Made by a program: the position numbers and the translations under genes. Source: Isoetes taiwanensis (lineage: Eukaryota > Streptophyta > Lycopodiopsida > Isoetales > Isoetaceae). From it: 64,000 nt of DNA. The stretch's first letter is position 1. Every line of letters starts with the position of its first letter. Positions 1 to 64,000 of the stretch are shown piece after piece. The stretch covers positions 982,436 through 1,046,435 of the forward strand of contig JAJEKV010000169.1 of assembly GCA_021234155.1 (NCBI GenBank). Reading direction: 5' to 3'. The notes beneath the pieces are model-generated. The model was not told where the DNA came from, did no database searches, and was given only the letters and a program-made list of their open reading frames with translations.

Positions 1-1491
<1,491 letters not shown>

Positions 1492-1884
1492 TCTTAAAGC
1501 CGAGAGCTCTTCTGTGTACTCCTCATAATTCCGGTGAAACCAGATGGTGTCGAATCCAGTCGTAGATACAGTTAGATCCAGCAGATGCCATCATCTCCAC
1601 GCCCTGCACAAACATGCGAAGGAATGGATCACCCGACACCCACATCCAGTAGCATGAGGACTTCAAGCTTTCTCTAGTTTCAGAACCACAAATAGAAGCT
1701 TGAAACTTCCTAAAACTAAACCATGCCCACAAAACCCAAAAAATTCAAAAAAACCCCAACCTTTAAAAAAAATTGGCAAACTGTCTATTGCAAACCTGAC
1801 GGCCTATACACTAGGCAGAATGACATTATACATATGAAGGAACTAGCCTTGTACTAAAGGGTCAAAGGTTGTAAAGCACCCCAA

Positions 1885-2486
1885 CAGGGATGCTTTTATT
1901 TATTTTTTCAATGCAATTTATATAGAATGATTGGCGAATGTGAAGAAGAATAAAATTAGTTTTAATGGCGAATATGTTAAATAATCCATTTCTTTTCATC
2001 ATTATTTGGCGATTTTTGTTGTTGAATATTTATAATTCGAAATTGTAAGCAAATACATTTATAACTTTGCTCAAAGAAAAAATGGGTTTGAATTCAAGGC
2101 ACAAATAGAATTTCTAGGTCATTATTCCATTTTAAAACCAATTTGATCCCATGAAATCTATTACTTATAAATGCAACATCAAGTCATATAAATCTCAAGG
2201 AATAACTTGCAAACAATCTTGTGACGCTCAAAAGCTAGTGTTAGTATGAATCAGAACGAATACTACATTTTTAGTCGCAAGAAGCTATAGAATTGAGGGC
2301 GAATGCGCTTTTGTCCTAGGTTCGATTACATAGTGAGTGTCTTCTTGGAAGGACAGCTTCGTATTAATTTAAGGTGAATATTCTAATAAAAAATGTGATA
2401 CGTAACCTACTAAACATTCGTAGGAAATTTTTGAAAATCTTTAAAAATTCGTTTTTTGCGAATATTCGCCACTAAAAGCATCACTG
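1885..2486. mobile_element. Non-autonomous hAT-type MITE
   Basis: The ends are inverted: left CAGGGATGCTTTTA, right (reversed) CAGTGATGCTTTTA, 13 of 14 matching. They are bracketed by a perfect 8-bp direct repeat CACCCCAA at 1877-1884 and 2487-2494. An 8-bp target duplication with CAGGG/CAGTG ends is the hallmark of hAT elements. The 602-bp interior is AT-rich and has no transposase, so movement would depend on a transposase supplied elsewhere. The motif GCGAAT recurs inside (near 1933, 1966, 2300 and 2457), as expected for subterminal transposase sites. The family cannot be named. Confidence 0.85.
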
Positions 2487-2494
2487 CACCCCAA

Positions 2495-3459
2495 CAGAAC
2501 AGGGAGCATTTCAAGCCACTAATGCTTTGCCATTATTATTGATGTTCATCAGTGTCGGAACAACTGGCCATCAAAATTTGGTCCAGTGGGCCGAATTAAT
2601 TTAATCAATTTCATCCTCCAATGGCAAAGCACCTTCCCTTTATGACATATTTAACAAAATATAGACTTATTCAAATCTAATAGATACTAGTTATGGTGCC
2701 TGGCGTTGCCGGGCTTTAGTACCAATTTGAAAAGGTGGTTGTTTTGGCTGGAGTGAACAATGTAGCTTGGAGGGGCAAGGGTTATATAGAGCAAGCCTTT
2801 AATATTCATTAACAAAGTTAAACAACCATTGTACGCATCTCAGCTGATTGGGAACAACGATTGTACAAAAATCTCAGCTGATTGGGAACATCTTCTAGTG
2901 CGTTGTTTTTCATTATATGATACCTCTACCAGAATGATGTTATGGTCAAGCATTGGTAGGCTTTAGCAACCTATAAAAATTTGTGTTGCAATGTGAAGGC
3001 AACAATAGCTATACCTGAAATTGTGTATTTCAACTATAAGTAATGTTTGCTTGAAAGTTGTAGATGTAGTTGTAGATGTTTTGTTTTTAATTTATGCATT
3101 TGTAGATGGAACAAATCTATTTATGTGGGAAACCAATGGTTGGAGAACATAAGATAATGGGGTTGAGAAGGAAATGCATCAATCCAATGGATTTGATTAG
3201 GCCACAAAAGCATACTGATTAGAGAATTTTATGAATGCACCCCTAATTCCCAAGAAGAGCGAAATACAAATCTTTAGTTAGCCACGCATTTTTGAAGTTA
3301 TTTCCGGGTTAAATTATATTGTACTTCGTAATATGGTCTTATCAAATGTGATTATGTCTGCGTTGTACATGAGAGGTATGAACATATTTAATAGTCAAGG
3401 GATTTCTTAAGATAGATAGAGCAATTGATTTAGAAATTGAAGGTATTATCAAGAATATG
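2495..3459. other. AT-rich intergenic DNA with a short tandem duplication
   Basis: No gene seen. At about 2825-2891 a unit of roughly 34 bases is present twice in tandem, both copies containing 'ctcagctgattgggaaca'. The phrase 'tggcgttgccgggctttagtacc' near 2700 looks like repeat-derived sequence. Confidence 0.4.
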
Positions 3460-3680
3460 GGTTTAATGCTAATTCACCCTAATATGGGTCTAGAATTTTC
3501 GTCTTAATACTTATGACCTGTCACCTATAAGTGTATCCTTAAAAAATTCACCTCAATATGGTCTAATGCTAGTTCACCCCAATATGGGTCACCACAATAC
3601 GGTCTAATGCTAGTTCACTCCAATATGGGTCTAATGTATCCTTCAAACATTCATCCTAACATAGGTCTAATGCTTCACGC
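3460..3680. repeat. Degenerate tandem array built on 'TTCACcccAATATGGGTCTAATGC'-like units
   Basis: The phrase 'aatatggg(t)ctaatgctagttcac' recurs about six times with variable spacing of some 30-50 bases, for example near 3477, 3553, 3583, 3620 and 3660. Copies differ by substitutions and small gaps, so the array is old. No open frame crosses it. Confidence 0.75.
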
Positions 3681-4097
3681 AATAAATAAAATGAGAATAT
3701 CTATTCAATGTCTACTCAAACATAATTGTTAGCCTTATACATGTCTAATTCTAATTCATAATGTTTATTCAATGTGTGTCCAAGCGAGTCAATGTGTATG
3801 GCCTATTTGCTGCTAAAATTGTTTGTGAAATAGTTAATAATGTTGCATGCTGCATCCAGTAATCCATGCATTTTATATTCAAGTTAATTCCTCAAAAGAC
3901 TGTTTCCAAGTATCATCAAAATACATTCCCTTCTCAATTCAACATTTGGAGGTGTTTGATTTGGACCATTTTAAAGCTCATGAGACATGTTTGCATACAT
4001 GGATGCAAAACATTGGAGCCAATTCAGGTAGCTAAAAGAGGTTTAAATAATTTTGTTTGACCTGAACCTTGACAATTATAATTGATTTCTAATTCAG

Positions 4098-7000
4098 TTA
4101 AATGAGATGGTCTTTAACAGCTTTAATTACTTGTCCTCCCATGTTCACTTTAACAAAGTTAGCTCCAAGTACTTCGTTTAAATAAAATTGGCGATTTGGA
4201 GACAACGTACAATGGGGTCGATTGGCCTCCTGCATGCTTCCACTGATAAACAATAACTGGTGTTTTACCTCAAACCCTTGCAAGTTTCTATTAAGGTATA
4301 GTCTTATCATAGTAGTTGTAACTTCACCAACCACTTTGCACATTGATGCAATAGTAGCGAACACCCACCATGTAAGAAGACCTACATAAGCAAAGGACGC
4401 GTTAGTAAACATCAGTATTGCAGGCACCTAATGCCACACCTGCGAGCACTTAATGCCATTAGTTCTCATGTTAACCTATCATTTGGATATCATTAGCATC
4501 CTTATTTTTTGCTAAATGCTTCAGTCTTGTAATTGTTGTTGATAGAAGTATGGCACCATGAGGATGCTAGTTTGACAATTGCATGGGCGATGACAATGTG
4601 GAAGTAATGATGAAAACTCACCTAGCACTTTGTCTACCGTAGCAACCACCGCATTGATCATAAACCTAAAGAAACCAGAAAATAGATGACAATGCAACTC
4701 ATATAGAAGTTGTTTAACTCTTCCTACAATGCAGTTCAGTATAGCCTAAGCACAAACAACCAGCATAAAATCCCAAATCAAGATACGTTCCAGTAACTTA
4801 CATCTTGAAATGCCTTCACATATTTGATTAAACAGGTACGTCTGGAGAACCCAAATTTGATTAAACGGGTACATCTAGAGAACTAAGTGTCTCGTTTTGC
4901 ATTACTCCAGGTCCGATGAAGTCGCCAATTGCATGATGGGCAATTGCATTGCCAGTTCCAAAAGGTAATGTACAACATCTGAATTCATAATCTAAAACAA
5001 CATTACCTTGTGCCACTGTTTTAGCAAGACCGTCCATCGTAGCCAGACCCAAAAGACTACGCTGGTGCTTGAGAGCATTTGAACACATAACATTTGAGGC
5101 AAATGTTCTATATGTCCAAAATGGAAAAAGCCTCTCTATGTGTGCGCAGATGCTTACTCATCTCATTCAGCTACAAATAGAAATCCAAGAAGTATGTCCT
5201 TTAAACTCTGCATATTTAGACAGTAAGAAGGAATGAATTTGCTGAGCATTAATAACACGTGTTAACCTGTGATTCCATGCAACAGGGGACGCATCCTTGA
5301 AATTAATGGCTTCCTATGAACATAAACTATAGGCTTCTGAAACTGGAGAGCATGCAAGCGATGACAGAAAGCATAAATTCACTTTGCTCAATCCACCTGA
5401 TGCTAAAGCCACAGAAGTTTCTACACTTATAACCTATGATGTCACTTCCATAAATCTATAATTGTAACCATGATTAGGGTCAGAACAGCCAGAGGAGGGC
5501 AACAAAAAAATAACAGAGAGAAAATGCATTGCAAATGCTTTGTTGCAACAGGAACAAATAAACCTATTTAAAATTTCAAGTACCTCAAATTTTTGGCAAT
5601 CATATACCTCTGCCATTGATAGAGCTCCGAGGCTGGAAACCTTTGCCCACAAACAAACCTCCAATACCGAGGGAGCAATCATCGCAGTCCGGGGGCGAAC
5701 CTTGAATGAATGTGGCAAAACATATCATAACATTCACTCTCAAAAAAATTTGAAGGAAAGATGTATTCAGTGAGTGAAACAATGCCATACCTCATTGTCT
5801 TGATAAATGTAGACAATGAACTCCAACGTGATGAACAATAAAAGCAGCTTACAGAGGAGAGGAACAAATTATTATTTGATCCCATAAATAGTAAGATAAT
5901 GGCTCTAAATTACCACCAAACTATCCGGATCTAAGACTTAAGCACATTTTGATGGACGTGCTATGAATGCTTGAGCAAGGGAGCTGGATAAGTTATGAGT
6001 ACCCATTGTAACCGTTGATGGGATGGACACTTCTACTTTGTACTTTGATACATGGAAGGTTATCATCTGCTCTGTGTCTTCATATCTGCAAGTATATGGA
6101 AGTGTCTAAGCTCAATAAGCATATATACTGCAAATGCCCCAGCCTGTTCAAACATAATTTCAGTATTTATAACAGCAAGAATATGAGATACAGGTACATC
6201 CACCCAATCAATATAAAGATTTGGTATTAGTTTAAAGCCACTAATAAATGATTAATTTATGTTGTACAGTATAACAAATTACAAACCTTTCAACGTAGCA
6301 TGCCGATTGGATTGCTTATTATGAGAAAATATAGTGTCCTTGCCTGCTTAGAAACACGGATGAAGTATGCTGGCAAAAACAGTAAAGAATTTGTAAGCAT
6401 TGACAGAGCGTACAAAATAGAGCCCATTCTTCTGATGCCACTAATTGCAGAAAAAGCTTCAATAACATAGTCCTCAGCCCTACGCATACAAAACTCATAA
6501 GCTTAAAGGAACTCTGCCCCTTATATTTAGGTCTAAAGGGACTTTTTTTCTGAAAAACAAAACTGTTGCTTCTTTTCAGCTTTATTTAAGGGTTTTAAGA
6601 TTATTCCATGACCACATACATATAGATCCTATGGAAAAAGAGCAAAAAGTAGAAGGACGGAATTGCATTAAACAAATATAAAGCATGGCAATAAGGAAGA
6701 ACAAAGACCACGCATTACCTAGAATATAGAATATCTTGAACCTGGTTGCCTGACCACCTAAAACCATCAACTACGGAAAATCAATGGTAGCCTCAAGCAC
6801 GGTTTCTTGTCCTAGAGTTTAAGCTCTTAAATTTCAAGTGACCGATGTAACCTATTCTTCAATCTCAAATAGTAGAAGAGTTGACGTGTACAGCTACTTC
6901 TAAAACCCATGTTTGCCAAAATTGGGCCTCTCTCACCAATTTGTTCCTCATCACTGACGAATTCCCTCCATGACTTCATTTCAGCAAAAGAGCAAAAGCA

Positions 7001-7127
7001 AACCATTCTAGTAAAATCAATTAAGTTCGATGAAAAAATAGAGCAGAACATAACAGAGGGATCGCTTCAAGAGGGAAATAAAACTACTTACACCCCTGTC
7101 CACGGTTGAGAGCTCAAATTTAGCCAT
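4098..7127 (-). CDS. Candidate multi-exon gene, unidentified membrane protein (exon model by eye)
   Basis: I do not recognise the product. On the minus strand an ATG at 7127 starts MAKFELSTVDRG and is followed by a GTAAGT donor. Further exon-like blocks with GT/AG edges keep one reading phase: 7127-7092, 6973-6907, 6770-6719, 6479-6344 (would need a GC donor), 5847-5791, 5700-5608, 5067-5007, and 4381 to a stop near 4098. The predicted chain has hydrophobic stretches in the fourth, fifth and last blocks, so a membrane protein is plausible. The surroundings lack repeat features, and GC rises upstream near 7.3-7.45 kb as in a 5' leader. Exon 6 also reads well in a second frame containing PPDCDDC, so the model is uncertain. 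It could be a chance chain or a pseudogene. Confidence 0.3.
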
Positions 7128-7627
7128 GGCTTCTTGAAAACATGAAATTCCTGAGGGTAAGAATCTAAAAACAAACTAAAATAAGCCGATAAACAATCTA
7201 TAAAGCTGCAACCTGAGAACATTCACCTTGCGGTCAATTACATGCAATCATCAGCCTAGAACTTCGAATCATATATCCAACCATCTTCCAGCGCACAACA
7301 GGCATCGGATGTGATGCCAAGAGAAAGAGGAAAAATCGCACAACTCAATCGAAATCATACAAAGTCTTTTCCCGATTTTACAGAGGAAACACGGAGCGTC
7401 AAAGCCTGCTGTCTTCCATGCCGGACTTCACGCTTTACATCAAGATTTTGAAATCGTACCAAAGGCTCCATTTTTTTAGAAAAACATCACATTACAAACT
7501 TTAACGATTTTTGGAAATCGGTAAGTTTTTTTGGCGACCAGAAACCTCAAAATCATAGCAAATGAACTTAAAAAAAATTCCAAAAAAGTTTTTGGCCAAA
7601 CCTGAAAATCCCAAATTAACAAGATTG
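7128..7627. other. Possible 5' flank of the minus-strand candidate gene
   Basis: No open frame of note. The stretch 7200-7450 is less AT-rich than its surroundings and would be leader and promoter of the minus-strand gene model, if that model is right. From about 7450 the sequence turns strongly AT-rich. Confidence 0.25.
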
Positions 7628-7689
7628 ATATTTTAAGGATACCATGATAACTTTATAGGTTTTTTCTTTTTACTCTTGTTGATTTCAAT

Positions 7690-8343
7690 AATATTAGCAA
7701 TTTATCTTTAACTCAAAAATATGTGGATTACTAAAGTATGAAATTGCTTTATAGCCTTATTTTCCTTTAATCTATTTAGAATTAACTTTTTATATAAGAA
7801 AATATATATGCTTAAAATATTATTGTTTCAAAAAAGTTAAAGAAAGTTCGAGGTTGCAATTAGTTAAATGATTATGTTTGTATTCTAATAAAATAAAAAT
7901 TTGAATAGTTTAGTATCGATTACTTTTTAATATAATTTTTTTCATTCATAATAAACTTTTCAAAAAATTGTTATTAAAACATTAACTTTACTGTTTAATT
8001 AATTTCAATTTAAAACATTTTTAAATATTTTTAAGAGTTTGTAAATTGCAAAATTCTCATAATAATTTGAAATCAATCACTTATTAAACCGATTGTCAAG
8101 TTTTAAATCTGTTAAATTAATGAAAATTGGAATTTTATATTCTTGAGATGTCTAATTCTAAATATATTCAGGTGAAAATTAATTTAGAAAGCAAGCTTTG
8201 ATAACTATTATACTTTTAATTTTAAGATAAACTTGTATACTAATTATAGAAATTATTCAAGAAGAATTAAATAATACATACATATCTTATAATTTAAAGT
8301 GCTATCTATTAAATCTGAATAAGTCCAGGTTTTGTTGAATATG
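7690..8343 (+). repeat. AT-rich direct repeat, copy 1
   Basis: This segment and 9036-9666 are the same about 640-bp sequence in the same orientation, with scattered substitutions and small gaps; both begin '(a)tctttaactcaaaa(a/g)tatgtgg' and end '...aaatctgaata'. Copy 1 continues 'TAAGTCC', which is the un-interrupted version of the site where the Harbinger element sits in copy 2. A third short match to the tail lies at 25366-25425. The family is unknown and non-coding. Confidence 0.85.
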
Positions 8344-9035
8344 TCATTATGACCACATATGGTGATAATTGGCACTTAACATGGAATAAACATATGAGAC
8401 AATCGGATGCTATCTTTATCAATAAGTCTGGAGGCGCACTTTGATACTTTTCCTGGAAATTCAGATGCTCATACAAGGAAACATGATTGTAAAAATCACG
8501 CAATCGTTGGTCAAATTGAATGACCGATACATGATGTTCTTATGCGCACCCCTGTTCTATAAAGCTCTCTAGCATACTTTGAGTCTGAAATTCTATCAAA
8601 TCATGGAGTCTCCTGTTCGCGATAGAATGCTGGAAATTCAACATGCTCTATTCTCAGCCATTCATAAAATTGTGGTTGTTTCTTCTCATTACAGTCAGTG
8701 TTCTTCTCATTCTCAAAACAGTCAGTCCCGGGGGATGCACTTAGTAATAAAAGGGTATGGACATCTGCGTTCGAAGTGTGCCCAAAAACATCCCTAGTAT
8801 ACTGATCTGTGGAAGCTAATTTAACCCCTAAAGTATATATTTTGCCCCAGATAATGGCAAAAAAAACCCCTAATGGTAAGTATACAAATACTGAATGGTA
8901 AAAAAAACCCCCCTTTCTTGCATGCACATGTCCCGTACTGCAAAGAATACTGAATCCCCCGGGCAGCCAGTCTCTCATTGACAAACTTTGAGGTCTTATA
9001 TCATATACACCACCATCCCATATTCAAAACTTTGA
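8344..9035. other. Spacer between the AT-rich direct repeats
   Basis: About 690 bases without a recognisable gene. The minus strand has a 127-codon open frame at 8601-8984 with no motif I know. Poly-A/poly-C runs near 8855-8915 ('aaaaaaaccccta', 'aaaaaaaccccccc') look like decayed simple sequence. Confidence 0.3.
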
Positions 9036-9666
9036 TCTTTAACTCAAAAGTATGTGGGTTATTAAAGTATGAAATTGCTTTATAGCCTACTTTTTCTTTA
9101 ATCTATTTAGAATTAATTTTTTATATAAGAAAAAATATATATGATTAAAATGTTAAATTTTCAAAAAAATTAAAGAAAGTTCAGGGTTGCAATTAGTTAA
9201 ATGATTATGTTTGTATTCTAATAAAACAAAAATTTGAATAGTTTATTATCGATTAATTTTTAATATAATTTTTTTCATTCATTATAAACTATTCAAAAAA
9301 TTGTTATTAAAACACAAACTTTATTGTTAATTAATTTCAACCTAAAACATTTTTTAAATATTTTTAAGAGTTTGTAAATTGCAAAATTCTCATAATAATT
9401 TGAAACTAATCAATTATTAAACTAATTGCCAAGTTTTAAATATGTTAAATTACTGAAAATTGAAATTTTATATTCTTGAGATGTCTAATTCTAAATACAT
9501 TCAAGTGAAAATTAATTTAGAAAGCAAGTTTTGATAACTATTATAATTTTAATTTAAAGATAACTTGTATACTAATTATAGAAATTATAAAAATCAAGAA
9601 GAATTAAACAATACATATATATCTTATAATGGCATCCTTAAAGTGCTATCATTTAAATCTGAATAA
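9036..9666 (+). repeat. AT-rich direct repeat, copy 2, interrupted by the Harbinger element
   Basis: Second copy of the repeat at 7690-8343. Its end 'aaatctgaaTAA' abuts the left terminus of the Harbinger transposon. Host sequence resumes with TAAGTCC at 25342, matching the joined sequence in copy 1. Confidence 0.85.
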
Positions 9667-9924
9667 CGCCCTTTTTCCATGGCATAGATGCCTTAAATTT
9701 ATCTCAATAGATTGGGCCAAATCAGCAAATATGACACCATGACTTTTCCACTAAAACTTTTGAGACATGTTTTAAATCAATTTCGTACAACTTCAAAGTC
9801 TTATTTTCTTCTGGGGGAAATCCCCCGCCACAAAATAAGACAGCAGAGACTAGAATTGGAACAACAATCGATTGGGTATGGAAGTGCGATCAATTGCATC
9901 AACAAATACAAATATGAGAAGTCT

Positions 9925-10049
9925 TCAAGCTTCAGGTCGATTTTGGCAACTCTTCAGGTCGGATTCGGCTGTTCATCCAGCTTCAGATCGATTTTGGCAG
10001 TTCTTCAGGTTGGATTCGGCACTTCTTGAGGTCGGATTCAGGTATGGAG
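9925..10049 (+). repeat. Left part of the AGGTCGG degenerate tandem array
   Basis: Phrases such as 'cttcaggtcgatttt', 'cttcaggtcggattcggc' and 'gaggtcggattcagg' repeat about every 25-40 bases. The array continues at 22265 on the far side of the copia element, so copia inserted inside it. Confidence 0.8.
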
Positions 10050-10643
10050 TGTTGGGAATGTCATCATATAATTGGTTATGGTGTCTTCAACAAGTTGAAT
10101 ATGCTGAAGCAGTATGCATCTGAAGAAGCTGACATTATTTCACCTTGTATAGATCACAATGGTCTATTAGGGCATGGTGAGAATTATGTAAAGAAATAAA
10201 CCTATAATGGTTTAAAACCTATGGTTGAATATTGACATCGAATAATGAGGTGTCAACATGTAATATAAGCATTTTGGAGCGAAAAGTTCTTATGAACTTA
10301 GTAACTGCCTATGGCGAACGGATTTGATGGCAAAACCGTCGAAGGTCTGCCGATTTAAACATAAGATGTATATCCCTGTACAGATAATTCATTGCATTGG
10401 TTCAGGAGAAAGAATTCGATCTAACACATCCATTAGATCATTTGTTTGAAGCAGTTGTGTGCTACAGTACATTCGATCCCATATGAACAGTGTTTTTATT
10501 TTCTAATGGTTCAATGGTGACTTCACTAATGTTTAATGTAGCAATGGTTCATTTGTTGATTTGAGTTCTTAGAAGTTGAAGTGAAATAAAATATCTACAC
10601 TTTGGAATTGAACTTGTGATTGAATTTGTCTCTAATTCCAACA
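10050..10643 (+). repeat. Copia 5' LTR
   Basis: 594 bp, TG...CA ends, near-identical to the right LTR but with several small gaps and substitutions (for example an extra AATGG near 10210 and differences near 10317). This indicates a copy that is not recent. Confidence 0.95.
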
Positions 10644-10645
10644 TT

Positions 10646-10657
10646 TGGTATCAGAGC
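10646..10657 (+). promoter_or_regulatory. Primer-binding site for initiator tRNA-Met (copia)
   Basis: TGGTATCAGAGC lies two bases after the LTR and is the standard complement of the plant initiator methionine tRNA 3' end. It primes minus-strand DNA synthesis in copia elements. Confidence 0.93.
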
Positions 10658-10658
10658 C

Positions 10659-11886
10659 ATGTCTAGCAGGTTTGGAGCAGGATTACTTAGTACAATTGAG
10701 GTTTACAAAGGTGGTTCAGGTTTCCAGATCTGGAAAGATGCTATCAAGCATGTTTTAGAGGTTGAAGAACTTTGGGATCTTGCTGATCCTCTGAAGGGAA
10801 TTGGCACACAGAATGATAATGGAATCAATATGCCAGCCAGCTCTAGTACAGGTACTCAAAACACTAACACAAGTATTGCAGAAATTAACTCAGGAGATGC
10901 CAACACTGGAGCTACCTCTGAAGTCATCACAACAGGGGTCATGACTGGAAAAAGCTTGTTTGCAAAGCAAAAGGAGGCTCAAGGAATTATAACATCTAAG
11001 GACTATCAGACTGAAACTTAGAAATATGACAGCTAGGGACATGTGGATTTTTATGCTAAAGCATTATGAAGAAAAGACTTCATCCCAAATAGATCTTCTC
11101 GAAAAGGAACTAAGGAAACTTAAACTTCGAGAAGAAGATGATGTCTCTGAATACTTTAACAAGTTTGATAATATTATAACAGACTTGAGTGGGGCTGGAG
11201 TTATTTTGACAGAAACTTATCAAGTATTGGCCATAGCTAGATCTATAGTAGACAATGATCAGCTGTCCTTGTTTATCAGAAACATAGCTAAGTCTAGAGA
11301 AGATGCTGAAAACATTCTCAGAACTGAGGCAGAACAAAAAAGGGTGATGAAAGATGAAGAAGAAAACTCAGCTGAGATTTTGTATGCTGGAAGAAAGGGA
11401 AAAGGAAAAATTGAGAAAGGAACTTGTTTTTACTGCCCTGAACATGGCCATTTCAAGAATAACTGCCCTAAATTGAACAAGGACTTTAATTGCTACAATT
11501 GTGGAGGCAAAGGACACTTAGCAGCCAAATGTCCATCACCAAAAGATTTTTCTAAAGAAAAGAACAAAGCTGATACTAGGAGGGGAGGGAGATCCTCAGC
11601 TCCAAGAGGACGAGGTGGCAGGTCTACTGGAGCATTTGTTACACGAGAACAAAGGTCAAATGAAAAAGAAGAAGATGAGGATGAAGAAGAGGTACAACAA
11701 ATTTTTGCTTATTGTGATAGTTTGAAATCTAACAAAAAATCTCGTGCTCTTGTAGTTGATAGTGGAGCTGAAAGATCAGTAGTCCACTCAACTGATCTTC
11801 TCAAGCAAATTAATCAAACTCAAGGGAGAAGTATTCAAGTTGGAGATGAAGCATTGAAAGCAGTTGAAGGCAAGGGTTTATTATAG
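10659..11886 (+). pseudogene. Copia Gag and protease, broken
   Basis: The ATG at 10659 sits directly after the primer site. Gag reads to a frameshift with a stop near 11021 and resumes at about 11026. Two CCHC zinc knuckles follow: CFYCPEHGHFKNNC near 11430 and CYNCGGKGHLAAKC near 11500. A basic RGGR stretch comes next, then the aspartic protease motif VVDSGAERS near 11755. An in-frame TAG at 11884-11886 interrupts the polyprotein. Gag packages the RNA and the protease cleaves the polyprotein. Two knuckles rather than one is less common in copia. The frame shift and stop are real differences from an active copy. Confidence 0.9.
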
Positions 11887-12392
11887 CTGATTGATCTGAA
11901 TGAAGAAGTTGTGGACATTGAGAGTGTACTTTGTGTACCTACTCTTGTTAAGAATTTGATATCTGTAAGCCAACTTGTTGATCTGGGCTACAGAGTTGTA
12001 TTTGATTCTGATGCATGTAAAATCTTTCTTGGAAATGAAGTTAAATTTTTGGCCAGAAGAGTTGGAAATCTCTTTCAAATGGATAATGTTTGTTTTGACA
12101 ATATTAACTCTGTGACAGAAAATGAATTTGCTATATGGCACATCAGACTTTCTCACACTCATTGCAATAATTTAAAAATCTTAGCCAAGAGGGATGCATT
12201 AACTGCAAAGATGTAAAAGCAAACAAATTTTTGTGTGAAGGATGTATGCTTGGCAAAATTACTAGACTACCTTTCTCAAAGGCAAAGCATAGAGCAAATG
12301 AAGTGCTTGAACTTGTTCATACCGACCTGTGTGGCCCCTTAAATATTAGAAGTAAGACAAACAAGAGATACTTTATATCCTTCAATCCTATA
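11887..12392 (+). pseudogene. Copia gag-pre-integrase domain and start of integrase, broken
   Basis: The same frame continues after the TAG, with IWHIRLSHTHCNN (histidines of the integrase zinc finger). After a frameshift near 12210 comes CEGCMLGKITRLPF (its cysteines), then LVHTDLCGPLNI, which carries the first catalytic Asp of the integrase core. The copia frame stops making sense after about 12392 ('cgctactttatatccttca'-like end), where foreign sequence begins; the rest of integrase resumes near 19150. Confidence 0.9.
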
Positions 12393-13065
12393 ATCGCTCA
12401 ATCCTGGCCATTCAAAAAAAGCATATTCCCAAGCATATCCAAAACCCAATAACCACAACCGTCCACCACAAATTAAGATGGGGTCAAATCCCCATTTCCA
12501 CGTCACCCAAAGGTTCAGGTCAATGTGTAAATAATCTCAACCTGATATATGCATGCAAGAGTAATCAGCAGCTCCAAAATCCTGGAAAGGAAAGGGTGTT
12601 TCTGCTTGCAAGAAAAGCAGATCACTATCTGCATCCATAGCCAGAGGTAGAAGTAAATGAAATAATTTCTTAGGAAGAAGAATAAAATCTTGGGTCTTCA
12701 TCGGAGGAAGGAGTTAAAGAGGGCAAAGAGATAAGGTGTTCAACGAGTCAAAATTAGAAGAGACATTCAGGAGGCATTAAAAAAAAACGATCAGATGAGA
12801 TCTAGACTGCGCTAATGCATGCAGAGCGTCAAAAATGAGTTGGATGCCAGATTGGGCCGGAGAAATCCGGCAAAAAAATGCCAGGCCTGAGCAAAAGCTT
12901 CAAGTCTGGGATAAAGCCCCAAAGTCTGGGATGCCAAGAAGGTCCGGCATGGACATGGTGGAGATGGATCGACGGATTTGGAGGCCCGGCTGTGGAGAAT
13001 CGCCAATAACATACAGCTCTGCTCCATCCGCTCCATGCGGACGCGAAGCCATCGCCAGCACTGAC
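12393..13065. other. Left flank of the unidentified insert inside copia
   Basis: About 670 bases that are neither copia nor chromovirus. It pairs with 18980-19140 as the two sides of an insertion into the copia integrase, itself hit by the chromovirus. I see no terminal repeats and no protein match. About 13 codons of integrase around the junction are missing, so the event may include a deletion. Confidence 0.5.
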
Positions 13066-13553
13066 TGTCATGAACCTACTCGTAGGAAAATACATAGAAA
13101 ATACGCAAGAAATACAGAAGAAATAATATGAACAGGAATCAAGAATACAATAGCCCGAAGGCAAGCAGGAATACGAGACAGATGCCTAGAAGGCTCAAGA
13201 CTGGCGTTGAACCGGAATGGTTTGACAAGAAGGAGGTGCCTCCTTATATATCTATACCAACGGTCAGGATCGCGCCACTCCAATGGATGAGATCGCGCCA
13301 AGTGTCGCGCATGCATTTAGGTTCTAGAACATTCTAGAACCTTCTGGAGATAGTCCCACATATGAGGAAGACGTGAAGGAATGTCTTCAACAACTATTGG
13401 TAGCGCACTTGGCAAGGTGTGTGACTTGCAACTGGAAAGTTGCGAGTTCAAACCCTGTCTTGTGCAACTACCCTTTTGCATCCGTGTGACGACCATCTTT
13501 TGTACATAGGAGTATAATGTTCGTATGATACGAATATCCGTATGGTCGTCACA
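13066..13553 (-). repeat. Chromovirus 3' LTR
   Basis: 488 bp. It differs from the 5' copy by a missing block near 13120 (the 5' copy has about 30 extra bases) and few substitutions, so this element is younger than its copia host. It carries a TATATAAGG box in sense at 13242-13250 and the site complementary to the primer site at 13207-13218. Confidence 0.93.
13397..13470 (+). other. tRNA-like sequence inside the LTR, antisense to the element (copy 1)
   Basis: On the plus strand 'ttggtagcgcacttggc' resembles a pol III A box and 'gagttcaaaccc' a B box, spaced as in a tRNA, with a stem CTTGCAAC / GTTGCGAG between them. A complete cloverleaf with acceptor stem is not evident. It may be a tRNA-derived SINE remnant or tRNA fragment caught in the LTR. 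The other LTR has the same at about 18813-18890. Confidence 0.5.
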
Positions 13554-13760
13554 CCATCCCCCTCCTACGATGGCGACGAGTCCTCGAAGATGGGGCCAGA
13601 GTACTCAGACTTGGCTTATGCGGGTAACGTCGGTGAAACTCCGCAATTTTGTCAGGTGCATTAGTCAGATTCTCGGCAGGCTCCCAGGTTCTGTCACTTG
13701 GCGAGTAACCTTCCCAATCGACGAAGTAATACAATCATCGACGAAGAAACTTGGAGTCCA
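13549..13760 (-). pseudogene. Chromovirus chromodomain, end of polyprotein
   Basis: In sense the frame reads YFVDWEGYSPSDRTWEPAEN then LTNAPDKIAEFHRRYP. The aromatic residues and the W-E-P-A-E-N-L block are the hallmark of a chromodomain, which binds methylated histone tails and steers integration into heterochromatin. The open frame ends at 13549, five bases inside the 3' LTR, so coding sequence overlaps the LTR edge. Confidence 0.9.
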
Positions 13761-13936
13761 GAATCGCTCGAACCTCGAACTCCTCATGATCATCAATCTC
13801 GACTGGTGATGGAGGTGGAGGTACTCGATCCGGAAATGGATTCGCCATATAGGGTTCTAACAAAGACACATGAAACACTGGGTGAAGCCCGACCGATGGC
13901 GGAAGCTCCGGACGGAAGCGGCATCACCAACTTCGT

Positions 13937-14920
13937 TCAATGATCCGATAGGGACCTAAGCACCGTAGTCGAGCTTGTTACAAGGGCGAAGCTGTCGGCA
14001 AATCCCGACATAAAGAGCCAAACAAGATCACCAACCGCAAAATGAGGAGGCGCCCCGGCGATCTGATCCGCATGATGGCGATAACGTGCTTGGGCACTCG
14101 AGAAGATGGTGCTGAAGGTCATCCTGAAGCATGCGAGCTTCTCGAGCCTGTCACCGGCGGGATTGGCCGGAGTCATATCCGGGGAGCAATCAAAGACCAC
14201 CGGGATGCATGCCGAAATTAATAAAGAACGGAGTCTGGCTTGTGGAGGCATGGACAGAATTATTATAAGCAAATTTTGCCGGCCAGTAGCCAATCAACCC
14301 GGTCATCCTGGCGATAATTGATGAAGCATCGCATAAATACGCGCTCAAGGGTTTGATTAGTGCGCTCCACTGTCCATTGGTCTCGGATGATGTCCGTAAG
14401 AGAGCTTAACGTTCCACATGCAAGAGTTGCAATAGACGCTTCAAAAGCGGCAACAAATTGAGGGCGCGGTCGCGACAATGTTATCACGGTAAACCATGGA
14501 GTCGATCCACCTCTCGAAGCAAGAGAACCGCTGTGGCTTCACTAGAGATAGAAGTGTTGCAAGGAACGAAATGTGCCATCTTAGAAAAATGGTCAACAAC
14601 AACAAGGATGGCGTCATGGCCCTGGGAGGATGGAAGCTCGACAATAAAATCCACTGAAATACTCTTCCAAGGACCGGCTAGAACTGGTAAAGGCTGAAGC
14701 AGGCCATGAGGAAGATGCCTCGGAATCTTGGCTCGACAGCAGATATCACAGGATCGAATAAAAGCTTCGACAGAGCGACGAAGACCTGGCCACCAATACT
14801 CTCGACTAATAAGTTCAAAAGTCTTGGCTACTCCAAAGTGTCCGGCCAGAGGTGAATCATGGCAAGCCTGAAGAACCTGAAGCCTAGAAGCACCATCTGG
14901 CACATATAGAAGCCCATCAC
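13937..14920 (-). pseudogene. Chromovirus integrase, broken
   Basis: From about 14900 in sense: LAGHFGVAKTFELISREYWW and CDICCRAK form the HHCC zinc finger. The core follows with SVDFIVELP and VVVDHFSKMAHFVPC (first Asp and neighbourhood), then after frameshifts ERTNQTLER near 14370, carrying the catalytic Glu region. Further C-terminal sequence runs to about 13940 (FAVGDLVWL at 14020). Integrase inserts the cDNA. At least three frame breaks are visible. Confidence 0.88.
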
Positions 14921-15459
14921 GGGCAGGAGTCCATCTCGAACCTCAAAAGCGATCATAGTCCGATCCCATCTGGCGAGAGGATGATGCGGCGCCAAGTGGG
15001 AGAATACATCTTGAGCCAATGGATGGGAGGGCGAGATGCTCGAGCAGGACTCCAACAAGAAGGCAGTATCATGAGGCCTCTCGAACAAAGTGAGAGCCAT
15101 AAAAGCTGGAACCGATCGGGCCCCTAAAATAACTCCGTGATTGCTGATCATATGCGGGGATCACCTAGTTTGGGCTCAAGGTAGGAGCGTCGAGACAAGG
15201 CATCGGGCTTTCCTTGGAGGGATCCGGGGCGGTACTTGATCGAAATCAATCAAGGGATAATACTTGAGTATGCCACCGCCCTGGCGACGGTTGAGCACTT
15301 TCGAAAGCGATCGAAAATATTCGAGATTCGGTGATCCGTGTAGACTGTGACCTTATAAGGAGATCCCTCCAGAAACGCGTCTCCACTCCTCGAAAGAATC
15401 CACTATCGCCAACAACTCCTTGTCATAAATGGGATAGTTGATTTCAGAGACTGAAACTT

Positions 15460-16640
15460 TCATGAATGATAGGCGATTGGATGCAATTCATGGTCATCCC
15501 CTCTTGTGCGGGATCCCACCAAATGCAAAATCGAAGCATCTGCTTCAACAACATATGGGAAAAGGATGCATGAGCAAGAACCGGCCCGTGGTGAAAGCAT
15601 GCTTCGGGGTAACAAAAGCGATTCGCTTCCCACGATCCATTCGAATGGCACGTCCTTGGCGGAGGCGTGTCAAAGGAAGAGCAATCTCAGAATAATCCCG
15701 GATGAAACGCTTAGATAGAAATTGGCAAACCCAAGAAAACACCGAACATCTCGAGCGGATGAAGGTGTTTGCCACTCGAAACGATCTTGACCTTTTCGGG
15801 ATCCATAGAGACTCCATGCGGTGTGATGCGATAGCCAAGGAACTTTACATTATCTCATTCGAACCGGCACTTCTCAAGTTTGGCATATAATCCATGCTAC
15901 GAAGCTTTTGAAGGACACGTCGAACATGTCTTTCATGTTCTTTGAGAGTCTTAGAATAAATAAGGATATCATCCAAATAGATGATAACAAAAGTGTCTAA
16001 GAACTCTCGAAAAACATCATTGGCCATATCTTTGGAATACTTTAGGAGCATTGGTAAGTCCAAACGGCATAACTGTGTACTCAAAATGGCCATACCGAAA
16101 ATACGAAAGGCTGTTTTCCACTCATCCCCTCCCGGATCCGAATAAGATTATAGGCACCTCAAGATCAATCTTCGTAAAAGAGTGCGCACTTTGAGTCGTT
16201 CCAACAACTCGGGATCGTTAGAGGAAGCGGATACCGATTTGGCAATCGTGATTTTATTGAGGCCACGATAATCAACGACGGAACCTGCCGAACCATCCTT
16301 CTTTTTGACGAAGAAGATAGGCGCCCAGCCAGGGATCGAGAATGTCGAATGAAGCCAGTGGCTAAATTCTCTTCAATATAATCCCGCAAAACCTTCAACT
16401 CGGCGGAGATAGACCATATATCGGACCATATGGCGGCGTGGTCTCCGGCTGCAAATCAATAGGACAATCATATGGACGATGCTCTGGGAGTTTGCTGGCT
16501 TTGACTTTGTCAAAAACATCAGAGAAGTCGCCATATTTATCTGGGAGCATTGGAGCAACTTCGCTGATGCCGAAGCTAGCCGATGGGTGAACACGGATTG
16601 CAAACATCTGAACTTGGATCTTGCCTTCTAGATTTATCAA
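15460..16640 (-). pseudogene. Chromovirus reverse transcriptase and RNase H, broken
   Basis: In sense: LPEHRPYDCPIDL near 16500 (RT start), KVLRDYIEENLATGFIRHS near 16390, and FVIIYLDDILIYSKTLKEHE near 15985 with the YLDD catalytic aspartates. The following FRVANTF and VEADAS-type RNase H sequence runs to 15460. Frameshifts occur about every 250 bases. The enzyme pair would copy the RNA genome to DNA. Confidence 0.88.
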
Positions 16641-16643
16641 ACT

Positions 16644-17573
16644 TCAAGAGAAATCTTCGAGATCTGTAAACCGAGGGCATGAAGAAACCTCCACAAAAGC
16701 ATGAGCAGGAACATGAACATGAGCAGGAGCAACTGGAACAGGAACTGGATCAAGAACTGGAGCAGGAACAGGGACTGGAGCAAGAACTGGAGCAGGAACA
16801 GGGACTGGAGCAAGAACTGGAGCAGGAGCAGAAACTGGAACTGGAGCAAGAGCAGGAACTAGAGCTGGAGCTGGGACATCATCAAGAACATGATCAGAAT
16901 CTGGGGCATGAACTGGAGCAGAGGCAAGAGGCGGATCGTAACATGGAACAAGCAAGGGACGGAGTCGGGGCCCCCACATCTTCGCACGGATCGAAGTCGA
17001 TGTTGGTGTAGAAACGATGACCGCAGATGAACTGGAACTAGAGCTAGAACCAGCAAATCGAAATGATCTAGTACGCCAATCAATCTGCGGGTTATGTAGC
17101 TCGAGCCAGGGCAGACCCAAGACTATTGGCGCATGAGGGCTAGCAATGAGATTGAAGGAAATACGACAAGAAACTCCCTCGAACAAAACCTGAAGAGGCG
17201 CAGCACACGGATCGCACCGAGGAGATCTCCCGTCCATCAATCACGCCCGGCGAAGCGGGATGCTCAACCTTGCTTCTAGGGATGGCGGCGTTATCGGCAA
17301 ATGCATATCCATAAAGCAAGCATTTGCACCACAATCAAGTTGCGCCAACACTTGCAATTCTCCAACCGATTTCAATGATATAGGGATGAAGAATGCCCTG
17401 GTCGACCTTATCGATGGAATAAACATGTCAGGAAATGTGGAAGGAGTTCGAGAAAAGGCGGCCACCGACGAGAGACTCCTACTACCTGACCGCCCCCGAA
17501 GTTTTCCGGACCGATTTAGGCGCTTCTGCTGGGGCATCCACGGCGATATGGCCAGCTCCTCCTGTAGAGGCAA
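16644..17573 (-). pseudogene. Chromovirus protease region with Pro-Ala-Val-rich linker
   Basis: In sense, VLAQLDCGANACFMD near 17350 is a retropepsin active-site region with DCG in place of the usual [23 protein letters not shown] near 17110 is the typical C-terminal part. It is followed at 16680-16900 by a tandem stretch encoding repeats such as [10 protein letters not shown], placed between protease and reverse transcriptase. Such a linker is unusual. A frame break lies near 17240. Confidence 0.85.
16690..16905 (-). repeat. Minisatellite encoding Pro/Ala/Val repeats
   Basis: Plus-strand units 'gcaggaacagggactggagc' and 'aagaactgga' alternate with period near 36 bases or fractions of it. 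In the element's sense they encode alternating Pro-Val-Pro-Ala units. Length variation between copies is expected. Confidence 0.85.
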
Positions 17574-17690
17574 AGATTAGCCTCTCTCCGACGCTTCGGT
17601 GGCGCATAAGGGTCCTCGAACTGCCCGATCAATGCAGATAGGCTCGGTCGAGATCCGCTAGATTCTCTGAGATAAGGCGGGAAGGCGAAG

Positions 17691-18456
17691 CTATAGGCGC
17701 TTGTGTAAGTGGAAAGACATGACTACGTCTCTCTTGCCTACGTTCAAGAGCCGATTATCACATCGAACAGAAAATCGATGGCTTCTTCTAAACTCGGGGA
17801 TCCTCCATAGACAACAACATATCTTTGACATCCTCGTAACCCCTTCGGAAACAATCTCGAAGTGCAATATCATCCCGGCGTTATTCCATCGCAATTTGAC
17901 GAAATTTTGATGCCTATACTGAAGCTGGGTGAGAGCCTTGCCTTCAGTTGCAAAGTTTTGTGACTGCTGTCGCCTGACGATCGGTGTCTCCAAAGCATGC
18001 TTCGAAGTTTCGCAGGTGAAAGCGGCAAAATCTTGCAACTCGGGGCTCCTTTCTCCAATAAAGGAGCAAACCAACTTAGAGCTGGCCCTGTGAGAAGAGA
18101 ACCAATCACCCCACTTGTTCTTGAGCTGTGGGATATCTATGAGGATGGAGCTGAATCACAAGCCCGATCTGATTCAAAAAACCGCGGAGCTTGAACCGAG
18201 TGCCGTCAAACTTCTCTGGCAGGCTGATCTTAGGCTCTGATAGCCTCAATCCCGAGCTAGAAGCAGATTCATGTGAAGCAATACGTTCCTTAAGCTCTTT
18301 ATTGTCCAACTGCAACTGCTGGCATACTTGAACAAGCTGCTGGACCTGTTGTAATAAAGTCGGAACCTCCTCCATAGATATAAAATCACCAACTATGAGC
18401 AAAAAAAAATGTTTAGGATCAGAGCAGACAAGAACCGGTAAGGGATTCCGGTTCAA
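17691..18456 (-). pseudogene. Chromovirus Gag, broken
   Basis: In sense, after the primer site, MEEVPTLLQQVQQLVQVCQQ begins a coiled-coil-like start, followed by KISLPEKFDGTRFKLRGFLN. After a frameshift, SLLTGPALSWFAPLLEKGAP near 18100 is the capsid-like core typical of Ty3 Gag. No intact CCHC zinc knuckle is visible before the protease, so it is either lost by frameshift or absent. Confidence 0.85.
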
Positions 18457-18458
18457 AC
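18443..18458 (-). promoter_or_regulatory. Self-priming primer-binding site of the chromovirus
   Basis: Directly after the 5' LTR the sense strand reads GTTTGAACCGGAATCC, with no TGG start as a tRNA site would have. Twelve bases (TTGAACCGGAAT, sense 18456-18445) are complementary to ATTCCGGTTCAA in the LTR (perfect in the 3' LTR; one position gives a G-U pair in the 5' LTR). That LTR site lies about 25-30 bases below a TATATAAGG box, where transcription should start. This matches the self-priming design known for Tf1/sushi elements. Confidence 0.7.
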
Positions 18459-18974
18459 TGTCATGAACCTACTCGAAAACAAGGAAAATACGTAGAAAAT
18501 ACGCAAGAAATACAGAAGAAATACGCCAAGATCGGCAAAGAATCTGATATATGAACAGGAATCAAGAATACAATAGCCCGAAGGCAAGCAGGAATACGAG
18601 ACAGATGCCTAGAAGGCTCAAGACTGGCGTTGAACCAGAATGGTTAAGAAGGGAGGTGCCTCCTTATATATCTAGACCAACGGTCAGGATCGCGCCACTC
18701 CAATGGATGAGATCGCGCCAAGTGTCGCGCATGCATTTAGGTTCTAGAACATTCTAGAACCTTCTGGAGATAGTCCCACATATGAGAAAGACGTGAAGGA
18801 ATGTCTTCAACAACTATTGGTAGCGCACTTGGTAAGGGTGTGTGACTTGCAACTGGAAAGTTGCGAGTTCAAACTTTGTCTTGTGCAACTACCCCTTTGC
18901 ATCCGTGTGACGACCATCTTTTGTACATAGGAGTATAATGTTCGTATGATACGAATATCCGTATGGTCGTCACA
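18459..18974 (-). repeat. Chromovirus 5' LTR with TATA box and predicted start site
   Basis: 516 bp. In sense a TATATAAGG box lies at 18670-18662 and the likely RNA start at about 18643-18641, with the sequence ATTCTGGTTCAA able to fold onto the primer site. It also holds the antisense tRNA-like stretch at about 18813-18890. Confidence 0.92.
18813..18890 (+). other. tRNA-like sequence inside the LTR (copy 2)
   Basis: Same A-box-like and B-box-like phrases as in the other LTR ('ttggtagcgcacttgg', 'gagttcaaac'), with small differences including one extra base. Its presence in both LTRs means it was part of the element when it inserted. Confidence 0.5.
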
Positions 18975-18979
18975 CCGAC

Positions 18980-19140
18980 CTTCTAAAAACCACAATTTCC
19001 AAACAAAAACCTAACGACCACTGAAAGAGCAAAACACATATACTGACGTCAGATTTATAACAAAATAGGCTACAAATACATTTACAAACCTTAGGAAATC
19101 TTATGTAACACCAGACCCAAACAACATTTTGGGAACTTAA
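18980..19140. other. Right flank of the unidentified insert inside copia
   Basis: About 160 bases, AT-rich, no coding content. Copia coding sequence resumes at about 19150 with LSRKSEALTTFKQYV. Confidence 0.5.
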
Positions 19141-21657
19141 TAGTAGAAAATGTAAGTGTTATTGTCTATCAAGGAAATCAGAGGCTTTGACTACTTTTAA
19201 ACAATATGTACTTGAAATGGAAAGGCAGACTGGCAAAAAGCTAAAATGCATCAGATCTGACAGATGAGGAGAGTATTTGTCAAATAAATTTAAGCATTTT
19301 TGTATCTCAAATGGGATAAAGAGGCAGATGACTTGCAGATATAGCCCACAACAGAATGGTGTGGCTGAGAGGAGAAACAGGACAGACATAAATGCAATTA
19401 GGTCAATGATCAAAGGAAGTGGATTGCCAAACAATATTTGGGAAGAAGCCCTTAAGGCAGCTGTGTTTATCCAAAATAAATTACCATCATCAAGCTTGGG
19501 AGGCAATGTATCAGACCTTGTATGGTCAAACAACAATGGTGAAATAAATTATGATATATTCAAATGTTATGGTTGTCTTGTCTATTTTCACATACCAGAT
19601 GAGCTAAGGAGGAAACTAGACAATAAAGGTGAAATTGGATTTTTAGTTGGATATGACGAGGAGTCTAAAGGTTACAGAATTTTTGTTCCCAAGAACAATG
19701 AAATTATTATTAGCAGGGATGTTATTTTCAATGAAGGGGTCTTGTACAAACACAGATACAAAAGAAATAAGGCAGAAGAGAAGATAGCAAGAAAAGAAAA
19801 TTCTGAAAACAAAGACAATAATATGGAACAGCCTCAAATGGATCTCGAGTCAATCAATGGGGATGAATATCATAGCAATAATGGGACTGACCAATCAGAG
19901 ATAAACAACAGCAAAAATGATAGTCTTGAATCGACACTAGAGGAAAACAAACAGGACACAACTTGTAAAAGGAGAAAAACCCAGGTTGAAAGGCTTATTG
20001 ATGAAGCAAGAATAAACACAGAAACTTATGGAAGGACTGATGGTGGCAGAAGCATGAGAATTGGAAAATTAGGGCAAAATGTCAATGAAGAAGACATTGA
20101 TCAAATTCTGGCAATTCTAGATGATGTACAAATACCAAAAACTTATGAGGAAGCATTGATGTCAGCTGATAAAGTGCAATGGCAGGAAGCTATGCAAGAG
20201 GAATTGGAATCATTCAAGCATACTCAGACATATGACACAGTGGAAGAACCTACAGGACAAAACATTATAGGTAGCAAGTGGATTTTTAGAATAAAAGACT
20301 GTGCAGATGGAAGAAAGAAATACAAAGCCAGATTGGTTGCTCAGGGTTATACACAAAAGAAAGGAAAGGATTATAATGAGACATACTCACCAATAGTCAA
20401 ATTAACTAGTATCAGATTGCTTTTAAGCATTGCAAATGCTCAGAATTTTGACATACATCACATGGATGTTAAGACTGCATTTTTGAATGCAAAAATTGAA
20501 GGGGATATTTACATGAGACCAGCTCCTGGTTTTGGGGAAAAGAATCAAATGGTATAGAAATTAAAAAAGGCAGTTTATGGTCTTAAGCAAGCACCTCGAG
20601 AATGGTACATGTGCATAGATAAATTCTTGAGAGAACAAAATTTTGACAAGCTGCAAAATGATGGAAACCTTTATAGGTTTAAAGATGGAGAACAATTTTG
20701 CATTCTAGCTCTTTATGTAGATGATTGTATCATGGTTGCAAACAATGTTGAATGTCTAAAATAGTGCAAAAGAGTTCTACAAAATAGATTCCAAATGACT
20801 GATTTGGGAGAGTTGAAACAATTCCTTGGCATAGAAGTGATCAGGAACAAGAAGAATAAAATGTTAAAGTTGAAGCAGAGCAAGCATATAGACAATATGC
20901 TTAAAAGGTTTAATTTGACATGGGCAAATCCAGTTGCAACTCCAATTGTACCTGGACACAAACTAACTGCTGAGAAATACATTACTGTGGAGGAAGCACA
21001 AGAAATGGAAAAAGTGCCATACAGGGCCTTGATTGGCTGCTTGTTGTATTTGTCTAACAACACAAGACCAGACATATCCTAGGTGGTGAATATATTAAGC
21101 AGAAATTGTCACAATCCTACCAAAGAACACTGGTCAACTGGAAAACGAGTTTTAAGGTATCTAAAGAAAACTCAAGAACATGGCATTGTGTATAATTCAG
21201 AGGATTTAGTTATGCAAGCATTTAGTGATGCTGACTGGGGTGGAGACTTAGGTTGTAGAAAATCCACTTAAGGATATGTCATTTACTTAGGTGGAGGTGT
21301 TGTAACTTGGAGAAGTAAAAGACAAAGTGCTATTGCAATGTCAACAGCAGAAGCAGAATATGCTGCCTCATCTTTAGTTGCAAAGGAAGTAGCATGGTTG
21401 AGAAGATTATTGGAAGAATTAAACTGTCCAAAATTAGGACAGATAACCAAAGCTGCATTGCCATTGTCAAGAATCCTGTGGATCATGAAAGGACAAAGCA
21501 CATAGAATTGAATATTCATTTTATCAGGGATTTGGCTAGCAAAAATCACATTCAAATGGCATATGTGAATACTGCTAAACAAGTTGCAGACATTTTTACT
21601 AAAGCACTTACTGAAAGTAAGTTCATTCAACACAGGGATAATCTGAACATTTTCTGA
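19141..21657 (+). pseudogene. Copia integrase C-terminal part, reverse transcriptase and RNase H, broken
   Basis: LSRKSEALTTFKQYV at 19165 continues integrase; QQNGVAERRNRT near 19350 carries its catalytic Glu. The 426-codon open part runs to a TAG at 20555. Reverse transcriptase follows: YKARLVAQGYTQKKGKDYNE, HHMDVKTAFLNA, VYGLKQAPREWY, and LYVDDCIMVAN with the catalytic aspartates at about 20715. RNase H has FSDADWGGD near 21225 and STAEAEYAA near 21343, ending at 21657. Stops lie at 20555, 20762, 21080 and 21269 and a frameshift near 21435. At least three stops replace a usual Trp, as TGG to TAG would. Confidence 0.93.
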
Positions 21658-21663
21658 TTATAT

Positions 21664-21676
21664 GATGAAGGAGGAA
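21664..21676 (+). promoter_or_regulatory. Copia polypurine tract
   Basis: GATGAAGGAGGAA lies immediately before the TG of the right LTR, the normal place for the plus-strand primer. Confidence 0.85.
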
Positions 21677-22264
21677 TGTTGGGAATGTCATCATATAATT
21701 GGTTATGGTGTCTTCAACAAGTTGAATATGCTGAAGCAGTATGCATCTGAAGAAGCTGACATTATTTCACCTTGTATAGATCACAATGGTCTATTAGGGC
21801 ATGGTGAGAATTATGTAAAGAAATAAACCTATGGTTTAAAACCTATGGTCGAATATTGACATCGAATGAGGTGTCAACATGTAATATAAGCATTTGGAGC
21901 GAAAAGTTCTTATGAACTTAGTAACTGCCTATGGCGGCCGGATTTGATGGCAAAACCGTCGAAGACCTGCCGATTTAAACATAAGATGTATATCCCTGTA
22001 CAAATAATTCATTGCATTGGTTCAGGAGGAAGAATTCGAACTAACATATCCGTTAGATCATTTGTTTGAAGCAGTTGTGTGCTACAGTAAAACATTCGAT
22101 CCTATATGAACAGTGTTTTTATTTTCTAATGGTTCAATGGTGACTTCACTAATGTTTAATGTAGCAATGGTTCATTTGTTGATTTGAGTTCTTAGAAGTT
22201 GAAGTGAAATAAAATATCTACTTTGGTATTGAACTTGTGATTGAATTTGTCTCTAATTCCAACA
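21677..22264 (+). repeat. Copia 3' LTR
   Basis: 588 bp, paired with the left LTR; ends CCAACA followed by the TGGAG duplication. Confidence 0.95.
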
Positions 22265-22735
22265 TGGAGTTCCTGAGTTCTGGATTTAACAATCGATTTC
22301 TCAGGTCGGGATTCAATTTATCAGGTCGATTTCATCAAGCAACAGCTCGATTTCTCAGGCTCTCAGGTCGTATTCCGGCAGTAGTTGGTCTGTCTACTGG
22401 TTTCTCAGGTTTGTAGTCTTTTCACATCTCGGTTTTTATGGAGTCGATTTCTCACAGATCGGGATTTAACAGTGGCTTCATAGGTCGGGAGTTATAATCG
22501 GATCATATCTCTGTAGTCAGATCATATCTCTGTAGTTGGATTCAACAGGTCGGGATTTACAGTCGGGATTCATCAGGATTCTGTCGGGATTCTGTAGTCG
22601 GATTCAACAGGTCGGGATTCAACAGGTCGTGATTAACAGTCGGATTTAACAGTCGGGATTCACAGCTCAACAGGTCGGATTTGTAGTTGTTTCATATCTC
22701 TGTTTTTGGATCAACAGGTCGGATTTGTAGTTGTT
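22265..22735 (+). repeat. Right part of the AGGTCGG degenerate tandem array
   Basis: Phrases like 'acaggtcgggattcaacagg', 'cagtcgggattc' and 'tcatatctctgt' recur at roughly 12-40-base spacing without a fixed unit. It is the continuation of 9925-10049 and is part of the Harbinger interior, perhaps its 5' untranslated region. Confidence 0.8.
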
Positions 22736-22918
22736 TCATATCTATCTATCTATGGTTCGAAAGTGAGAAATTGGATTTCTTTTTTCGATTTCTACATATC
22801 TCTGTTTTTCCTATGGTTTTTGTACATATGGTTTCTATATGGTATCTACATGCTTGTTTTTGCAAAAGTTGTTTTTGCTTGTTTTTGTTTCTATCTACAT
22901 GGTTTCTACATGGTATCT

Positions 22919-23135
22919 AATGGTAATCATTTGCATAGGTAATTTAAAAAAAATCCTTGGTAATCATTTGGTAATCCTTGGTAATTCTTGTTATCACATG
23001 GTAATCCTTATGCATAGGTCATTTGAAAAAAAATCCTTGGTAATCCTTGGTATCACATGGCAATCCTTATGCATAGGTCATTTGAAAAAAATCCTTGTAA
23101 CTCCCTTCATGTAAAATCCTTATGCATAGATCATT
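22919..23135 (+). repeat. Tandem repeat of about 65 bp (CCTTATGCATAGGTCATTTG units)
   Basis: Three to four copies containing 'ccttggtaatccttggta(t)cacatgg' and 'ccttatgcataggtcatttg' plus poly-A stretches; the last copies are shortened. It lies upstream of the transposase gene. Confidence 0.85.
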
Positions 23136-23767
23136 TTTAATCCTCCTTATGCATTATTGAAAAATCCACCATGTGAATTCATTGTCATGTAATATGATTG
23201 TGCTTATGTTGTTTTATTTTGTGCAATCTACTTTGTTAAAGCTTCAATTGTACTCATGATCTTTTACTTTTCTTTATTTGGCGTTTTAGATTCCCAGAGA
23301 TCCCCATGGCAGGATTTGATGGTTTTGATGGTTAGGATACTCGTCCTTTCCTTATACCCAGGGCCTTGAGGAACCTGAATCTCAAGAAATACCTTCCTCT
23401 CAACCTCGCCACTTCCAAATTTTCTAGTCCATTTTCATGCATTTCCACGTGGTCCAGTTGCAAGGAGATCTGCTATCCCTCCGATATATCCTTATCCTAG
23501 TCCTCCTATTATAACAGTCCTCCTATTTAAACTAGTCTTCCGCTTGTCAAATCAATCAAAGTAGTCGAGTAATGTTTTTTGCTTATTTTATTTCTAATGA
23601 AGTAATTGTTTTCCATTGGGTAAACTAGTCCTCCGCTTGTTCTATTTCTAATGAATTGCATAATTGTCAAACTAGTCTTCCACTTGTGAATTTTTATTGT
23701 TTTATTTTAAATCCAAACTCTTACCTATCTCTATCATGTATTGCATGCTTAGGTCATATCTATTGGC
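23136..23767. other. Harbinger leader upstream of the transposase
   Basis: AT-rich and without an intact gene. A short frame at 23306 (MAGFDGFDG) stops at once. The phrase 'actagtc(c/t)tccgcttgt' occurs three times (23530-23680). It may include an intron or leader of the transposase transcript. Confidence 0.4.
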
Positions 23768-25090
23768 ATGGATCCAACTATGCGGCAGAGTCTTCTGCAA
23801 ATTTGCCAAGAACTTCATGTTTTCATCATGCTTGAGTTGTTGAGGCCTAGTGATGCACGACCGTCAGCTATGTACATGAAAGCATGCATGCAAGTGATTG
23901 AATTAGTGAGCTACATGCCCTTCATGAAGAGGGAAAGGCCTATTTGTTGGACGCATAAGCGGGTCCAAGGCTTCTATGAGAACATATTATCAGTGAGCCA
24001 CACTGATAGAATGTTTCGTCAAAGAATGAGGGTGTCTAGAGCAACCTTTCAATGGGTTTGTGATATTTTGCACCCAGTCTTATTGAAAAAAGATACCAAC
24101 ATGCGAATGGCAATAGAAGTGCCAAAAAAGGTTGCCATTGCATTGACACGATTGTCTACTGGGTCAACACTAGACTATGTAGCAGAACTTTATGGAGTTG
24201 GCACCACAACTGTTCATAGATGCGTTGTAGAATTTAGTCGAGCTATCAAGATAAAAATGAGAGATCTGCATTGTGGATTGCATTGGCTAAGCGAAAATCA
24301 ATACAAAGAGTTTGCTATTGCATATGAGGCAAAACAGGGTATCCCTAATGTAATTGGGGCAGTAGATGGTAGTCATATTCCTATCACGGCTCCAACCGAT
24401 CATGCTTCAGACTATTACAATAGGAAAGGATTCCATTCGATACTTCTACAAGCCATTGTGGATTCCAGATGCTTGATATGGGACTATGATATTGGGTGGG
24501 CGGGAAGCATGCATGATTGGGCTCTAATGCAAAGAACAGCTGCTTACACTAAATTTGAGTCTGGAAAAATGAAGAATTATTGTTTGCTTGGTGATGCTGC
24601 GTATACTCCAAGGCTCTGGTTGTTGACCCCATTTATTAACAAAGGTACTGGATTCAAGGATCATGAAAAACATTGGAATTTCATCCAGTCGAGCACTAGA
24701 ATGTCTGTGGAACGAGCTTTTGGCATACTAAAAGCACGATTCCGTATATTATTGAAGAAGACAGAGACACATCTAAAGCATGTGCCAATGTTTGTAGTTG
24801 CTTGTATGGTGATGCATAATTTATGCATCATATATAATGAAGCATTTGATGAGAGTTGGGTCACTGAAGCAGCCGCAGAGTTAGAAGGAAATGAGGCAAG
24901 TGAAAGGGAGGCATTACGTGAACTAGGTGCAGTAAGTGCACACCAAAATGAGAATGCTGAGATTGATGAGAATGCTGAGGTTGAGGAAAATGTCAAAGAA
25001 GAGCTAGTTCTAGAAGACACTGCAAGAAGGGATGCGTTGGCAAGGGCTCTATACAGTGCTCGTTGTTCTATGGACATAGATGACATCTAA
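23768..25090 (+). CDS. PIF/Harbinger transposase (DDE_Tnp_4 family), apparently intact
   Basis: One 440-codon frame starting MDPTMRQSLL. The catalytic DDE residues are in family context: Asp200 in IGAVDGSHIPI, Asp276 in CLLGDAAYTPR, Glu315 in MSVERAFGILKARFRIL. A helix-turn-helix-like part (STLDYVAELYGVGTTTVHRC, about residues 132-151) precedes the core. The C-terminal 70 residues are Glu-rich. The length is normal for the family. The enzyme cuts the element at its TIRs and inserts it at TWA sites. No frame break is seen, unlike the other elements here, although copia has separated it from the element's left end by 12 kb. Helper Myb-like protein not found. Confidence 0.95.
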   Translation: MDPTMRQSLLQICQELHVFIMLELLRPSDARPSAMYMKACMQVIELVSYMPFMKRERPICWTHKRVQGFYENILSVSHTDRMFRQRMRVSRATFQWVCDILHPVLLKKDTNMRMAIEVPKKVAIALTRLSTGSTLDYVAELYGVGTTTVHRCVVEFSRAIKIKMRDLHCGLHWLSENQYKEFAIAYEAKQGIPNVIGAVDGSHIPITAPTDHASDYYNRKGFHSILLQAIVDSRCLIWDYDIGWAGSMHDWALMQRTAAYTKFESGKMKNYCLLGDAAYTPRLWLLTPFINKGTGFKDHEKHWNFIQSSTRMSVERAFGILKARFRILLKKTETHLKHVPMFVVACMVMHNLCIIYNEAFDESWVTEAAAELEGNEASEREALRELGAVSAHQNENAEIDENAEVEENVKEELVLEDTARRDALARALYSARCSMDIDDI

Positions 25091-25149
25091 AAATGTTCTT
25101 TACGAGGAATTCATGTTTTTGTGGCTTATAAAATTGTTTTTATAATAAT

Positions 25150-25330
25150 ATGACATGTCGTATTTTGGGTAGTGGAAAATTGTGAATATAAGACATGTCT
25201 TATCTGAATAAGACATGTCTTATATTAAAGTAGTGGAAAACTATTTTTTGTATGACATGTCTTATAAATGACGTGGAACTCAAAAGGATGTCTTGTAATT
25301 TTATGACAGCCATAAAATAAGACAGGTGTG
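25150..25330 (+). promoter_or_regulatory. Palindromic GACATGTC repeats near the Harbinger right end
   Basis: The perfect 14-base palindrome TAAGACATGTCTTA occurs twice close together (near 25188 and 25211). Partial copies are ATGACATGTCGTAT (near 25151), ATGACATGTCTTAT (near 25252) and TAAGACAGGTG (near 25319). Two copies of 'gtagtggaaaa(t/c)' lie between. Clustered palindromes next to a terminus fit subterminal transposase-binding sites. Confidence 0.65.
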
Positions 25331-25365
25331 GAAAAAGGGCCTAAGTCCTGTTATTAAAACCTGGA

Positions 25366-25425
25366 ATCATGGTATCCTTAAAATATATTTAGTAGATTTG
25401 AATAAGTCTATATTTTGTTAAATAT
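25366..25425 (+). repeat. Third tail copy of the AT-rich repeat family, inverted match at 7628
   Basis: 'atcatggtatccttaaaata' here is the exact reverse complement of 7628-7648 over 21 bases, and the following 'agatttgaataagtctatattttgtta' resembles 8317-8343. It lies just outside the Harbinger right end, so before that insertion the two inverted ends were about 2.1 kb apart. Confidence 0.7.
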
Positions 25426-25431
25426 ACCTTT

Positions 25432-26039
25432 TGCCACAGATGTTGTGACAAAGAATTTCAGCATAGGCAGTGTGCTTTATGCAGATTGACATTGGATGCA
25501 AGTGATGTCTTTGCGTATGCATGCCTTAAAATGCTTGCCTTAAAATCATTGTTACAACATGCTAGAGAGGACCCTTTTGGAAAGAAATAATAATTTTGAG
25601 ATCGATCCGAATGCTGAACCCCATCAGTGAGAATTTAGAACTTCCTTGTCTCTCTTTAGTTGTAGCTGGGGACAACAAAGTTGTGGAGACATTCAACTCT
25701 ATGGCTACTAGAATAGTACGTTTGTCAACCTTCCCGGCACTCCTATCCTCTTTTGCATCGGTTGGACTAGTTGAAGCTTCCCAGGTATACTTGCTAGAAC
25801 CATATGCACCGAGCTTATTGCTCCATGAACATAAAGTCAGTCAAATTTATATATCATGCAACAAGAATGTGGAGATAATACAGCTTATCGCGGTTGACAC
25901 AATTGAAGAGAGAATTATGGAGCACGAAACTAGAGACCAAGAGCAAGCTCGGCCTGAATTTCTTCAAGCTGCTATGCTTGATAGCAGTCTTGTACAGGAA
26001 GCTGCTCTTGAGTACTTTATGCATATATATAATTATTAA
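25432..26039 (+). pseudogene. Fragment of a RING / SNF2-helicase gene (RAD5/SHPRH-like)
   Basis: At 25432 a frame reads CHRCCDKEFQHRQCALCRL, resembling the second half of a RING finger (HRQCALCR). It runs on to EDPFGKK and a stop near 25590. A second frame at 25596-26039 has GLVEASQVYLLEPYAP and NVEIIQLIAVDTIEERIMEHE, closely like the last helicase motifs of SNF2 ATPases. The usual RxxRIGQ motif is degenerate (KVSQIYISCNKN). RING plus SNF2 points to the RAD5, HLTF or SHPRH group of repair ubiquitin ligases. The rest of the gene is absent, so this is a captured or stranded fragment. Confidence 0.65.
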
Positions 26040-26091
26040 ACAATACCTGATTCTAGACTTTCATACTTTTTTAAAAAAAAAATTTTTTGAA

Positions 26092-26250
26092 GGCTGAAAA
26101 TTTCTCTTCTGGGAAGACGCTAGAGAAAGCACGGCCACAATGGGTGCTCACGTTATAAGCGACTGTAATTGGATTTCCCTCTTAGCGCTTAGGATCCCGC
26201 TAAAAGAATACCTAGTCCAAACCATATATAGGCGATCTTGGATCTTGGAT
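26092..26250 (+). repeat. Dispersed repeat, copy 1
   Basis: 'aaatttctcttctg..aagacgc.agag.aagcac' through 'gatacctagtcc..accat.tatagg' matches 36775-36870 plus 37125-37190, where an additional ~250 bases intervene. Family unknown. Confidence 0.6.
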
Positions 26251-26706
26251 ATATAGGTCACTACCAACCAATGGTATCTCCCCATATAGTATCCCTAAAA
26301 ACATGGTAATGGAATGTGCTCCTAGAGTTGGGAACCTTGATGTGGGATCCATGTGGCCAGATTGTCACAGATGGTGGAAATTTGTTGTTGTTGGAAGTGA
26401 TTGCGATTGACTGTTCCTGACTGACATATGTCAAGTACGAAAAAACAAAGGGGCAAGAAGGGGCCTCGATAAGGGATTTCGGAGCATGATATTTTGGATC
26501 ACAATCCACCAATCCGAGGTATAACTATCTTGAGCCCATAGATTTATACATGAGCACTTTTATAGACGGCACCGTCATTAGTTAACTTGCATGTACTTTT
26601 GCTTGCTAATGCCAAATATCTAATAACATGCATTTAAAGAAACATGCATGCAAAAAAGCTCTATTTTAATAGTCTGCAGTAGGTCAATATGAATATAGAG
26701 TTGAGG
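26251..26706. other. Unassigned sequence
   Basis: No gene or clear repeat recognised; an 83-codon minus-strand frame at 26261-26512 has no known motif. Confidence 0.3.
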
Positions 26707-27256
26707 AGATGACAAAATATTTCTTTTTTTTTTTAATTGAAGGCTTATAAGTATATTTATAGAAGTATAATTACAAAACTACTTTTTACAGGGAAGTATA
26801 ACCCATATAGTTATTCGGCTTAAAAGGATAATCAGAGAAAAAAGCCGAGCCAAATACATTAGGTTCACAACAGCTGATAGGAGATTGTCCAGGGATGAGA
26901 TAAATGAAGCTAGAAGTGGGATTTAAGATTCAGATTCCCCCTTTTACGACCTCTGCCTCTAACCATCATTGAGAGAGTACAGAAAATGAGATGCGAGGAT
27001 TCCGCCATCGCCATGTTAAAACGCCACTTGCTATCCTTGGCTTCACAGATCATGCCTCTGCGGGCATCATAATTTTGATCACAACAACATCCACAGAAGC
27101 ATAGTATATTGTGCTCTTCCGGGTTCGGAGGCCCAAAAACCTTCACCCATTCATTATTCGCTTGCTCGTCCATCCTTTTCCACTTAAGTTTACGCACCAA
27201 CATGAATATAATCCCTGCACAGCACCAAAACTTAATAAGGATCATTACGTGAAAAG

Positions 27257-30200
27257 TTAACCTGCTGCATTTATCCATCTAATGTCATATTCAATTTGTT
27301 TAATAACAGCTTCCGGGTGGATGATGTCATCGTTGAAGATGAACTCATTCCTTCCTTTCCATATTCTCCAAAGGATAATATAAACCCTCCAGTCCGTAGG
27401 TTGCTCGGGCATAAAGAAATCTGTGGAGCTTAGGGAGATAAGGTCAGTGCCTATCAAATTTGAAGCAAGCTCCAAGATCCATTCTGACCACAGGCAGTTC
27501 CTAAAGAGATGGTCCTCATCTTCCTTATGAGACAAACATCTGGGACAAATGTCTGAGTCTGTCATCTGAATCCTATATCTTTTGCTGTTTGTAGCTAGAG
27601 CCCTATGCCACAACTGCCACATGAATGATTTAATCTTGGGGGGAATAGGGCTGGACCACAAGAACTTAAGATTCCTAGCACACCTTTCCTTCCCAATTTG
27701 CCATTTAAAATGCAAAGTCATGGTCTGATCCTTCATAAGAAATCTGTATGCATTTTTTACTTTGAAGTCAGCTTTCCCCTTATGTTGCCAGTTATTAGCC
27801 TCTTCTATCCAGATGCCTTGGGTAAGCATTGAGCATATATTATTGTACAGCATTTCGGAATCCCCTTCTCCTGAGAGCTTTGAGTCCCTATAGGGGATAA
27901 TTCCTTGATCATTGAACATGTCCCTGATCGTACAGATGCCTTTGGAAGTCCAGAATCTGGCTTGTTCAGGGAAGTGGCAGGCAAGGCATAAAGAGGAATT
28001 GTTAGTCCATAGACAACCCTTCTTTCCAAGTGTACATCCCTTTAATCTGATCCCAGGCCTTGATCCACTTCTTAAGCAGGCCAGGGGTGGATTTGGGGAC
28101 CAAGAAGGGAAAATAGATAGAATGGGGTAAATTAATTCTGAGATTCCTCCATCCATAAGAGGTGCACTTACCCAGATAATGCCTGATAATAGTAGAAACA
28201 GGATGGTTAATCTGGTTGTAGGCAGCCTTGTAGAAATATTTGGCTGCAAGAGCTATACCCTGTTTCTCTATATTGATCACACCTAACCCCCCATTTTTCT
28301 TGGTCTTGCAGCATTCCTTCATAGCAACAGGAATCCAGCATCTCTTGTTTTGGCCAGAGGAGATAAATCTGCCTATAATACTCTGAAGCTTGGAGGAAAC
28401 TTTTTTTGGAGCTAAAATAACAGAGGACTGGTAAACATGAGAAGAGGAGATCACAAAGTTGGCTATAATTGCCCTTCCCTGCTTGGAAATATACTTGGAA
28501 TTAAGACTGTCCACCTTCCTCTGAAACTTCTCAATTATATCATTCCAAATATCTGATGCCCTTCATAACCATCGGAATACCCAAGATTTTAGATGAATTG
28601 GTTGGTAAAATGTACTTACAGCCCATGAGAGCAGCCGTTTGCTCCCCTTTTACCTGATCCTTAGCTACAATTTTCGACTTCATAGGATTTATCTTGCATC
28701 CCGATACTTCCCCAAACTCCTCCAGGATTGCTTGAGTGTTAATCAGAGATCTATTATCCATCGAAACCAAAGAAGAATGTGTCATCACGCAAAATGTCCA
28801 TTCAAAAATCTGATCCAATTGCCCACTTCTGGCGGGGTAAGCCCTTGAATGGGTTAGTAGTCTTGGCTTCCTCCAATTTGCTATGGAGGCTTTCCATGAT
28901 AATGAGAAAAAGAAAAGGGGCTAGGGGCATCCTTGCTTTACCCCTCTTTCAAGGGGAAAGAAAGGGCCACACTCCCCATTAATCAAAACCGAGGACACAG
29001 AGTTAGGCCAGAATGGCTTTGAAGAGAAGGATGACCTCGTTTGAGAACCCTAAGGCATAGCAACATTTGAAAAGAAAATTCCAGCCTAACCGAGTCGAAA
29101 GCCTTGGTTATATCCAATTTGATAAGGGCGACATCTTGGTGAGATTCTTTGGCCCAATGAAGACCCAATATAGCAGTGACAACATTATCTAGAATGAATC
29201 TGTCCTTCAGGTAAGCTGCTTGGGACGTACTGATAATCCTTTCCAGGATTGTCTTCAGTCTCCTGGCTATAGTACCTGATATTAGCTTGTAAATCACATT
29301 TGACAAAGAGATTGGTCTATAGTCCGAAAAGGTTGCAGGAACATCTGTTTTAGGAATGAGGGTAATAAGACTGGTGTTTATTCTTGCATCCAGGCATTTA
29401 GAGACCCTAAATTCATTGGCCAGGCATGTGATATCTTCCCCAATCATAGGCCACACCTTAATAAAAAATTCCACGGGGAAGCCCATCAGGTCAGGGCTCT
29501 TGCCTTTTTCCATTTCCTTTGCAAAAGAGTAGAGTTCTTCTTCGAGAAAGGCTTCTCAATGCTCAAATTCTCCTCTTGGAAAACCTTTCTTTGCATATTA
29601 ATGAACCTGTCCATATCCCCGGGCTGACCATCTCTGTTAGTTCCCATGATGTTTTTGAAGTGATCCTTTGCTGCAGTTTTAATCTGATTCTCCTCAGTGA
29701 TGTCCTCCTCTCCAGCCCTAATTTCGAAAATATGGTTTCTTTTCACCCTCCCCTTGGCTTTGGCAAAAAAGAACTTGGAGCTACCCCTTTCATCTTCTTT
29801 AATTTCCTTAACTTTTGCCTTAAGTCTCCAACCCTCTGCAATTCTAATCTCTTCCTTCTCAATTTCTGCACTAATATCTTCCTTATCTTCTTCCGAGGCG
29901 TTTGTAAGACTCTCTCTCAGGTTCTGAAGGTGGATAGTTTTCTCAAGGTGCACTATCCTACCCCTGGACCTTAAGCGATTTTGGTGGCTTTGGCCACCTT
30001 GACCCACCGGTGCATCGGCCCGGTTCCTCCCAAAGGGCAGGATATTTAGCTAGGATCTGCTGAAATCTTGTGCTAAACTCCTCATGATCCAGAAGGCTAG
30101 TGTTGAGCTTGAAGTAGGTCTTCCTTCTTTTGATAGAGTCCTTAGCCATGATCCTGAGCTGCTGGGGATAGTGGTCAGACAGGGTGTACCCCTCTAGGTT

Positions 30201-30866
30201 GTTCACTCTATTCTTTGTTATTCCATAAGTTCTCGAGAGAGATAAAATGTCATGCAAACCACGAGTGGGATCCACCCTTTTATCCGTCCATTTGTAGGAA
30301 TGCGCCTTGGTTCTAGCAAGCGTAAGATTGTTCCCCTCAATCGGTTTCGACCGCCCTCTTTTTCCTTCTTACCTAAAGGTGCGTAATTCTTATTTTTCAT
30401 AAAACTGTTAGTAACCATATTAATATCACCACCTAAAATACATTCATCAAACTCTAAATTATCTAAGCTATTTTTGACCCTGTTCCAGATTTCCACTCTC
30501 TCCCCTGGATCATTATATGCATAAATGTTAACAAGAGCTATTCTAATTTTAAATAAAGTACATAAAAGAATCTGCCATCTACCATTTCTCCCATTCACCA
30601 TATAAGTATTGGAAATATCCAAGTGATTATTCCAAGCAATAGCAATCCCACCTGAGGAGTCATTGGCTGGGATTGACCATAATTTGAAACCATAAGGGGA
30701 GAGTCCCTCTGATAATATTACTGTGGTCAAGGTCATGAATCTTATGCTCCTGTATAAACAGAAAATCAGGTTTGAGGGAATGAAGACATACCTTAAGCCT
30801 TTCCCTTTTGATAGTACTATTCAACCCCTGGAGATTCCAGGTGATACAGCTAAGGTCTCTATCCAT
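27257..30866 (-). pseudogene. LINE ORF2: endonuclease, reverse transcriptase, zf-RVT, frameshifted
   Basis: The start MDRDLSCITWNLQGLNS at 30866 is the APE-type endonuclease N-terminus. IQEHKI and later LGGDINMV (about 30440) carry catalytic residues. The reverse transcriptase follows: ISLSNVIYKLISGTIARRLK and LIKLDITKAFDSV near 29100, then GVKQGCPL near 28930. The active site reads LRDDTFFFG (usual FADDT) near 28780. The C-terminal zf-RVT domain has KIKSFMWQLWHRALATN and CPRCLSHKEDEDHLFRNC near 27500. The enzyme would nick target DNA and copy the RNA in place. At least seven frame breaks are present. Confidence 0.93.
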
Positions 30867-30927
30867 TAGATTTTGTACTTACCTACAACCTCTCGGGCAA
30901 GGATGGATTGTTTCACGGGGCTAGCAC

Positions 30928-32778
30928 CTACTGGGACCCATATAAAGTTTTTCTTACCCCCCGCCCCTTCTTTTTGTCAACCATCTTCCAGCAATTATCC
31001 TCTAAATCCATGACCTCTTCAAGAGTGTGCTGAATCTCTTCCTCTTCCTTATTAAACTCAGGATTAGGGTCTTCTTTTAGGGTGAAGACCAGGTTCCCTG
31101 TATCAATCTTCACCGACAAATTAGCATTTTTAAACAAAAAGACCATATTATTGTTGAGCTCGATTTCAGGAAACTCTTGATTATAACCATGGTCTTTAGC
31201 TCTGGTTAGAGTAAATTGTTCCATATTCTGGTCCTGAACATTAGTCTTTGGCTCGAGATCCTGAACTTCCTGCCTGTCCTCGCTGATTGTAGTTTTAGGG
31301 ACCCAGATCTGCTTAATGTTCTTTTGAGGATTGTTCTCTTTAGCTGTAGTAGACAGGACCGGCCTTTTAGAATAAGATAACGTGATATCCAAAAACTCAT
31401 TCTCCCTGACTCTTGTTTTTATACTCTGGCCCCAGTCCGAAATAATTCTTTTGGAAACACAGACTGACGGGTAATTGGTTTGGGGAATATTGATCTCAAT
31501 CACATCCCCCAAGGGTTCAGACAGAGCCAGTAGGTGAGATTTGGTCCAGAAAACAGGGGGCAAATTGGAGAAGGATATCCAGGTAGTCATCCTGATATCC
31601 TTATCCATACCCGGAATGAAATCGGAATTCCATCTCATCAAATAGAAGGGAGCATTGGCAATCGTGTCTAACTTTCTTCTGAGAATATAGCCAACACAGA
31701 TTTCATCTCTGAAAACAATCTGGAATGTTTTATTGTCAAGCTTGAGGATCGAGAGGATAGGAATGTGCTGAGTTTTAGTGATCCAATTCTTGACTTCCTC
31801 CTGAGAAGGGCATTTCCGCGGGAAATGGACTAAAATAGCCTTCTTGGAGAAGATGTCAGCTGCAGAGTTGTCTGGTACCCCAAATAAATCGATGAACCCC
31901 TTTCCAGAATCATGTCTGACATTGTTAGTAGGAACAGTGGGAACAGCAGGCACATCTTTCATTAAAATATTTTTATAGGAGAGGGGAGAATCAGGACCTT
32001 TAACCTTGTCGTTCTTGCCCACCACTGGTATGGTATTCGTGATCTTGTTTTCCCCCACCTTCGTTTTGGTAATGTTCAGAGCTGCCTGTTTTACCTCCTC
32101 GCAATTTTCGCAGTCACACGAGCTCACCTCCACCGGGTTAAAGAACCCATTGGAATCCTTGATCTTGCATGCTTTGGCTGTTTTTTTCCTTCTCAGCTGG
32201 TAGACCTCCAGAGATGTCGAAACTCCCTCTAGGGGCTGATTCACGGCCAGCCCTTGTCTAAAAGTTTTCCTGTGCCTCTCGATAACATTATCGTCTGCCT
32301 CTTCCCATCTCTTAATTAACCTGATACTAGCGTTGGAGCTATCTTTCAATCCATCCCATTTGATAATCAGATTTTTCACTTTAGCCAGCATTTCGTCCAT
32401 GAAAGATCTGAAGATGCTATTTTTCAAACTGCAGCAGTCCGTTTCAGTATGACCCTGTTTCACTGTTATGAGTTTGTACAGTATTGTCCATTTCTGAACA
32501 TAGCCAAAGGTATTCCAGGACCAGGTCCGCCAGCGGCCGCCTTCCATGTAGTCTTTATCTATGCCACTTAGCCTTTCTTTGCAAGCCAAGATTCCGACTT
32601 CCTCATGAACCCCCATGCAAAATGCGGCTGCTTTCTGCTGGTCCCGGATAATCTCTAAACCCATATATAATTCCTTCAAAACACTCCATCCTTTGTCCTG
32701 TCTGCTGTCCATCCAGAAGATTTGGTTCCATTCATCATCTTCTTTGCTAGACTTGGATGTGCTTGCCTTGGTTCTCAT
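30928..32778 (-). CDS. LINE ORF1 protein with DUF4283-like domain
   Basis: 616 codons, uninterrupted, starting MRTKASTSKSSKED. Residues about 310-480 (AILVHFPRKCPSQEEVKNW, YLMRWNSDFIPGMDKDIRM, TTWISFSNLPPVFWTKSHL) match the DUF4283 pattern of plant L1 ORF1 proteins, which bind the element's RNA. A Cys pair CDCENCEEV (about residue 222) is isolated; no standard CCHC follows the DUF4283 region. The C-terminus is acidic then basic (EEEEIQHTLEEVMDLED, KKKGRGVRK). ORF2 starts about 60 bases downstream. Confidence 0.88.
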   Translation of the reverse strand: MRTKASTSKSSKEDDEWNQIFWMDSRQDKGWSVLKELYMGLEIIRDQQKAAAFCMGVHEEVGILACKERLSGIDKDYMEGGRWRTWSWNTFGYVQKWTILYKLITVKQGHTETDCCSLKNSIFRSFMDEMLAKVKNLIIKWDGLKDSSNASIRLIKRWEEADDNVIERHRKTFRQGLAVNQPLEGVSTSLEVYQLRRKKTAKACKIKDSNGFFNPVEVSSCDCENCEEVKQAALNITKTKVGENKITNTIPVVGKNDKVKGPDSPLSYKNILMKDVPAVPTVPTNNVRHDSGKGFIDLFGVPDNSAADIFSKKAILVHFPRKCPSQEEVKNWITKTQHIPILSILKLDNKTFQIVFRDEICVGYILRRKLDTIANAPFYLMRWNSDFIPGMDKDIRMTTWISFSNLPPVFWTKSHLLALSEPLGDVIEINIPQTNYPSVCVSKRIISDWGQSIKTRVRENEFLDITLSYSKRPVLSTTAKENNPQKNIKQIWVPKTTISEDRQEVQDLEPKTNVQDQNMEQFTLTRAKDHGYNQEFPEIELNNNMVFLFKNANLSVKIDTGNLVFTLKEDPNPEFNKEEEEIQHTLEEVMDLEDNCWKMVDKKKGRGVRKTLYGSQ

Positions 32779-33073
32779 CTTGAGCGGAGGCTAACCGGAA
32801 GGGAGCAAGCTAAGCTGCGTCACAAAATTGCAGAGGACCTAAAGCTGATGCCGTTACCCAGTTCTGAAAGCTGCCCCTTCAGATCCTTACGCCTCAAGAA
32901 GTAACTGCCAATGATAGATTTTTCCCCCGCCCAAGAAGAACATCCAGAGAATGACCGGGGGCCTGACACTCCGTACCCTCGGAAATCCCAGAGGAACAAA
33001 ATCTAAAAGACCCTACCTGACCCTGACTCTTGAAAAGAAAAACCCCACCCGACCCAAGGACCTCTAGCTTATA

Positions 33074-33466
33074 CTAATTTGCTACCAGGAACCTCCACAC
33101 CACCACATCTAAGTCCCTCAAGTGCTGGGAGGGGTGCAGATCAAAGAAGGCTGCCCAGTAATAGATTGGTTCAACACCAAATTCCAAGGGTGCACTCATC
33201 GTGAATAAATTGCGTTCGAAACTGTTACCAAGACCAATATAGGGCCTGGAATTGTGAGCAGCCACTCTCAAAGATCCAGGTCTGTCAAAGCACACGATGC
33301 ACAAGAAGAAGGTATTGAACCCGAATCTGCAGAAGCCAACCCTGGATCTAGACTCGATTACCCATCTAATTAAGTTTTCTACAATTCCTAGAGATTCTTG
33401 GTTTTCCTCCAGGATGTTAGTAATCCCCAACCCCTGGAGAACAGCTTCATACAAAGCCTCATCCAT
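33074..33466 (-). CDS. Additional 5' reading frame in the LINE leader
   Basis: From the ATG at 33466 a 130-codon frame (MDEALYEAVLQGLGITNILE...) runs to 33074, within the element's first 460 bases and upstream of ORF1. It has no domain I recognise. It could be an extra ORF, the remains of a longer ORF1, or chance. The upstream 17 codons are also open but lack ATG. Confidence 0.35.
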   Translation of the reverse strand: MDEALYEAVLQGLGITNILEENQESLGIVENLIRWVIESRSRVGFCRFGFNTFFLCIVCFDRPGSLRVAAHNSRPYIGLGNSFERNLFTMSAPLEFGVEPIYYWAAFFDLHPSQHLRDLDVVVWRFLVAN

Positions 33467-33551
33467 CGGGGTATGGGAGAACACCAAGAGGCAAGACGCC
33501 CTCCTGAAGGCGCTCAACGTTCATCTTTTTTTTCAGATGACAAAATATTTC

Positions 33552-34990
33552 AAAACGTTCATCATGGATTTACCCCAAAATTCACAAGTGTCTAGTTCGG
33601 GTTAGGGATGTACTACAAATATAGATGTCAATACTGCAATGCTCAACTCCATATTCTATATCACCAAATCTAAAAAAACATGTCATGGATATCTCTATTA
33701 ATGGTTTTGGAGATCTGAACAAGTTAATGATTATGAAACTTATATTTAGCAGGCACCATACCTGTTGCATTGAGAATATTGTTCACGTTCACTACGAAGT
33801 ATTACAGTTATATATACCATTTTAGGCATTTTAAAATCCTCAAAGCATTTTAACTCAAGGTTCAACACAAGCAACATGGCATGATCTAACTGGTTGCTTA
33901 TCATAACCAAATTTGCCATATGAGACGAGAAAAAATGGGATAAAAGAGATGGCTAAATCTTGGCCCTTCGGGCAACATGAAATATTCTATCTGAGGCTAA
34001 ATCCTGGCCGCTGTGATTGAGACCCTAAATTTGGAATATCAACAATACAAAAATAAGCTTATGAAAAATAAATCCATTCAATCAATACATAATGGTTAAC
34101 CTTAATGAGTACAAAAATACAACTTTCTAAACAATAAAATAGAGTACCAGCAAATGGCTCTTTGGGAATCGAAGCCAAGCACATCCACAAAGCCAGTAAG
34201 CCATAAAATTAAGATCATAGACATATTCTGACAGTGAAATATCTTGCACGGTTAGGGCCATAAAATTATCTGCTTTACTACTAACAATGGCAAAATAATG
34301 GCAATAAATGAACGAAAAGATTTTATATGAAAACGAGGTTACCATCAGACCTATTTTTCTTGCAAACAGAGCAAAAATGTGGTTGTTATCTCTGGAATAA
34401 GCTTAGTTTTAGGCGTTCCTTCATGAACAAGAATATCCCACCATTCCCCAAGCATGCCATAATCAGAGCCTTAAGAAAATGAGCTAGAGGTTTGCAACCA
34501 AAGAACTATCTGTTCATGATCTTAATAGGTTGGAAAATAAGCCAATCCATCCTGGTGTCAGATTCCTGTAAGAGCATTTTTAAAAATAAGCTGTGCTCTT
34601 GAAGTAACTACACTGATTGGATTTGCATAAGCAGAAGAAATCTTGAAACGTAAGTTGGAAATAAGCAGCAGAAAATTCACAAGCAAGAGCTATTGCTTTT
34701 GTACTAACATAAGAAAAAACTCTATGAAAATCGCCTTGCCTGAATTGGATGCCCAAATCGTTGTTGCTGCCTACCTCTATAGTGTTCTTGCACGCCATTG
34801 GCAACACCGAACGGCCAAAAATATTGTTGCTCTTGTAGAGTTGCAACCAGCAACAGCTCTCCAGTTTAGAAACAATCAAAGAACCCCGGCTGCCTGCCAC
34901 GATCCGCCAAACCTTGCCCTCACTTACCAAGTAAAAGCTTCAAGAATTTCAGTCCCTATCTATCAAGGAATACAAACTGTACACATTTAC
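33552..34990. other. Unassigned AT-rich sequence
   Basis: No recognisable gene. The minus strand has a 116-codon frame at 34580-34930, less AT-rich than its surroundings, with a GTAGGC donor-like site near 34780; it may be an exon but matches nothing I know. Confidence 0.3.
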
Positions 34991-34991
34991 C

Positions 34992-36100
34992 ATAATTTTC
35001 ACCCTCAAATACCCAATGGTTTTTCTCCAAAAATGAACCAAATATAGAAAATTCCTAGCCCATACGGTTTGCAAACAATTGCAAACCGGGTCCTTTTGTC
35101 CTTGGGGCCAAGATTAAAGAGTTTGTGAGTTTCATCTTCGTTGTATCCCATCGATTCGAGCCATCAGATCGAGATTCTAGAGAATGCTTTCTTTGGTTGG
35201 GAGATCGCTATATTAGGTGAGGTTCTTCATCAACATCTCATCAACGCTTTCTCTTCTCTCTCAGCAGTACCTTATTCTCTATTCTTTGAAACCCACCCTC
35301 CCCCCCTTAATTGTTTAATGTATCTGCCGCCTGGCACGCATGACAAACCCCTCTATTTGAAAAGGTTTTTCTTTTGTTGTCGCGTGGCATGCGTGATCAG
35401 CCCTTCCACTTTGGGAGGTTTGTTTTTTCACATTTGTTCTAGTGTTGGTGATGTGCAAGTACAGGTTGGCAAGCGACAACAGTTTTGACTTCTCCATTCA
35501 TGGGTTTTTTAGGAGCGATTTTTCAGCCTTACGTTTATCCAAGTTCCTTGCCGAAGGCTTATCACTAGGGTTTTTCCTCGAAAGCCCCCGAAAGGGCAGG
35601 GTTTTTTAATCCCAGTGATAAGCCTTCGGCAGGTACACAAACCAAACATCTATTAGCATTGTATTTTTTGGGGTCCAAGTTGTATAATTGGACATTCCCT
35701 TTATTTTTCGTGGGTAATTTGCATGTGCACGGCTACCCACTATTCACCATTGTAGAAAATCTGCTGAGATGAATGAGAAGCCTATCTATCGGGAGGTTTT
35801 TGTCGGGAGGTTTTTGTCGTTTTCATGCGAGCCTCATTCTAGTTCTAGAACATAAGATTTTTAACATTGTGACTTACATTTCCAGCATCTTAATATTGGC
35901 CAATGTCGGGTAGAACCGTCGATATATCCTGGCATTTTTTTGGAGGCATTTTAGAACCATGGTGTTTTATTCTCTAGGGACTTTGGAAACCTTTCATGTT
36001 TGCTTGTGGTTCTGATATCATAACAATAGTGACCAATATTTAATAAGATGGCTCCATTCATGCCATTCATGTTGAAAAAAGTTGGAAAATCTTGTCAGTA
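34992..36100 (+). repeat. Duplicated segment, copy 1 (partner at 54935-56100)
   Basis: Shared blocks: 'aattttcaccctcaaatacccaat' (34994 and 54937), 'caaacaattgcaaaccgggtcctttt' (35073 and 55256), and 'tcttaatattggccaat' (35889 and 55345). In opposite orientation, the stretch around 'gatggctccattcatgccattcatgtt' (36047) matches 56040-56095. Each copy has insertions the other lacks; copy 1 has about 710 additional bases from 35137 to 35850. Confidence 0.75.
35549..35632 (+). other. Strong hairpin with nested stem-loop and T-run, LINE 3'-end-like
   Basis: The arms tgccgaaggcttatcact and agtgataagccttcggca pair perfectly over 18 bases. Inside is 'cctcgaaagcccccgaaagg' followed by 'gcagggttttttaatccc', a GC stem followed by T's. 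A similar arrangement ('ccctcgaaaacccgcc' / 'gggcggggttttt', then 'aatccgg') ends the LINE at 54790-54840. So this is probably a severely truncated 3' end of that LINE family. Confidence 0.65.
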
Positions 36101-36160
36101 TTTGCTAAATCATTTGCAGCTATGAGCCCTCCCTTTTAAACTATTGGTGGCAAAGAAGGG

Positions 36161-36530
36161 GTGATTGCAGGTAGAGTATTTTATGGCGTGTTACTGGTGC
36201 AGGAAGGAACACGAAGAATGTCAAAAAAATGTGGACTGGATGGAAACGATATGCTAACTGACTGTGTAGATATTAACCATAGTATAGTCAATGACGAGGG
36301 TGGCATCCAAACAGAACCTGTAAAAGGTGCGTTCTGTGCGTATGGAAAATGAGGTTTAGCAGGATGCTACCATAAATCCATCAAACTACCTCTGTACCTT
36401 GGTACTAGATTTGACATTCCAAATGCTACCCCAGTTGAAGGAAATCCACCTGTAGTAGACTCTGCACTTGGATGGATTAGAAGATTCTTTTCTGATACTC
36501 TTTTTAATAGGCATATACAGGTGTGCATAT
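36161..36530 (+). pseudogene. Exon-like gene fragment, unidentified
   Basis: One frame reads ...GGIQTEPVKGAFCAYGK, stop (TGA at 36350), then in the same frame LPLYLGTRFDIPNATPVEG and ALGWIRRFFSDTLFNRHIQ, ending before a GTGTGC donor-like site near 36523. The protein-like composition on both sides of a single stop suggests a decayed gene piece. I do not recognise it. Confidence 0.3.
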
Positions 36531-36774
36531 TACGCTCTCTTAGCTCTTCAACATCCATTCTCTCCCGCCCTTGGCCTTCCCTTTGTTCTTACCAGAAAAT
36601 GCATGGAGTTTCTTTTCTTTTGTGTTCTTCTTCAGTTATTAGGAGCATAGAAGCAATTACACCTTCACTTTCGAAATCCAAGCAATGATATTTATGTCAA
36701 GGAAATTCACAAAGGACCACGATGGAGCCCAATCTTATTGGTGACTGGGATTGATCTTTTGTCGGTATCTGCCC

Positions 36775-37190
36775 GACCAAAAATTTCTCTTCTGTAAGAC
36801 GCCAGAGGGAGCACAACTACAATGGGCACCCACATTGCAAGCGATTGTAATTGGATTTTCCTCAGACCTAGTTATTATCGGTCGGATTCGGAGACCCAAG
36901 TCGAAACCCACTGGCTATGTCAAGTCAATATCACCAGTTGTTTTAAGAAGAGCCACATGAAGTGTAAGTTCCACATATGGCCCGGAAGCTAAGCCTGCGC
37001 AGTCCAAGCTTAGGTTAATCGATCTCAATAGATGTTTCTTCTTCATCCGCCCCTGCCCCATCCAGTTTTTATCCAGAGAAACCGCCAACTCACGAATGTG
37101 GTTCCGAGGGCGATCGTTAGGTCACCTATTTCCTTTTTAGCACTAGGATCCCTCCGGACAGATACCTAGTCCGGACCATGTATAGGCACA
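36775..37190 (+). repeat. Dispersed repeat, copy 2
   Basis: Matches 26092-26250 in two blocks (36775-36870 and 37125-37190) around roughly 250 bases absent from the first copy. Confidence 0.6.
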
Positions 37191-37469
37191 GATCGGATGG
37201 CCACGATGGGCTGGCATGGTTTGGCTGCCAAAATTGAATTTGGCTTCTTAATGCTGGGATTTATAGGGTTGAATTCCATGCACTAGATCCACGATGGAGG
37301 GATCCCATACTCCGGCATAGCAAAAAATGACATGAATCAGTTCAAATGGCCAGGATGGGCCGTCATGATTTGGCGTCAATGATTATATATGACTCCTTAA
37401 CATCGGCATCTGGAAGGTCGAGATTCCGTGCATTAGGTTCATTCCACGAGGATCCCATACTCTAGGATG

Positions 37470-39200
37470 GGTGAAAACAGCTTTACCCTGGTTTTGGTGA
37501 TTCCGCCGCGGTGAATACTCTCCCGTGTCACAGACCCTCCAAGAACGGGATCCGTTCTGGAGGTCCCGTTTGCCATACCTGACAGCTTCGTTTAATCCCT
37601 CCTGGCGAAATCACAACCTCCAAATTCCAACGGATAGAATCACCGCCATTTTATTCCATGCGACGGAATCACCACCATAATTGATTCCGCCCGGTGGAAT
37701 ATCCCAAGTAAAAATTCAAATTTGTTACGTCATGTCGGGAGGTTTTGCAGCTACTGCGGCTATGGCGGGCGAAAGTAAGGAATTGCTCCAGAACGTCGCC
37801 CACAACATCCAGATGAATCTGCTGCCTTCTGGAACTGGATCCACGAGAAGATCTCAAGTTCGCACTGTTCAACTGGGCACATTTTTTTGAGTATTTCTGC
37901 CAAGCCGGAGCCTCAAAGGAAGAATACTCTGCTAGATTTTTCTAATGGCTTTATTCCGGCGCTAAAGGAAGCAGCTTTTGTGCTTGGGTGATACAGAGGC
38001 AATGGATCAATAGAGGATAATGGCGGTCGTGATGCTGCTATTGGGCGGTATGCCATCGCCATATTCTGGTAAGTTGAGGTTTGGCTTGAGATTGAGCCTG
38101 TTCTGAGCTTTTTTTTTTTCCATGTCTTCTTCTTACCATTTTTTTCGTTAAATGCTTGCAGGTACTAAATGGAGGAGATTCGGCAGTAAATGCCCAGTTT
38201 TGTTTGCTCGCCCACTAGCTCTTGTATTTCTGATTAGGCATTTCTGGATTGTGGGCTTTTGGGCGAGTCTAGATCTTCATCTTATAATCAGCAAATGCGG
38301 CCCGGTGGTGCGGATTTGATGATGGCTTTAAACTCTGGAAGCACAATGCAAGCCCTGGCTATGGCGATTCCAGCCTGCTCCAGCCTTTTTTCTACCAGGC
38401 TCAACTGTTGGGATATGGCTATAGATCCATCTACATCATTTTTCTTTCAATTATTTTTGTGCTTGAATTGGGTTCATTTCTGCAAGGAAAAAATATTCTT
38501 CACGATCTTCTGTTTTCATTTGGATTTGTGTTTCTTCTGCTCATATGGGACTGAAAGGGCAGGGCTCACATGAAAAGGGTACTGATATTGGCAAGGGGTT
38601 CAAATCCCCAACCAGAAAGATTCTGGGCAGTGGACATACACAACACAGACAAAATGGAGTAGCCGAGCTTTTTTTTACCAATGGTTTAGTATTAATTTCA
38701 TTCATGATCTTCAAGTAACATAGGCTTCTCTTAAACTATCCTCCCATTTTTTATGGAATCGGGCATAAACTTCTGCTGAGATTGAACCATCTGCCAATTT
38801 TTCCTCAAGGGGCCTGCAGTTATTACAGATTCAAAGGTCTCCAGGTGATTCCTGGAATAGTACTCGGTGGTTCCACGGGGGAGAATATTTACGCGGTGAT
38901 TCCACGGGAGAGAATATTATCGTACGCGGTGATTCCACGGGGGAGAATATTACAGTATATGGTGGTTCCACCCCGCATGATCAATTCCATGTGATTCCAT
39001 CACCTAGAATAAAAGGGTGGTGATTCCGTCCAACGGTATTTTGCAGATGTGATTCCGCCAGAAGGTATAAAATGGAGCCTGTCAGGTACGGATAATGGGG
39101 CAGGAGGGTACGGATAACGAGGCAGGAGGGTTAGTGATTCCGCGGGAGAGTAGTCACCGTGACGGAATCATCAAAACTAGGATAAAGCTATTTTCACCCC
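37470..39200. mobile_element. Non-autonomous Mutator-like element with long TIRs
   Basis: Left end GGTGAAAACAGCTTTACCCT and right end (reversed) GGGGTGAAAATAGCTTTATC form inverted repeats of about 60-70 bases, continuing through 'gattccg(c/t)c(g/a)cggtga' and 'actctcccg'. They are flanked by TCTAGGATG (37461-37469) and TCTAGAATG (39201-39209), a 9-bp duplication with one mismatch. Long TIRs plus 9-bp duplications indicate Mutator-like elements. 'GGTGATTCC' phrases recur near both ends (37636-37690, 38850-39150). The 1.73-kb interior has no transposase. The frame at 37681-37890 and the stretch 38230-38570 might be captured gene pieces. Confidence 0.85.
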
Positions 39201-39269
39201 TCTAGAATGGCAAAACAATGATCTCGAAGGCATGAATCAGTTCGGATGGCTACGATGCCCTGGGAAGTT

Positions 39270-40832
39270 TGAAGGCACAGTATACGGTCCCAGGACGTAT
39301 ACTGTACTGCCCCGTCACGCGTACACGCCACTCCGACCGACGTGTACGCCAACGGATAGCCAGGTAAGTAGCCCTAGGGGCAACTTGCTAGGAGTGTTCA
39401 TATATTATTAATGTGCACATGTGCACATTAATGAGGGCACACCTTTCCATGTTGGCATATTTTGCCACCTAGCCATTAAAGGCAAGTGGGGCCTTTCTAA
39501 TTATCCCACATGCCAAATTGGGTAATTGGAAACCCTAGCCTAAATCCCATGTCTATTTAGGGTAGGAAAACCCTAGCTTGCTAGTTTTTCGTCCTTAGGG
39601 TTTTAGAGCTCGGTTTTGGCTGCCCCAGAGCCAAAACCGCCTCCCTCGGGCGCCCCTGCGAATTGCACCATCGGTTCCACAGAATTCACTTTCATTTCGG
39701 CCAGGATGGTTGAACTCAGTCGGAAGGAGCCACTCAAGGATCAGGTATTTGGTCAATTTAATAGCTTAAACCGTCTTCTAGTCATAGAATCGGTAGGTTT
39801 AGACTATTAAATTGCCCATAGCAACTATCTAGATCAGTAGATCTCGGACACTAACTAAAGAACCTAACCCTATGATTAGATCTAGTTCTTTAGTTCTTAC
39901 GTGATGTATTTGGATGATGTATCTCTGTGGAACTCCTTGTATTGGGAAGGGGGTAGAGGCCCTAAAGCTTGTAGTTGATGCTCCTAGAGTAGCCTCTCTA
40001 GCACTTGTAGATTCGCACTGCGGTACAAGAGCCACACACGGTTTGTGGGTGAAGGGGGCGGGCTGGCTAAGAAGGAGGTTCATGTTACGACTCTGAAGCG
40101 ATTCCTCCGGTGTGTAAAGCCTACAGGGGGATCATTGTGACTAGGTCCAATGGCTTACCAGTGCGGGTAAGGCATGGGCTCGACACCCCGTGAAGTGGTG
40201 TACACTTTCCGTGGGTTCATCACAGGCGGTGGCCCTCTAGTCACCTTGAGTCGGCAGATGTAGATCTCGGAGGGAGTGATCCCTACCTGCCCCATCGGGC
40301 GGGAGGATGAGACCGAGGAATAGCCCCTTCTCGGGCTATGCATCCGTGAGGCTCTGATCCAGTCCCGACACTTTTCAGCCTACTACTCGCAAAAGTGTGC
40401 CGCGGGGAGGGGCGGATGGAGTGGACAACCCTATGCCATGTTCTTATGCCAGCCAACCCCATTGCCATGAATTGCATGCGCAGCGAACTCACGGAGACCC
40501 AAGCCGTGAGTCATCCTTTGAGTCTCGAGCCTTGGGTAGGATCCCCTATGTGATGTGCTGATCTTTGTCTATGCAGATATGAGGAGGACCATCCTTGAGA
40601 TGGTCACTGAGGATGTTGATGTATGTGCTCCCGACATGTATGTTTCGCTTCCTTGACTAGGTAGGCCCGAGGGAGGCGGGGTAGAATGACACCTTCACTC
40701 TTCCCCTTTGGGACTTCGTTCACGGGTGCGATGATATGTGGAGGCCCTCAGATCGGCATGGAGCTGGTGTGGGGAAAGAACTCCTGTTTGTATACGGTGA
40801 GTGCAACCGTGTCACGAGTAGGGGGCGTCTGC
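39270..40832 (+). repeat. 5' LTR of the histone-carrying element
   Basis: Matches 50844-52410 along its length. Differences are mostly small gaps and clustered complex changes rather than plain substitutions. A perfect 26-base palindrome centred at 39419/39420 (half-site ATTAATGTGCACA) is shared with the other LTR at 50989-51014. Confidence 0.88.
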
Positions 40833-40834
40833 GG

Positions 40835-40845
40835 TGGTATCGAGC
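40835..40845 (+). promoter_or_regulatory. Primer-binding site, tRNA-Met type (one base short)
   Basis: TGGTATCGAGC follows the LTR; the usual site is TGGTATCAGAGC, so one base is missing. It fixes the 5' LTR boundary. Confidence 0.7.
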
Positions 40846-41035
40846 AATGTTCTTGGAGACCAAGAGCAAAGCAGCGACCATGTTCCCGATAGTACTAACT
40901 TGATAGGATCCTCAAGCCTCGAAAAGTGGGAAAATTTTTTCTCACCTTTGTAGTTTATGCTAAGCTAGTAACAATTAAGTGAATTGGAATTTAACAAGAT
41001 TAAAAAGAATGAGCCAAAATTTTCCAAGTGAGGTG

Positions 41036-41517
41036 GTCTCACATTTCGCCTTTGGTCGTGGAACTAAATTTTTGTTTTGAAGCGAGTATAGGCCGCGTGA
41101 GACATCGAGCCAAGAACACCAAAACATGATGAATTTGAGAAAAATAATGTGGTAAGGCTAATTCTAAGGTAGGAATCAGTTAGAATAGCATGTTTTAATT
41201 ACCTAAAAACCCTAGAAATGTATGAGATCTCACATTTCGGCGCTGGTCATAAAAACTAAACATTAGTATTGGGAACGAGGCTGTTTGAATGAGACCAATA
41301 AATAGAAAAAGTTTGAAATAAGTATAAGTTTTAGCTAAGATGATGCCTTAGCATGTTAATTCATGAGCAACTTGAGTTTTGACCTAAAATTCCCCAAGCT
41401 ATAAATAGATGTAGAACCCCTCATTTTTTTTTCGGCCCAAGCCCTAGAAATCCGCTTCTTCCCAACTTAGGGCGATCTTTCGGGCGCTTTTTATCCGGAT
41501 TGACGATCCGTGAAAGC
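41036..41517 (+). promoter_or_regulatory. Promoter module A (before the H3-like gene)
   Basis: Two copies of a ~70-base repeat (41036-41104 and 41228-41296) begin TCTCACATTTCG and end with (G)TGAGAC, with 'GCTGGTCATAAAAACTAAA' and 'TAGTATTG..GCGAGG'-type middle parts. Their cores TTTCGCC and TTTCGGCGC resemble E2F sites. A TATA box CTATAAATAG lies at 41399-41408, 118 bases before the ATG. Module B before the next gene has the same parts in the same order. Confidence 0.75.
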
Positions 41518-42774
41518 ATGGCCCGAACCAAACAGCGAAGGAAGTTGCCGCCAGGCGAAGCCACCAGCGCCACCGAGGCGGAGATCATTCGGAAGATGCT
41601 TCGTGAGAGGCTCGCGAGAGGGGGACGTTCGCCTTCGGACGAGGAGCAAGACACGTCCGATCTGATTGAGGGCTTCAACCAGCAGGCAGAGCAGGACGAG
41701 GCCACATCACCGAACTCCATGGACGAGGAGACGAGGGAGGTGTATGAAGGAATAGAGCGGGAGATCCGGCAGCAGGAACAAGCAGACCATTCAGACGCAC
41801 CCACGGAGATCCTCGAGCAGGATGAGCAAGTGACAGGTCTGGAGCCAGCGGAGGTAGCAGACCTTAGAAGGTTCATCAGAAAGTACGAGCGCCGGCAGAA
41901 GAGAAGGGAAGACAAAAAGAGGAAAAGGAAGGAAGAGGAACAAAAGGCAGCAGAAGAGAAGAAGAAAGCAAAAGGGAAGTTCGTGGCTGGCATAAGGAGA
42001 ACGAAGGACTGCCCGCCAAGGAAGAGGCCGAACCCCAACATAGTCATCAAGGAGCGGCAACCCGACGAACCCCCAAACCCCTCCGACGACTCTTCTGAGG
42101 AGGACTTCGACCCTAATGCTGCAGGTGGAAGCTCTTCCAAGCACCCAGGCGACGAGCAGGAAGTACCTGAGCAGCCGGCACCTGAGCAACCCCAGCAAGA
42201 CCAAGTGCAGAAGCCCCCTGAGTACCCGGCATGGGATAGAAAGAAGCAACCACGACCTGCCCGGGAAGCCTCACGCCACCCGGCGGGTGAAGATTTGAGA
42301 GGAAGATGAGAGAGCACGAGGCCTACATGAAGAAATGGGAGGCCTACAACAAATATTATGAAGAAAACAGGGTTAAGTTCATCGAGGGAGGGCGACCAAC
42401 GAAGCAGCAAACCTTAAGGCCGCCACCACCGAAGCCCAAGGTTCCCAAGCCGCCACCCAGGAAGAAAGCTGATAGGAAGGAGGTGGAGAGAAGAGCGTTA
42501 AGGGAGATTAGACACTTCGGTAGCAGCCGGCCTCCTAATTCCCGTGCCCCCCTTAAGCTCGGTTGGTGCGTGAAGTGATGGAGGCCTCTGAGCAGGACTT
42601 TAGAGTCACGGACGGTGGCTGGCTGGCAATGCAAGAGGCGGTTGAGGCAAAGATAGTGCAACATTTTGAAGACTCAACAGCTGCACTATCCATGCCAAGC
42701 GGGTAACCTTAATGCGACAAGACATGAGTCTTGCGACCGCGATAAGGGAGAAGCATATAGAAGCGGTTTTGTAA
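41518..42774 (+). CDS. Histone H3-like protein with long inserted tail, three 1-base frame breaks
   Basis: ATG 41518 (context agcATGGCC) gives MARTKQRRKLPPGE: residues 2-6, ARTKQ, equal the histone H3 amino terminus. About 320 charged residues follow, rich in Glu/Lys and later Pro (PPPPKPKVPKPPPRKK). Then comes a complete H3 fold: RALREIRHF (alpha-N, 42492), LVREVMEASEQDF (42563), LAMQEAVEAKIVQHFED (alpha-2), HAKRVTLMRQDMSLATAIR (42691), stop 42772. From LVRE to AIR it aligns with canonical H3 without gaps, about 28 of 62 identical by eye. Single-base losses near 42296, 42561 and 42690 break the frame; two are in C runs and could be sequencing errors. About 418 codons if restored. Expected role: chromatin packaging of element or host DNA. 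Confidence 0.85.
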
Positions 42775-42900
42775 ATAATTAAAATTTTTGTAATATAGAG
42801 CAATTTTGTGTATCTTGATGACATAAACTTGGTTAATTAGAGCAAATTAATAAGTTTTAGCTTTTATTCCAGTGGAATAGGACATTTGCAAGCCAAGAGA
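42775..42900 (+). other. H3-like gene 3' region
   Basis: AT-rich tail between the H3-like stop and promoter module B. No plant-type polyadenylation signal can be singled out with confidence. Confidence 0.4.
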
Positions 42901-42907
42901 CATGATG

Positions 42908-43480
42908 TCTCACACTTTCAGCGCTGGTCATAAAACAAAAAGTTAGTATTGAAGCGAGGCAAAGGCGTGAGACCCGCCCAAACTTGACCAAAACAGCTCC
43001 AAATTGACCAAATAAAATTCGATTCGCCTAATTTGATGAGCCCATCACCCTTACACCATTAGTTTACCCAAATTGGACACCTTTGATCGAAATGAGACCC
43101 GATGTCTCTCACATTTCGCGCTGGTCGCCAAAACAAAAGTTAGTTTTGAAGCGAGGGCAATTTGTGAGACCTCTTACCATTTCTTCACGGGACTTGTCAA
43201 AGTCACCTTCAACCCTCTTGCATAGCATCTTTTAGGTAACCTAGCCTTGTTCAAGCATCTCATATAGTCCTCAAACTCCTATTTTGACCTCGGATAAGTT
43301 AGAATTACCCAATCCTAGGAAATTTTCAAGTCATCCAAAAATTAGGGTTTCCCCCTTTTTCTATAAATAGACCCGTCACTTCTCGGATAGCACCCTACAA
43401 ATCTGCTCCTGCCCTTCTAGCCGATTTCCCAACTCCACTGGCTCTTGCAACCGTTTGTTACCCTCTTACGCAATTAATCA
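42908..43480 (+). promoter_or_regulatory. Promoter module B (before the H2A-like gene)
   Basis: Two further copies of the ~70-base repeat (42908-42974 and 43106-43171). The second contains ACATTTCGCGCTGGTC, with TTTCGCGC exactly matching an E2F consensus. A TATA box CTATAAATAG at 43361-43370 sits 120 bases before the ATG at 43481. Spacing between the paired repeats (198) nearly equals that in module A (192). Confidence 0.75.
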
Positions 43481-43850
43481 ATGGCAACCGATTTCGAGGA
43501 GATGGTACGGCGCCCGGCGCTCATCTTCGAGTGAGGCGGCGTCGACCAAATCTTCGGATCTTCGGGGAAGGAGGTAGGCGTCCAAGCAACCTTGCACGCG
43601 ACCCGGCTTATAGTAGAGTCTTGGTGAGTTCCAAGCTAGGGTAGAACCAGCTAGTGCAACTCCCCTTGTGTAGGATATTTTGTCCCTAGGCGGTCCCTGC
43701 GGCGACATTAGGCGATGTCCGAACGCCGCCAAATACCTCACAAACAAAGCGCCCGCTTTTGAGCCAATGGTCCTAAGCGTCAGCGGGGACCAAGTACTTC
43801 TCTTTCAACAACGCCACGGCAATCTTTCTTACCCACCGTGCAGAGAACAC
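43481..43850 (+). CDS. Histone H2A-like protein, probably with one short intron, frame broken
   Basis: ATG 43481 starts MATDFEEMVRRPALIFE. After a disturbed codon (TGA 43532), GGVDQIFGSSG aligns with the H2A block AGLQFPVGRVHRLLRKG. KEVGVQATLHATRLIVES matches the alpha-2 start, then a likely 50-base intron (GTGAGT 43624 to TAG 43673). DILSLGG + nine extra residues + NAAK matches EILELAGNAAR. The stretch from NAAK to MVLSVSGDQVL aligns without gaps with the H2A alpha-3 region ending LQLAIRNDEEL. In another frame LPTVQ (43829) matches LPNIQ. The colinear match across the whole fold supports H2A over H2B or H4, though identity is low. No H2B or H4 partner was found. Confidence 0.6.
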
Positions 43851-43928
43851 CGTGGGGAAACCTCCATTCCCCATGGGCGTGGACCCATTAGCCATAGTGG
43901 CGAGAACAACGGCTCCTCACCACCCGGT

Positions 43929-45270
43929 ATGAGCAGGGGCAGGAAGGGAAGGAAGAACTTCGGAAGAGCGAGGAATCAAGAAGAGGAAGACTATGTCGAG
44001 CTCGACCAGCCGGAGGAGCTGGGCGGCAAGCGAACAGGAGTGGCAAGACGAAAAAGCCCGGCGGACTCTGAGTCAGCGCCACCCCCGGGTTAGGCATCAC
44101 AAGCCTAGCTCCCATTATAGTGAAGGTGAGGAGTTTACGCTCCTAGCGACATTCAAAACCTCGGGAGTGCGGGGAAGGGAATGCAGGCACGAAGAGTTCT
44201 TTGCACCAACTCAGAAGAACGGACTTGGACGACTTCATCGTCAGGGGAGTCCGACTTCCCCCCAAGTAAGGGAAGCCGACACTTACACGGGAGAGTTTAC
44301 CTCAGGCATCCAAGCCTACAGCAATATCGAGGAGGCCGGTTATGGAGGACACAAGGATAGAGAACAAGCTACAGGCGGAGGAAGAGTTCCTTGCTCTTCG
44401 GGAACAAATGGGGATCCGCTATGCGACCTCAAACATCCTAACGGCAAGCTCGTCCGCAGCACCTCCCGGGGATAGGGACAGGCGGTCGACCTCGGGGAGG
44501 GCCGACCTTGATCGAGACTACGAGGAGCTCACCACGGTGGAGGTTGATGATTTGAAGCAGACACCTGAGGAGCTGGATACCGAGTGGCGAGGACCCGTCT
44601 CACTAATGACAGTCACTACGCTATTACCGCCACCGCTGATGGATGGAAGAATAGCGGTTATCCCATAAGTTCACCCTTCTGAGGCGAGGAAGGAGTATCG
44701 TTGCTGATTGCACTCGGATTCGCCGTAGGCGCGGTTACCCTTAACACGGTATGCAATCCTGGTGAAAGAGAGCGGTAGCACTTCGGCATCTTCGACTTAT
44801 ACCTTTACAAAGGTGGCAAGGCAAGGCAAGGATGTGGCAGACTTATACCTCCCACCGTGAGAATAGAAGATTTAGCAAGAGCATTACAGGTGGATCTCCA
44901 GCCAATGTCATAGGAACTTGGGCCATTCGGTGGGAACAGCCCAAGTGAAAAAAGTTCTGGAGGATAATCCATCTTCACAGAGCAACAACAGGAATGATTA
45001 GCGGTAGTTGCAATTTTTTTTGTATTAGTGTAATATAAAATATAAATATAATATTTCTCTTGCATGTTTTATAAATGTTTTTGTGTTCCCCAACCATGCC
45101 AACAAACATAAATAATGCAAGAAAGCAAGGAAAACTAACCATATAGATATGAACCACTTGTGTATGCAGACTAGAGGCTGGCCTTGGGAGAGCGACAAGC
45201 TGCGGGGAACTTCTGAGGAGGAGCGAGCCCGCCCAGGCCACGCCCGAAGCAAGGAACACTGCTTGAAGAA
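43929..45270 (+). pseudogene. Region between H2A-like gene and gag: basic/acidic N-terminal Gag-like frames
   Basis: ATG 43929 gives MSRGRKGRKNFGRARN followed by an acidic run and a stop at 44091. The start is reminiscent of H4/H2A tails but no histone fold follows. Further frames (44342-44668: EDTRIENKLQAEEEFLALRE, ELTTVEVDDLKQTPEELD) look like an acidic Gag leader. From 44700 to 45160 little coding is seen; AT-rich DNA at 45005-45060 may be an intron. Confidence 0.4.
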
Positions 45271-46450
45271 TTTGGACAAATGATTGAGAAGAAGAAATAT
45301 CGCAAATGAGGGCCGGACCTCGAGCGGATAAAGGCTTTGCTAGCCGCCACAGCGAGGGAAGCGAGGTTCGGTGGGTAGCAGCTCAAGCTGCCGCAAGCAT
45401 CGGCTCGGGAGAAACAGATAGAGACAAGAAGAGGAGCAAGAGAGGAAGGTCCCCAGCTCCGGACTCCCTCAGAGCTCAAGATTCAATTCAGACTCGGAGG
45501 AAGAAGAAGAAAGCGAGAACCAAGGCAAAGCGGATGGAGGCGTGAGGAAGCGCCGGGGCCGGGCGACAAAGGGACACAAGAACCTCGACTACCAGAAGAA
45601 AGTAGACTACGCATTGGGAAATGTTTGGAAGGCCAGGAAGCTTCGAGCAATTCTGGCCAAAGAGACGAGGTCGAGGCATGGGGCGAGAGGCTTGGCTTGT
45701 GAGATGGAGCGAATCACGGCAATGCCTATGGTATGAAGGATAAGGATAAAAGCGAGGGGGCAACAGCGGAACACGAAGGGAAGCGTGCGCGCATTTGGTG
45801 GAAAGGGCTATGCCAAGGCTCATGGCTTAAGCGGGGATGCTTGCGAGGTTCAAGAAGTTTGCTAAAGCCTTCAAAGCGCCATTCGTCCCAAGAGAACACA
45901 AGTCGATTATGATGCACCCGGTTCTCTACAAGGTTGCGGCAAGGCAACAAAGTCGATCTGAAATATCTGAGGAATTTATGAGGCTAAAAGGCATGTGTAT
46001 GTGCAAAGTTAGGTGAAAGCACGCGGTGGAAAGCTACATTGAAGGTCTGAATGAGGATATCCGCAAGCTTGTAAGGGCAATAAACAGCAGAAACGATGTA
46101 TCGAAGCGGAGTCAAGGCAATAAGTTTGCAAGGAAGCGGGACCCTGAGAATAAGCGGAAGAGAGGCAGCGGTGATATGTGCAAGATAAAGGCAAGGCAGC
46201 GGCGGTTTCGGCCCAGGGGACCAGCCCGGGGGGCCGGCTAGAGCCCCATATATAGTGGCAATCAAAGGGAAGGCGGGGAGAAAAGCGGTGTCTTTCAAAG
46301 ACAAGCGGGAAGGGTCAAACTACTCCAAAGCGGTCACGATCCTTACGAGGCCATGCAAGGAAAAAGCAGGGAGTGCATAGAAAAGCAGCTTTTGCTTGAG
46401 GTGTTTCCAGCCGGGCCATAGGGACATGAACTGCCCATATATGTCATGAG
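45270..46450 (+). pseudogene. Gag core and zinc knuckle, heavily frameshifted
   Basis: IEKKKYRK and basic frames at 45280-45545 lead into RQQSRSEISEEFMRLKGMC near 45945 and VESYIEGLNEDIRKLVRAIN near 46030, a typical Ty3 Gag core. A perfect CCHC knuckle CLRCFQPGHRDMNC is at 46393-46434, with a second partial one (CHECG) near 46445. Gag coats the RNA and forms the particle. Confidence 0.75.
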
Positions 46451-46589
46451 TGCGGCCTTAGCGAGTTTGGGAGATTGGGACACTTTACGGCGGCGGCGGT
46501 GAGGAGGCCAGCGACTACATTGAGGGTGAGTGTCATATCTTTGCGCTTAATAGATCTGAGCAAAAGAGAGACCCGGTATAAAGTAATTT

Positions 46590-46900
46590 CCACGATGGGA
46601 AAGGCCAAGGCCAAGTCATTTATAGTCTGATAGATTGGGGAAGTAGCCATAACTTTGCATCTCGAGAATGGTTCAAATGTTGAAGTTGAAACCATTAAAG
46701 TCAAAGCCAAGGCCCGTTGTCTTAGCAAGTGGAGGCGATAAAGGCGACGGGCGGTAAAAGAATCAACTTTGACATCGACTTGCGGGGATTAAGATCGGAT
46801 GGGGGGGCAGAGGTAATGGGCATCGGCAAATACGACTTGATAATAGGTATGGAGTACCTTGGACCAGCAGGGGGCCATTATTGATTGTGGAAGCGGAAGG
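46590..46900 (+). pseudogene. Protease region
   Basis: LIDWGSSHNFASR near 46628 corresponds to the active-site strand (usual IDSG or IDTG; Trp here by a changed codon), and GKYDLIIGMEYL near 46830 to the C-terminal strand pair. Short and broken by frameshifts. Confidence 0.6.
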
Positions 46901-47239
46901 TGACCTTCCCAACACCCGGCGGCAAGATCATTGAGATACTTGAGGTAAAAAGTTGTTCCCATCATGCAATGCATGTCTTCTAAGCAATTTGTTCAAGTGC
47001 ATCAAGAGTGAGCAAGTAGCATACATCTTCAAGCTTGAGATTAGTGAGCGGGTGGAAGGAAGCAAAGAAGACAAGATGCTCGGACAAGGCTGCCGAAGCA
47101 AATAGCTAAGTTGATCACGGAGTTCCACGATCTCTTTCGGATGAGATCAAGCGGCTCCCTCCTTATAGGAGTCGAGTGCGAGATAGCTTTTCGAGCAGGG
47201 GAACAAAGCCTACAAGCAAGGCTCCATATAGAATGACAA

Positions 47240-48450
47240 CGCGAGGAGTTGCCGGCTGAAAAGCGATTGCGAGGGGCTTTCGACCTAGGTTTCATTAGAC
47301 CTAGTGTCTCGCCCGTTTGGGCGCCCATTCTTTTTGTCAAGAAGAAGGATGGATCTTTGAGGATGTGCATAGACTATAGGCGGTTGAATAAGCACACCAT
47401 TAAGAACAAGTATGCGCTTCAAGATCGGGCGACTTGATGGATCAGCTTCAAGGAGCAAAGATCTTCTCAAAATCGACTTAAAGGTCGGGTTATCATCGAA
47501 TACGGATAAAGGAGGAGGATATCCACAAGACCGCCTTTAGGGCCGGTATGGGCATTATGAATTCACGGTGATGCCTTTACGGCTTATCAAATGCCCCCAT
47601 AGCGTTCATGAGGCTCATGAGCGATATCTTGAGGAGTTCACGGACACCTTTGTGATTGTTTTCTTTGATGACATTTTGGTGTATAGCGGATCCCTTGAAA
47701 ACGCGTGCAACACTTAAGAAGGGTGCTAGAGAAGTTGAAGAGGCACCGGTTATGCGCCAAGTTGTCGAAGTGCCGCCCATAGCGAGAAGGTGGAATACCT
47801 TGGTCATGTGATCTCGGCGAAGGCATCTCGGCGGACCCGCCAAGATTGAAGCGGTGATTCGATGGCGGCGCCGAAGAATACCGCGAGGTCAGAAGTTTTT
47901 CTCGGTCTAGCGGGGTACTCTGAGGAAGTTCGTGAAGAACTTTGCTAAGATAACAGCCGGATTAACCGGACGACAAAGGCGAGAGTGAAAAGATTGGGTA
48001 GAGCATTGGCACAGAAAGCCCAAAGGGGTTTGAATTGTTGAAGCTCGGCGGCGACCCTATCTTGACCTTGCGGACCGGGAGAAAGATAAACTTGCAACAG
48101 CAGATCGCGAGTAAAGATAGCTACTGGTGCGGTGCTTATGCAAGAAAAGCGTGTGGTAGCCTATGATTCGAGAGAAAGATGAGCGGCGCCGAGGCAGCTA
48201 CCCAGCGCCACGATCGGGAATTGCTTGCGGTTGTCGGGGCATTAAGAATATGGAGGCACTATCTCTTGGGAAGGAAGTTCCAATTGGATACCGACCATGA
48301 GCCTCCAATATGTATTCATAACCACACCTTAATCGAGGCGGCGGAGATGGATGGAGTTCCTCGAGGAATATGACTTTGATATAGTCTACAAGCGGGGAAG
48401 CTCAATGTGGTAGCAGAATCTTTCAAGGCATCCCACGACAACTAGAGTGC
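47240..48450 (+). pseudogene. Reverse transcriptase and RNase H, heavily frameshifted
   Basis: Clean block at 47249-47437: [20 protein letters not shown] then [16 protein letters not shown]. Then YGHYEFTVMP near 47552, FVIVFFDDILVYSGS near 47650 (catalytic FDD), AKLSK, VEYLGHVIS near 47792, and the region around 47880-47950 that reads RSFLGLAGYY-like once gaps are allowed. RNase H ends with HDRELLAVVGALRIWRHYLLG near 48213 and TDHEP near 48293. Breaks occur every 30-60 bases. Confidence 0.85.
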
Positions 48451-48639
48451 ATTGCAATGCAATTTCGGCGCTCTCGGCGACTTTGGTAGGAAGATTGAAG
48501 AGTCCTTGCCAGCGGATGTGGATTTCGGGGAAGTATGGGCAAAGCCTCTCTAAGGAGGCTAGAACGGATAAAAGTGGGAGGCCTTCAAGCATTATAAGAA
48601 GGAAGGCAACTGTTATACCATAAGAACAAGTTGTGCGTG

Positions 48640-49570
48640 CACGAATCATCGGGTGTAAGGAAGTTGATCCTCCATGACCGCGCTGCAGCCCAATAGGCTG
48701 GCCATGCGGGATTCATGAAAACATATTTCAAAGTCTTGGCGGCTATTATTGGCATTAGGAATGAAGAAGCAAATAGCTTCGCTACATCAAGGAATGTCGG
48801 CTATGCCCGTGAGGCGAAGGCGGAGGCGGCAATTCGGGGGCATTAGAGCCACTAAGCGGTGCCAGCGCTAAGTGGGAGGTAATCGGCATGGATTTCATCA
48901 CGGGACTCCCAAAACGGCGAGAGGCAAGGATGCCTTGATGGTAGTGTTTGGTCGACAAGTTGTCAAAAGATGGCACATTTTGTGCCTTGCGGGACCCAGT
49001 CTGACTATGGATCTGACAAAGCTCTTCACCAAAGAGATCTTCAGGGCTTCATGGCATGCCAAGGGAGATTATCTCCGAGCCGGGGATCGAAGTTCATGAG
49101 TGCCTTTTGGCAAGACCTCTTTCGCGACGATTCGGACCAAGCTATCCATGAGCACGGCGTATCATCCTCAGACGGATGGCGAGACGGAGGCGGACCAGCG
49201 GGATCTTAGAAGACATGCTCTACGAAACTATATGCGGAATAAGCAAAGTATGTGGGAAGAATTTATTCACTTGGTGGAGTTTGCATACAATAGCACCAAG
49301 CGGGAATCATCCCAAAATGTCGCCATTTATGATCAATTATGGCTATCGTGCCTAACTCGGACACTTGGCACAACCCGTGTCAAAGTAGAAGTTTCGCGGC
49401 AGATGTTGGCGATATCGCGGCAGCTTCGTGGAAGAAGTTCGAGGTTATCTGCTAGCAGCAAGAAGTCGTCGAGAAGAGCATCGCCGACAAGCATCGTCAG
49501 TCGAGGAGAGTTCAAAGTTGGAGATGATGTATGGCTCAAGATAAAGGTGAAGCGGTGGCTTCGGGTTGGC
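48640..49570 (+). pseudogene. Integrase, frameshifted
   Basis: After a zinc-finger region (LILHD, GHAGFMKTYFK near 48700), MDFITGLPK at 48889 and VVFG near 48946 carry the first Asp region. RDRGSKFMS-like sequence at 49085 and STAYHPQTDGETE near 49150 follow, with the Glu. MRNKQSMWEEFIHLVEFAYN near 49230 and RREFKVGDDVWLKI near 49505 complete a typical Ty3 integrase. Confidence 0.85.
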
Positions 49571-49573
49571 AAT

Positions 49574-49935
49574 TGCAAGCTTGCTCCAAAGGTGGGCTGG
49601 ACCCTTGAGAATAATCAAGAGAGTAGGTAATCAATCCTACAAGTTGGAATTGCCGGCACACCTAAAGATTCATAAGGTCTTCCGTGAGTTTGTTGAAGAA
49701 GCATACTCCAAATCGGGCGAAGTCTTGGACACTCTCAACGTTGTTGGAAATGGCGGAGGAAGGCATTTTGGAAATAGTTCGAAATGATTCTTGATAAAGC
49801 TTTCAAAGAAGACAAGGAGGTCGGAATTCCTCAATACTTGGTCAAAGTGGAAACACTTGCGGTGGAAAACAGCGGCGTGGGTACTTAAGAAGGATTTAGT
49901 AAAAGCGGTACCCACGGTTTATGGAGCAATGGGGC
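49574..49935 (+). pseudogene. C-terminal linker and chromodomain of the histone-carrying element
   Basis: RWAGPLRIIKRVGNQSYKLE (49590) and LPAHLKIHKVF (49650) are the GPY/F module. ILEIVPKMILDKAFKED and, in a shifted frame, RRSEFLNTWSKWKHLRW followed by WVLKKDLVKA resemble a chromodomain (E-F-L-x-x-W-x-K-W ... W-V-x-x-x-D-L). This places the element among chromoviruses. Combined with element-encoded histones this implies a double link to chromatin. Confidence 0.75.
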
Positions 49936-50830
49936 GGCAAGGTCATCTCAGAAGAAATCGGCTCGGGCATGTCGATTTGTGTAGGTTAATTCTTGTATAG
50001 ATTAATCTCGCATGCAACCTATGCTTGGTATGGGTGCATGCGTTATTACCGATGATGAGACCACTACGGTGATCTCTAGGGCGTGGTGTAATGTCAATGT
50101 AGGCATGGCCGCGTTTCCGCTTGGGCGAGTGGAAGGTAGATTAGAAAGTCTACTTACGTCCCGCGGAAGGAGGCGACCTCGAAGAAAAGGAGGTCATTAA
50201 GGAATGCATTGATAGGGAAAGCACCTTTAGCCCCATATATGCTTTGATAGGAGGAATCCATCCTTCCGCCCCCATGAGAAGGATATCCTCCTGTTGGGCA
50301 ACTAGAGGTGTAGGCATGGCGGCATATAGGCATATAAATTTGTCTCCCCGGCCATTATGGAAGATTCATCCTCTTCCTGGTAGGAGATTAGCCATGCATT
50401 CATGTAGATAGGTGGGGTTGGTCACCATATAACCAAAATTTATTAAATAATTAAAAGCGGTACTAGCGTAGTGTCGACTGCCTGTGAGCCGATGAAGCTC
50501 GAGGAGGACAAGGAGGTCGAGCTCTGAAGACTTGCAACACAAGTTTTGTTGGAATGTGTTGCAAGGAATGAAGTACCTCGGACAATAATTATAGATATGA
50601 AATGTTGAAATTTTGTCTAACTTAAGATAGTGAATACCTTGTTTAATGATGTTGTGAATTGTTAAGTATTCCATAGTATGATGGCGTGATAATGTTTTAA
50701 AAAAAATATTACCTTAAGGGTAATCTGGTAAATGTATAACTATTATATTGTATGCATCCGTTGATTGCAGTTGCAGATTAGGAAGATCCCAAGGTGGGGA
50801 GACCCCGATCTTTGCGGGCGACATCATTTC
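49936..50830 (+). other. 3' non-coding region of the histone-carrying element
   Basis: Between the end of pol and the polypurine tract. Short frames only. A phrase AAFPLGRVEGRL near 50115 superficially recalls H2A but the context does not fit. Two 'aaggtggggaga' phrases (50791, 50831) precede the LTR. Confidence 0.5.
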
Positions 50831-50843
50831 AAGGTGGGGAGAA
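50831..50843 (+). promoter_or_regulatory. Polypurine tract of the histone-carrying element
   Basis: AAGGTGGGGAGAA directly before TGTGGCG, the start of the 3' LTR; a near copy lies 40 bases upstream. Confidence 0.8.
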
Positions 50844-52410
50844 TGTGGCGTTCCGGCCACGATTATCACGGTCGGGGCGTATCTTTATCTTTGCCAAATC
50901 AGCGTACCGCTCCTCCGACCGGCGATATGCGTAGCGGATAGCCGGTTAAGTAGCCCTAGGGGCAACTTGCTAGGAGTGTTCATATATTATTAATGTGCAC
51001 ATGTGCACATTAATGAGAACACACCTTTCCATGTTGGCATATTTTGCCACCTAGCCATTAAAGGCAAGTGGGGCCTTTCTAATTATCCCACATGCCAAAT
51101 TGGGTAATTGGAAACCCTAGCCTAAACCCCATGTCTATTTAGGGTAGGAAAACCCTAGCTTGCTAGTTTTTAGATCCTTAGGGTTTTAGAGCTCGTTTTG
51201 GCTGCCCGGGGAGCCAAAAAAGCCTCCCGAGCAGCATGGCCGAATTGCACCATCGGTTTCCCAGAATTGGCTCATTTCATTTCGGAGGGATGGTTGAACT
51301 TCAGGTCGGGAGGAGCCACTCAAGGATCAGGTATTTGGTCAATTTAATAGCTTAAAGCCGTCTTCTAGTCATAGAATCGGTAGGTTTAGACTATTAAATT
51401 GCCCCATAAACTATCTAGATCGTAGATCTGGGACACTAACTAAAGAACCTAACCCTATGATTAGATCTAGTTCTTTGGTTCTTACGTGATAATATTTGGA
51501 TGATGTATCTCTGTGAACTCCTTGTATTGGGAAGGGGGTAGAGGCCCTAAAGCTTGTAGTTGATGCTCCTAGAGTAGCCTCTCTAGCTGCTTGTAGATTA
51601 TTTTGTGTGCAAGAGCCACACACAGTTTGTGGGTGAAGGGGCGGGCGGCTAAGAAGGAGGTTCATGTTCGACTCTGAGCGATTCCTCGGTGTGTAAAGCC
51701 TCTAGGGGATCATTGTGACTAGGTCAATGGCTTACCAGCGAGTGCGGGTAAGGCATGGGCTCGACACGTGAAGTGGTGTACACTTTCGGTGGGTTGGTCA
51801 GTCTGAGGCGGTGGCCCTCTAGTCACCTTGAGGTCGGCATGTAGATCTCGGAGGGAGTGATCCCTACACGCCCCCCCGGAGGCGGGAGGATGAGACCGAG
51901 GGAATAGCCCCCCGGCTATGCATCCGTGAGGAGCTACTGATCGAGTCCAGAGCACTTTTCAGCCTACTACGCAAAGTGTTTGGGGGGAGGCGGATGGAGT
52001 GGACAACCCTATGCCATGTTCTTATGCCGGCCAACCCCATTGCCATGAATTGCATGCGCAACAAACTCACGGAGACCCAAGCCGTCGGTCATCCTTTGAG
52101 TCCCGAGGCCTTGGGTAGGATCCCTATATGTGATGTCTTGATCTTTGTCTATCTTGAGATATGAGGAGGACCATCCTTGAGATGGTCCGCGGGATGTTGA
52201 TGTATGTGCCTCTTGACATGTATGTTTACGCTTCATGACTAGGTAGGCCAGGGAGGAGCGGGGTAGAATGACACCTTCACTCTTCCCAGCGGGACTTCTG
52301 TGCAGATGCGATGATATGTGGAGAGCCTGTATCGGCATGGAGCTGGTGTGGGGAAGAACTCTGTTTGTATCACGGTGAGTGCCGGTATGCGAGTAGGGAG
52401 CGTCATCTGT
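50844..52410 (+). repeat. 3' LTR of the histone-carrying element
   Basis: About 1567 bases, aligned with 39270-40832. Many single-base and few-base gaps relative to the other LTR, densest at 51600-52400. Confidence 0.88.
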
Positions 52411-54934
52411 GGTCCCCACGCTAGAGGCGGCGAGCAGACCGGTTGGTGAGCTATTGCGGGATCTCGCGGCCGGACGAGGTGCTTTGGCGAGACCTCCCCC
52501 CTCCCGGTGCGCGAGGACAACAACATTCGCAGCGTAACGGTGGTTTGATCGCGGAGTGTAAAGCGCGCATAAGCACCGGCTTCCGTCACGATGCGGATCG
52601 GTGTATGGTTTGCGGGGCCACCCGCGATGCAGCCCATCCCGAAGGACACAAAGGCGGTACCTTGCCCGAACGACATCGGGGGAGATGTTTGGCCTCTTTG
52701 GACACTCATCCTCGAACCTTTTGGGCGCCGAGTGCTTTGAAGGCCAACCCGGCCCTACCGGGGGACATCACGGGCGGTGAACGGTGCCGCGGCAACTCTA
52801 TGACCCACGAGGGGGATAAATGCGTCCATACCCCCCGGGATGGCCCCCCATTGGTTCGGCGGAGGAGGATGTTGTGGAGGGCTGCAGCCTTAATGGCTAA
52901 TGGGGCGGTGACCTCGATGGTATCACGGGGAGGAGTTACTCAAATGGGCGGGGCAGCGGCGGGTGCGATCCTCGCCACTGTTCAATAGAAGCATTGCGGG
53001 GAAGGTTTCCCAGACAATGGACCACAAGCGGGGGTTGTCCCCATTCACAAAGGCGGGCCGGCGATCATGGTCGATTCGGTATTTGCCAAATTGTTGCATT
53101 TACGGCATTCTCGGCGGCCCGACCGGCCAGGCGGCGGATGTCGAGCCCTCCTAGCGGGGCTTTAGACCCGCCACTCAGCGATTGACCATATCTTTACAAC
53201 TGCGGGCGATTGATTGAAGGCGGCCGAAACCATGGCGAGGACTTGTATTCTTTGCTTTGTGGACTTAGCGAAGGCTTTTGATCACGGTCCCGGGGAAAAG
53301 CTATGGGCTGGAAGCTAGCGTCTGGGGCTGCGCTGCATGCGAGAATGCCATATCACGGTGTATGTGAGTTGTTTTGCGAGGATGCGGCCGGCCGGGCCAA
53401 GCATTCACCCGGTAGTATTAGGGTCGGCGGGGGCTGCCCCTCTCACCAACACTTTTGGCCTCTACAGCGACCCGGTTAGAGCCACGGCTTCTTGAGCATG
53501 GGGGGAGGGCATACGGCTTTTGCACCGGGTCATCCGCCCGGCTCATCTATGTGGGCCGATGTTGACCTTACGGCCCACACCCGAAGCTATCGATCTCATC
53601 CCGGATGCCCTAGACACGATACGCGGGCTCACGGACATGCTTGGCGTGAATCTGGCCAAGACGACGGGGTGGTTCTCATATCCTCTTCCACCCTTTACGC
53701 TGTGGGCTGACTGTGGAGGTCCGCCCACCTACAAGTACCTAGGGGTGTCCCCTCCTGCTCTGTTGGAAGGTGTACATTAAACTTTGGTGATGGCGGTGGA
53801 AAGTGCTTTATGCCATCTGAGAACAAGATCACCCAGCTGAGCTCTATGATTGGGGCCATCAGTCATATCATTTTGGTGTTGGTCGAACTTTGTCCTTACA
53901 TGCGGGGTCGAGGTTTGGGGCGATGCGTCTCTTTGGCGACTGGAATGACTTAAGGCAGGTCGAGAAGCATTTTTAGCCTTGCGGGCACTTGGGGTGAAAC
54001 CTTCAGTCCCCTATCGGTCTCTTTACTGGGAAGCTGGATTCTTGCCGCCGGTGGCAGCCCTTGATAGACACATCGTCTATTTTTGAAAGTGGTTAATATG
54101 GATGGCCTTCGGCTCAGCACCTAACTTGCCCCTTTGTGGCAATGGAGCCCTTGGTTTCGGAACTTTGTTGGAGGGTAAAGAGATCAATGGTTCGCCGGAT
54201 GGAGCGATGTAGGAACGCGAATCGTCTTGGTGGAACCGCGAGGCCGTCGTGGCGGACTGCGGGGAGTACACGGGCGCTTGCTTCCAGCAAGCTCAGGATC
54301 GGCTCTAGGCGAGGTCAAAAGCGGCCCATTACAAAGGAGCACATCAACCCGCGTTGGCCGGGGCCCTTGACTCTACCTGCGTTCCCGGTGCCCTAAAAAG
54401 CTTGAGACTCATTGCCTCCATTACATACGGTGCCCACCATCTTCGCGCCGAAGCGGGCGGGTGGATTGAGAGCCCCGCCGGGACGGGCTCTGTGGAGTCT
54501 TTGTCAAGCGGGTGCCATTTGAGGATCTCACACTTTCGAGTTGCCCGACGGTGGTCGGTCGGGCGGTCACGTTCCCTTAATGCGGCGGACTTGCCCCTAC
54601 ATTTCGCGATGAACACCGTCGATGCGTGCTGCGAGGGTGCATTACATTCGGGATATCTTGGATCTGCGAGCCCACCTTTAGCCCCCTTTTGTGTTTGTCG
54701 TGATCGGGCACTACAGTCAGTACATGAGTGTATATATTTGTGTGTTTTGCATTTTGTATATTGGAGCGGTTTGTCGGTGGCTGATTCTTTGCCCGCGATT
54801 TTCCCTCGAAAACCCGCCGGGCGGGGTTTTTTTTTAATCCGGTAGTAATCCGGCTTCTTTGCGCTTTTGTATTGGGTTCCATAGGCCAGATTGGTCTCAG
54901 GTGGGCGATAAAATACCTTCCTTCCTTCCTTCCT
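52411..54934 (+). pseudogene. Second LINE family, decayed reverse transcriptase
   Basis: After frameshifts, the region 53190-53480 reads IEGGRNHGEDLYS, FVDLAKAFD and, further on, GGCPL..., all RT motifs. LRPTPEAIDLIPDALDTIRG then VNLAKTTGW and PTYKYLGVS (53560-53745) form the thumb side. C-terminal GAHHLRAEAGGWI lies near 54440. The 3' end has a GC stem-loop and T-run (54790-54830) and a (CCTT)n tail at 54916-54934. The paralogous segment at 34990 lacks the LINE exactly at this junction, confirming the 3' end. The type differs from the L1 at 26.7-33.5 kb. The 5' end is unclear because the gypsy LTR abuts it. Confidence 0.8.
54916..54934 (+). repeat. (CCTT)n tail of the LINE
   Basis: Four to five CCTT units end the LINE; simple-repeat tails are usual in some non-LTR families. 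Confidence 0.9.
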
Positions 54935-56100
54935 AATTTTCACCCTCAAATACCCAATAGTATTTTCCCAAAGAAACAAACAAATGCAACCTCCCTAGTC
55001 CATACTTGTGAGTTTTACATAATGTAGGCCATATATAACATGTGAGTTAATCCATGTGGGTTTTATCGTCTTAAACAAATGCGTATACATACGGAAATAT
55101 GAGGTTTTATAGGGGCACTCTAGTGAAATGTATATGATAAGGGTTTTTAACTCTAGATAAGGCATATACGAGAGGGTTTTGTCGACCCCCATTACTTGTA
55201 CATGGCATATCCCTTTGCAATGGGTTGAAATCCACGGAAGCCCATACACTTTTCAAACAATTGCAAACCGGGTCCTTTTATCCTTGGGGCTTTGGGTTTC
55301 ATCTTCATGTAAGATTTTTAATTTTGTGACTTATATTTCAAAGCGTCTTAATATTGGCCAATCGTGGTTAGAACCATCGATATATCCATGGAATGCGAGA
55401 TATGGCTATCGATTGCATTTTGCATCCTCCAACTTGTTTGCATTTAAAGATCCGTAAATAAGCGGAAAACTTGTGAAAGAATATTATCAATAACAGCAGG
55501 TATTATGCGAACACGAACAATTTTTCACTTCTCAAACTAAAAAACAATTCATCCATGAGCGAAATTATTCAAGAAGGCGATGAATCAAAATGAGGATTTT
55601 TACTTCAAGCTAGAACCTTTTATCGCATAACACAATACTCCAAGAAGCTAAGAATAAGAGATGAATCAAAACAATAAGATGGAGCAAAAGAATGGACCTT
55701 TCGACTTGGACCAAGCGGCGTTGTGGACAAGCTCAAGCTATGACTTCAAAATCCACGGTTTCTTGGCCATAGCCAAGAGAATGAAAACAAGAATCGGCAA
55801 GCTAGAAATTATATTGAGCTAAAAATGGTTAATAATCGATTATTAAATACATGATTATTAATCTGCTAAGCATTACCCGGATTAGAGCACCGGTATTGCC
55901 CGATATGCGAGAATGGTCCAAAAATGGGACCCAAGTTTATGGCCATTGTCATTTTCCAACAAGAAGGATAATCTATGATACTATCTTCCTCATAAACATT
56001 GCTCACATTTTCCAACATGAATGTCAATATTGGTCACATTTTCCAACTTTCTTAACATGAATGGCAGCATGAATGGAGCCATCCTATTAAATACTGGTCA
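54935..56100 (+). repeat. Duplicated segment, copy 2
   Basis: Partner of 34992-36100, with about 250 additional bases at 54990-55236 and the terminal part (56035-56100) in inverted orientation relative to copy 1. Confidence 0.75.
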
Positions 56101-56197
56101 TTGTTGTGCATTGGCTAGTGTCGTGTTAGACCCACGCGCAATCATGAAAGTTTTTCGAAGTCCTTAAAGGATGTAGTGTGTTTTTAATAGTTTTTTT

Positions 56198-56412
56198 GGG
56201 AAAAACTCTGAAATACCCTTATGTTTTGCTAAAATTAACAAAACGCCCCTAGTTCATGGAAAGATCTCATCCTTTTTTACAATAGCTCTGAAAAGCTCAT
56301 TCTCATTTGGATCATCACAAAAAAGTTATGATCGTTTCCATAAAAATACCCCCAGAACTAGGGGCGTTTTGTTAATTTTAACAAAACATAAGGGTATTTC
56401 GGAGTTTTTCCC
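56198..56412. mobile_element. Foldback-type MITE of 215 bp
   Basis: Left GGGAAAAACTCTGAAATACC and right (reversed) GGGAAAAACTCCGAAATACC continue as inverted repeats for about 55 bases through 'cttatgttttg' and 'aacaaaacgcccctagtt', leaving a ~100-base loop. The flanks contain 'tttttaat' left and 'ttttaat' right, a possible target duplication. In copy 1 of the surrounding segment (near 35965) the site lacks the element. Superfamily not assignable. Confidence 0.85.
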
Positions 56413-59330
56413 TTTTAATAAAAACACCATGGTTCTAAAATGTCTACGAAATATGCCATTCGGAGATGGCGGTTGTGGCCTATGAAGCGGCGGGCCGTGC
56501 GAGAGGAGACTATCGAAAGGTCTTATTTCTTCCACGGCTATGGTGGATCCGGGAGGGGCGTTCTTTCTTTCTCTCGAGGTAATTAGAGTTCTATGGCCAT
56601 TTGATCTCGATGCTGCGTCTATTACGGCTAGTAAGTATTCTTGTTCCACAAAACTAAGCATTGGATTAACATCGGTCTTGTAGAAATCCATTTTTCGTCC
56701 GGTACTAAATATTATACTTTAGTGATTTCTCTGTTGTCGGGACTTTTACGTATGAACAAAATATTTGTCTTATTGGCTATGATCGGCCGGCTATGGCAAA
56801 AAGCGAACCCTTTCCTCCGCAGGTACTTTTCTTTCCGGAAGCTTACGATATATACAAGATTTGCCCGGCGGCCTCAATCTTGGGGACAAATTTTACATTT
56901 TGTGCGCCGGAATTGGATCATATTGCCTTGGGCTTCCATGAAATACATCCCTAACGGTACATTCTCAAGTCTTTTTCCTAAGAAAATAGACCTTTTTTGA
57001 AACTTTATTCTTGAAGCAGGCTTGCGGAGTAGCTATGGTGGAGCCAATGACAAATTTTTGGTGGAAAATTATACCTTTGTCGGCGCTAAAGGCAATTCTG
57101 CGCTTCCCAAACCCGGAAAAGCGTGCGGTGCTATTGGCACATCATGCTCCATGGCCTGCATTGGTGGATGGTGACAATTTGATTCCTAAGAATGATTCAA
57201 GCGGGGTACATTAAGCATCAAATTAGTTCTTTGATGCAATTACATTTTCTGAGATGAAATTCTCTTGAATAAAGCATTTTTGCGGTACAAATGGGCATAA
57301 GAAGGCAAAGATTGGAAGACTCCATGAAAAGGACATGATTTTACAATTTGGGAATTGGAATTTTACACGAACATTTTGCATGGTTATTTTAAGGATGAAG
57401 GTAGTGCAAAAAGATCCATATATGGCGGGAAGATGAAGATCGGTTAGCAAGCTAAGCGCATGAGCATGTGTATGACAAGCTTCCATGGATTATGCAACAT
57501 AGACTAGTACAAGACAAAGGAGGGAGGAATTTTGGTGCACCAAGTCATTTCCAAGTTACTTGATCTCTAAAATTGATACTTTAGAGGAGTTGCTACAATT
57601 CACGACTTAAGAATAACAATACATTCAAATGAATCAACACACAATAGATCAATGTCCTTGGAGATGTCTAGATAGTAATGCATACCTTAAAAACTATTAA
57701 TATAGTGTATTTTCAATTTGCAATAGCTTTATACTCTAAACAAACATGCATTTGCAATGAAACATGTCTAGCGTTTGTTACAATCGTCAAAAGGAAAATG
57801 ACCAACTCAATGCATTTAACCAAGTTTGTTTTCATTGCTAGCATTATTTACCCAAGAGTATAGTAAATTAGAAAATGATAAATTCACTTGATATATTACA
57901 TGTGCCATGTAGGGGGACATAATTTACATAGTAAACGTGTGCAGAGCATTGCCATGCATAAGTTAGGGCATGTGTTTACACGGTATATTTGCACACTTCA
58001 ATTCTATTCTATTCTACTTCAATGTTGTATTATTCTTACAATTAATGTCATTTCTTCTAGTATCTATTGCTCTACTTTGTCCTATCCAAAATGCTTTTAC
58101 ATTGACACTAAATGTTGCAAGCAAGTGACGAAGTCTTTCAAAGAATATTTTCATTCTTATAAAAGATCTCAATGTTATGTCAAGAGGTGCATTTGGAAAT
58201 GAAATGCAAATAATGGAAATGAAACCTTCTAAAACCTTGAAATGTCCATCCAACAATGTACAGACTGTTAAAATGAATGTTAAAAAGCACCAAATATGCA
58301 GATTGTCTTCTCATCATTCCTACACAATTGCAGCATCGTTGGTCGTCATTCCTACAAAATTGCAACATCGTTGGCTAAGATCAAACATGCTGGCATGCAT
58401 TGCTCCAGGTTCAGGAGTTCGAGTAGGGCAAACATGTAACTCCTAGAGCCCACTCTTCTTAGTAGCACCTTTGTCCATTGTTATCATACCTAATATGAGC
58501 AACTTTAAATGTTGAACACAACTTTAGATCAAATGCTTCATGAATGTGATTATTCTTTAAAAAAATCTCCTCGACATGAGACATCATTTGGATGCAAAGG
58601 CCGAGTTGGAGGTCAAACAAAAGGAGTTGTGGGTCGTTACCAATTACCCAAATACACATTTTCCTCTAAGTTCTAGTTGCCAATTTTTAAATTAATATTT
58701 GACAATGTTAATTTAATTAATGCAACAAGTGGAGGTAGGCTAATAACAAATGCCAATGCAACTAAGCGTCTGGGGGAGGGGAGGGATTTCACATGATTAC
58801 GGGCTTTTGTATTAAATCTTGTAATTTCATGTGCCTTTTATAATATCTTATGAAATGTCTGTGAAATGTCAAAGCCCGAAATTTTTTAGAAGATGGAAGA
58901 TTGAATACAATTGATGGTGGATTGCCTCATTTGGATCGAGCAAAAGTCATTTAGTTGTAACCCACGGAGCTCAAATTAGATGCAAAGGCTGTGTTTGCTA
59001 ATTTGTCATCATATTAATGGTAGAAATTTTTGATACATTGAATTTTTCTTTAGCCTATCAACTCCCCGGCAATTAAACTGTGCCTATCTTCCTTTTAGGC
59101 TAAGATTTAGATTATCCCCTTTTGTTGTTGAATATTGCGGTTTTACTTCAAAAACACCATATGATCAAAGCCCTTTTATGTCATGCTTGATTGATTGAAG
59201 CCCCTTCATGCCGTTGCTTGATTGCTTGAAGGCCTTGAGGTAAAAATTATGAGCACCTAGTATAGGGTAAAAGCACGAAAGGATTATGCGTTACATAAAT
59301 CTTGAATTGAAGGGCAATTTGTGCTTTTTG
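56413..59330. other. Unassigned AT-rich sequence
   Basis: Several short frames (119 codons at 56641-57000; 104 codons at 57888-58202) have no motif I recognise. The stretch 56460-57210 is less AT-rich and may be gene-derived. Nothing can be called with support. Confidence 0.3.
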
Positions 59331-60299
59331 GGGTACATTTTAGATGTACATCAAAGATACTATGGTTTTATCGTTTTGTATCGGATATGCAATGATTGCA
59401 AGATCATCCGACATTCCCGAAATTCTTGGTTAACCATAGAACCACGAACCAATTGAATGGATCCGTCCCTCCCTTTCGAAATTCCCCCCTTTCCGGGACG
59501 AACAGAGCGAATTCGGGAAGCAAACACATGCCAATTGAATCTACAAAAATACAAATCAATTTCAATCTGTTCATGGAGGTGAGAATTCCAATGGAAGTGA
59601 TGGTTCTAAAGCGTAGAATATACCGACATTGGCGGTGTTATGCCACAAAACAAATAAGCGTGTTGGCCAATCGGTGGGTGCATCCTCGATTCTTGGCAAG
59701 CAACCGTCCGGATCAAAGATTAGTTTTTGTGATCGTTTGTTGCAAGATAGCCGAGGGCTTCTTCACATTTTCGAACTGTAATTGAAATCAATGATCAAAA
59801 ACTTGAAAGATGGGCTTCAAGTAAAAGTACGCTAATAGCAAAGATAAATTGGTACCAAAACATTCAACTGTTATCAATGATTGTTGGAAAAAAAGAGATA
59901 TAAACAAGAATGTTTCTTCAAAGCTGCTAAAGATCTGACCAAGAAATTTATCCAAAAGCTGAGCAAGAAGGAAGATAATGTCATTAAGTGGAGCAAATGT
60001 ATGGGCTTTGGCAGGAAGGATGCCAAGATCAAATAGAATCGATGATTCAATCAAATGTCGAGGTTTGTGAATTTTGGCTTGACAATACCAAAGTTTCACC
60101 AAAGGTTAGAGATGTCATGAAGGAGAACACAAGCAATACAATACCTTACGAGGTTTGCTCTTGTAATTGAATCAATTCGGTTTTGGAATTATGTTTTCTT
60201 CAAAATTCTTTCATGACTTTCTTACGTACATTCTAGTTACATTAGGAAGTGACTTTGTTAATGAATACACATGGTTTTCATGAAATGTATTGCATTTTA

Positions 60300-60740
60300 C
60301 ATTGTTTACATTTATACATTGTTTACGATGGTGAGAAATCTTGCGGTGATGTGCTATTAGGTACTTTTAGATGTACATCCATTAACACTTACATGTCCAT
60401 GCATTTTGCATTTACATGTATTTGAATATCAAAAATTACATCATTTTACATTTTTAGTGTACTTCGGGTAATGAAGCCAAACAAATCGACATATATGTAC
60501 ATTAGTTGTACTAATATTGTAACATTAATGTGATGTACTAATATTGGAACATTAATTAGATGTACCTTTGGATGTACATTGGATGTACATTGGATGTCGA
60601 TGCAGAGATCGATGGAAGCTTGTTGGTACATACATTAGATGTCTTGATGTACATTAGATGTACATTAGATGTCTGATGTGGTCGGTGGGCTGTTGGATGG
60701 ACATTTTATGTACATAGACCATACATTAATTGTACAATAG
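60300..60740 (+). repeat. ATGTACAT array, left of the transposase-like pseudogene
   Basis: GATGTACATTAGATGTACAT-type units with period near 12 occur at 60570-60670, with isolated ATGTACAT or GTACAT copies from 60360 on (also at 59334-59352). ATGTACAT is its own reverse complement. Confidence 0.8.
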
Positions 60741-60799
60741 TATAGTTCAATACTCTTTTGGCATCAGTTTAGGCATCATTTTGCTAACATGGTCTTTAA

Positions 60800-62613
60800 T
60801 AGTTTTGTTATTGCGATGCGAGCTTTATCAGCGGTTTGTATATCGGAATCCACGATGCAAAATTAAGCCTTCGGCGGTTCGGTATTTGAAATCTGATTGC
60901 ATAAAGAAATTGAAGGAGAGAAACACATGTTGTTGTGTCAAACATGAGCAAGCGGTCTGTGCGAAGGCCTTCAATGATATGAGGAGATCCTACATATTAA
61001 TTACTGGCTGCTGCGTGTCACGTGCATCGACAAAACAATGGAGTATGTCAAGCAAACAAAGAAGACTTTTGATAATGTTAGTATCTTGTGGGGTCAACGG
61101 TTTGCGAGAAATTTGTAATGGATGAATGGCATAAACTAAAATGCATCAAAAGCGAATGTGATGAATGTGGGTGAAGAAATTCGACATACATCCCAAAGCG
61201 AGGAAGATGGAATTGAGAATGTGGTGCAAGTATATGCATATGTCAATGAGCCATCCAAAAAGGTACATCGGGAGGCTTAGATTAGTTGTTCGAATGACAA
61301 AGCATCTGTTTTGTTAAAAAAGAACATGAAAAATCAGCTTACTAAGTTTCTGAGATCATAACTTTCTGACCTGCGGGCAAAGCAGGTTTAAAAGATGTGT
61401 TGAGAAACTCCCGGATAATAGTGTGTTTATGCATTTGTTGACTTTGAGAGAACTACACATTGAAACCGAGGGACGGAAGTGCAATCGGCATTGGAATCCT
61501 GATCAAATTAGTATTTTGGTCCATATTTCAATGATGAAAATAGAAGGTAAGCTTAAAAAGCGGTGCATTTTCTATGTTTGGGATGATAGATGACATGACA
61601 CTCATTTTGTGCAACATGGTTTTAAATTACATTTAGGGTGGCTTAAGAATAATGGAGGTGGACACATAAACCTTCATTATGTGTGGTGGGATGGTTGTGC
61701 ATCTCAATTCAAATACACACGGGCATGGTATGGAATCTGGAGATACCATGTTGAAAATAAAATTAGTGATATGGAATTTCTTTGGATCAGCCATGGAAAA
61801 GGCACACATGATGTGCGAGCTTTGGTATAGCAAAGTTTGGCTTGAGGGCGGCGGAGAAAACAAAATGGCATGCAGTGGCGAGTCTGAAAGCGGCTTGCGG
61901 ATTTTAAGAACCAAGGAATCGGATTGTGAAAAGGTGTTTTTGGGAGGTTGGAAAAGCGGATGTGAGCGAGCGGCAAGCATTCAATTGCAAGACTTTACAG
62001 TATTTTCAGCCGAGATACATTACGTGTCAACTATAAACAATGAGATCCAACAAAGTTGCTATCTGAGACCACTCTCGTGCTTTTGTGATGCTTGCATTAG
62101 CTTCAATTAGGAACATTAAACATTGTGGAGAATGGTCTCTAAAAAGTTTAGACCCTGGATCATATTGCCTCTTGTGGTGAAGCTGAAAATGATGTGGATG
62201 TTTGTATCACGAGAAAGCGAAATTTTGGTTTAGATGACCTTGTAGGAGTTTGAGGATGTATTTGTGTCTTTGCAGCACCGGACAATGTGAAAGGTGTTTC
62301 ATACTATGTTATCATGTGCACGAGGGAAAAGCATGCATTGGAAGAAGATTCAATTGATGACTATGGAAATGATTACTCTGCTTTGGCACTAGTGTCATTT
62401 GAAGGACAATATTATGAACTAATCATTTTGCCACAATGGTATAAAGCGCTTCCTACTAAGAATGTTTTGAAAATTTGCGAGGAATACGTGATTGGGGTTG
62501 AATCCCATTCAAAGAAAGTAAAACACAAAATTGAGAGGGGCAAGCCTGACCCATTTCACTTGCCGGATAAGTCCATGAGACATTGTTATCACAACTTCGA
62601 CAATTGTAGATGA
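60800..62613 (+). pseudogene. Transposase-like ORF of an unnamed family, decayed
   Basis: Segments in several frames: a Cys-rich part (RNTCCCVKHEQAVCAKAF, 60925; CIKSECDECG, 61142); LVHISMMKIEG and WDDRxHDTHFVQHGFKLHLG (61530-61640); HYVWWDGCASQFKYTRAWYG (61676); FLWISHGKGTHDVRAL (61777). A last frame at 62287-62613 contains ALVSFEGQYYELIILPQWYK. The pattern SDDR..HDT, W-S/W-DGCA-x-QFK and HGKGxHDG recurs, as I recall, in uncharacterised transposon-derived proteins of plants and animals. Regularly spaced Asp residues would suit a DDE/D nuclease. This is inference; the family name is unknown to me. Stops and frameshifts show it is dead. Confidence 0.5.
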
Positions 62614-62699
62614 CTTGGACCTAAGTCGGATCTGTGGTACTTTCGGAAATATTGTAATACTTTGTTCATATAAGAGATAAGAACTGAACAAATTTTCAT

Positions 62700-62805
62700 T
62701 GTACATGACAAGGACTACTTCAATAGTGCATTAGGTACATCAATGTACATAATATGTACATCCTATGTACACATCTTATGTACATCTGTTGTACATTCGA
62801 GAATA
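62700..62805 (+). repeat. ATGTACAT array, right of the transposase-like pseudogene
   Basis: Six GTACAT copies in about 100 bases ('caatgtacataatatgtaca', 'tcttatgtacatctgttgta'). It mirrors the left array, so the two arrays flank the coding remains. Confidence 0.8.
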
Positions 62806-63292
62806 TTTGTTAAGTGTAAGTTGATTAGAATTGAACATAAGAAAGTTGAATTACATAAACATTTAAAATAGTTTGGTCATGGCAAAGATAAGAAATGGGC
62901 GGTTTACATGTACAAATGGTTCCACCTATTTATATTGTGGACATAAATACTTTTTGAAAGTGAGCATGGCTCATAATTCATGCCTAGCTTCAAAATGTCG
63001 GTGGAGCCTGATATCTTATGACTATTGCATCATGTCTTCGGCCGCCCTAGGAGGCTGTAGAGATATCTACTTGATTAGTCCATCACGGTTTCTATAGCTC
63101 GTGCCCTTAGAGCAAACCTTCCATCCTACATGGCCTTCATCTTCCGGACCATTGCCTTCCCCAAAGGGTTGTGCAACAAGTGAGTTGCTTAATATACACA
63201 TTTGTGGTTGCTTTCGTTCCTCATAGTTTTCAATTTGGTCAACCTTTTCCCGCATCGGGGGAGCAGTGTAAATGATAATGGGTCCCCAACCC
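62806..63292. other. Unassigned sequence
   Basis: Short frames only; no supported gene. Confidence 0.3.
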
Positions 63293-63947
63293 CTATGTGC
63301 TTGCGGCTTGTGTTGGTTTTCTATTACCTCTTGGGTCTTGTGAGAACTCTCTATCTCTTAGTTTTATAATAGTCTTTTGTGTTTCGGTCCATTCATCTAC
63401 AAAGCAAATGAAGATTGACTTAATTATGTATACACACTCATAATTGTACCAATAAAAAGGCGATAAAAAGCAAGTACTCAAGTGCAATGAACAAAAACTT
63501 TCCTTACATATATTCATAACATTTGAATTTGTACATGATTTTAGTCTGTACCAACAATGGGCCACTCGAGGAGGCCAATAACATGGCAGCGATTTCTCCA
63601 TTGCTTGCTCCATATATTGACTAAATTTTAAGCGTGAGCACCAAGTTCTTTGCCATAGTTTGCCGACAAAATATTTTTCCACACCTTTCGATATGCTACT
63701 CTGCTGCGCATTAGTCATTGGATGCTCTTTTCATACACTATACCATCTTGACCCAAATTTTCAATCCATTAAGCCAGCCAGAATGAGCTCCACGACAAAC
63801 AACATGCGCCCGACTAATATTGGTGTCGAGAAAGGACATATGCTTAGCTACGGGATTGAGAGTGGATTTGTATCTCACTCGTCGCCGATCAAAGCGTATT
63901 TCCATGAGCTGCGGGTACTCTTTCCATACCACGGCTAATGGCTTCAC
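63293..63947 (-). pseudogene. Protein-like remains on the minus strand, possibly transposon-derived
   Basis: Two overlapping minus-strand frames: 63738-63947 (VVWKEYPQLMEIRFDRRRVR, then HVVCRGAHSGWLNGLKIWVK) and 63293-63718 (LPCYWPPRVAHCWYR and more). The order resembles a decayed coding region crossing a frameshift near 63730. The HVVCRGAHSGWL part faintly recalls the C-x-WH-V-x-x-A-W-L block of Mutator-type transposases, but the match is weak. Confidence 0.25.
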
Positions 63948-64000
63948 AAAAACAGCCCCTTTTGAGGTTAGGTGAGGGTGTTTGTGTGGCGAGAATCCAA

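Follow-up and report, generated by a model that had tools for sequence, protein, structure and literature searches.

A large group of LTR retrotransposons in the genome of the lycophyte Isoetes taiwanensis carries its own histone H3 gene. These elements are chromovirus-like members of Ty3/gypsy, and the gene (ORF1) lies between the primer binding site (PBS) and gag, encoding a protein in which a large element-specific region comes first, with an H3 fold fused to its end. The fold is conserved by purifying selection across diverged families. ORF1 was noticed in a stretch of 64,000 nucleotides, here called the window, in which an earlier note made from the sequence had described a Ty3/gypsy element with an H3-like gene. 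That description was borne out, including the place of the gene in the window, and it holds well beyond it, as many copies and several diverged families share the gene.

In the window, the element extends from approximately 39261 to 52407 (Table 1). Its ends are worn, and its LTRs (39315-40829 versus 50899-52404: 89% identity, K2P 0.114), PBS and polypurine tract (PPT) are still recognisable; the PBS is of a type which we take to be that of the initiator tRNA-Met. A tblastn search with the gag-pol frames of sister elements gave matches in two stretches, 45420-47419 and 48786-49171. The pol pieces scanned against Pfam gave no match, and the homology of this part rests on tblastn. A short motif (about TCTCACATTTCGCGCTGGTC, then AAAAC..) can be seen by eye near 41036, 41229, 42907 and 43106, i.e., on both sides of ORF1.

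Table 1. Features of the H3-carrying element in the window (positions are those of the window).
Feature	Position	Strand	Remarks
5' LTR	39261..40834	+	start degenerate; ends placed by alignment to the L028 element (L077/L078)
Primer binding site	40835..40846	+	TGGTATCGAGC.. in the window; TGGTATCAGAGC in sister copies
ORF1, piece 1	41518..42309	+	MARTKQ start, charged insert; stop 42307-42309
ORF1, piece 2	42291..42578	+	frame 3; the insert ends and the H3 fold begins here (ALREIRHF, 42495-42527)
H3 fold, middle part	42542..42682	+	frame 2; 77% identity to L028
H3 fold, last part	42676..42774	+	frame 1, IHAKRVT ... stop; 42676-42747 with 83% identity to L028
ORF2	43481..45000	+	broken; homologue of the B-family ORF2; right limit approximate
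gag-pol remnants	45420..49171	+	several frames; tblastn with sister gag-pol frames
Chromodomain, likely place	49788..49997	+	by eye; decayed; Pfam match in L076, none here
Polypurine tract	50831..50843	+	AAGGTGGGGAGAA
3' LTR	50844..52407	+	TGTGGCG...GCGTCA

ORF1 has the limits first given for it, from an ATG at 41518 (MARTKQ...) to a stop at 42774. Within them, frame 1 runs to the stop at 42307-42309, frame 3 is open at 42291-42578, and the H3 fold is split over three frames: 42495-42527 (frame 3), 42542-42682 (frame 2) and 42676-42747 (frame 1). The linked fold pieces reach an E value of 1.1e-23 against L028, an unbroken sister copy, and of 1.9e-9 against host H3, while the reversed window, used as a control, matches neither. 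A profile search for which the note had called gives a divided result: L028 matches Pfam Histone at 2.1e-28, but the window pieces 41518-42306 and 42291-42575 have individually no Pfam match. The window copy is dead, decayed and frameshifted. Regarding the claim of a protein ending in a complete H3 fold, the fold is real and C-terminal; nevertheless, in the window it is divergent and frameshifted, other families are nearly canonical, and the description must be corrected in that the fold is fused behind the large element-specific region. The assembly is described as based on Nanopore reads with Illumina polishing (PMC8566536), and small indels in repeats may partly be assembly errors.

The family of the window (family A) was delimited by a DNA search of the same genome with positions 41440-42790 as query, in which 40 of the 1708 first-look candidates were scored, window included. 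The other 39, further copies of the kind that the note had proposed to look for, match at 85-94% identity over nearly the full query length, except for L024 (1-1175 of 1351), and the 40 places are spread over many scaffolds. Among the 20 family A loci that were read, the window being one of them, the start codon is in place in all 20, MARTK is found in 17/20 and the exact MARTKQTARK, with which H3 starts, in 8/20. The whole fold is in one frame in four of these loci (L016, L019, L028 and L033). L028 keeps ORF1 open over its whole length of 403 residues, from MARTKQTARK through approximately 300 other residues to a gapless H3 fold; its best PDB match is H3.3 (2.6e-26). Family A folds are identical to host H3 at 51-52 of 89 gapless positions (52/89 in L028), with which the initial by-eye count of about 28 of 62 agrees. 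The L028 gene lies downstream of its own PBS and within its own LTRs (L077 and L078, 92.0% identity, target duplication TTGTT) and, in consequence, it is an unbroken ORF1 inside a complete LTR pair.

The genome (1,658,258,908 bases in 1110 contigs) was also searched with Pfam Histone. The best 150 of 8705 first-look candidates were scored and all 150 were above the cut-off; the top 15 rows score as normal H3, and the eight that were read are all standard 136-residue H3 genes. From the remaining rows of the best 150, a sampling that favours conserved folds, 46 loci (L009-L014 and L035-L074) were drawn and read, and in all 46 the H3 fold stands behind a non-standard tail. According to their N-terminus, these B loci can be differentiated into: (i) B1, with METPKQ or MEEVKQ; (ii) B2, with MPRFKL; (iii) B3, with MANTKS; and (iv) B4, with MARTKG. 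A single frame leads from an N-terminal Met through the fold in 28/46 (394-459 residues), although two of these 28 copies (L010 and L057) are partly garbled. The B fold is identical to host H3 at 72-78 of 89 gapless positions, and three B copies match Pfam Histone at 5e-42, 2.6e-41 and 4.1e-43. Six B members have in common a conserved N-terminal domain of ~210 residues with fixed columns such as RIPYP; for this N-terminal domain there is no significant match in Pfam, the best E value in PDB is 0.31, and none of 28 pattern matches in IMG/VR is a confirmed relative.

The motif C-A/T-I-H-A-K-R-V-T has 2312 exact matches in the genome (1163 + 1149), a figure that counts one motif and not genes, versus 0 for the reversed control. 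As a sample independent of the fold score, the first seven motif places in genome order were taken, and around six of them ~500 bases were read, from which they were assigned to types. No standard H3 gene was among the seven. L031 belongs to family A, L080 is B3-like, two are B-like copies in decay (L082 and L084), and of L083 barely more is left than the motif, with the host-like letters TNLC. The other two, L079 and L081, represent a further divergent H3-like type (type C), with the sequence REIKHFQQ..LLIRKAPFERLMREVM...

Paired LTRs, PBS, PPT and target duplications of 5-6 bp are present in the three elements examined for them: (i) L014/L075 (LTRs 95.4% identical, K2P 0.043, target duplication GTGACC); (ii) L010/L076 (93.8%, K2P 0.058, AAAGT); and (iii) L028. 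In the two B elements, LTRs start with TGTGAC and end with GTCACA, followed by TGGTATCAGAGC. The order in L014 is LTR, PBS, ORF1 with the histone (ATG near 3802), ORF2, ORF3 and a gag-pol frame from 7629. Pfam recognises gag/capsid and then protease in L014 and L011, RVT_1 in L010, and RT_RNaseH plus Integrase_H2C2 in its continuation L076; in the gag-pol frame of L014, no RT match was obtained between protease and integrase. A chromodomain at the end of pol (Chromo PF00385, E 4.5e-9) was found in one sister element only, in the L076 piece. With their LTRs and gag-pol, the elements differ from an H3-carrying hAT transposon, which would have terminal inverted repeats and a hAT transposase.

ORF2 is open in L011 (3058-4596, minus strand, 513 aa) and in L012 (3286-4752, minus strand, 489 aa), and has no Pfam family and no significant relative in PDB. 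The ORF2 of the window family (L029 frame) and that of B are similar with an hhalign probability of 94.9 and an E value of 4.6e-8, both from shallow alignments; since ORF2 is homologous between them, the arrangement is common to both groups. The by-eye idea that the C-terminus of ORF2 could be a second histone (a partner of the H4 or H2A kind) was discarded, as hhalign against single typed histones gave probabilities of at most 0.25% and PDB no match. ORF3 (L011:2345-3070, minus strand; L014:6843-7337, plus strand) contains a WDYWNMTPHQAF-type stretch and matches no family at significance.

Selection was assessed by Nei-Gojobori comparisons over the 89 fold codons. Between B families, synonymous sites of the fold are near saturation (pS 0.70-0.99) at a dN of 0.06-0.16, and versus host H3 the values are pS 0.83-1.00 and dN 0.10-0.16; family A versus B or host gives dN 0.38-0.47 with pS saturated, and in both groups dN is lowered because the B loci come from the best Pfam scores and the A folds were chosen for their open frame. 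Fold omega is 0.012-0.036 in the nine B pairs with computable dS (seven within-family, two between families), and 0.009 between two host H3 genes. In the region before the fold of the same proteins, dN between B families is 0.54-0.77, and omega is ~0.08-0.16 in six within-family pairs versus 0.30 and 0.32 for the two between-family B pairs that could be measured. Synonymous and nonsynonymous differences in the fold number 17:0 (L063/L064), 20:0 (L065/L073), 6:0, 6:0, 4:0 and 0:0 in six within-family B pairs, and 1:0, 4:0, 3:0, 13:2, 12:2 and 15:2 (the latter for L028/L033) in six family A pairs. Near-saturated synonymous sites together with low dN and omega indicate that ORF1 is a selected gene of the element and not cargo.

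R49, R69, R72, R83, C110, H113, K115, R116, T118, D123, L126 and R129, which we take to be DNA anchors and H3-H3' contacts, are kept in all 46 B loci and in the four family A folds. Family A is changed at K56, R63 (P), L65, Q68, K79, F84 and K122, and in B the last two residues of the fold are variable. Position 90 is L throughout and position 87 is H in 12 B loci, F in 34 and E in family A, H87/L90 being presumably the plant H3.3 pair. The standard H3 tail directly before the fold is absent in both groups: family A has its insert between MARTKQTARK and the fold, and the B loci keep approximately ten residues before the fold (HR[YF][RK]PGTV or near). Neither ARTK nor ARKS precedes the fold in 41 of the 46 B frames (18/46 lack the N-terminal Met); ARTK is kept in two B loci (B4) and in L028, and ARKS occurs in three B3 loci, 60-67 residues before the fold. 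STGGK is found before the fold in 14/46 B loci, but 113-859 of 1000 shuffles score as high in the 14 copies tested, and homology of the inner tail is hence not claimed.

The note had put forward three hypothetical roles for the protein, namely packaging of the element's cDNA, marking of its chromatin and competition with host H3. The reading that we prefer, tentatively and with a probability just short of even, is that of a working gene of the chromovirus-like Ty3/gypsy lineage whose product acts in host chromatin. The protein has its H3 fold behind an element-specific N-terminal region of ~300-390 residues, which substitutes for the normal tail. Pairing with host H4 and entry into nucleosomes would be the simplest reading of the conserved contact residues, and the domain of the element could in this way reach chromatin, with the element's own chromatin as the most likely place. 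In plants, H3K9 methylation keeps such elements quiet, and transposon silencing acts through H3 tails. With the tail replaced, or standing at the far end of the insert (A and B4), and an element domain instead, silencing directed by the tail might be disturbed through an altered or decoy tail; tethering would follow from the same arrangement. Against the preferred reading stand the tail words retained by family A, B4 and the three B3 loci, the changed residues of family A and the variable fold end in B, the partly garbled copies L010 and L057, and the drawing of the B loci from the best Pfam scores.

Tethering to chromatin is less probable, although we take it seriously: the H3 fold would serve only as an anchor while the N-terminal domain, perhaps with ORF2 or ORF3, docks Gag or the integration complex, which would be kept in the nucleus or guided in its choice of integration sites. 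Besides its size, the N-terminal region shows conservation of its own (RIPYP columns; omega ~0.08-0.16 within families), ORF2 is common to A and B, and the chromodomain of a sister element makes chromatin targeting a habit of the lineage. Nevertheless, a short histone-binding motif could anchor as well, and a whole H3 fold under near-histone constraint is left unexplained; besides, no partner is known, the N-terminal domain has no notable Pfam or PDB match, and its constraint is much weaker between families (omega 0.30 and 0.32). That the ORF1 protein coats the cDNA of the element, in the particle or in the preintegration complex, is very unlikely. The gene precedes gag in one and the same element and several DNA viruses are described as encoding histones (PMC9145170), but H3 needs a partner for wrapping DNA, and no histone other than H3 was found; the C-terminus of ORF2 has no histone similarity (at most 0.25%). 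Even harder to believe is the passive capture of a host H3 retrocopy, copied without function as in fungal hAT elements. Transposons carrying H3 are on record (PMC6710886), broken copies are numerous here, that of the window among them, and the whole fold is in one frame in only 4/20 of family A; yet this reading is already contradicted by purifying selection between families near synonymous saturation, by the 17:0 and 20:0 within families, and by the same gene place in diverged families.

Family A might also descend from CENH3 and act at centromeres, a reading that we consider unlikely. RHFQ, LLIPxAPF, T-x-EALLA and VTLMR of family A also occur in one or other plant CENH3, and a maximum-likelihood tree groups family A with CENH3 (UFBoot 95), the CENH3 sequences having been typed from recall, the host's own not among them. 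However, support falls to 47 once type C is added, the AU test does not reject a grouping of family A with B (p 0.25; 0.28 with type C), and type C is an H3-like intermediate, with LLIRKAPF, i.e., H3-like residues where A has CENH3-like ones. Furthermore, loop 1 of family A is of H3 length, not the longer CENH3 loop, and the 40 places that were scored are scattered over many scaffolds. A CENH3 origin of family A may, in any case, be called favoured by the tree, not established. A broader proposal, in which the clade builds its own chromatin, each family exchanging the H3 in the nucleosomes of its DNA for an element H3 whose private tail evades or redirects silencing, and in which the histone of the window family comes from CENH3 and is of a centromere type, seems to us unlikely.

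Searches of open PubMed Central papers brought up no LTR retrotransposon encoding a histone, and neither of the two Isoetes genome papers uses the word "histone" in its main text (PMC8566536; PMC10541799). The nearest precedent found is the H3 carried by hAT transposons of Dothideomycetes (PMC6710886), likewise an H3-like sequence in a mobile element with hundreds of copies; that element, however, is a DNA transposon with inverted repeats, and no fused domain appears in the available description. In P. fijiensis, 90% of the H3-like sequences are reported as truncated and all as inactivated by RIP, and P. tritici-repentis is credited with tens of potentially active copies (PMC6710886). Single histones of viruses (bracovirus H4, xenomavirus H3 and others) are also core histones encoded by a parasite, in which the fold retains high identity and the N-terminal tail is extended and divergent, and bracovirus H4 is described as joining host nucleosomes; in contrast to the present case, these are DNA viruses and not retroelements, and the xenomavirus H3 tail is longer by 35 residues versus ~300-390 here (PMC9145170).

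As regards gene content, the aORFs (additional ORFs) described in plant LTR retrotransposons (PMC7264820) and an ORF for a 2-ODD RNA demethylase in Ty3/Gypsy elements of orchids (PMC9289625) are likewise sense ORFs beyond gag-pol and, like ORF1, are described as retained through the diversification of LTR families. The aORFs mostly stand between pol and the 3' LTR (PMC7264820; PMC9289625), whereas ORF1 lies upstream of gag, and PMC7264820 does not contain the word "histone". Chromoviruses of fungi and non-seed plants have the same Ty3/gypsy domain order and a chromodomain at the end of pol, as in L010/L076; Selaginella SM-Tcn1 is credited with gag and pol alone, some elements have, according to a figure legend, further ORFs whose function is unknown, and the available descriptions include no histone gene (PMC2864245; PMC12786077). 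From these nearest cases, the capture of H3 by transposons is known, and a selected H3 fusion gene belonging permanently to a retrotransposon lineage did not turn up in the papers searched.

The results suggest elements that make a chromatin protein of their own. If the preferred reading is true, elements with a selected H3 of their own, its N-terminal domain being private, would be countering silencing directly, and the question of whether a transposon can supply its own nucleosome becomes testable. The families would also be a natural experiment on how much replacement of the H3 tail is tolerated under strong constraint on the fold. For the annotation of lycophyte genomes they are a warning, as many H3-like loci belong to transposons.

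The window contains a second Ty3/gypsy element, of ~5.9 kb on the minus strand (13088-18976), with RT and integrase similarity; its LTRs are presumably the paired repeats at 13088-13555 and 18508-18976 (94.5%). It has no H3 match and, hence, the histone is not carried by every gypsy element here. This second element is seemingly nested inside another repeat pair (10046-10644/21673-22265, 95.8%).
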